From a virus, in the IMG/VR virus record IMGVR_UViG_3300034418_003902, positions 1 to 29,755 of that record: a stretch of DNA of 29,755 nucleotides. One strand, 5' to 3'. The position numbers were made by a program, and so were the translations under genes. Of this stretch, positions 1 through 29,755 are shown in pieces. Under the pieces are notes generated by a model, which saw only the letters and a program-made list of their open reading frames with translations, ran no database searches and was not told where the DNA came from. Each line of letters begins with the position of its first letter. Positions within the stretch are counted from its first letter, which is position 1.

Positions 1-20
1 TCGCATTTTTTAGGATTTTG

Positions 21-56
21 CCCCCACCCGGGGTTTAGCCCCCCAACCCCCTGCCC
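21..56 (-). other. G-run cluster and short hairpin at the left end
   Basis: On the minus strand this end carries five runs of three to six G within about 36 bases, and a GGGG/CCCC stem with a five-base loop (30-42) that overlaps the stop codon of the HNH gene. No T-run follows, so it is not a standard intrinsic terminator. The G-runs could form a quadruplex, or be part of a packaging or end site. Its position at the window end, next to HNH and (if circular) TerS, suggests a role near the DNA ends, but this is inference. Confidence 0.35.
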
Positions 57-355
57 ATCTCGTGTGCTCTTCGAATGTTGCAACTTCGATGAACTTTTTG
101 TAGGGGACTGGCTGGGTCTCTCGGTATGATGTGGTCGGCCTGCCACGGATCGTTTGGTTTTTCGTTCTCGCCGCAGATTGCGCACGGACCGGGGGTGCCC
201 CTCACCGCTTCGGCTCTTTTACCGTAGTTGCCTTTGTACCAGGGTCGCGGTTCGCGCTGTTGGTTTATTTCGCGCTGTCGTGTTTGGTGACATTCGCGGC
301 AGCGTGTTTCGCTCGTAAGTTTGCCGCACGTTAGACAGGGTCGGGGTAGTCGCAC
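35..355 (-). CDS. HNH endonuclease (terminal, packaging-associated type)
   Basis: 106 residues, GTG start. Two CxxC-type pairs near the N-terminus (CLTC, CREC) and a CAIC pair precede an HNH core with ADHIIPRDP followed by KVHRSCNIRRA, giving the D-H, H and N residues expected of a beta-beta-alpha metal endonuclease. It is the last gene of the leftward operon. If the window is circular or has cohesive ends it lies directly before the small terminase gene, the position in which HNH proteins assist terminase cutting in HK97-like cos phages. No strong ribosome site is seen; translation is probably coupled to the gene that ends 7 bases upstream. The HNH call is firm; the packaging role rests on context. 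Confidence 0.82.
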   Translation of the reverse strand: MRLPRPCLTCGKLTSETRCRECHQTRQREINQQREPRPWYKGNYGKRAEAVRGTPGPCAICGENEKPNDPWQADHIIPRDPASPLQKVHRSCNIRRAHEMGRGLGG

Positions 356-362
356 GTGGTGT

Positions 363-548
363 CTACTGGGTGCGGGTCTCTTCCGCTTTCACCACCCGTT
401 GTTCTTTCTTCGGGTCCCCCCCAGTGGGGTCCTTTGTAAATGCTTCGCGGACTGCATCTTCGATTACAGGCATAACGTCGTGGACGGCGCCTACACTCGG
501 GTCACCTAGCCGCACCTTGATCATCTTGATTACGCGATCGGCGTTCAT
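363..548 (-). CDS. Small hypothetical protein
   Basis: 61 residues, ATG start with a GGAG ribosome site about six bases upstream. The N-terminal half is a predicted amphipathic helix (NADRVIKMIKVRLGD) and the C-terminal half is charged (GGDPKKEQ, KAEETR). No family recognised. It overlaps the preceding gene by 47 bases and ends 7 bases before the HNH gene. It is kept as real because of the ribosome site, leftward coupling and near-complete tiling of the operon. Confidence 0.6.
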   Translation of the reverse strand: MNADRVIKMIKVRLGDPSVGAVHDVMPVIEDAVREAFTKDPTGGDPKKEQRVVKAEETRTQ

Positions 549-699
549 TTGTTTTCTCCAAGCGTTTGCGCTTTTCCAGTAAAGCGTTCATGTATGCTGA
601 CCAACCGTCGCCTCTCGCGTCGGTAGGCACGAGGCTTAAGTGCAGCAGCGCCTCGTCAAGTTCTGCTATCGTGTCGCAATCTAGAATGGTTGACCTCAT
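502..699 (-). CDS. Small hypothetical protein
   Basis: 65 residues, ATG start, charged and helical (LLEKRKRLEKTNERRSRNQ at the C-terminal side), which may bind nucleic acid, though no family is recognised. It is the first gene after a 75-base gap that holds a promoter-like sequence (750-777), so it may head a short leftward unit with the next two genes. No clear ribosome site precedes the start. The 47-base overlap with the following gene is longer than usual here, so the true start or end of one of the two is uncertain. Confidence 0.5.
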   Translation of the reverse strand: MRSTILDCDTIAELDEALLHLSLVPTDARGDGWSAYMNALLEKRKRLEKTNERRSRNQDDQGAAR

Positions 700-749
700 A
701 CGGAAACCACTCGACCTTCTGACGGGTAAACTGACACAGAACCTACTAC

Positions 750-777
750 ATAATAACGGCGGCCGGTTGTCTGTCTA
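750..777 (-). promoter_or_regulatory. Candidate leftward promoter, TAGACA-16-TATTAT
   Basis: Minus-strand TAGACA (777-772) is followed after 16 bases by TATTAT (755-750), close to the sigma-70 consensus. The TAGACA begins at the TAG stop codon of the upstream gene, the same arrangement as the promoter at 10564. The flanking TGTATTAC repeats of the hub promoters are absent here. It would drive genes 502-699, 363-548 and the HNH gene. Confidence 0.35.
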
Positions 778-990
778 TTGTTTCATCGGCGAGTCGAACA
801 CGCGGTTGCGTATCTGGTTGATAACTGTCTCGCTGTAATCGTCCATGATCATTCGAACCTCGTCTGCGATCATGTTACGCAAACCGGTTTCGCGCACAGA
901 GCAGAGGCGACATATTCGCCAATCGTCCATTCGACCTACAACGTAGGCTTGACCGCAGGCTTCGCATTGGTTTACTGGGTGAGTGGTCAC
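775..990 (-). CDS. Small zinc-ribbon-like protein
   Basis: 71 residues. Two CxxC pairs (CEACG near residue 9 and CRLC near residue 27) form a likely zinc ribbon, followed by a helical tail (IADEVRMIMDDYSE). The start codon overlaps the stop of the glycosyltransferase gene in an ATGA junction, so the two are translationally coupled. Function is unknown; the context of a DNA-modification gene suggests a nucleic-acid or protein-binding accessory, but that is inference. Confidence 0.65.
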   Translation of the reverse strand: MTTHPVNQCEACGQAYVVGRMDDWRICRLCSVRETGLRNMIADEVRMIMDDYSETVINQIRNRVFDSPMKQ

Positions 991-2159
991 GTGTTCCCCT
1001 TACTCGTGTCGCGTATTAGTTGCAAACCGTATTCGTCATGGTTCCCGGTGGGTGTGACACCTGCCTTGAGTCGCAATTCGTTTCTCTTAAACGGACTGTA
1101 ATCGACAGAGTGATGCCAGCGTTCCCATCGCCAGATAATCTCCACCACATCTGGGTGCTGTTCTTTAAGGCTCTCGGCGAACTTGAGACGGTGGTCGCTG
1201 TCTTGTTCGTACACGTTATCGGTGTTACCGCCTTTCATACCTTGCGACCCATCGCCCCTCGAGGTCGGGTGCTTATCCATTAGAAAGTTACGGAACAGCA
1301 CAGTTGCCCACCCGTCTTTTAATGCTCGTAAACACAGGTCGGTGTCCTCGTTGTATCGACCTCGCCATCGGTGCGGTAATGCGCTGTTGATTAGTGTGAC
1401 GGAATACACGCGAGTGTTAAACGTTACGGGCACTGTCATGTTGTCCGCCATAAAACCTCGCTCACTTAAACCAGCAAACGCCAGGTTGTCGTAGCGATCC
1501 GCAAAGTCTTCCACCATTCGTAAGGGTGCGCTGGACTTGTAAACCATTAAGCGTTTGTTGTTGTGGCTTCGACCTAGCCCGTGTACGTTGTCGTCAATAA
1601 TCCAATGCCACGGCTGATCGTTCTGTATCGCGTGGTCCCAGATCCAGTTGCGTGCCGGTATTGAACCTTGACCGAGATCCGCGAACGGTAGCTCCAAGAT
1701 CGTTGCGAATGGACTGGAGCCTAAATGCTCTTTGTACAACTCGGTTTCGGTGGGCTCGACAACGAGGAAGTAATGGACTCCAGCCTGATCCAGCAACTTC
1801 GGTGTAGTCGCGCAGTCGTATCTGCCTTTGCTCGGTATGTACACGGGGTACTTTGTGTCACTTGGTTCGCCTTGCCAAAAGTATTCACCGTTGGCTGCTC
1901 GCTCAGGCGGCGGCCACCATATTTTCTTTTGGTGGCTTCGATTGTTGAGTTGTAACTCTTTACGGAAGTCTTGGTAATCCTGCTCGGTTGCGAACCGCAT
2001 AAGTATCTCGCGTGCCGCTTTTACCTCTTGCGCCGTAAACTCTGGGAGCCCCCACCACACGTCGGTCCAGGATCTCTCCATCTGAAACAGCCCGTCTTGC
2101 CCGCTGTCGTATGCGTTACCGCCGCTCACGCTATCTTTGTCAACTACTTCGAATGTCAT
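987..2159 (-). CDS. TET-associated-type glycosyltransferase (TAGT-like)
   Basis: 390 residues. The core, from about residue 103 to the end, shows the hallmarks of the phage TET-associated glycosyltransferase family: YPVYIPSKGR, a GQGSIPARNWIWDHA stretch, HWIIDDN (likely the metal/nucleotide-sugar DxD-type site), FADRYDNLAFAG, WRGRYNEDTDLCLRALKDGW, KGGN and a WxRWHHSVDY segment. Members of that family are known or proposed to add sugars to hydroxymethylated cytosines in phage DNA. An N-terminal region (about residues 34-85, beginning WWGLPEF and ending KKIWWPP) looks like a separate small domain. Start codon overlaps the upstream stop (ATGA). A C5-cytosine methyltransferase lies 3.3 kb away in the same operon, but no TET-type oxygenase is recognised in the window. 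Family call is strong; substrate is inferred. Confidence 0.82.
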   Translation of the reverse strand: MTFEVVDKDSVSGGNAYDSGQDGLFQMERSWTDVWWGLPEFTAQEVKAAREILMRFATEQDYQDFRKELQLNNRSHQKKIWWPPPERAANGEYFWQGEPSDTKYPVYIPSKGRYDCATTPKLLDQAGVHYFLVVEPTETELYKEHLGSSPFATILELPFADLGQGSIPARNWIWDHAIQNDQPWHWIIDDNVHGLGRSHNNKRLMVYKSSAPLRMVEDFADRYDNLAFAGLSERGFMADNMTVPVTFNTRVYSVTLINSALPHRWRGRYNEDTDLCLRALKDGWATVLFRNFLMDKHPTSRGDGSQGMKGGNTDNVYEQDSDHRLKFAESLKEQHPDVVEIIWRWERWHHSVDYSPFKRNELRLKAGVTPTGNHDEYGLQLIRDTSKGNT

Positions 2160-2944
2160 ACCGTATCCTCTAACTTAATACTCAGAAGGTCGTATTGACC
2201 TTTGTTTCGTTTGATTGTACCTGCCTGTGCCATGCGGCGCAAGTCTCTCGTGCTTACACCGATCCACATGCTGGCCGCTTCGGGATCAACCCACAGTTTA
2301 CCTTGCTTACTCGACAATAAAACCCGCAGCAATCTGTCCATTCTCCAGTATGTGTCGCATTTCTTACAGTGCACTTCGCCTGTAATCTGCTCCTTGCTCA
2401 CCCATAGCGTGTTCTCGCAATCACCGTCGTCAGCGTCAAAGGTTGTTGCTGGGCAGGTAACCCTCCACTTGGTTTCATCGGTTTCGTTCACAGCCTGTTT
2501 CGCTGCAGCCAGTAACGCTTTGACCTCGAGGAAGAAATCACGAAACGCTGGGTGTCGATCAGCGGCCATGTGAACCCACTGATCCAGGAACGAAACGATA
2601 CCGCGCAGATTTCGATGTGCTTGAGTGCTCTTGTTTCTTTGTTCGCTCGCCACCCCATACGGTGTCAGATTAAAGAATGTGCGCCAGTCTTTCTCCCACA
2701 TTTCAAGGACGGCAACGTAGTCGAAAGCCGCCATACTGTCCAACCCTTTAATACTTACACCAAGTGATACTTCGCTGGTGCGCCCGTTTCGACCAGCACC
2801 GATCGGAGCTCCTGTGGCTTGCGATTGGTACTGCAAGAGATCAGCAAGGTTCTGGCGCGTTCTCGTAACACAGCGAACACAGGTAGGTCGATCACTATCC
2901 TTGCGACAGATCTGACAAGTCATCGTTTTCGACATAGCGGGCAC
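2156..2944 (-). CDS. Zinc-finger and HTH DNA-binding protein
   Basis: 262 residues with GTG start (GGAGG four bases upstream; ATG codons at residues 4 and 8 are alternatives). N-terminal CxxC...CxxC motif (CQICRKDSDRPTCVRC), a central helical region, a second zinc ribbon at about residues 164-195 (C...C then CKKC), and a C-terminal MerR/HTH_17-like segment (VDPEAASMWIGVSTRDLRR). This layout is common in actinophage proteins placed near replication genes. It probably binds DNA and acts in replication or transcription control, though no specific role can be read from sequence. It overlaps the upstream initiator gene by 25 bases. Confidence 0.7.
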   Translation of the reverse strand: MPAMSKTMTCQICRKDSDRPTCVRCVTRTRQNLADLLQYQSQATGAPIGAGRNGRTSEVSLGVSIKGLDSMAAFDYVAVLEMWEKDWRTFFNLTPYGVASEQRNKSTQAHRNLRGIVSFLDQWVHMAADRHPAFRDFFLEVKALLAAAKQAVNETDETKWRVTCPATTFDADDGDCENTLWVSKEQITGEVHCKKCDTYWRMDRLLRVLLSSKQGKLWVDPEAASMWIGVSTRDLRRMAQAGTIKRNKGQYDLLSIKLEDTV

Positions 2945-3693
2945 CTGTCCTCCCCGAGCGGGTCACCATGTTTGCATGGTTCGTCTGCATACAAATCCAT
3001 AATCGTCACCGGCCCTCTGCTTTTCGGTGCAAGGTATTCGTCCGCCCAGCGTTCACCGTTTAACCATGTCGCCGGGTTCGCGGTAAACATAGGATCACGA
3101 TTTGGATCATCTCTGTACCGCCTCGCGCCGTCAATGATATCAGACAACTCGGCTTTCTTAAGTGCGGCACGCCAGGCTTTAACCGCGCTGCCTTTCGCTA
3201 CTCGCTTCGGGTAAACAGACCAAAAGTCATTAAAGCGGTCTTTTTCTTGTGTGGGTCTAGGTTCTGGTTGGGTATTAGTTCGTTCACCACCCATGAATAC
3301 ACCCGTGTCGTCACCAGCGGGACGGGTATCGTCACTGGCGGGATACCCACCTAAGTCTTGATCGAATAAAGAACAATGCAACTGTCGGTCCCAATGCACG
3401 TGGTATTCGTTACTCGTCCAGTCACCGCGTTCTGTCGTTCTGTTGCGGTAGCAGATCGCACCGACTCGCGCCAGGTCAACTCGACAACGATCAACCGTGC
3501 TCGGGCTTACCTGCATTTGCTTTGCGAGAGTCTTACGCCCAGGAAAGGATCTGCCTCTCTGATCGCCGTACTTGCGAAGCAGCATGTAAAGGCGCAAACT
3601 TTGGCTGCTTACGTCCTCGAAAAGTATCCAATGTGGCACCATCTCAAACGGACCACGGTCGACAATCGCCCAGCCATCGTTATCTTCCTGCAT
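2920..3693 (-). CDS. Helix-turn-helix replication initiator-like protein
   Basis: 257 residues. The N-terminal part (about 12-80) is a winged-helix of the HTH_36 type (LRLYMLLRKYGD, then RKTLAKQMQVSPSTVDRC), as in phage and plasmid replication initiators. The C-terminal part has the typical DnaT/lambda-O-like block FNDFWSVYPKRVAKG...AWRAAL and DPMFTANPATWLNGERW. A final zinc-knuckle-like tail (CKHGD...CPLC) ends the protein. It is probably the origin-binding or helicase-loading protein. No polymerase, primase or helicase is seen in the window, so host enzymes would do the synthesis. It overlaps the upstream gene by 14 bases. Confidence 0.72.
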   Translation of the reverse strand: MQEDNDGWAIVDRGPFEMVPHWILFEDVSSQSLRLYMLLRKYGDQRGRSFPGRKTLAKQMQVSPSTVDRCRVDLARVGAICYRNRTTERGDWTSNEYHVHWDRQLHCSLFDQDLGGYPASDDTRPAGDDTGVFMGGERTNTQPEPRPTQEKDRFNDFWSVYPKRVAKGSAVKAWRAALKKAELSDIIDGARRYRDDPNRDPMFTANPATWLNGERWADEYLAPKSRGPVTIMDLYADEPCKHGDPLGEDRCPLCRKR

Positions 3694-4069
3694 GGGTTTT
3701 ATTCTCGTGTAACACTCTGATCCTCTCTAGGTAATCGCGTAGTGATTGTGCCTTATCCCAACCGGCCATGTTCCTAGACATTTCGACCGGCTCGTGCACT
3801 ACGCGCCAGTCGGTTATCTTAACCGTGTCGTGCTGCACGATTAAAGCGAAACATTGCGCACGCTGAGCCAGGCGCCGAAGAATACTGAACGGCTTATCGG
3901 ATCTTGTCGTGGACTCCACTAGATAAAGAGGATCACGACAACTGCCTCGGTGACACACACCGAACAAGTCCAGGTCTATCGCGTCCGCGTTGGTCGGCAT
4001 CTCGGATCGATGCCAGTCCTGGAACGTGCGATCCGCATACAGTGACTCGTTCATAACCTCGAGGGGCAT
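3680..4069 (-). CDS. Hypothetical protein, possible PD-(D/E)XK-like nuclease
   Basis: 129 residues. An N-terminal ADAIDLDLFGVCHRG...PLYLVEST region resembles the acid-strand-acid arrangement of restriction-like folds (D-I/L-D, then L-x-E), but the expected lysine of the ExK motif is replaced, so the nuclease idea is weak. Two cysteines (GVCHRGSCR) may bind metal. ATG start overlaps the stop of the ribbon-helix-helix gene (TAATG); an ATG at residue 6 is preceded by GAGG and is a good alternative. Conserved-looking actinophage hypothetical. Confidence 0.55.
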   Translation of the reverse strand: MPLEVMNESLYADRTFQDWHRSEMPTNADAIDLDLFGVCHRGSCRDPLYLVESTTRSDKPFSILRRLAQRAQCFALIVQHDTVKITDWRVVHEPVEMSRNMAGWDKAQSLRDYLERIRVLHENKTHAGR

Positions 4070-4203
4070 TAGACCGTACCAACTATCCTCATGCGCAGAA
4101 ACTTCGAAACAGTCAGCCCTTTCTCCGCTGCGGCCTCTTTAATCATCTGCTGCTCGGCTTCACTTACTCGCAAGGTCAGCATTACTGTTTTCTTGTCAGA
4201 CAT
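4069..4203 (-). CDS. Ribbon-helix-helix (Arc/CopG-type) DNA-binding protein
   Basis: 44 residues. An N-terminal strand (KKTVMLTLRVS), a helix (EAEQQMIKEAAAEKG) and a second helix after the turn (TVSKFLRMRIVG) match the ribbon-helix-helix fold. A strong GGAGG ribosome site lies five bases before the ATG, inside the end of ssb, and the stop overlaps the next start (TAATG). RHH proteins bind DNA as dimers at short repeated sites, so this is a candidate regulator of the TGTATTAC repeats in the hub promoters; that link is speculation. Clear coding signals despite the length. Confidence 0.8.
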   Translation of the reverse strand: MSDKKTVMLTLRVSEAEQQMIKEAAAEKGLTVSKFLRMRIVGTV

Positions 4204-4211
4204 TAATCCTC

Positions 4212-4628
4212 CTAGAACGGTGTCGGCTCTTGTGAAGCCCACGGGTCATCTTGCTGCTTTGCCGCAACGGTGCTGCGTTCTACTCGCTGCATATTAACTG
4301 TTGTCCACTTAAGGTCGGCTGCGATGTGATCTGCCGCCACCTCCCAAACGGTTCTCTTGTTACCTTCCTTATCATCGTACTGTCGTGATTTTACTTTACC
4401 GACGACAACAACCGCGTCACCTTTTTGGATCGAGTTTGCTACATTCTCAGCCATTTGTCGCCAGGCGCTCACCGTCCAGAAAGTTGTATCAACATCGACC
4501 CAACCGTCATCAGTTTTCTTCCGACCGCTTGTGACCACTCGCAGATTTAACACGGCGTCACCTTTCGCAGTGAAGCGGAGCTCCGGATCTGCGGTGAGCC
4601 TGCCGGTCAGGGTTACTGGTGCACTCAT
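4212..4628 (-). CDS. ssb: Single-stranded DNA-binding protein
   Basis: 138 residues. OB-fold of the bacterial SSB family: VTLTGRLTADPELRFTAKGD, LRVVTSG, DTTFWTVSAWRQMAENVANS, KGDAVVVVGKVKSR, then VAADHIAADL. The C-terminal tail is short and ends in WASQEPTPF, a variant of the acidic DDIPF-type tip that recruits partner proteins. A GGGAGAAAACAG ribosome site precedes the ATG. It coats single-stranded DNA during replication and annealing and sits in the same operon as a Rad52-like annealing protein and nucleases. Firm call. Confidence 0.93.
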   Translation of the reverse strand: MSAPVTLTGRLTADPELRFTAKGDAVLNLRVVTSGRKKTDDGWVDVDTTFWTVSAWRQMAENVANSIQKGDAVVVVGKVKSRQYDDKEGNKRTVWEVAADHIAADLKWTTVNMQRVERSTVAAKQQDDPWASQEPTPF

Positions 4629-4864
4629 CTGTTTTCTCCCTTTCGTTTCGCTCTGTTAATCTGTGAGGCATAATGACCGCCCCAGATACCGTACATTTCA
4701 TTATTGTCGCGTGCGTAGGCATAACATTCGGCGCGGACTTCACATCTTTGACAGACTGATACGGCCATTCGATATACCTCGATATTCTCCATCTGGTACT
4801 CGGGAAAGAATATGTCTGCGCCGACTTCGCGGCAGCGGGCTTGTTCTCGCCAATCTTCTGTCAC
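4625..4864 (-). CDS. WhiB-family transcriptional regulator
   Basis: 79 residues, GTG start overlapping the upstream stop (GTGA), and ATGA overlap with ssb downstream. Motifs of the actinobacteria-specific WhiB/Wbl family are complete: an N-terminal Cys (QARC), the CQRCEVRAEC triple giving the four ligands of a 4Fe-4S cluster, and GIWGG followed by a basic tail (RAKRKGENR). WhiB proteins bind the primary sigma factor and steer transcription. Phage copies can shut down or redirect host promoters. This is the best single marker that the host is an actinobacterium. Confidence 0.92.
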   Translation of the reverse strand: MTEDWREQARCREVGADIFFPEYQMENIEVYRMAVSVCQRCEVRAECYAYARDNNEMYGIWGGHYASQINRAKRKGENR

Positions 4865-5193
4865 TGGTAACCCGCGTCCTTAAGTAACTGTGCAGCATTC
4901 TTAAAAGTCAAGAGTGCTGGCCATTCTTCGATAGTGGTCGGTCCGTAACCGTCTGGCCTTATGACTGCTAAACCTAACACGCCATCGGCGGCACGTAAAG
5001 ACTGCTGCCGTAGTGTACCGGTCAAATCCAAACCGCGCCGTGCTTTAACTTCGATATCAACACCAACAACACCAGTCACATCTGAACCTGGTCGACCAGC
5101 ACCAACCGGCTCGGCGAAAGGCCAACCAACAGTTCGCAGATAGTTGGCGACTATTCGCTGCGTGTCGTATCCTCGCTGCTTACGGCTTGACAT
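4861..5193 (-). CDS. PD-(D/E)XK nuclease / Holliday-junction-resolvase-like
   Basis: 110 residues from the ATG at 5193, which follows a GGGAG ribosome site; a longer upstream extension lacks a start signal and overlaps the HNH gene. The motif GRPGSDVTGVVGVDIEVKAR supplies the D, E and K of a PD-(D/E)XK active site (D-x(n)-ExK), with a preceding helix (QRGYDTQRIVANYLR) as in archaeal-type and phage resolvases. It probably resolves branched DNA before packaging. It overlaps HNH by 14 bases and WhiB by 4. Confidence 0.7.
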   Translation of the reverse strand: MSSRKQRGYDTQRIVANYLRTVGWPFAEPVGAGRPGSDVTGVVGVDIEVKARRGLDLTGTLRQQSLRAADGVLGLAVIRPDGYGPTTIEEWPALLTFKNAAQLLKDAGYQ

Positions 5194-5458
5194 CTCGCTC
5201 CCAACTATGTTTCGACCAGCCTTCGGCGTGCGCCGTTGCTGGGTTCTGTGTAATAAAAGAATGACAACTACGACAAAGCGCAACAAGGTTTTCTGGATCA
5301 AGGATCGAGCCGCCTCGTGCGCGGCTTACAATCTCGTGTATATCTTCGCTGCGATGTGAACCGCACCGCATGCAAATCGGGTATTCCTCGAGGAGCTCCG
5401 CTACAAGAATACGGCGCCTCTTGTAAAGGTCTTGCATTTTTTTGCTTCTAGGCTTCAT
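5180..5458 (-). CDS. HNH endonuclease
   Basis: 92 residues. CMRCG...DIHEIVSRARGGS...NLVALCRSCH is a compact HNH core with two structural CxxC pairs. The first His is in IHE, the Asn in NLVAL and the last His after CRSC. ATG start with GGAG eight bases upstream and an ATGA overlap with the methyltransferase stop. HNH proteins beside methyltransferases can be restriction, homing or recombination nucleases; sequence alone does not decide. Confidence 0.82.
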   Translation of the reverse strand: MKPRSKKMQDLYKRRRILVAELLEEYPICMRCGSHRSEDIHEIVSRARGGSILDPENLVALCRSCHSFITQNPATAHAEGWSKHSWERDVKP

Positions 5459-6399
5459 AGAGTCTCCAAGTATGACAGAGCCAATCTGGCTTGCTGTGGC
5501 ACCACACCGTTACCCAATAGTTGTAGTTTCTTGCGGTCTCGCAAATCAATGTCTGTCACCCAACCGTCCGGTAAGCCCATCATCCATTCGACAAACCTCG
5601 TGTTAAGTTTCTTGCCTGCGCCTTCTAAAACAACTGGAGACGGTGCTGATCGACCGAGTATTTGCTCCCATCGTTTGACGGCTTCGGCGTATTCTCCCCA
5701 ACTTTCAGCGCCTCTTGCCAAAGGCTGCGACCGTGCGGCGAAGGTTCGCCGGTCGATGACTTCTGCCTCTGTGCCCATTCTTCCCAATCTTTCGGATCTT
5801 TTGTCGCCCCCATGTCGTTTACAACTTGAGTCGGCAGCAGTTTCTGTGAATAAACTAAATCCTGCAAGGTTTCGCCTGTATGATGTTGGCTGTCCGGGTG
5901 TCGACCGCTGGTTGCATTGCGGCCTTGCTGCACCGTCGGGGTAGGCAACTGCGAATAACCTGGCACGCAGGTGAGGGGCACCTGCATCACTGGCTCGTAC
6001 AACACACCATCTTGCAACATACCCACTTCTGGCAAGGTCAGATAGGACAATGTCAAAGCCCAGAGAGAGGTGTCCTCTGACGTTCTCCAACACTGCTGCT
6101 CTTGGTCGTATTGTGCGAATGGCGTCCAAGAAATACGGCCACATGTTTCGGTCATCGGTAGCTCCTTTTCGTTCACCGGCGTGGCTAAAAGGCTGGCATG
6201 GGTAACCGCCGGTTAAAACATCGACGGGCTCGACACTTGCCCAGTCCACTTGTGAAACATCTCCGTGATTCATTTTGTTCGCGTATCGCAACTGTAAGAC
6301 TGTTTTAGCCGCTGGATCTGTCTCGCAATACCACGCAACATCACCGTCAATAGCCATATCCAAGCCACCGTAACCGGTGAACAGGCTTCCTATCTTCAC
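5455..6399 (-). CDS. dcm: C5-cytosine DNA methyltransferase
   Basis: 314 residues from a GTG that overlaps the upstream stop (GTGA); the open frame extends further but into the preceding gene. All main C5-methyltransferase motifs are present: I (SLFTGYGGLD), IV with catalytic Cys 68 (GGYPCQPFS), VI (ENVRG), VIII (APHLRARLF), IX-like (RFVEWMMGLPDGW) and X (LLGNGVVPQQA). Residues about 152-250 are variable and should contain the target-recognition part. It methylates cytosine at an unknown DNA site, either to evade host restriction or to prime cytosines for further modification with the glycosyltransferase. A second long ORF with its own ribosome site lies inside it in another frame. Confidence 0.92.
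   Translation of the reverse strand: MKIGSLFTGYGGLDMAIDGDVAWYCETDPAAKTVLQLRYANKMNHGDVSQVDWASVEPVDVLTGGYPCQPFSHAGERKGATDDRNMWPYFLDAIRTIRPRAAVLENVRGHLSLGFDIVLSDLARSGYVARWCVVRASDAGAPHLRARLFAVAYPDGAARPQCNQRSTPGQPTSYRRNLAGFSLFTETAADSSCKRHGGDKRSERLGRMGTEAEVIDRRTFAARSQPLARGAESWGEYAEAVKRWEQILGRSAPSPVVLEGAGKKLNTRFVEWMMGLPDGWVTDIDLRDRKKLQLLGNGVVPQQARLALSYLETL
5625..6155 (-). CDS. Overlapping ORF nested inside the methyltransferase gene
   Basis: 176 codons in a different minus-strand frame, wholly inside dcm (about codons 82-258). It starts at an ATG preceded by AAAAGGAG with seven bases between, one of the better ribosome sites in the window. The translation reads like a real protein: CGRISWTPFAQYD, CWRTSEDTSLW, a LPEVGML...DGVLYE block, LPTPTVQQG, then LLPTQVVNDMGATKDPKDW and an HGRSL segment. 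As I recall, actinophage cytosine methyltransferases or ORFs overlapping them carry similar WRTS / GM / LPTP / VVNDMG blocks. Function unknown; it may be a partner of the methyltransferase or a target-recognition relic. No promoter of its own is seen. Confidence 0.6.
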   Translation of the reverse strand: MTETCGRISWTPFAQYDQEQQCWRTSEDTSLWALTLSYLTLPEVGMLQDGVLYEPVMQVPLTCVPGYSQLPTPTVQQGRNATSGRHPDSQHHTGETLQDLVYSQKLLPTQVVNDMGATKDPKDWEEWAQRQKSSTGEPSPHGRSLWQEALKVGENTPKPSNDGSKYSVDQHRLQLF

Positions 6400-6749
6400 G
6401 TGTATTGACCGACGCCTTCGGCCGCAAACTGGTGACGCAACGCCGCGCTCACCGTCTGACCCGTGCTGATCTGGTTTCGCAAAGTATTCATGCGCTCTTT
6501 GCATGCTCTGTGCTTCGCGTAAGCCAACTCATACTCCAGGCGCTCCGACGCGCTCATTAACGTCGCCTTATGCTTGCGCATCTCCATTGACCCTTCAGCC
6601 TTAATAAAGGCTTCCGCGTACTTCACCTCAAATGCTTGCTTCGCCACCACGGCTTGCTCATCTAGGCGTGCAATCTCATCTGTGGCGGTGTCCAACATGC
6701 GCGATACCTCGGCGAGTCTTTTAATGACTCGTGTCTGTTCAGCATGCAT
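6396..6749 (-). CDS. Coiled-coil protein of recombination cluster
   Basis: 117 residues from the ATG at 6749, which has GAGG six bases upstream; the frame runs further but overlaps the small zinc gene. Strongly helical with heptad-like segments (IKRLAEVSRMLDTATDEIARLDEQ and the YELAYAKHRACKERMNTLRNQIS region). The block YAEAFIKAEGSMEMRKHKA and the C-terminal SAALRHQFAAEGVG resemble actinophage proteins usually found beside RecT/Rad52-type annealing genes. Likely a structural accessory in recombination; no catalytic motif. Confidence 0.7.
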   Translation of the reverse strand: MHAEQTRVIKRLAEVSRMLDTATDEIARLDEQAVVAKQAFEVKYAEAFIKAEGSMEMRKHKATLMSASERLEYELAYAKHRACKERMNTLRNQISTGQTVSAALRHQFAAEGVGQYT

Positions 6750-6957
6750 AACGCGCCTCGTGTGGCGTTCTGCAGTTTTCGATAAACCATGCGCCGCACT
6801 GACTACATCTTGTGATGCTCTCCAATAACCGCTTACGTGTCCATCGTGTTTTCGGCGGCTGTAAGTCTCGCGGATTATCTGGCGGGCGCGGCTGCGTCCT
6901 GCGCAGGTATCGCTGTTTTGCATGCCATGACATTCGCTCCCAGTCCTGTGGGCGCAT
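6739..6957 (-). CDS. Small zinc-ribbon protein
   Basis: 72 residues, basic N-terminal half (HAKQRYLRRTQPRPPDNPR, then TRWTRKRLLE) and a C-terminal CSQC...C...C set that could hold one zinc. AGGAG precedes the ATG by about eight bases; the start overlaps the upstream stop (TAATG), and the end overlaps the coiled-coil gene by 11 bases. Probably nucleic-acid binding; no family recognised. Confidence 0.6.
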   Translation of the reverse strand: MRPQDWERMSWHAKQRYLRRTQPRPPDNPRDLQPPKTRWTRKRLLESITRCSQCGAWFIENCRTPHEARYAC

Positions 6958-7283
6958 TACAGTTCTCCTCGCACAATACCTGCCATAAGTTTCTTAAAAG
7001 CAAACTCGGCGTCCTCTGCGTTCTGACGTTCTACTCGCTTGTAATGTTCGTGCGCAAAAAAAGCCTCTTGCGCTGCTCGCATGTATTGGATTCCCCAATG
7101 CGCCGACCATTTACTGAGATCCTCCATGTCTGTGAAACCTTCGCCGTAAAGTTCCTCCGGGGTAACACCGAGTTCACGGAAAAGCACTTTGAGATGTGAT
7201 CTCTGCCCGATCGTGCTTCGCTCTTTCGACCAGAAAAAAAACCTCATGCTGTCGTCGGTCGGGACGTTCTCTGGGTTATTCAC
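6957..7283 (-). CDS. Hypothetical protein
   Basis: 108 residues, GTG start overlapping the upstream stop (TGTGA) with GGGGAG about nine bases before. The region MRFFFWSKERSTIGQRSHLKV (about 13-33) and the GVTPEELYGEGFTDMEDLSKW stretch suggest an alpha-helical soluble protein. Similar proteins accompany replication and recombination genes in actinophages. No motif that would fix a function. An ATG at residue 13 is an alternative start but lacks a ribosome site. Confidence 0.6.
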   Translation of the reverse strand: MNNPENVPTDDSMRFFFWSKERSTIGQRSHLKVLFRELGVTPEELYGEGFTDMEDLSKWSAHWGIQYMRAAQEAFFAHEHYKRVERQNAEDAEFAFKKLMAGIVRGEL

Positions 7284-7474
7284 ATCGGATCACTCCCCGG
7301 TACGTATCGGTTACCGAAATCCGCTTTGTCTTGTTCTCGCTGAAACTCGGCGTGTGCCGGACAGTAGTTGCGCTCCCAGATTGCGGGTAAACCCGCTGCC
7401 GTTGTGCAGCGAATGTACCAATAGGAAAGACCTTCGCGGTCGCAGCCTTCCGCGAGACAGGTTATGGGGCTCAT
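7280..7474 (-). CDS. Small cysteine/histidine protein
   Basis: 64 residues from the ATG at 7474, which overlaps the annealing-protein stop (ATGA) and follows GAGGAAG. Residues CLAEGCDREG, YIRCTT and NYCPAHAEF form a C-C-C-C/H set likely to bind one zinc. This layout is common for short phage zinc-finger proteins. Function unknown. Confidence 0.62.
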   Translation of the reverse strand: MSPITCLAEGCDREGLSYWYIRCTTAAGLPAIWERNYCPAHAEFQREQDKADFGNRYVPGSDPM

Positions 7475-8031
7475 GACACTTCCTCTTTTCTCGCCGTCCA
7501 CATATCAAGCAGATGTTTCTTATCGGCGTCTGTCACCACATAGCGACCTATGTCCTCACCGACTTTCATCAGGTCGGCCATGTTCTTGGATTTAAGGATC
7601 TGGTTTTGCCAATCGTCAAGTTTTGACTGATCGGCTACGGGCTTAGGTTCTTCGAACGTGGTTGATATGTCGTCCTGTGCCCAGAGATCCAGGGCGACAC
7701 CGAACCGCATGGCGGCATTTCGAATAGCGTTCCCGATTGCCGCTTTACGCTTGTCGTGCCAATCCCCTTTACCGATCGGCTCACCGTAACCGATACGTGT
7801 GACATCGCAGACGGTTAATCGAATCCACAATCCGCCGTGTTCATCGAAAGCGGGAAGCCCGCTCTGATCGAAGCCGAGCGGCTCCCAAGTCCACTCAGGG
7901 TCGACCTCGAGGAGCCGCTGGGTTACGGCGGCGTGACCAACGAAATCTAAGAGCAGACCAGCCTTCGGTAGTTTCCCTATCGCACTATGCGGGAACGGCT
8001 GTCGCAGTTTCTCTGCTGTTTCTTTATTCAT
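7471..8031 (-). CDS. Rad52/ERF-like single-strand annealing protein
   Basis: 186 residues from the ATG at 8031 (AAGGA nine bases upstream; a TTG one codon earlier is less likely). LRQPFPHSAIGKLPKAG, LDFVGHAAVTQRLLEVDPEWTWEP, GLWIRLTVCDVTRIGYGE, then KAAIGNAIRNAAMRFGVALDLWA follow the pattern of Rad52-superfamily annealing proteins of actinophages. The C-terminal 60 residues are helical and charged, as in the tails that contact SSB. It would pair complementary strands during recombination-dependent replication, working with the phage SSB and the junction nuclease. Confidence 0.78.
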   Translation of the reverse strand: MNKETAEKLRQPFPHSAIGKLPKAGLLLDFVGHAAVTQRLLEVDPEWTWEPLGFDQSGLPAFDEHGGLWIRLTVCDVTRIGYGEPIGKGDWHDKRKAAIGNAIRNAAMRFGVALDLWAQDDISTTFEEPKPVADQSKLDDWQNQILKSKNMADLMKVGEDIGRYVVTDADKKHLLDMWTARKEEVS

Positions 8032-8413
8032 CAAAACAATCCTTTATCGGTACATTTGCGTGAACGGTTGACCAATGTTGCTTGCCATGCAAACCACGGA
8101 GCTTCGGCTTCGGGTTTACGACGATCCAAAACATTTCGTCCTGGACATACCTCGGTGCCTGTGCCGGTCGAACACCTTTCCACTCTGGGTAACCTGCGCG
8201 ATCAACGTAGGCGTCCCACGTGCTCCCGATGAACTGGTAGAGACCGCTGCCGCCTGGTGACTCAACGCGCAACTTGCCGCGTGACTCGCGCCAGATAATG
8301 CACTTGCGCACAGGCTCCCATTTCTCTTCATAATGAAAGCCGCGGTACTGACTGTCGGGTAGATCCTCTGGTCCTCTCGCGGCTACAACTGTGAGCAGTA
8401 ATGCTTCGATCAT
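8024..8413 (-). CDS. Rpf/lysozyme-like transglycosylase
   Basis: 129 residues from the ATG at 8413, which has GGGAGA about eight bases upstream and overlaps the membrane-protein stop (ATGA). A short hydrophobic N-terminus (IEALLLTVVAARG) may be a weak signal. CIIWRESRGKLRVESPGGSGLYQFIGSTWDAY matches the resuscitation-promoting-factor / lytic transglycosylase core, with the Glu in RES as likely catalytic acid. It should cleave cell-wall glycan, either to help release or inside the host. Its place in the DNA-metabolism operon, far from the amidase, is unusual. Confidence 0.72.
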   Translation of the reverse strand: MIEALLLTVVAARGPEDLPDSQYRGFHYEEKWEPVRKCIIWRESRGKLRVESPGGSGLYQFIGSTWDAYVDRAGYPEWKGVRPAQAPRYVQDEMFWIVVNPKPKLRGLHGKQHWSTVHANVPIKDCFDE

Positions 8414-8607
8414 CGACGGTTCTCCCTTTCGTACATGCGCTGACTTAGAATGATCCGGCTGTCTCTCTCGGCTGACCAGCGTTGGCTGAGAACGTAACGC
8501 TGCCGGCGCAAGGCGGATATTTCTTGAGCGAGTGAAGCCCTTCCTGCATAGAAACCTAGAACCGCCACAGTAAGAGTCCAGGCTGTCAGAATGATTACTT
8601 GTTGCAT
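8410..8607 (-). CDS. Small single-pass membrane protein
   Basis: 65 residues. An N-terminal membrane segment (VIILTAWTLTVAVLGFYAG) is followed by a basic coiled-coil-like tail (QEISALRRQRYVLSQRW). Strong GGGAGGAATA ribosome site. It ends in an ATGA overlap with the transglycosylase-like gene. The pair resembles a membrane anchor or holin-like partner with its muralytic enzyme, hinting at a second lysis or wall-remodelling unit. No holin family is recognised. Confidence 0.65.
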   Translation of the reverse strand: MQQVIILTAWTLTVAVLGFYAGRASLAQEISALRRQRYVLSQRWSAERDSRIILSQRMYERENRR

Positions 8608-8616
8608 TATTCCTCC

Positions 8617-8745
8617 CTAGTAGAAACTTTTTTCTTCCTGGTACCCAACATCGCAACGGCACTCGTCCTCGTACTCGTCGCAGTTGTCGCAGTACGGATA
8701 TTCCTTCGGCTCTAGGTGACTATCTGGTGTAGGTACGTGTTCCAT
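8617..8745 (-). CDS. Tiny acidic cysteine-rich protein
   Basis: 42 residues. Very acidic with four Cys in YCDNCDEYEDECRCD, consistent with one bound metal ion. It lies between the 43-residue Cys protein (stop, then start two bases on) and the membrane protein. The upstream AGGGG is somewhat far from the ATG (about 11 bases), so translation may be coupled. Function unknown. Confidence 0.5.
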   Translation of the reverse strand: MEHVPTPDSHLEPKEYPYCDNCDEYEDECRCDVGYQEEKSFY

Positions 8746-8748
8746 CAC

Positions 8749-8880
8749 TTACTTACCCCTTTCGTGGCACTTACAGTTGCATGTTCGTTCGATACCAAAC
8801 ACAGTCATATCGGGGCCAGGGCACCTGTAACAGTCGGGCTCCTGACCCCGATGGGGCTTGCAGTAACTTGAGACGATCAC
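8749..8880 (-). CDS. Tiny cysteine/histidine-rich protein
   Basis: 43 residues from a GTG that overlaps the upstream stop (GTGA). Six Cys and two His: SYCKPH, DCYRCPG and TCNCKCHERG, enough for one or two zinc sites. The overlap junction and dense tiling with its neighbours support it as coding. Probably a small zinc-binding accessory; no family recognised. Confidence 0.52.
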   Translation of the reverse strand: MIVSSYCKPHRGQEPDCYRCPGPDMTVFGIERTCNCKCHERGK

Positions 8881-9062
8881 GCGAGACCTCGCGCATCTTC
8901 GACGGCTTTGAGAAAAGCCTTTTCACTAAACTTCGGGTTGCAACGTTCGGCGGCTGTTCGAACCGCCAGGTACATGACCAACTGGTCGTACTCGGACATC
9001 ATTTCGTTCATCGCTTCACCGATCTCTTCGGCGAACACCTGAAAATCTTTTCGCGTCATCAT
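8877..9062 (-). CDS. Small helical hypothetical protein
   Basis: 61 residues from the ATG at 9062 (GGAGG eight bases upstream; ATGA overlap with the upstream stop). Residues are helical (FQVFAEEIGEAMNEMMSEYDQ, then LVMYLAVRTAAERCNPKFS). No motif or family recognised. Tightly coupled in the leftward operon. Confidence 0.62.
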   Translation of the reverse strand: MMTRKDFQVFAEEIGEAMNEMMSEYDQLVMYLAVRTAAERCNPKFSEKAFLKAVEDARGLA

Positions 9063-9316
9063 TTCGAATCCTCCCACGTCGGCTCTTGCAACCATTCTGG
9101 CACCTCGTATGCGATAACGGCGTAGCGGTTTACCTTGTGCCAGAAGAAACCTTGGAAGTATTCGTAACCCTCAGGTATCAACCGATCAAGATCCACATTC
9201 GGAACAATCGGTCCTTCCCGCAACAGTTCCGCAACTGCTATTGCGTCCTGCGACTCCACGAACGGCAAACGCTGAACACCGTCCGCGCTTGTTTCGTAAC
9301 AAAGTATGTATGTCAT
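9059..9316 (-). CDS. Hypothetical protein with shared hub leader
   Basis: 85 residues, mixed alpha/beta (TYILCYETSADGVQR, then GYEYFQGFFWHKVNRYAV). ATG start after the conserved leader ending in ACCGAGGGAGAAAAGCA, the same initiation module as the genes at 9613, 10157 and 10631. The gap of 30 bases upstream holds only this leader, with no promoter core. No family recognised. Confidence 0.68.
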   Translation of the reverse strand: MTYILCYETSADGVQRLPFVESQDAIAVAELLREGPIVPNVDLDRLIPEGYEYFQGFFWHKVNRYAVIAYEVPEWLQEPTWEDSK

Positions 9317-9346
9317 TGCTTTTCTCCCTCGGTCTCGGTTTGGTTT

Positions 9347-9613
9347 TTACAGGTCTACGGTCTTGGCATCAACGATGTTCTGCCAGTGGACGTAGAACAT
9401 CTCGCCGTTATCCGGCCCAGTGGACGCGTGGTTGTCCATCGTCCAGTTGTCGCGAGTAACAACCTCGACAACGTAGTGCAAGCCGTTATCCAGGGTCACC
9501 ATGTCAGTGACTCGGCCCCAAGCGAACACTTGATCGCCCACGTTTTCGCGGTCTGTGTCTGGCGCGGCGAACTTGACGAATGTGGTGCGCTGCTTCGTGG
9601 TCTTGGTTTCCAT
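9347..9613 (-). CDS. Hypothetical protein, first gene of the left operon
   Basis: 88 residues from the ATG at 9613, chosen because it sits just after the shared GAGGGAGAA leader; the frame extends upstream into the promoter. Beta-rich (TTFVKFAAPDTDRENVGDQV, GRVTDMVTLDNGLHYVVEVV), possibly a small barrel. It is the first product of the promoter at 9654-9681, so probably early and abundant. No family recognised; candidate anti-host or regulatory protein only by position. Confidence 0.7.
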   Translation of the reverse strand: METKTTKQRTTFVKFAAPDTDRENVGDQVFAWGRVTDMVTLDNGLHYVVEVVTRDNWTMDNHASTGPDNGEMFYVHWQNIVDAKTVDL

Positions 9614-9616
9614 TTG

Positions 9617-9640
9617 CTTTTCTCCCTCGGTCTGGTTCTT
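9617..9640 (-). promoter_or_regulatory. Shared translation-initiation leader (copy C)
   Basis: The minus-strand leader reads AAGAACCAGACCGAGGGAG followed by AAAAGCA just before the ATG. The core GACCGAGGGAGAAA recurs before the genes starting at 10157 and 9316, with close variants before 10631 and 11021, in both orientations. It is an unusually constant ribosome-site module; see the promoter entries. Confidence 0.7.
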
Positions 9641-9653
9641 GCTTACAGGAACA

Positions 9654-9681
9654 ACAATACCACCTGTAATACATTTGTCTA
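9654..9681 (-). promoter_or_regulatory. Leftward promoter C of the left operon
   Basis: Minus-strand TAGACA (9681-9676), 16 bases, then TATTGT (9659-9654). Preceded by an A/T tract that also forms the T-run of the upstream terminator, which could act as an UP element. An inverted pair AATACA / TGTATT flanks the -35 box. The 5' leader would be about 35 bases and ends in the shared GAGGGAGAA module. Same architecture as promoters A and B. Confidence 0.7.
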
Positions 9682-9700
9682 GTGTATTCGACAAGAAAAC

Positions 9701-9730
9701 AAAAAAAGTTCCCCCCCAGCGGACCGGGGG
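9701..9730 (-). terminator. Intrinsic terminator, leftward
   Basis: On the minus strand CCCCC (9730-9726), an eight-base loop, then GGGGG and a run of seven T (9707-9701). It would stop transcripts from the 9826-10053 gene or from promoter D, just before promoter C. On the plus strand no T-run follows, so it acts leftward only. Confidence 0.75.
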
Positions 9731-9777
9731 AGATCTACGCCAGGAGGGAACGTAATGCGGGGAGGATTAGCCCGCAG
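9701..9777 (-). ncRNA. Candidate small regulatory RNA between promoter D and terminator
   Basis: A transcript from promoter D would start near 9777 and end at the terminator, about 75 bases long. It has a 5' hairpin (AGCC TGCG GGCT), an unpaired C/T-rich centre with two CCTCC elements, and the terminator stem. CCTCC and TCCCTC are complementary to ribosome sites, including six bases of the shared GAGGGAG leader. No ORF of useful size is on this strand. The RNA is a prediction from promoter plus terminator spacing and is not proven. Confidence 0.42.
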
Positions 9778-9782
9778 GCTGG

Positions 9783-9812
9783 ACAGTACCAGACGGCATG
9801 TCGAGTTGTCTA
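9783..9812 (-). promoter_or_regulatory. Leftward promoter D
   Basis: Minus-strand TAGACA (9812-9807), 18 bases, then TACTGT (9788-9783), the same boxes as promoter A. It lies between the stop of the 9826-10053 gene and the terminator at 9701-9730, with no gene in between. The TGTATTAC repeats of the other copies are missing. Confidence 0.5.
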
Positions 9813-9825
9813 CACTGGGTCAAGG

Positions 9826-10053
9826 CTAATCTTCGAACCAGTCGGGATCCACGTCCACAGCGTTTCTCTCGGGGTCCAGTTCTAGGTGAGCACTAAACCC
9901 TACCGCAGGTCGGTCCGGCTCGTCCTCGGCCGTCTGGAGGCTTGCGCTGATGCCAGCAACAACGCGCAATAAATGCAACATTTGGCGGGTCGAGTAATCG
10001 GCGCCACGGATCTTGAGCTCCACTCCGTCCACCGTGATTTCGACGTCCACCAC
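9826..10053 (-). CDS. Small hypothetical protein
   Basis: 75 residues starting at one of two adjacent GTG codons behind GGAGG. N-terminal strands (VDVEITVDGVELKIRGADYS), a helix (STRQMLHLLRVVAGISASLQ) and a very acidic C-terminus (DVDPDWFED). It is transcribed away from the rightward cluster, from the shared divergent region at 10054-10156, and ends before promoter D and a terminator, so it is probably a one-gene unit. No family recognised; a small DNA-mimic or regulator is possible from the acidity, but not shown. Confidence 0.6.
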   Translation of the reverse strand: MVDVEITVDGVELKIRGADYSTRQMLHLLRVVAGISASLQTAEDEPDRPAVGFSAHLELDPERNAVDVDPDWFED

Positions 10054-10089
10054 GCCTCCAAAAAAAAATAAAAAAAGTGCCGTTTCGGC
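10054..10089 (-). promoter_or_regulatory. A/T tract and short stem in the divergent region
   Basis: Reading leftward: a GCCG AAA CGGC stem (10090-10080), ACTTTTTTTATTTTTTTT, then the GGAGG of the 9826-10053 gene. This may be a weak attenuator or the -10/UP part of a divergent promoter whose -35 (TTGTCT) overlaps the -35 of promoter A on the other strand. On the plus strand the A-tract sits just upstream of promoter A like an UP element. Confidence 0.35.
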
Positions 10090-10123
10090 TAGACAATGTA
10101 TTACACGAGAGGTACTGTATTAC
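10090..10123 (+). promoter_or_regulatory. Rightward promoter A with twin TGTATTAC repeats
   Basis: TAGACA (10090-10095), 17 bases, TACTGT (10113-10118). TGTATTAC occurs at 10097-10104 and again at 10116-10123, 19 bases apart, so the pair overlaps the spacer and the -10 box. That geometry fits an operator or activator site. It drives the rightward cluster with a leader of about 30 bases ending in ACCGAGGGAGAAAGAA. Confidence 0.72.
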
Positions 10124-10156
10124 CTGTAAGCAAGACCGAGACCGAGGGAGAAAGAA

Positions 10157-10432
10157 ATGAACCAGAACCACCTGGAAGAAATGCAGCAAGACCTGGATCG
10201 CCAAGAGGCCAGCATTTGCAACCAAATGCGTCACCGCGCCCAGAGCCTGATCGATGATCTGGAGCGTTTGATCCAGCAAGTTGACAACGCCGAAGCCGGA
10301 CTGGCACACTGCATTAACCCGCTGGGTATCCTGCAAGGTAACGGTGACGACCTCGACCGCATGTGCGGCGAGTTCGGGAAGATCCGCGAGTTCAAGGCGA
10401 TGGTGGATTACATCGGGCGGGGTGGCGAGTAA
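10157..10432 (+). CDS. Hypothetical helical protein, first of rightward cluster
   Basis: 91 residues, almost all helix with coiled-coil-like stretches (NHLEEMQQDLDRQEASICN, then RAQSLIDDLERLIQQVDNAE) and a C-terminal KIREFKAMVDYIGRGG. Starts just after the shared leader and behind promoter A. No family recognised. Opposite orientation to nearly all other genes. Confidence 0.72.
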   Translation: MNQNHLEEMQQDLDRQEASICNQMRHRAQSLIDDLERLIQQVDNAEAGLAHCINPLGILQGNGDDLDRMCGEFGKIREFKAMVDYIGRGGE

Positions 10433-10434
10433 TC

Positions 10435-10566
10435 ATGACCGACGACCGACCGCACCCGGCCTGCACATGCGGGCGGCTCTGGTACTGCGCCTGTAACATT
10501 CTATGGGTGCCCAATCCGGATTACCGCGGATCAAACCCGCTGAAAAAAACTTTGCGGATACACTAG
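10435..10566 (+). CDS. Tiny cysteine-rich protein
   Basis: 43 residues from the ATG at 10435, two bases after the preceding stop. CTCGRLWYCAC holds four Cys in a short loop, suggesting a zinc knuckle, followed by ILWVPNPDYRGS. Its TAG stop is the first three bases of the -35 box of promoter B, so gene end and promoter overlap. No strong ribosome site; coupled translation is likely. Confidence 0.52.
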   Translation: MTDDRPHPACTCGRLWYCACNILWVPNPDYRGSNPLKKTLRIH

Positions 10567-10597
10567 ACAATGTATTACGCCAGAGGTAGTGTATTAC
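10564..10597 (+). promoter_or_regulatory. Rightward promoter B with twin TGTATTAC repeats
   Basis: TAGACA (10564-10569), 17 bases, TAGTGT (10587-10592). TGTATTAC at 10571-10578 and 10590-10597, again 19 bases apart, exactly as in promoter A. ATACA upstream of the -35 box and TGTAT after it form an inverted pair. Preceded by an A-tract (GAAAAAAAC). Leader ends in ACCGAGGGAGAAAAAA. Confidence 0.7.
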
Positions 10598-10630
10598 CTA
10601 TAAGAGCAACACCGACCGAGGGAGAAAAAA

Positions 10631-10942
10631 ATGTCAAGAGCAATCGACCGAGCCACACGCTGGGAGTTTTGCATAGAGCACGCCGGCGGAACCGTCACCC
10701 GCGAATATCTGGAGACCGAGTTGCTCGGTACCACATATCGCAGCGTTCGGTTTGTAGCCGAGATCGGGATCGCCACCCTGTCGTGGATCATCGTTCTGGA
10801 TACACCGCGCACACGCTTCAGCAACGGAACGTCCACATTCAGGTTCGGCACCAGCCGACACACTTATTCACCAAGCCAGATGAGCCGGTGGATCTTTTCA
10901 GAGATTGAGTTAGCCAATTACAAGGCAGAGCAGAGCGCGTAG
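10631..10942 (+). CDS. Hypothetical protein
   Basis: 103 residues behind promoter B and the shared leader. Alpha/beta pattern (WEFCIEHAGGTVTREYLE, then VRFVAEIGIATLSWIIVLDT) with a C-terminal segment SPSQMSRWIFSEIELANYK. No family recognised. Having its own promoter inside a four-gene cluster suggests it is needed at a high level. Confidence 0.68.
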   Translation: MSRAIDRATRWEFCIEHAGGTVTREYLETELLGTTYRSVRFVAEIGIATLSWIIVLDTPRTRFSNGTSTFRFGTSRHTYSPSQMSRWIFSEIELANYKAEQSA

Positions 10943-10947
10943 TCGAA

Positions 10948-10987
10948 ACCCCCTGCGGGGGGTCGTGCGAGGGTTAGCCGCCCGCAC
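10948..10987 (+). promoter_or_regulatory. Two adjacent hairpins in the leader of the 11021 gene
   Basis: Hairpin 1: ACCCCC / GGGGGT around TGCG (10948-10963). Hairpin 2: GTGCG (10965-10969) with CGCAC (10983-10987), plus an inner GGG/CC pairing. Neither is followed by a T-run, so they are not ordinary terminators. They may protect the mRNA end, attenuate, or space the genes. Confidence 0.4.
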
Positions 10988-11020
10988 CTGAAGAGACAGG
11001 CCAGACCGAGGGAGGTCAAA

Positions 11021-11467
11021 ATGGAAATCACGAGAGAACAGTGCAGAGAGATTACGGATCGGATCCTGCTCGCTGCTCAATCAATCCTAGATGAGTACGG
11101 TCTAGTCATCGACAACCAAGCCGTGCGCAGCCAATACGGCGAACATTACCAGATCAAGGTTTCGGCACAGCGACTCTTGCTCGGTCAGAACGGTGTAAAC
11201 CTCAACGACAAGTACGCGCAAGCATTTTTGTTGCACGCATGGAAGCACGGGATCACCGACCCAGACACCGCGCTCGGTTCGAACTACACCGACGCACGCG
11301 GCGACCGCTGGCAGGTGCTCGGGTACAACAGTCGCGCACCGAAGTACCCTTTCATCATCAAGAACCTATCAACCGGCAAGACACATAAGGGCACAGAGTC
11401 GCACGCCCGCTACATGGCGTCCTATGACTCCAGTAAGGTGGCGGTTTTAAACGGTCTTCCTCGCTAA
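11021..11467 (+). CDS. Hypothetical protein, last of rightward cluster
   Basis: 148 residues with ribosome site GAGGGAGG, a variant of the shared leader. N-terminal helix (TREQCREITDRILLAAQSIL), a middle with polar beta stretches, and RWQVLGYNSRAPKYPFIIKN. It ends just before a strong terminator. No family recognised. Confidence 0.7.
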   Translation: MEITREQCREITDRILLAAQSILDEYGLVIDNQAVRSQYGEHYQIKVSAQRLLLGQNGVNLNDKYAQAFLLHAWKHGITDPDTALGSNYTDARGDRWQVLGYNSRAPKYPFIIKNLSTGKTHKGTESHARYMASYDSSKVAVLNGLPR

Positions 11468-11483
11468 CCCTCGGTAAGAAAAA

Positions 11484-11516
11484 CGAAAGGCCCCCGCCTA
11501 CGGGCGGGGGTTTTTC
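11484..11516 (+). terminator. Bidirectional intrinsic terminator
   Basis: Stem GCCCCCGCC / GGCGGGGG with a TACG tetraloop, followed on the plus strand by TTTTTC, and on the minus strand by CCTTTCGTTTTT. It separates the rightward cluster from the converging leftward late operon, whose last gene (DnaQ-like) ends at 11516. Confidence 0.88.
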
Positions 11517-12268
11517 TATGCCGGTCTTGTTTCACCATTCGGCATCAACTTATTCCACGCCCCACATTCACATAACAGTTTACTGTAAGCGCGAACCTTG
11601 GTGAACACCATACCGCTCGGCGTCAGCGCCGTGCCACCGCAGGCGTAACAAGCAGAAGAGTCACCAGACAAAAGACCGAGATGCGGTCCCTTTACCCACG
11701 GGAGCACTTGCCGAAATAGGAGCTCCGTGATCGCAACGTCTTGTTTATTGTACGCACGAAACTCCGACCACGCCTGTGTCTCGTTAGCCAGCACACGGTT
11801 CCAGAGAGACTGACCGCCGGTCTCCAGTTTCGTGTCCAAACCCAGGCTCTCAGTAATGTAGGCGAGTTTGTTAGACATGAACTTGGCGCGAGACTTAAAA
11901 ACCTTGTAAAGGTCTACATCATGCCACGGGGAAGGCGGACCCCAGCCGAGCAACATCCACTCGCGCTGCAAGTGCGGTACGTCGAACCGCTGCCCGTTGT
12001 AAGTGACGACCACGTCGGCCTCATCGAACAGATCCCACGCTTGCGCCAGAAACTGCTCACGACCGTCATGAAACTCCGACGCAAACATAATGCGTTTCTT
12101 GTCGTACCACTTCGCGGCGAAACAGAGAACCCTAGAAGGCTCGACAATCTGCGATGTTGCAATGTTCTGGTCGTACAAGCCCCAGGCCATAACAATCGCT
12201 GGGGCGGTTTCGATATCTACGGTCAAAATCCTCGGCTGCCTTGGTTTAAGTTTCTCGGCGAGGCTCAC
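11516..12268 (-). CDS. DnaQ-like 3'-5' exonuclease (RNase H fold, DEDD)
   Basis: 250 residues, GTG start with GGAG about nine bases upstream. Exo I motif ILTVDIETAP (D18, E20), Exo II VTYNGQRFDVPHL, and Exo III-like YNKQDVAITELLF give the four acids, with Tyr in the last motif (DEDDy). A C-terminal zinc ribbon follows (CYACGG...CECG). No polymerase domain is attached, so it is a stand-alone exonuclease for repair, proofreading or recombination. It is the last gene before the terminator and starts inside the HTH gene. Confidence 0.8.
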   Translation of the reverse strand: MSLAEKLKPRQPRILTVDIETAPAIVMAWGLYDQNIATSQIVEPSRVLCFAAKWYDKKRIMFASEFHDGREQFLAQAWDLFDEADVVVTYNGQRFDVPHLQREWMLLGWGPPSPWHDVDLYKVFKSRAKFMSNKLAYITESLGLDTKLETGGQSLWNRVLANETQAWSEFRAYNKQDVAITELLFRQVLPWVKGPHLGLLSGDSSACYACGGTALTPSGMVFTKVRAYSKLLCECGAWNKLMPNGETRPA

Positions 12269-12509
12269 AGTTACAGTCTCCGACTCTATGTCGCTGAACG
12301 GTTTCCTTGCTTATGACATGCCCTTCGGATTTAAGGATCTCGCTGATCTGTTTATTTGATAACCGTGTCGGGTCACTACGCAAACAACTTAATGATTTCT
12401 CCAGTGCGGTTCGATCACGAGCAGGTAACTGCGCCAGAATTGTGAACATGCTACACGGAGCTCCGCGGCGCAAAGGTTTCGCCTCCGATAGTTTCTTTTC
12501 AAGGCTCAC
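12246..12509 (-). CDS. HTH DNA-binding protein of actinophage type
   Basis: 87 residues from a GTG overlapping the amidase stop (GTGA), with GAGG six bases before. LRRGAPCSMFTILAQLPARDRTALEKSL and LSNKQISEILKSEGHVISKET-VQRHRVGDC follow the common short actinophage HTH protein (recognition helix around SKETVQRHR). Two Cys close together (CNC) end it. It may regulate late genes. The longer open frame upstream overlaps the amidase and is not used. Confidence 0.75.
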   Translation of the reverse strand: MSLEKKLSEAKPLRRGAPCSMFTILAQLPARDRTALEKSLSCLRSDPTRLSNKQISEILKSEGHVISKETVQRHRVGDCNCEPRRET

Positions 12510-13168
12510 AGTTTTCCTCGAGGGTGCTCTTTCACGAAACCGCGGATCAGAGACTTCGCCAAGTCTGGTTTCTTCCCGTGTCGGCGAGCAATACCTACCG
12601 CTTGATGCCACCAATCCAAGTCTTGCTTGACATCAATCTTACGGCTCGTCCAATCGCGGTGTCGAATAACGCGAGACACCGGCAGAGAACCAGGCCCCGC
12701 CTTCATCGCGTTAAGCAAAGCCGCGGTGAGCATTGCCGTGGACACAACCTGGTCAACAGTCATGCCTTTCATCGTGCCATCAATCTTTCGACTACGCCCC
12801 AGAGACTCAATCTCAATTCCGTAAAGGTGAGAGTTACCGCGATCCTTCGGGATCACAATGTCTTTACCACGGCGAGGGAACTTCCACGGACCGCCTCGTC
12901 CAGCATGGTAAGCACCGCTGCCGCTACACACGAAAACCATTCCGTCACGAGCCACTAGAAAGTGCGCGGCGCGAACCGGCTTGTACGGGTTAGTGAAACA
13001 AATATACCGTAGTGAATCCGTACCCGCGGTGTGGTGCAGTAAGACACCTTGGAAGTCTGATCGACCTTTGTAAGGGTCAATGCTAGGCGAGTCCCAGCCT
13101 TGCACAAACTGGCTCTTGACTTTGTATTTCTTTAACTTGTAGGCCAGCCGCTTAGTGCTTACCTTCAT
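12506..13168 (-). CDS. Endolysin, N-acetylmuramoyl-L-alanine amidase
   Basis: 220 residues from the ATG at 13168 (ATGA overlap with the holin stop). Amidase_2/PGRP-type fold: FQGVLLHHTAG (zinc His 46), GAYHAGRGG, YGIEIES, and VIRHRDWTSRKIDV (His 170 and Asp 179 as further zinc/catalytic residues). The C-terminal 40 residues are basic and may bind the cell wall (WWHQAVGIARRHGKKPDL). It cuts the stem peptide from muramic acid at lysis. Directly coupled to a holin. Confidence 0.88.
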   Translation of the reverse strand: MKVSTKRLAYKLKKYKVKSQFVQGWDSPSIDPYKGRSDFQGVLLHHTAGTDSLRYICFTNPYKPVRAAHFLVARDGMVFVCSGSGAYHAGRGGPWKFPRRGKDIVIPKDRGNSHLYGIEIESLGRSRKIDGTMKGMTVDQVVSTAMLTAALLNAMKAGPGSLPVSRVIRHRDWTSRKIDVKQDLDWWHQAVGIARRHGKKPDLAKSLIRGFVKEHPRGKL

Positions 13169-13455
13169 CGGCCGCACGTTTCACAGTATTCATCGCCCCA
13201 ATGTTCATCGGGCTCGACAACATTCGGCTCGTGTTGTATTCGAACCATGCTCGGTGTATCGGCGTCATTTACACCGGAACCGACAAGGCTCGTTAGAACA
13301 CTGGCGATAGCCGACAGCCCGACGATACTCCAGAACTGCTGCCAATCAACGTCGAGAATTCCAGTTTGACCTACAACCCAGAACGACAGCGCGACCTGCG
13401 CCGCTGTCTTAATCGCCCGCTCTGCGGTCTGCTTCCAAAACTCTTTACTCCACAT
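13165..13455 (-). CDS. Holin, r1t-like
   Basis: 96 residues. AERAIKTAAQVALSFWVVGQ and FWSIVGLSAIASVLTSLVGSG give two membrane segments, separated by TGILDVDW, and the SGVND...TPSMV end pattern is that of actinophage r1t-type holins. The C-terminal tail is acidic and ends in CETCGR. AGGAG ribosome site. It times the lesion that lets the amidase reach the wall. Confidence 0.85.
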   Translation of the reverse strand: MWSKEFWKQTAERAIKTAAQVALSFWVVGQTGILDVDWQQFWSIVGLSAIASVLTSLVGSGVNDADTPSMVRIQHEPNVVEPDEHWGDEYCETCGR

Positions 13456-13464
13456 GTCTAGCTC

Positions 13465-13692
13465 CTAACGGTTTTCGATGTGCCATTCGATGTGGTCATC
13501 GACCTTGCCTCTGATCTCGCGCACGTCCGCGCGGATCTCGTTTAGCGTGTCTCTGGTGCTGCTGCCGCCGTTGGGCTTGAACTCGCGGCTCATGCTGATC
13601 TGCGCCTTGATGACCCACAGCAGGCCGGCGGCTATCGCGCTCAGTATGGCGAACAGGCCGACCGAGATGCCGATCACCTCGGCTGCGCTCAT
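13465..13692 (-). CDS. Small membrane protein of lysis cassette
   Basis: 75 residues. One N-terminal membrane helix (VIGISVGLFAILSAIAAGLLW), then a helical tail with coiled-coil character (TLNEIRADVREIRGKVDDHI). ATGA overlap with the upstream gene. Likely a second holin, antiholin or lysis accessory, by position next to holin and amidase. Confidence 0.72.
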   Translation of the reverse strand: MSAAEVIGISVGLFAILSAIAAGLLWVIKAQISMSREFKPNGGSSTRDTLNEIRADVREIRGKVDDHIEWHIENR

Positions 13693-13940
13693 GGAGCCTC
13701 GTCCTCCGCTGGTGCTTCCGGCGCGACGAACTCGTCAAGATCGGCGTCGTAAGTGAACCCGATGCCGGCGTACCGGCCACGAATGTTGTTGTTGTACGAG
13801 GTGCGTATCCACGTGCCCGTCAAGCCGATGCCGTGAATGTACGCCTCGATCGCCGCGTCACTCTCTGTCTCATCAAGGTCGTCTGGTACGACGATGACCT
13901 CACGGACGATGCCGTCCTCAATGCGTGCCGCATGTGCCAT
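13689..13940 (-). CDS. Conserved phage tail-associated small protein
   Basis: 83 residues. MAHAARIEDGIVREVIVV at the start and GTWIRTSYNNNIRGRYAGIGFTYDADLDEF near the end match a small protein seen beside tail fibre genes in many marine and cyanobacterial phages. GGAGG-type ribosome site. Its role is not established; probably a structural or fibre-assembly protein. Acidic proline-rich end (APEAPAEDEAP). Confidence 0.68.
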   Translation of the reverse strand: MAHAARIEDGIVREVIVVPDDLDETESDAAIEAYIHGIGLTGTWIRTSYNNNIRGRYAGIGFTYDADLDEFVAPEAPAEDEAP

Positions 13941-13972
13941 TAGTTCTGACCTCCGTCTAGTTGGTTACTCAT

Positions 13973-15799
13973 TTACGCTGTCCTCACTCGCACGATCACA
14001 ACACCGCTGCCACCAGCACCGCCAGTAGTACCCCCGCCGCCACCGCCGCCGCCTGTGTTAGCGGTGCCGCTTCCTCCTGTGCCTGTATTCCCATCTGATC
14101 CATCGCCACCACCTGAGCCTCCTGTGCCTCCTGTGGGATTCCCTGAACCAGCACCACCACCGCCATAGTTAGCGGCTGATCCGGTTATGGACGATGAAAT
14201 AGCGCTGCCTCCATCGCCGCCGATACCGCTTGCTGCATCTGAGCCGACCGATCCAGCGCCGCCTCCTCCTGCGCCCGCATTTACGACTGCGCTTGATCCG
14301 CCGTCGTTACCTTGTCCACTAATACCCGCAGATCCGGTTGAGTTCTCCAAAGCGCCGCCACCAGAGCCACCCGGATGTCCTGATGGGATCATGAAAGAAC
14401 CACCACCACCACCACCGACACCGAAATAAACACCTACGCGACTACTGACCCCTTGACCCCCTGAGGCGTTGCCAACACCCGACACCGCACCACCAGCGCC
14501 GACCGTTACCGTGTGCGTGCCTGCGGAAAGAAAGACATTGTCATTGAGAACGCCGCCAGCGCCACCGCCACCTACGGTTTGATTAGTCACGTTTCCTGTA
14601 CCACCGCCTCCCCCTCCGCCTACGCAGAGCAGGTCCACGAAACCAGCCTGATTCACCGTCAACGAACCACTACTCGTGAACTCGTAGTAGGAGTACGTCG
14701 CGCCACCAGATGAGTACGTTCCCGTAGCGGTGTTACCAATAGAAGCGAAACCAGCGACCGGGGTGTACGGACGCGCTACACGAACAACAACCTTACCGCT
14801 GCCGCCGGCGCCTGCATCAACAGCGGCACCTGCTGCTGAACCCCCACCGCCACCACCAGTGTTTACCGTTCCCGCTGTTCCTGCCGTGCTCGGACCACCG
14901 CCAGCACCACCGCCACCTGAACCGGCAGCGCCACCAGTAGTTTCACCACCACCGCCGCCGCCACCGGCACGGATAACACTTGAACCTGTGTACGAGTTGG
15001 CCAAACCTGCGCCACCGGCACCTGCTGTGGATGCAATAGCGTTACCGCCTGTTCCACCCGCGCCGCCACCACCGCCGCCACCACGTTGCGCCGCTGTTGC
15101 GCTGCCAAATCCAGTACCACCATCGTTACCCTGACCACTTGTACCGGATGCGCCAACGTTGCTCGCGTTTTCAGCACCACCACCGCCGCCAGAGCCACCC
15201 GGACTAGACGTCGTATCAGGTTCCGGCCGACCGCCGCCGCCGCCGCCGCCGACACCGTAATAGGGTCCAAGACGCGAACTGTTTCCGTTGCCACCGGGGT
15301 TTTCCTCCGCACCGGCTCGGCCACCTGCACCGACAACGACAGTCTGCGTTCCCGTGGTCAAGAAGGCATTAGTCGCAACAAGCATCCCGCCTGCGCCACC
15401 GCCGCCACCACCACCTGCGTTATTATCTCCACCTCCGCCGCCAGCGCCGACAACCAGCACATCAGCCAACCCCGCCTGAGTCACCGTCAGCGACGAACTG
15501 CTATCGAACTCCCAATAGTCATACGTCACCCCACCAGAGGTGTAGTCACCCGTCGGAGTGTCAGAGATCGCAGCACCACCAAGCGCACCACTAACCTCAG
15601 TCCACGCGCTCCCGTCGTAAATCTCCAACTTGTCGTCATCGCTGCGGTAGCAAGCCTGACCCTCGACAGGTGAAGTGATCGCCGCGTCACGCGCAGTCGC
15701 GTCAGCGAACACAGCGATACCCTGCATCAAGAAATCGTTCGTGTCAGCGGCCGTGAGCACGTCTCCGGCGTTGAATGTCTTAAATCCACCAGCAGGCAT
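13973..15799 (-). CDS. Glycine-rich tail tip / receptor-binding protein
   Basis: 608 residues from the ATG at 15799 (TAATG overlap; GGGAG eight bases upstream). Residues 1-70 are a head domain (AGGFKTFNAGDVLTAADTNDF, IYDGSAWTEV). Two tandem units follow, about 80-345 and 352-608. Each starts with TYxYxEF...SLTV-QAG, runs into long poly-glycine stretches, and ends in a VRV strand (KVVVRVA, GVVIVRV). Such sheets of poly-Gly-II helices occur in adhesins such as the T-even gp38 tip. It probably binds the host receptor. Base composition is skewed by GGN codons. Confidence 0.78.
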   Translation of the reverse strand: MPAGGFKTFNAGDVLTAADTNDFLMQGIAVFADATARDAAITSPVEGQACYRSDDDKLEIYDGSAWTEVSGALGGAAISDTPTGDYTSGGVTYDYWEFDSSSSLTVTQAGLADVLVVGAGGGGGDNNAGGGGGGGAGGMLVATNAFLTTGTQTVVVGAGGRAGAEENPGGNGNSSRLGPYYGVGGGGGGGRPEPDTTSSPGGSGGGGGAENASNVGASGTSGQGNDGGTGFGSATAAQRGGGGGGGAGGTGGNAIASTAGAGGAGLANSYTGSSVIRAGGGGGGGETTGGAAGSGGGGAGGGPSTAGTAGTVNTGGGGGGSAAGAAVDAGAGGSGKVVVRVARPYTPVAGFASIGNTATGTYSSGGATYSYYEFTSSGSLTVNQAGFVDLLCVGGGGGGGTGNVTNQTVGGGGAGGVLNDNVFLSAGTHTVTVGAGGAVSGVGNASGGQGVSSRVGVYFGVGGGGGGSFMIPSGHPGGSGGGALENSTGSAGISGQGNDGGSSAVVNAGAGGGGAGSVGSDAASGIGGDGGSAISSSITGSAANYGGGGAGSGNPTGGTGGSGGGDGSDGNTGTGGSGTANTGGGGGGGGTTGGAGGSGVVIVRVRTA

Positions 15800-16011
15800 T
15801 ACAGTGTCTCCCAACTTGAACCGTCATAGTAAACAAGTGAATCATCATCTTTAAGAAAGGCAAACATGCCTTCGCTCGGGCTTGTGATCGCCGTATCCCT
15901 AGCAGAACTCGACGCGAACACCATAACTTGCTGCTGCATGATGTAAGTATTCACATCGGCGGCAGTCAGAACGTCACCGCTTGCAAAAGTCTTAAAGCCT
16001 GCACCTGCCAT
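15799..16011 (-). CDS. Stand-alone copy of the tail-tip head domain
   Basis: 70 residues, AGGAG ribosome site. GFKTFASGDVLTAADVNTYIMQ, SARDTAITSPSEGMFAF and YYDGSSWETL align with residues 1-70 of the downstream glycine-rich protein across nearly the full length. It is probably a small base or attachment domain of the tail fibre, produced by duplication. No poly-glycine part is attached. Confidence 0.72.
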   Translation of the reverse strand: MAGAGFKTFASGDVLTAADVNTYIMQQQVMVFASSSARDTAITSPSEGMFAFLKDDDSLVYYDGSSWETL

Positions 16012-16020
16012 TGAAGCTCC

Positions 16021-17241
16021 TTAGAAACCTAGAGTGCTCGTGTCAAGAATACCGAAAAGTGCGCTGTCAAGAATAAACGAGGCTTGCGCCTGACTCATCG
16101 AAAGTGTTACAACGTGGTTCGGTTCGGCTCGCGTAAAAGAATGCTCAATGCGATCCAATGTTGCGTACTGACTAATTGCTGCGCCGGTGCTGGGTGCGAA
16201 AACAACCTGCAGCGGGTCAGCAACCTCGAGGGCACCAACCGTTGCTCTCTGTGACGCATTTAAACCATCAACAACAATCGAAACGCTAGTGATCTCATAG
16301 GCGACATCTTTATGTCGCGCCAAGAGGAAGTCAGCAAGTTCACCCAACTCTGTGTCATCGTCGAATAAGAGATCCGTTTGGCTTAACTCACTTTTGCCGT
16401 ACGTTGTTTCACTGGTCGAGTCCGTGCGGGTTTCCGTGCCGCCGCCTTTTCTCGTCAGTTTAACTGTGTTAAAGATTTGATCTGTGCTGCTGTCAACTTC
16501 GATACTGCTGATCGGTACACCGCCCGAACCTAGCACCGTGGCTGTCGCAAAGTTTTGTGTTGCTTGGCGATCCTCGAAAGTAGCCAGACCTTGGCGATCC
16601 ATGTAGAACGCGCCGAACTCCGTGTTTTTGATCGTTGAGATGTACGACAGGAGGTTAGTGTTTGCTGCTGGTGTATCGGCTTGCAGGGTGACAAGTCCAG
16701 TGTCCAGGTCTCGCTTACCTGTCGGCCAACCGGACTCTGTGAGCACAGCGCCTATTCGCGCACCGCTAGTCTGCGCCGATTTAGTTGTGGTGGTTACATT
16801 CGTTTGACCGAGAGTCAAGAAACCGTCACCGCAGATGGCTGTCGTCGTGCTGTCACCCGACACGGCGTAATCAATCTGCCAGTCATCAACTAGACCGCTA
16901 AAGATTGGCACACCGTCCAGAAGGATCTGCACGTTTTTACGCGGCACAATGTTATCAACGTACGGGAAACTGGCCCCGCTACCCGATAACGGGTCGAATA
17001 ATCTTGCGCGGTTATCCAACACGATCGAAGCAGAACCCGCCTGCACTTCACCGAGCAGAGCACTACGCCCGCGAGAGATACTAAGTGTCCGCACTTTATC
17101 GGTCACATCTACAAGCGAGAAATCACCACCGAGAGTGTAGACAGTGTTGTCAAGTTTGCCCTTGACCGCACTATCTAGCTCAAAAAAGTTTGTGACCCCG
17201 CCGGCGTCCTGGCTGAAAGCAAAGACAACTTGGATAGCCAT
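16021..17241 (-). CDS. Minor tail protein
   Basis: 406 residues. Pattern of actinophage minor tail (Dit/Tal-like hub) proteins: ELDSAVKGKLDNTVYTLGG, then VTDKVRTLSISRGRSALLGEVQAGSASIVLDNRARLFDP, and ILLDGVPIFSGLVDDW. A repeat of the LDSAxxGxLDT motif closes the protein (FILDSALFGILDTSTLGF). Directly after the tape measure (TAATG overlap), which is where tail-tip genes usually lie. Confidence 0.75.
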   Translation of the reverse strand: MAIQVVFAFSQDAGGVTNFFELDSAVKGKLDNTVYTLGGDFSLVDVTDKVRTLSISRGRSALLGEVQAGSASIVLDNRARLFDPLSGSGASFPYVDNIVPRKNVQILLDGVPIFSGLVDDWQIDYAVSGDSTTTAICGDGFLTLGQTNVTTTTKSAQTSGARIGAVLTESGWPTGKRDLDTGLVTLQADTPAANTNLLSYISTIKNTEFGAFYMDRQGLATFEDRQATQNFATATVLGSGGVPISSIEVDSSTDQIFNTVKLTRKGGGTETRTDSTSETTYGKSELSQTDLLFDDDTELGELADFLLARHKDVAYEITSVSIVVDGLNASQRATVGALEVADPLQVVFAPSTGAAISQYATLDRIEHSFTRAEPNHVVTLSMSQAQASFILDSALFGILDTSTLGF

Positions 17242-19472
17242 TACGCAACCTTCACAGGCAGAGGTCCGTTTTGCCTTTCGTACTGCTTCAGAGCCTCGAC
17301 TATCTGGCGACCGACGGCGCGACCATCTGTACCGATACCAGCGTTCACGTTGATCACGATATTGCTGGTGCTGTTAGAACCGGACATGCCGCGAGATAAC
17401 GGGACAACGGCTTCCGGTCCAGCCTCACCGATTAGCGCCAAGGTCGGCTGAGTAACGATACCGCCTTGTGCAAGAGCCGGTATCGAAGCAAGGCCTTTCG
17501 TACCGATAGAGAACGGGCCGAATGTTTTGCTTGCCGGCCCGACACCGACAGTAAACTGTGGCACTTCGAACTTAAGGCTATTCCATGCACCGATGATCTT
17601 GTTAATGCCTCGGATCACAAAGTTAATCGCGCCTTTTATCGTGGACTCAATTGTGTCCTTAACGGTATTAAAGACATTAGCGATGAAGTCACGAATGGCT
17701 GTGAACGTCTCCACAAACGCGGTCTGTACACCCGACACAAACTCTTGAATGCGCGAAACTGCCTCGGTGGAAAACTCTCCGATGGCGACAGATACTTCAG
17801 CAATCTTACCGATCACCTTCACCCAGAAGCCGATCAAGTTAATCAAAGCCGAGATAATGAAACCGATCACTTGGATTAGTTTCGTGAGGTAAATGCTGTA
17901 AAACTCGACGATGATCGGGACGACCTTGTCCGCAATGAACTGTGCAGCAATCTTAAAACCGTCACGGAGTTGCATTAATGTTTCGCGGTTTTCTTCCAGG
18001 GTTTTCTTAACCTGGTCAATGACACCGATGACTGCGGCACGTATTCTTTCGAAAGCAGCCTTGACTGCGTCACGCAATGTTTGGCTGTTCTTCCACAGAT
18101 ACATGAAGCCGGCGGCGAGAGCAGCAGCCGCTAACACAACACCAGCGATAATCAAAGTAACTGGGTTGATCGCAGCCACAATGGCACCGAAAATGCTTAT
18201 CAGTTTACCGACCACCAATAGAACCGGTCCGATGGCGGCAGCAATCCCAGCCACCTTGATAATCATTTCTTGCATAGGCTGCGGCAGCGTTCTAAAACCT
18301 TCCGTCAGTTTACCTACGAACATTGTTAGTTGCTCGACAAGATCCGCGGCGCGATCTAGTAAACCGCTATCCGCGAGAGAGATCATTAAACCTTCGAAAG
18401 CGGATTTGAGCTTCGTAACGGCGCCGTTAAGACCTTCCAGTTGTGTGCTGGCGATGTTATCGGCTGTGCCGCCGGACGTCTCCAACATACCTGTAAGTTC
18501 GGTAAGCGCACCGGAACCTTGACCAAGTAGGGCAGCCATACCGGGTCCCGCTCGGGCACCGAACACCGCCATGAGATCCGCTGTGCTCGCACCCGATTTT
18601 GCGAAAACGTCCATGATATCCGCGAAAGATTTAAGATTGCCTTCCGCGTCCAAGAATGCGAATGAACCGTCCTCGGCTTGGATACCCAGGTCGTACATGG
18701 TGTTGGCGGCTTTTTTACTGGGGTCCAGAAGTCGGCTAATGACGTTGCGCAGAGTTGTGCCAGCCATGCTGCCTTGGATACCAGCGTTACCAAGTAAGCC
18801 TACGGCGGCTGCTGTTTCTTCGAAACCCATTCCCGCGCTCGCCGCAATCGGGCCGACGTACTTCATTGCATCACCGAGTTGCACGAGATCCGTGTTTGAT
18901 GATGTAAATGTTTTCGCCAGGATATCTACCGTGCTGGACATCTGGTCAGATGTTCGACCGAAGCCGGTTAGAATGTTCGATGAAATATCCGCAGCAGTTG
19001 CGAGATCCATTTGACCCGCGGCCGCCAGGCTTAGAACACCAGGCATAGACTCCAGTATGTCGTTGGTTTTAAAACCCGCCATGGCGAGAAAGGACATTCC
19101 GTCTGCGGCTTGGCCGGCGGTGAAAGCGGTCGTGCGCCCTAACTCTTGCGCGAGGTCTCGCAGATCGGTGAAGTCCTCACCTGTGGCTCCGCTAATCGCG
19201 CGGACCTTGTTCATGGATTTCTCAAAGTCCCCGGCTGCTTTAAGAGACAAGACGCCTATCCCCACGATAGGTAAGGTCAGACCCTTCGTTAAACCGCCGC
19301 CGGCTTTACTTACCGAAGCACCAACATCTTGTATCTTTCGCCCCATCGCCTCAAACTTTTTACCGAATGTTTGAGTTTTGGCTTGCATCTTGGCGATCTC
19401 ACGCTGGGCGCGAGCAAGGTCTTTGCCGTCGAACTCTGAAAGCAGTTTAATGAGCACAGCGTTTTTAGCCAC
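17241..19472 (-). CDS. Tail tape measure protein
   Basis: 743 residues, GTG start with AGGAG six bases upstream. N-terminal coiled coil (LARAQREIAKMQAKTQTFGKK), then the PhageMin_Tail/TP901-type core (LTLPIVGIGVLSLKAAGDFEKS, GRTTAFTAGQAADGMSFLAMAG, GAGPGMAALLG-type region). Hydrophobic helices in the middle (AAIGPVLLVVGKLISIFGAIV, VVLAAAALAAGFMYLW) are expected to be injected with DNA. C-terminal IGEAGPEAVVPLSRG is a frequent tape-measure ending. Its length sets tail length, consistent with a siphovirus tail of roughly 100 nm. Confidence 0.92.
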   Translation of the reverse strand: MAKNAVLIKLLSEFDGKDLARAQREIAKMQAKTQTFGKKFEAMGRKIQDVGASVSKAGGGLTKGLTLPIVGIGVLSLKAAGDFEKSMNKVRAISGATGEDFTDLRDLAQELGRTTAFTAGQAADGMSFLAMAGFKTNDILESMPGVLSLAAAGQMDLATAADISSNILTGFGRTSDQMSSTVDILAKTFTSSNTDLVQLGDAMKYVGPIAASAGMGFEETAAAVGLLGNAGIQGSMAGTTLRNVISRLLDPSKKAANTMYDLGIQAEDGSFAFLDAEGNLKSFADIMDVFAKSGASTADLMAVFGARAGPGMAALLGQGSGALTELTGMLETSGGTADNIASTQLEGLNGAVTKLKSAFEGLMISLADSGLLDRAADLVEQLTMFVGKLTEGFRTLPQPMQEMIIKVAGIAAAIGPVLLVVGKLISIFGAIVAAINPVTLIIAGVVLAAAALAAGFMYLWKNSQTLRDAVKAAFERIRAAVIGVIDQVKKTLEENRETLMQLRDGFKIAAQFIADKVVPIIVEFYSIYLTKLIQVIGFIISALINLIGFWVKVIGKIAEVSVAIGEFSTEAVSRIQEFVSGVQTAFVETFTAIRDFIANVFNTVKDTIESTIKGAINFVIRGINKIIGAWNSLKFEVPQFTVGVGPASKTFGPFSIGTKGLASIPALAQGGIVTQPTLALIGEAGPEAVVPLSRGMSGSNSTSNIVINVNAGIGTDGRAVGRQIVEALKQYERQNGPLPVKVA

Positions 19473-19971
19473 CTAATGCTCCTAACTTTGCTTGCGCCTG
19501 CTTCTGCGCCTTTTCGACAGCCAGGCTAATGTTCTTAAAGGCATCGTCCTTGTTAAACTTTTCCGACGAGTCAAAGGCGGCGTACAGTAACCGCGAGGCT
19601 GGTCGACCAGACCTCTCTTGTACTTTCTGCACGAATACGCTTTCACTCGGTGCTGTCTTTCGACCCGCCAACTCCCAGATAACACCAGCCGGTGACGTGT
19701 TAAAAACACCCATAAAGTTATTGGAGACTTGACCTTTGCGCCTATTCTTGGCGCGAGTCACTTTGATCCCGCCGCGAATAGTTGCTGCGTCGTAACCACC
19801 GCGCCAGTTTTTCCAGCCGCTTAACCCGTTCGGGTCAACAAGTTGCCGAGCCTCGTCACGCAGCGCAACGGCTTCCTGTTTGATCTCATCGACCGCTATC
19901 TTTGCGGCGTCGGCGTCGAGCTCCTTTAGAACAGCGATCGTGTTACGAAACCCGAAGGCCTTAACTTTCAT
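19465..19971 (-). CDS. Tail component, gp10-like (Neck/tail completion family)
   Basis: 168 residues, resembling HK97 gp10-like / minor tail proteins of similar length. Basic and helical start (KAFGFRNTIAVLKELDADA), a GGYDAATIRGGIKVTR-type stretch, NNFMGVFNTSPAGVIWELAG and a C-terminal helix. Such proteins are usually between connectors and tail tube genes. Here it is just before the tape measure, and overlaps it by eight bases. Its start overlaps the frameshift product stop (ATGA). Confidence 0.6.
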   Translation of the reverse strand: MKVKAFGFRNTIAVLKELDADAAKIAVDEIKQEAVALRDEARQLVDPNGLSGWKNWRGGYDAATIRGGIKVTRAKNRRKGQVSNNFMGVFNTSPAGVIWELAGRKTAPSESVFVQKVQERSGRPASRLLYAAFDSSEKFNKDDAFKNISLAVEKAQKQAQAKLGALGG

Positions 19972-20392
19972 TTGCGACCTTTCTGCTGGGCTTTACGATG
20001 TTCATTGTTACGCCAACGCAAGTATCTTTGCATTGTTGTTATCATGCGCGGCGACTCGCTTAGCACAGCAGACGGGGCGAGACCAAACTCATACGCCAAA
20101 TGCACCACATGCCAGGTTACGGCTTTGTCTCCAAAGGGACTATTTCTTGATCCTCCGCAATCTCAATATCTGGATCTGTATTCTCAATCCAGGTGTCGAA
20201 ATCCGGTAAGGTTGGATCCTGTCTCTGCATGGCGTGGTGCGCCAACCAATACAAGTCTTTGATCCTGAAATCACTTTGGAAGTTACTTACTGATTTGTCA
20301 AAGGCTTCCTCGAAGCGGACAAGATCCACCGCCGACACGGTTACATCGACGGTGGATCCGCCCTCGGAGGAAACACGCAACAGCATTTTCAT
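19968..20392 (-). CDS. Tail assembly chaperone, frameshifted long form (G-T type)
   Basis: The first 87 codons are read in frame from 20392. At the slippery heptamer the ribosome moves back one base and reads 54 further codons to the TGA at 19968, giving 141 residues. The added part contains TWHVVHLAYEFGLAPSAVL then ESPRMITTMQRYLRWRNNE, typical of the second chaperone half, and has no other start. As in lambda G/GT, both forms assist tube assembly around the tape measure, and the ratio is set by shift frequency. The tape measure follows one gene later. Confidence 0.85.
20117..20392 (-). CDS. Tail assembly chaperone, short form
   Basis: 91 residues, in-frame product ending in LETKP. ATG start with AAGGAG eight bases upstream. 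Beta start (MLLRVSSEGGSTVDVTVSAVD), a helical middle (FEEAFDKSVSNFQSDF, KDLYWLAHHAM) and an acidic end (DIEIAEDQEIV), as in tail assembly chaperones that lie between major tail protein and tape measure. The made amount is normally greater than the shifted form. Confidence 0.82.
   Translation of the reverse strand: MKMLLRVSSEGGSTVDVTVSAVDLVRFEEAFDKSVSNFQSDFRIKDLYWLAHHAMQRQDPTLPDFDTWIENTDPDIEIAEDQEIVPLETKP
20132..20138 (-). promoter_or_regulatory. Programmed -1 frameshift site CCCTTTG
   Basis: The minus-strand heptamer C-CCT-TTG (X-XXY-YYZ) is read in frame at codons 85-87 of the chaperone gene. Slipping one base back gives CCC-TTT. The short frame ends four codons on, while the -1 frame stays open to 19968 and contains conserved chaperone sequence. 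The position in the operon is exactly that of the lambda G/GT shift. Confidence 0.85.
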
Positions 20393-20418
20393 AGCAGGAC
20401 TCCTTAAGGGTTTCTTAC

Positions 20419-20826
20419 TTACGAGGTGGCGCGAGTAACTGCACCGTCAATCGGCCAGGTCACGCTCTGCGTGGCGAGGTCACCGACGCTACTGTTAAAC
20501 GGCTGGGTTTGAGTAACCAAGCAGTTCATCGTGTACGTCGGGTTATCGGTACCGACCGCTGCGCTTGTCGGCTTCAGCACAACTGCGACCGAGGTGCCAA
20601 GGGCACCAAAAATGGTGTCATCGGTCGCGCTCGCCGCGAAATCCTGGTGGAGCTCCAAGGTCAGCGTACCGGTCTTGAGACCACCGATGCGCGTACGGAA
20701 CGTGTCACCCATCGCAGTTGTTTCGATGTCCTCGGACTCGATAGATAGTTCGGCCGAAACCAGCACCGCGCTGAAATCGGTTCCACCAATCGTGATGGAA
20801 TAGTCTGTGGCAGCAAAGATTGCCAT
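20419..20826 (-). CDS. Major tail protein
   Basis: 135 residues. FAATDYSITIGGTDFSAVLVSAELS, TRIGGLKTGTLTLELHQDF and the TYTMNCLVTQTQPFNSSVGDLATQSVTWP region form the beta-sandwich of a small tail-tube protein of HK97/lambda type. Ribosome site GGGAAA-CCCA. It lies between the tail terminator-like gene and the chaperone, the standard place. Confidence 0.85.
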   Translation of the reverse strand: MAIFAATDYSITIGGTDFSAVLVSAELSIESEDIETTAMGDTFRTRIGGLKTGTLTLELHQDFAASATDDTIFGALGTSVAVVLKPTSAAVGTDNPTYTMNCLVTQTQPFNSSVGDLATQSVTWPIDGAVTRATS

Positions 20827-20841
20827 TGGGTTTCCCTTTCT

Positions 20842-21249
20842 TTAATCGCTGTAAACAACGCAAGTAAACTCCGCCGACAGATAGGTGTTCGGACCCACTG
20901 TCATACCGGAGTAATTGCGCATCTGTGTAACGCGCAGGTCTTTAACAACACCGCCTAGGGTTTTATCACCTTCGACGGCTGCCTTGATACTTGACGAACC
21001 TGTACCGGTACAGTAACCGTCAAGTAAGTTTTGTGCTGATCGCTCATCTATGCGACCAACAATAACTAGGATTGTAAAGTTAAACGTGTCCAGTCCGCGA
21101 GCCATAGCCGTGTCATACTGGACGTCCTGCGGAAAGATTATTGCCTGCGGAGGATTCGGGTCGTCCGGTACAGTTGCTGCTGTTCGTAACCCGCTAATGG
21201 TCCCGAGTCTTGTGGCGAGACCGCTACGGATCTCGCTGATCGTCGCCAT
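20842..21249 (-). CDS. Tail terminator / head-tail joining protein
   Basis: 135 residues. An N-terminal helix (ISEIRSGLATRLGTISGL), PPQAIIFPQDVQYDTAMARG, FNFTILVIVGRIDERSAQNLLD-type strands and TYLSAEFTCVVYSD at the end, similar to tail terminator proteins of the siphovirus type. TAATG overlap with the connector gene upstream. Called by fold pattern and position. Confidence 0.7.
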   Translation of the reverse strand: MATISEIRSGLATRLGTISGLRTAATVPDDPNPPQAIIFPQDVQYDTAMARGLDTFNFTILVIVGRIDERSAQNLLDGYCTGTGSSSIKAAVEGDKTLGGVVKDLRVTQMRNYSGMTVGPNTYLSAEFTCVVYSD

Positions 21250-21851
21250 TAAGCAACGCCCTTGTACTTTACGAACGGGGCAACAAGTTGCGCAACATCG
21301 GGGTCGAGTCCTCGGCTAACTCGCATTGCACCGAAATCTCCGAACCCGGCGACACCCAGAGGGCTGTCAAGTCTTTTAAAGATCCTCATGGATTGGATAA
21401 CCGCTGCTTGCTGCACTTGACTGGGCACCGCAGAGAAACCCCAGGTCCCGATAATCTTCACGTCCGCTTCGAAACCACCGAGACTTGTCGACACCGGCCA
21501 GACGTAACGGTCAATGGCTCGGATACGTGTGCTAGGAAAATCAATACCGTCGGCTAAACCGTTCAGAGGTTCTAACTGGTAGTCAGTTGTTGCCCAGGTC
21601 ACGTCATAGTTACCGTCACTCTGACTGCTTGTCTGGATACTGGTCACAGAAACCAAGTCATCAATCTGTAACACGTAACTGTTCTCTGGAATGAAGTAGC
21701 GAGTTGCTGACGCGCTATCGAACTTGCGACCACAGTAACCGTCGATCAACGCCGACGCGCTCGTGGCGGCCATTGTGATAAGAGAGTCATCAACCGTGTC
21801 GGTAATATGCAGAGCCGCTTTCACCTCGGCGACACTTGCGTACAAAGCCAT
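21249..21851 (-). CDS. Head-tail connector, gp6-like
   Basis: 200 residues. ASVAEVKAALHITDTVDDSLI, ASALIDGYCGRKFD, then TDYQLEPLNGL and QAAVIQSMRIFKRLDSPLG follow the HK97 gp6 / SPP1 gp15 adaptor pattern of actinophages. AAGGGAGAACA ribosome site. It would form a ring on the portal. Confidence 0.82.
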   Translation of the reverse strand: MALYASVAEVKAALHITDTVDDSLITMAATSASALIDGYCGRKFDSASATRYFIPENSYVLQIDDLVSVTSIQTSSQSDGNYDVTWATTDYQLEPLNGLADGIDFPSTRIRAIDRYVWPVSTSLGGFEADVKIIGTWGFSAVPSQVQQAAVIQSMRIFKRLDSPLGVAGFGDFGAMRVSRGLDPDVAQLVAPFVKYKGVA

Positions 21852-21875
21852 TGTTCTCCCTTATCTTAATGGAGT

Positions 21876-21915
21876 GTGATGGGGGGCGAGTCCTGCGTGC
21901 CCCACCCCCCACCAC
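21876..21915 (-). other. Long G/C hairpin downstream of the capsid gene
   Basis: Eleven-base arms (GTGATGGGGGG 21876-21886 and CCCCCCACCAC 21905-21915) pair with one mismatch around an 18-base loop. No T-run follows. It lies between the capsid stop and the connector start (gap 21852-21933), a place where phages often keep a stem that shields abundant capsid mRNA from 3' decay or lowers read-through. Confidence 0.5.
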
Positions 21916-21933
21916 GCTTAGGGTCCTAATCTC

Positions 21934-23124
21934 TTAGGAGGCGCCGCCCGTAAACTTCTTCACGTGTGAAGTCTGCGGCAGGTCACCATCGACCCGCAGC
22001 GAGCAGCGGAACGTCACGAGACCATTAGCAAATGCGTAATCGTCGGAACGCTCCAACTTAATGCCGCCGGCCTGGCGAACGTAGTAGGACGGGAAGTGTC
22101 CAGCCAGAGCAGAGACAGCACCGAGACCGACAGCGGCCATGGCGTTGTTCTCAATCAGCGGGAACCCGAGCAAGGTGTCCGGGGTCGCGTCACTAGCCGA
22201 CGGGGCAAAGATGTACTGGCTTGCACCGTCCTGAAGCAAACGAGCGTCCACAACGGCGGACGTCGAAAGCATGAGCCCGAAGCCGGGAAGAGCGCGAGCA
22301 GCGGGGTCAGCCGCGTACACGAGATCAACCAGGTTCTCGTAGGTGAACTTGCCGGTCACGCCGGTGCCGCCGGTCACACCAGCCGAAGCGGCGGTGACGA
22401 TGCCGTTAGGCTTCGATGAACCGTCGCCGACGGTCAACTCGCTGTTAACCTTTACACCGATGGCTTGACCACAGTTGGTCGCAACCATGTCGGTGATCGA
22501 CACGTGCGCGTCCTCGAGGAGCTCCGAGGAGACCTGCAGGAGGAAAGCGTACTTGTATGCGCCCAGGGTCGTGGTCGCCAGGGTCGGATCAGACTCGCCG
22601 ATCGAACCGGCCTCCGCGACAAGCGCGGCGGTCGAGTAAGCAGTCATTGACGGGATTTCGAGGTCCTCACCAGACGAGGTGTTAAGGACGGTCGAGGTGC
22701 GCAGCATCGGTCCGGTGGACTTTGCGATGTACAGAACCTGGTCAAAGAACGAGGTCGGTACAGGTGCACCGGTGCTGCCCTTGGTGATGTCGCGCTTTTC
22801 GAAAGTGACGCTGCGCCGCTCACCGCGAGCCAGCGACCGAATGAGCGAGTCATCGTCCATTTCATCAGCCGGTGCGGGCACAGATACTGTGCGTGCTTCG
22901 GCGTGTGCAGCAGTCGCTGCTTCGATTTCCTTTTCGGCGTCCTGCAGGCTACGGAAGTCATTTTCCCGCGCCTTCAGTTCGTCCATGTGCGCAAAGGCGC
23001 GGTCAACTGACTGGCGCTCCTCTGCGTCGAGGTTACGTGATTCAGAGCCAGCGCGGTCAAGGATTTCCTTGGCCTGCTCGTAGGCGTTCACTCGCTCCTC
23101 ACGTAGGTGCTTAATGTAGTCCAT
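21934..23124 (-). CDS. Major capsid protein, HK97 fold
   Basis: 396 residues. N-terminal scaffold-like delta domain (1-75, charged coiled coil around EQAKEILDRAGSESRNLDAEE), then the HK97 core: DQVLYIAKSTGPMLRTSTV, a GAYKYAFLLQVSSELLEDAH segment, VNSELTVGDGSSKPNGIV, and GGIKLERSDDYAFANGLVTFR. Strong AGGAG ribosome site. The delta domain is expected to be removed by the upstream protease. It is preceded by a structured 183-base gap. Confidence 0.93.
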   Translation of the reverse strand: MDYIKHLREERVNAYEQAKEILDRAGSESRNLDAEERQSVDRAFAHMDELKARENDFRSLQDAEKEIEAATAAHAEARTVSVPAPADEMDDDSLIRSLARGERRSVTFEKRDITKGSTGAPVPTSFFDQVLYIAKSTGPMLRTSTVLNTSSGEDLEIPSMTAYSTAALVAEAGSIGESDPTLATTTLGAYKYAFLLQVSSELLEDAHVSITDMVATNCGQAIGVKVNSELTVGDGSSKPNGIVTAASAGVTGGTGVTGKFTYENLVDLVYAADPAARALPGFGLMLSTSAVVDARLLQDGASQYIFAPSASDATPDTLLGFPLIENNAMAAVGLGAVSALAGHFPSYYVRQAGGIKLERSDDYAFANGLVTFRCSLRVDGDLPQTSHVKKFTGGAS

Positions 23125-23167
23125 CTGACTACTCCTAACGTGTTGTTATCGGATCGCAGGTTACTTG

Positions 23168-23220
23168 TTCGACGCGGCTCCGCAATCGAATAACACCAGG
23201 CGCGGCTCCGCAACCTGGTG
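23168..23220 (-). repeat. Twin hairpins with identical 13-base loops
   Basis: CGCGGCTCCGCAA occurs at 23173-23185 and 23201-23213. Each copy is enclosed by a different stem: TTCGA/TCGAA (23168-23190, extended by TGT/ACA) and CACCAGG/CCTGGTG (23194-23220). The repeat itself contains a GCGG/CCGC dyad. Equal loops on unrelated complementary stems suggest a structure kept by selection, in RNA or as a DNA site. They sit 40-90 bases before the capsid start and no T-run follows. Confidence 0.6.
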
Positions 23221-23223
23221 AAG

Positions 23224-23302
23224 TGGAGGTGGTCGGAATCGAACCGACGTTCCGTTCGGTTCCCTCGTGGGGTTTTTCGAACGGGCTAACCAGTGCACCC
23301 CC
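23224..23302 (-). other. tRNA-like element (T-arm plus acceptor, non-canonical core)
   Basis: Minus strand, starting five bases after the protease stop. A perfect T-arm (GTCGG TTCGATT CCGAC) is followed by CACCTCC-A, which pairs with GGGGGTG at the 5' end (one G-U pair) to give a 7-bp acceptor and discriminator A. The 47 bases between do not make a clover leaf: no proper D-arm, and instead a CCGTTCG/CGAACGG stem with a 19-base loop. CCA is not encoded. It may be a decayed tRNA, a tRNA mimic, or a fragment matching a host tRNA end. No anticodon is assigned. Confidence 0.45.
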
Positions 23303-23307
23303 TCGCC

Positions 23308-24924
23308 TTAGAATGTCTTGGCGATAAGTTCCAGTTTGTCTCTCAGCAAGCCGACAGTTTCGTCAGCCTCTTCTGGTTCAGGTTCCGGCTGATCGCTCTG
23401 TCTCTGCACAACTTGGATTAACAGATCCGCTTGATCGCTGTCCAGCGTTTCGCCTGCCTCAAGGACGGTGAGTGCTTCAGCAAGTAACTCGGCGTCTGTT
23501 TCCGTACGCTGAGCAAGCAGAGTTGCTTTACGAATAGTTGCGCTTGTGGCTTCGTAAGCCGGGAACCCTGTGACGATAGAAACCTCACGCAAGGCGATTT
23601 CGTTGAGATACCTACGCTGACCGTCGGAGCTCCACTCATCGGTTCCGGCCGGTACATGAAAACCGAAACTCATGGAGTCCACGTCACCGCGCTTCATTAA
23701 CACGGCGAGATCCTTGGCGTAACTTGTTTCGGGTAGATCCGCGTCCACTCGCAAGCCTCGTGAGTCCTCTTTAAGGCGCAACGTACCGGCGCGAGTCGAA
23801 GCCAGCACCATTGTGTCCTCGTGGTTTACAAACATTTTAATCTGATTACGGCTTGACAGGGTTCGCTCAAAGGCACCAGGTCGGATCTGCTCAATAAACG
23901 GTAGCGGTTCACTGTCGCTGTTAAACACTGCGGCGTAACCACTAAAAGACCGACCGCCGCTTTCCTCTCGCAACTCAAGATCCTGCACCTGGACTTGGCG
24001 CATCTCAACAGTAGACATTTGCCCTCTTTCGCCTTTAATCTTTTCTGCTTGCTTGCTTAACCATTTCCTTGCAGGCTCTGGGTTTAACGGGTCAATCCCC
24101 CAGAGATAATGCGCCACGGCACCTGGTCCAGGCCATTCACGATTATCGGGATCATTATTTTTCGGACGCTGCAAATCAACTTTATGTCGAGCAGCCCACG
24201 CATTCGCTCGTATTACCTTGTCGTCAGACATTCGTCCGCGAGCCATTGCACGAGCCTCACGCAGCGTTCCTTCGGTGAGACCTTTCCCACCTTTACCTTC
24301 CCGATAAAGTTTTAGACCGCGCTTCGCGGCTTCCTGGACGTACTCTGGAACCGAAACGGCTCGCAGATCTCTCTTCGTGCGTCGCGGGTGATCCGGGTGC
24401 AGTAAGTCATTATCCTGGACATATGTTTTGCGCTGCGGTCGACCAGTTCGCGCCAAAAACAAGAAAGCATTAACACGAGCAAAAGCCCACGCACTTCGAC
24501 TAATACCAGGCCGATGACTCGTGCTGTAAGCACCTGCCCCGCGCCTGTAAACCGCCTTCAATGCACCAAGGCGAACGCGAGTCCATTCCGGCCGATTACG
24601 TTCACGCATTTTTTCGTTATGCTCATCGGCTTTGTTTTTTAATGTGGTTTCAGTTCTCGCGCTTAACTTAATACTGTTACCGGATCCGCTTGCGCTGCCC
24701 TCTGGGTTTTTCTTACTGCCTTTGATCTGGTCTTTCTTCGGGGCAGGCGTGCCACCGTGGTAGCTCCGTTCCCCGCCTGGTTCGATATCTTCAGCCACAG
24801 ACAACGCAACCATCTGGTCAATCGCTGCCTGCTTGGTTTTATGGCAGCCGAGAACCTCACCATCATTTTTAATAGTCGCCCAGCCGGAGCAGCCGTAGGC
24901 GTCATCAGTAATAAAGTAAGGCAT
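23308..24924 (-). CDS. Capsid maturation protease with N-terminal extra module
   Basis: 538 residues. About 303-538 is a HK97-type prohead protease (Peptidase S78): FSGYAAVFNSDSE, IEQIRPGAFERTL, KMFVNHED (likely catalytic His), KRGDVDSMSFGFHV (likely Ser), and EVSIVTGFPAYEAT. Residues 1-302 form a separate module, beginning ITDDAYGCSGWATIKND, with a basic region containing AYSTSHRPGISRSAWAFARVN and the QDNDLLHPDHPRR motif; its role is unknown. An in-frame ATG at 24018 behind AAGAGGG could give a protease-only form. TGATG overlap with the upstream gene. Confidence 0.87.
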   Translation of the reverse strand: MPYFITDDAYGCSGWATIKNDGEVLGCHKTKQAAIDQMVALSVAEDIEPGGERSYHGGTPAPKKDQIKGSKKNPEGSASGSGNSIKLSARTETTLKNKADEHNEKMRERNRPEWTRVRLGALKAVYRRGAGAYSTSHRPGISRSAWAFARVNAFLFLARTGRPQRKTYVQDNDLLHPDHPRRTKRDLRAVSVPEYVQEAAKRGLKLYREGKGGKGLTEGTLREARAMARGRMSDDKVIRANAWAARHKVDLQRPKNNDPDNREWPGPGAVAHYLWGIDPLNPEPARKWLSKQAEKIKGERGQMSTVEMRQVQVQDLELREESGGRSFSGYAAVFNSDSEPLPFIEQIRPGAFERTLSSRNQIKMFVNHEDTMVLASTRAGTLRLKEDSRGLRVDADLPETSYAKDLAVLMKRGDVDSMSFGFHVPAGTDEWSSDGQRRYLNEIALREVSIVTGFPAYEATSATIRKATLLAQRTETDAELLAEALTVLEAGETLDSDQADLLIQVVQRQSDQPEPEPEEADETVGLLRDKLELIAKTF

Positions 24925-25199
24925 CAGTTCTGTTTCTGCACCAAGACACCAACATCAAGCCCGTCAGAGTCGCTCATAGCGTGCAGGCTCTCACCGCTAA
25001 GCAGGGTCAAGGCTAAAGTCTCGCCAGGATCCAGGTGCGGCGAGTTAAGCAGGGTGACACTCGCGCTTCCATAATGGATGTATTCGTTGCTGCTTTTGGT
25101 CATGTTGTGCAGCGTTACGAACTGAGGCTCAACAGACGGCGAAACAATCTCAGTCACCGTTGTATTACTAAGAGTGTAAACCGCTTGTGACATAGTCAT
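24924..25199 (-). CDS. Small head-region structural protein
   Basis: 91 residues, AGGAG eight bases before ATG. QFVTLHNMTKSSNEYIHYGSASVTL and LDPGETLALTLLSGESLHAMS form a small beta-sandwich, a pattern seen in short phage proteins that decorate heads or tails. No catalytic motif. One of three small genes inserted between portal and protease. Confidence 0.6.
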   Translation of the reverse strand: MTMSQAVYTLSNTTVTEIVSPSVEPQFVTLHNMTKSSNEYIHYGSASVTLLNSPHLDPGETLALTLLSGESLHAMSDSDGLDVGVLVQKQN

Positions 25200-25209
25200 A
25201 TGTGGCTCC

Positions 25210-25689
25210 TCACAAAACGCCGATCAACTTAAGTTCCTGCTCATCTTTGATCCGTCTTTTCTCCGCTTCCGACAGATCACTGTTCACAAAACCTTCCGCA
25301 TGGAAACGCATAGGGCGAACATGTAATCTACTGCGACCGTCAGCCCCACCAATGCTGCGCATTTGGCCGATACTTGTACCGCCTAAACTCGCCGAGCCGC
25401 GAACTCGACCAGATGAAACATTATGACCAGACGCGCTGCCGACAAACGCAGCCGCCTTTACTTGTTTTCTGTACGGGTAACCTCGAGGCGATGTGCCACC
25501 GCTGGCGGTTCCTGTAACAGCCCCGGTGCTCGTATTCGAACCAGTTACAGTACCGCTGTGACCAAGCGTTCCGGTAACAGTTCCCGAACTCGTGTTCGAC
25601 CCGGTGACGAAACCTGTGCCTTGCCCGCCGAGAACATTCGTGTCAAGGACACCGAGCGTTGCGCTGTTAAGCGTAAACAGCCCAGCCAT
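25210..25689 (-). CDS. Repeat-containing structural protein
   Basis: 159 residues from the ATG at 25689 (TGATG overlap). The start FTLNSATLGVLDTNVLGG matches the LDSAxxGxLDT motif of the minor tail protein. A Gly/Ser/Thr-rich stretch follows with repeats of the form VTGSNTSSGTVTG, two near-perfect and further degenerate copies to about residue 105. The C-terminal third is basic then helical (LSEAEKRRIKDEQELKLIGV). It is probably an extended fibre or decoration protein. Confidence 0.55.
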   Translation of the reverse strand: MAGLFTLNSATLGVLDTNVLGGQGTGFVTGSNTSSGTVTGTLGHSGTVTGSNTSTGAVTGTASGGTSPRGYPYRKQVKAAAFVGSASGHNVSSGRVRGSASLGGTSIGQMRSIGGADGRSRLHVRPMRFHAEGFVNSDLSEAEKRRIKDEQELKLIGVL

Positions 25690-26042
25690 CACGACACAGT
25701 TTCAGTAAGGTTCCCAGAAGAAATCGTGTAGGTACCAGCCGAAGAGAAAGTCTGCGAGGCGTTAAGTGCTCGCCAGCCGTAAAACGTTCCACCGGAAGAG
25801 GCGGACCAGTAACCAAGATGGGTAATCGTCACACCGGTTGGTACTTCAAAGACAATGTTCGCGTCCGTCGCAGCCGAGCCGCTTGCGGCCGCCGCCCAAC
25901 TAACCGCCTCTCGCGTGTACGAACCGCCCGTGACCTCGTTGCTACCGTCAGTCCCTGGGCTTGCCGTATGCAGGCTAACGTGTGACGCCGCAGAAGTAAG
26001 ACCCGCAACCTGCAGGTTAAGACCAGCGTTGTTCAGACCCAT
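25689..26042 (-). CDS. Phage structural protein, tail-fibre-like family
   Basis: 117 residues, GGAGG ribosome site. GLTSAASHVSLHTASPGTDGSNEVTGGSYTREAVSW and GVTITHLGYWSASSGGTFYGW follow a beta-rich family found in many phages and often labelled tail fibre-like. Alone, without a trimeric fibre shaft. Located directly after the portal gene. Confidence 0.62.
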   Translation of the reverse strand: MGLNNAGLNLQVAGLTSAASHVSLHTASPGTDGSNEVTGGSYTREAVSWAAAASGSAATDANIVFEVPTGVTITHLGYWSASSGGTFYGWRALNASQTFSSAGTYTISSGNLTETVS

Positions 26043-26044
26043 TT

Positions 26045-27559
26045 CTATTCCTCCACGATTTCGACAATATCGCCGTTGTCGTCACGCTTGATTTTTCGTG
26101 ACCGCGCGGACGGCTCCGGGACTTGCACATTCACAACTGGGGCTGGTGCGGTTCGCAGAGACATGTCAATCATTTCTTGGATATCAAACATTTCCATGTC
26201 GGATCGAACCGGGTAAGCCTCTTCCGGGTCATCTGGGTTAAGAGTCGCCGGCTGCTGCAACTGCACCGTCGGAAGACCAGTATGCGAGATCCGCGGGAGA
26301 CCGACAACCTCAAGAGCCTCCGCGGGATCGAAACCTAACTGCACAAGTTTCGCCAACATCGTGACGCGCTTATCCTGCTCAGTAATATTTGCAGCCTCGA
26401 CATTCACATTGGCTAGCGGGACTCGATAACTGTCGCCGCCGTCCACGCCACGGAAGTCCTCGAGGCGTCGAACATCGTTGATCGACATAAACCCGGACTG
26501 TAAAGCAGTGCTATACGCCGAGTAACGGCTACTAAGGTCACCTCGAAGCAACCCGTCCATGTTAAACCTGATGAACGCCTCGCCTGGCAGCAGCGTGCTG
26601 TAGGCCGCCTCTAGTTTCGCCAAGTAAGGTCGCAGCGTGTAAACCGCAAACTGTATCGCGTTCTGTTCGTTACTTGAGTATGACTGGACACCTGGTGCCG
26701 CAACTTGCAGCATGTGCTGAGGTACGCGAAAAACACGCGCCACTTCCTCTACCGCAAAACGGCGGCTCTCCAACATCTGGGCTTTTTCAGGTTCGATCTG
26801 CGTCGGCACAAACTTCGCACCGCCACCGAGGACACCGATCTTGTTCGCTTTGTGTATTCCTCGATGTGACGCCTCAAAGGTTTCTTTGAGCTCCATTGCT
26901 TGTTCTTTTGTAAGCATGGATTGCAGCTCAAGGATCCCGGTCGTTGTGCTTCCTTGACCGAAGAACCTTGCGCTGAACTCATCAAGTGCGGCGGCGATAC
27001 CGAGAGTATCTTTGACTTGTTCGATACGGCTGATGCCGCGCAGTTCGCCAGGTTTCTTTAACTCGGTGAGATGCAGAACATCGTTGCGGCTCAGTGTGAC
27101 CTTGTCATCAAAGATGTACGTTACTTCGCCTTCATTGTTGCGCTTGACTTCGATTTTCTTCGGGTCGAGCACAACCAGGGCTGTCGGTAGCCCTGTGTTA
27201 CCACCGCTGGCGGCGCGATACACACGGACGAAAGCATTACCGTCAAGCAGCAGACTAATCATCACCTGAGCAATGTGATCCTCGCGGGTTGTGCCCGAGT
27301 CTGGTGTGTCAAGCCAACGAGGTCGCGGGCGAAATGGTCTCCGCGCACCATCGAACCGCACGAAACTATCCGCCGGCAAAGTGCTAATCGTGTCTGTTAA
27401 TAGTCGAACCGCTGCGTAAACGGCACCGATTTTCAGGCTCGTCAGTTCATTAATAACCTTACCGCTGGGTGTTGTGAGATTAAAATCCGCACCGCTGGCG
27501 AAAAGGGTCTGGTAGGAGATTGCACGTTCCTCGCCTCGACCAAGTAACCGGCCAATCAT
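26045..27559 (-). CDS. Portal protein, HK97 family
   Basis: 504 residues. GAVYAAVRLLTDTISTLPAD, DGNAFVRVYR, LHLTELKKPGELRGISRIEQVKDTLG, FFGQGSTTTGILEL, and VEEVARVFRVPQHMLQV with SYSSNEQNAIQF are the conserved blocks of HK97-type portals. The dodecamer forms the DNA channel and head vertex. ATGA overlap with the small membrane protein upstream. Acidic/basic C-terminal tail (RKIKRDDNGDIVEIVEE). Confidence 0.93.
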   Translation of the reverse strand: MIGRLLGRGEERAISYQTLFASGADFNLTTPSGKVINELTSLKIGAVYAAVRLLTDTISTLPADSFVRFDGARRPFRPRPRWLDTPDSGTTREDHIAQVMISLLLDGNAFVRVYRAASGGNTGLPTALVVLDPKKIEVKRNNEGEVTYIFDDKVTLSRNDVLHLTELKKPGELRGISRIEQVKDTLGIAAALDEFSARFFGQGSTTTGILELQSMLTKEQAMELKETFEASHRGIHKANKIGVLGGGAKFVPTQIEPEKAQMLESRRFAVEEVARVFRVPQHMLQVAAPGVQSYSSNEQNAIQFAVYTLRPYLAKLEAAYSTLLPGEAFIRFNMDGLLRGDLSSRYSAYSTALQSGFMSINDVRRLEDFRGVDGGDSYRVPLANVNVEAANITEQDKRVTMLAKLVQLGFDPAEALEVVGLPRISHTGLPTVQLQQPATLNPDDPEEAYPVRSDMEMFDIQEMIDMSLRTAPAPVVNVQVPEPSARSRKIKRDDNGDIVEIVEE

Positions 27560-27708
27560 TCGCGCCTCTCCTTGCTGTTATTCATCTCAAGTAATACACC
27601 GAACATCAGGATTGTCAGGCCTCCGAGAATAATCGCAGCAGGCCACCAGATGACGTACACGCCAACAAATATTGCTATCAAACCGATGACTTGCAGTACG
27701 GTAGGCAT
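27556..27708 (-). CDS. Tiny membrane protein between terminase and portal
   Basis: 50 residues. Two closely spaced hydrophobic stretches (VLQVIGLIAIFVGVYVIWW and IILGGLTILMFGVLL), then a charged tail (EMNNSKERRE). AGGAG (overlapping the TerL stop) precedes the ATG by seven bases; the stop overlaps the portal start (ATGA). Its function is unknown, and a short membrane protein here is unusual for a head operon; superinfection exclusion or anchoring of assembly are guesses. Confidence 0.68.
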   Translation of the reverse strand: MPTVLQVIGLIAIFVGVYVIWWPAAIILGGLTILMFGVLLEMNNSKERRE

Positions 27709-27717
27709 GCGGCGCTC

Positions 27718-29268
27718 CTAAACGAAAAAGAAAGGACTCGGTTCCTGCGGCTGCTCGACTTGTGACATTGCACGCTCAACAGCCATAATACTTGCAACAG
27801 CGGCGTCAATCTTGCGGTCACTGTTTCTATTTTCTTTGTAAATGCGCACGCCTCTGGCGTCTTTCTTTAACACCGCGTTGCTGACGTGGCGCGTAAGCGC
27901 GGGATTACCGTCGTGTGTCATTTGACGTTCCAGGATCATCGTCATAAATCTCTGTGTTGCTGGTGTCATTCGCGCCGGACTCTGCGGGAAAGATGTGACG
28001 GGTAAACCTTCCGCGGCGAGGAGCTCCAGGCTGCGTGCCCACAAATGCGGGTCTGCCGTTATCTCGCGCACCGACCAGCGCAGACACGCCGTGCGCACGG
28101 CTTCCTCGACATCGAGGATCGGGACAGTCCACTCTGGCTGACCTGGCGGTCTCTCCCAGATATTCACCACCGACAGATGCGGGAAGTCACCCATCTCCAC
28201 GACAACAAGCGCGGTAGCGTCACGACTAAAAGAACCGTCCAAGCCGAGAACAACGTCTGCACCGTCCGGTATCGGTCGCGCATTAAAACATTCGTCCCAC
28301 GCCGCCTGCGGCAACCACTGGCCTTGGATCGTCACCGGTTGGTTAAACCAGTATCTGCGCCATTCGGCTTCGGTGGTCTGCGGGTCATCGTAAGACTCGG
28401 CGATTGCGTCTAGATCCATCCACTCTTGCGCCGGCCCGTACACTTCCTTCAGACCTTCAATGCGATCTCGCTTGTTCGTGTGCTTCCATTTTGCGCCGGC
28501 TTGCTTATGATCAAACAGCAAAGTGTTATCCTTGGTGCGCCCTTCCGACACCATCTGTGCATACTCGTGCGTGCCTTCCGCCACAGATTTCTCGCCTGGT
28601 GCGTACATCGTTGTTGTCTCTAACGCCCAGCCGCTAGCAATCTTGCGCTTTAGCAGGTTCCTAGCCACCACTTGGTGCAGTCTTTTTAGGCGAGGCAAAA
28701 CCCATAAGTGCGTTTCATCGAACACAACGAACGTGGATTTGCCGCCGTCTTTAGAGGAATCCGCAGCCGACTCCGGTGTGATCGAACCGCCGGTTGGTAA
28801 AACAATGCGCGACAACCCGACATCAATCCCCGGGTACCTCGCGGTAAGTTTCTCTGCGGTGCTACAAATAAACCGCACCGCGTCATACGTGTTACCGGCC
28901 TGCCCAAACTCGGTTGCGAAACACAAAACCTCAGGTCGCTGCACAGGTTTACCGACAGGTTCCCCAGGTTCGTAGGCGTACCCCCAGTCAGACACCTCGC
29001 CGTCCTCCGCGTAATGCGAAAACCGCACCGGACCTAAAGCCTCGGCGACAGCGAGAAACGCAGCCAACTCCGACTTCGCTCGACCTTTAGGACGCGACAG
29101 TACCGCACGCCGAACGGATCTCTTACCTTGATCGTTAAGCGCATAGGCCTTACAGATAAACGCGGCAAACTCATCGTCAAGCACAATCGGTTCGCCCTCA
29201 ATATCACCTGGTCCGTGAACAAGGTGAAACTCGACCCAATCCACGAGCGCATAACCGAGACTATTCAT
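27718..29268 (-). CDS. Terminase large subunit
   Basis: 516 residues. ATPase half: Walker-A-like LSRPKGRAKSELAAF, Walker B FVVFDETHLWVL. Nuclease half: GLDGSFSRDATALVVVE (first Asp), ITADPHLWARSLELLAAEG, and the last acid in SDRKIDAAVASIMAVERA. It pumps DNA into the head and cuts it. Start lies eight bases inside terS end with no strong ribosome site, so translation is probably coupled. Confidence 0.92.
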   Translation of the reverse strand: MNSLGYALVDWVEFHLVHGPGDIEGEPIVLDDEFAAFICKAYALNDQGKRSVRRAVLSRPKGRAKSELAAFLAVAEALGPVRFSHYAEDGEVSDWGYAYEPGEPVGKPVQRPEVLCFATEFGQAGNTYDAVRFICSTAEKLTARYPGIDVGLSRIVLPTGGSITPESAADSSKDGGKSTFVVFDETHLWVLPRLKRLHQVVARNLLKRKIASGWALETTTMYAPGEKSVAEGTHEYAQMVSEGRTKDNTLLFDHKQAGAKWKHTNKRDRIEGLKEVYGPAQEWMDLDAIAESYDDPQTTEAEWRRYWFNQPVTIQGQWLPQAAWDECFNARPIPDGADVVLGLDGSFSRDATALVVVEMGDFPHLSVVNIWERPPGQPEWTVPILDVEEAVRTACLRWSVREITADPHLWARSLELLAAEGLPVTSFPQSPARMTPATQRFMTMILERQMTHDGNPALTRHVSNAVLKKDARGVRIYKENRNSDRKIDAAVASIMAVERAMSQVEQPQEPSPFFFV

Positions 29269-29686
29269 TGACGATTGCGAGCAGTCGCGCCTTACGGTCG
29301 TCAGTCATACTGCGAGCCGCCGCCGCTTGTTGCTCTTCCTTATCAATTGTGATACGCATACGCAGCCGATCCTCTGGTGTGCCCGCAAGTTTACCGACAC
29401 GCAGTCGGAGCTCCGCCGCGTGCCCCAAGTTACCGTTCCACATCTCACTATGCAACACGGCGGTGTCGATCAGAAAATCCCAGTCGGTGTCTACGAACGT
29501 CTGAGCCACCGCACTTCTGCGCCAGTTCGAAAACCAATCCACGGTTCGCGGGTGCCATTCACCCTCCGGAAGATCCGGCCCGCGCAGTTGCTCGTCAGCA
29601 GTAAGTTTCGTCATCTCGCTGGCTCGCGCCTTCGTGTCGGACGGTCTCTGCCGCTCCGCCTTCGGTGCTGGACCTCTCCCAGCCAT
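29261..29686 (-). CDS. Terminase small subunit
   Basis: 141 residues. AGRGPAPKAERQRPSDTKA start, LRGPDLPEGEWHPRTVDWFSNWRRS, then helical segments with LRLRVGKLAGTPEDRLRMRI and a final RKARLLAIVNE are typical of the actinophage small-terminase family. AAGGAGAAAG ribosome site. It recognises the packaging site; the dyads just upstream could be part of that site. Confidence 0.85.
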   Translation of the reverse strand: MAGRGPAPKAERQRPSDTKARASEMTKLTADEQLRGPDLPEGEWHPRTVDWFSNWRRSAVAQTFVDTDWDFLIDTAVLHSEMWNGNLGHAAELRLRVGKLAGTPEDRLRMRITIDKEEQQAAAARSMTDDRKARLLAIVNE

Positions 29687-29710
29687 CTTTCTCCTTTTAA
29701 TCGCAGGTCG

Positions 29711-29740
29711 GCCGTTCTACGGCTCGCGGGGTGGATCCCC
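29711..29740. other. Two dyads upstream of TerS, possible packaging site
   Basis: GCCGTTCTACGGC (29711-29723, 5-bp arms) and GGGGTGGATCCCC (29728-29740) lie in the last 70 bases before the window end, just before terS. TerS commonly binds repeated or dyad sites near the cut. They could also be the leader of a late promoter. No clear -35/-10 pair is seen in the remaining bases. Confidence 0.35.
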
Positions 29741-29755
29741 AGACTCACGCACGCT

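Follow-up and report, generated by a model that had tools for sequence, protein, structure and literature searches.

Introduction

M.AquI and M.EcoHK31I are C5-cytosine methyltransferases that are built from two chains (PMC3404938). The larger chain of M.EcoHK31I carries motifs I-VIII and X, the smaller chain carries only motif IX, and the predicted target-recognition domain (TRD) has been assigned to the larger, or alpha, chain (PMC3404938). The beta chain of M.EcoHK31I is read from another frame inside the alpha gene. It is also established that split C5-methyltransferases, both natural and artificial, can assemble (PMC3404938). A different elaboration is found in M.BssHII and in the enzymes of the Bacillus subtilis phages SPbeta, phi3T, and SPR, which carry serial recognition modules of about 40 amino acids between motifs VIII and IX. 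This interval is the TRD position in C5-methyltransferases. A third precedent comes from the actinophage ShiLan, where a mobile HNH insertion encodes an out-of-frame protein inside a methylase gene and keeps its own frame open (PMC11855218).

Here we describe a methyltransferase locus from a virus (IMG/VR record IMGVR_UViG_3300034418_003902, positions 1 to 29,755), the whole 29,755-nucleotide stretch of which is called the window. The frame of its dcm gene is denoted A, and an open reading frame (ORF) nested within that gene is denoted B. Overlapping-frame two-chain enzymes and multispecific phage methyltransferases are both known, and the motif layout of the window fits neither two-chain type. 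What is new is that, across a broad family, the alpha frame is complete, the TRD region in alpha is under weak constraint, and a modular cassette array is supplied in trans, where recognition in trans is inferred. In the literature searched, we found no description of the nested frame of this family, with its frame-exchanged modules and B-frame constraint.

A second reading frame nested in a phage methyltransferase gene

Frame A, on the minus strand, encodes a C5-cytosine methyltransferase with motifs I-X (PF00145, 2.5e-35). We accept a gene as a C5-methyltransferase if it has the PF00145 domain with PCQ, ENV, and motifs IX and X, and frame A has them all (alignment A1). If an upstream ATG is used, the alternative dcm ORF is longer (5455..6504). 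Feature coordinates are given in Table 1.

B lies wholly inside dcm and runs from an ATG through 176 codons to a TAG (minus strand, 6155..5625). Its overlap with dcm opens just past motif IV (PCQ), takes in motif VIII (GAPHLRARLF) and then the variable region, and closes before motif IX. The tail of B is likely to be without consequence, a judgment based on its position only. The original prediction, made from the sequence alone, had placed an ORF at 5625-6155, wholly in dcm and in another minus-strand frame, and these coordinates proved exact. Every translation block that it quoted is found in B. It also noted a ribosome site seven bases upstream of the ATG; the site held, and the spacer is actually 6 nt. 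Its statement that the ORF crosses motifs VI and VIII was likewise correct, and the overlap runs from past motif IV through VIII.

Table 1. Features of the nested methyltransferase locus in the window
Feature	Position	Strand	Basis or remark
Frame A, alpha	5455..6399	-	314 aa counted from homologous GTG; PF00145, alignment A1
A catalytic motifs I-VIII	5938..6399	-	Alignment A1; HMM AN
A variable (TRD-position) region	5701..5937	-	Read over B cassettes; codon-position rates of T1b pairs, A-frame openness
A motifs IX-X segment (WGEYAEAV...GNGVVPQQ)	5458..5700	-	HMM C; PHROG_1008 positions 223-317
Frame B nested ORF, proposed beta	5625..6155	-	176 aa, frame +1 of A
Shine-Dalgarno-like AAAAGGAG	6162..6169	-	6-nt spacer to ATG of B; seen in sequence
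B N-terminal conserved region, residues 1-69	5949..6155	-	Overlaps A motifs V-VIII
B cassette 1, residues 70-101, RNAT...HHxGxTL type	5853..5948	-	Family HMM 37.8 bits, best shuffle 2.2
B cassette 2, residues 107-151, VVNDMGA...HGxSL type	5703..5837	-	Family HMM 49.8 bits, best shuffle 6.1
B tail, residues 152-176	5628..5702	-	Over A-frame motif IX-X segment; position only

Immediately upstream, a 175-codon ORF without a Pfam match (6399-6923, minus strand) overlaps the methyltransferase start. Downstream on the same strand lie an HNH endonuclease gene (5183-5458; PF01844, 4.6e-8), whose ATG overlaps the methyltransferase stop by 4 nt, a gene for a WhiB-like regulator (4628-4864; 6e-17), and an SSB gene (4215-4628; 9.7e-28). 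Because SSB, WhiB, and HNH genes are nearby, we infer that the window phage has an actinobacterial host. No close relatives of this phage were found.

Relatives of B and their motif layouts

A tblastn search with B returned 28 actinophage records, and the annotation of some of these phages lists two methylase genes that overlap. When viral contigs were scanned with a single B or A protein, no relative or one was found, and therefore a profile of A was required. The alignment of B (A2) was too variable for scanning. With the A profile, scans of viral and prokaryote genome contigs added 160 further loci, the hosts of which include Actinomycetota, Bacteroidota, Bacillota, Verrucomicrobiota, and Myxococcota. 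Because the sample consists of the highest-ranking similarity hits and represents one subfamily (GAPH-type motif VIII), the counts given here are not prevalence figures.

In each of the 170 A genes with a B match (170/170), B is in frame +1 of A, starts after motif IV, and overlaps the IV-VIII stretch. Four A genes have no B match; three of these have a similar-looking open +1 frame, and the fourth is a frameshifted record. At one further locus (L104), stops break up B and A holds the cassettes, which is possibly a case of loss of the second subunit.

Three layouts can be distinguished. In T1 (86 loci, the window among them), A is complete and B is nested. In T2 (42 loci), A carries motifs I-VIII and B carries IX-X. 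In T3, motif IX is in B and motif X is in A (16 strict loci, or 29 with the near cases that were used in the tree). The T2 loci match the layout of M.AquI, with motifs IX-X in beta. The window differs from M.AquI in having IX-X in A, and so is not of that type, and in having a B that overlaps A over 176 codons and bears a cassette array. The T3 loci have the motif layout of M.EcoHK31I; this likeness is one of layout only, and homology between B and the M.EcoHK31I beta chain is not established. Again the window is not of this type, as it carries both IX and X in A.

Several individual loci deserve mention. EcoHK31I-like T3 layouts occur in Bacillota and Bacteroidota (e.g., L171, L143, and L169). 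One viral contig (L013:1608-3427) has two tandem C5-methyltransferase genes with a nested B in each. The annotation of the Rhodococcus phage ReT1v-2 (L005:1248-2402) calls the nested B a hypothetical protein and, although A is full length, includes no more of it than a C-terminal fragment. Cultured actinophages that share the window layout include ReT1v-2, Graduation, and Baddon.

Evidence that B is a coding sequence

The foremost objection to B is that it might be a shadow, meaning that the conserved amino acids of A and its codon bias would suffice to explain an open and conserved +1 frame. We therefore permuted synonymous codons while keeping the amino acids of A. The +1 frame of the window was open over 177 codons in a fraction of only 0.0002 of 20,000 such shuffles. 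On average, 5.2 stops are expected in this frame, and the actual +2 frame has 7. Conservation of the B protein was scored with an N-terminal HMM built from T2 loci only, that is, from loci other than the window. The window scores 59.4 bits, whereas 200 shuffles average 31.2 and reach 53.1 at most. The B regions of T1 loci have a median of 71.9 bits with this HMM, versus 31.8 for shuffles, and at 75 of 86 T1 loci none of the 200 shuffles reaches the real score. A start codon with a Shine-Dalgarno sequence is present for B at 70 of 85 T1 loci, where 28.4 are expected.

The reciprocal shuffles, in which synonymous codons of B were permuted in the cassette region, left A of the window open in 0 of 400 cases, with 4.83 stops expected. 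For 67 T1 loci, the median probability that A stays open under such shuffles is 0.083. At T2 loci, where A ends early, the A frame has 7.64 stops versus 7.69 expected. Because stop avoidance is found under both A- and B-preserving shuffles, T1 loci evidently keep both frames open.

Codon-position rates provide a further line of evidence. These were obtained from 28 independent pairs of T1b loci, which are T1 loci without cassettes in A, and are given as differences at positions 1/2/3 of A. Where only A is encoded, both upstream (.174/.129/.379) and downstream (.179/.147/.388) of B, the rates follow the normal A-coding pattern. Over the overlap with motifs V-VIII (.183/.108/.324), A remains dominant and wobble change is reduced. 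In the cassette region (.327/.190/.220), the fastest position is position 1 of A, which is the wobble position of B. The rates are.314/.176/.227 in T3 cassette regions and.413/.166/.138 in T2 stretches that code for B alone. A sign test for the cassette region over all 28 pairs gives only 18:8 (P = 0.076); the exceptions come chiefly from the pairs that have diverged furthest, and the pooled rates are clear. At the level of the family, this sequence evidence shows that B is the more constrained frame past motif VIII and that A mainly needs to stay open. The variable region of A in T1 relatives thus evolves with little constraint besides openness. Because the window and its nearest relatives have only about 52-53% of A in common, and no more than 64% in the catalytic region, the test is strong for the family and not for the window alone.

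Some observations favor the shadow explanation. The B model still gives A-preserving shuffles a median score of about 32 bits, so the conservation is partly shadow, and at some GC-rich loci the probability of an open frame by chance is high. Against it stand the scores of real B, which top all 200 shuffles at the window and at 75 of 86 T1 loci, the rarity of an open B frame among window shuffles, and the B-frame wobble signature past motif VIII. In addition, T2 proteins join B and motifs IX-X in a single frame, and cassettes occur in frame A elsewhere (see below), which is impossible for a shadow. The shadow explanation is refuted for the family and can be all but dismissed for the window.

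We conclude that the nested B is a genuine coding sequence. This conclusion rests on sequence evidence, which supports a second polypeptide encoded in another frame within the alpha gene; translation itself is inferred and has not been shown. The proposal that B is a genuine dual-coded partner is accordingly supported by its homologues, by stop avoidance, by conservation of its start and ribosome site, and by codon-position rates. The original prediction named two outcomes that would refute it. One was that no homologue would preserve the frame, and almost all do. The other was constraint in the dcm frame only, which is not what the rates past motif VIII indicate.

A modular cassette array that occurs in either frame

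Beyond residue 69, B consists of serial units that open with LPTP or similar. There are 462 such units in the set, with a median length of 39.5 amino acids and 1-8 units per locus, and window B has two "LPTP" cassettes, each about 30-45 residues long. Single linkage lumped most units together, and average linkage was adopted for clustering. At its threshold both window cassettes are singletons, and their kinship was shown instead with family HMMs (Table 1). The two families are small and were picked by patterns that resemble the window cassettes, and so these scores are not blind.

Cassettes are found either in B or, within A, between motifs VIII and IX, and for 49 of 54 A-frame units a homologue exists in frame B elsewhere. 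Cassette 2 of the window matches frame A of one relative, L045, between motifs VIII and IX (BLASTP, 1e-9). Close relatives differ by gain, loss, or exchange of whole units, as seen for cassette types 5,4,0,2 in L122 versus 5,8,4,0,2 in L124, types 33,26 in L048 versus 17,33,26 in L049, and types 3,9,15 in L113 versus 3,9,7 in L114. At some T1 loci, motifs VIII and IX of A are only 45 residues apart, hardly enough to accommodate a separate recognition domain in A.

Known recognition domains have a conserved Thr-Leu. Both window cassettes have a G-x-(T/S)-L string (GETL and GRSL), and the pattern G.{0,3}[TSN]L is present in 41% of units versus 18.5% after shuffling. This moderate signal recalls the Thr-Leu feature and is a lead only.

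In size, number per locus, and position in relatives, the cassettes resemble the modules of multispecific methyltransferases. Here, however, it is mostly a second, overlapping polypeptide that carries the array, and either frame is possible. The modules of the window are in frame B and are not in line with motif IX. The likeness is one of size and position, and specificity has not been measured.

Motifs IX-X also move between frames. On a quick tree of A catalytic regions, at least 13 layout changes are required, and 6 T2 changes are forced by well-supported branches. Babsiella (L003, T1) and Ovechkin (L011, T2) have identical A catalytic proteins, and yet their later cassettes and IX-X are in different frames and one cassette has been exchanged. 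In the window, cassette 2 runs to 5703 and the IX-X segment starts no more than one codon away, at 5700, which places the frame switch at the border between two modules. Assembly of the two chains would be the simplest explanation for the presence of IX-X on either chain.

These same observations could be taken to mean that the window holds a decayed or frameshifted two-subunit gene, or a sequencing error, such that a one-base indel shifted IX-X from B to A and left B as a remnant. The exact coincidence of the frame switch with the border (5703/5700) and the frequent interconversion of T1 and T2 are in its favor. However, the layout recurs at 86 loci with stop avoidance in both frames and is therefore a stable functional state, and A of the window is open despite 4.8 expected stops. 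We regard decay or error as very unlikely. Programmed frameshifting to a fused product was also considered and is disfavored, since B has its own start and Shine-Dalgarno sequence. No slippery site was obvious at the B-to-A junction, which was inspected by eye only.

Database and structure matches

The phage "DNA methyltransferase" family PHROG_1008 matches B (1.1e-8) through its profile positions 61-176, and its positions 223-317 match the C-terminal part of A (motifs IX-X). Because this family spans both the B region and motifs IX-X, the two form one protein in other phages. The match also bears out the resemblance to phage C5-methyltransferases that the original prediction saw in blocks of B. 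Annotated relatives of B, namely PHROG_1008, Babsiella gp55, Samy gene 50, and Sebastisaurus gene 35, are labeled as DNA methyltransferase or domain protein. These records contain annotation only, and dual coding and the cassette array are undescribed there.

A Pfam search with B gave no match, HNH included, and a search of PDB sequences with a B profile gave none up to E = 1. AlphaFold2 modeled B alone with low confidence (pLDDT 65.6, pTM 0.31). For A of L045, the relative with an in-line cassette, the catalytic parts are confident and HhaI-like (versus 1fjx: Z 25.0, rmsd 3.6, 244 aligned), and the cassette is unresolved (pLDDT about 40-59).

Given the ShiLan precedent, B might be an out-of-frame mobile endonuclease hidden in a methylase gene. 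Actinophage methylases are known to harbor hidden HNH genes (PMC11855218), B likewise is an out-of-frame protein within a phage methylase gene, and an HNH gene adjoins the methyltransferase in the window. However, B has no HNH match, it is no insertion but a frame read over the conserved motifs V-VIII of A, and its relatives run on into motif IX. B thus lacks the features of a hidden HNH gene, and there is almost no room left for this explanation.

A proposed two-subunit methyltransferase

A two-polypeptide phage C5-methyltransferase, with B as its specificity (beta) subunit, is the likely product of this locus. That B is expressed, that it assembles with A, and that it sets specificity are all inferred, without data on expression, binding, or methylation. 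According to this proposal, alpha would perform catalysis and, in the window, would also provide motifs IX-X. Beta would be translated independently from its own ribosome site within the alpha gene. The two chains, alpha with I-VIII and IX-X and beta, would then assemble, and activity may require both. The N-terminal region of beta may dock on the catalytic domain, and its cassettes may serve as a target-recognition domain in trans, supplying what A lacks. If each cassette reads one DNA target, the window enzyme would have up to two targets. Phage DNA methylated in this manner would escape host restriction.

Perhaps B is instead translated and conserved and has no part in recognition, for example as a chaperone, a stabilizer, a regulator of alpha, or a DNA-mimic or anti-restriction protein. 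Consistent with such a role, A in the window layout has all motifs I-X and B lacks IX, and B alone has neither a confident fold nor a Pfam match. Against it, B of T2 and T3 loci is continuous with motif IX and therefore is part of the small domain of the enzyme, B cassettes are found at the TRD position of A elsewhere, and the TRD-position region of A itself is little constrained. A role outside recognition is thus unlikely. The original prediction had suggested either a target-specificity or an anti-restriction subunit. The former is preferred because B cassettes occupy the TRD position in relatives, and it remains an inference. The latter has no support beyond the protection that any phage methyltransferase gives.

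A bolder version of the specificity-subunit reading is that widespread phage and prophage C5-methyltransferases hold their recognition code in a second frame, as a nested beta with swappable, combinatorial cassettes, while the corresponding alpha region is a nearly meaningless open linker and modules hop between frames. We lean toward this view, if only slightly. At T3 loci, the codon rates make B the more constrained frame over the cassette region. They suggest that beta holds the recognition region there as well, which differs from the published prediction for M.EcoHK31I, where it was assigned to alpha.

Implications

If this proposal is correct, many single "DNA methylase" genes of phages and prophages would be two-subunit enzymes with an unannotated specificity subunit, and therefore expression of the annotated gene alone would fail or mislead. 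The family would also represent unusually deep and wide same-strand dual coding in which the frames trade modules, with an overlap split into a part that is doubly constrained and a part where one of the proteins is a linker. Finally, the cassettes would be testable DNA-recognition units that phages apparently exchange, probably in answer to host restriction.
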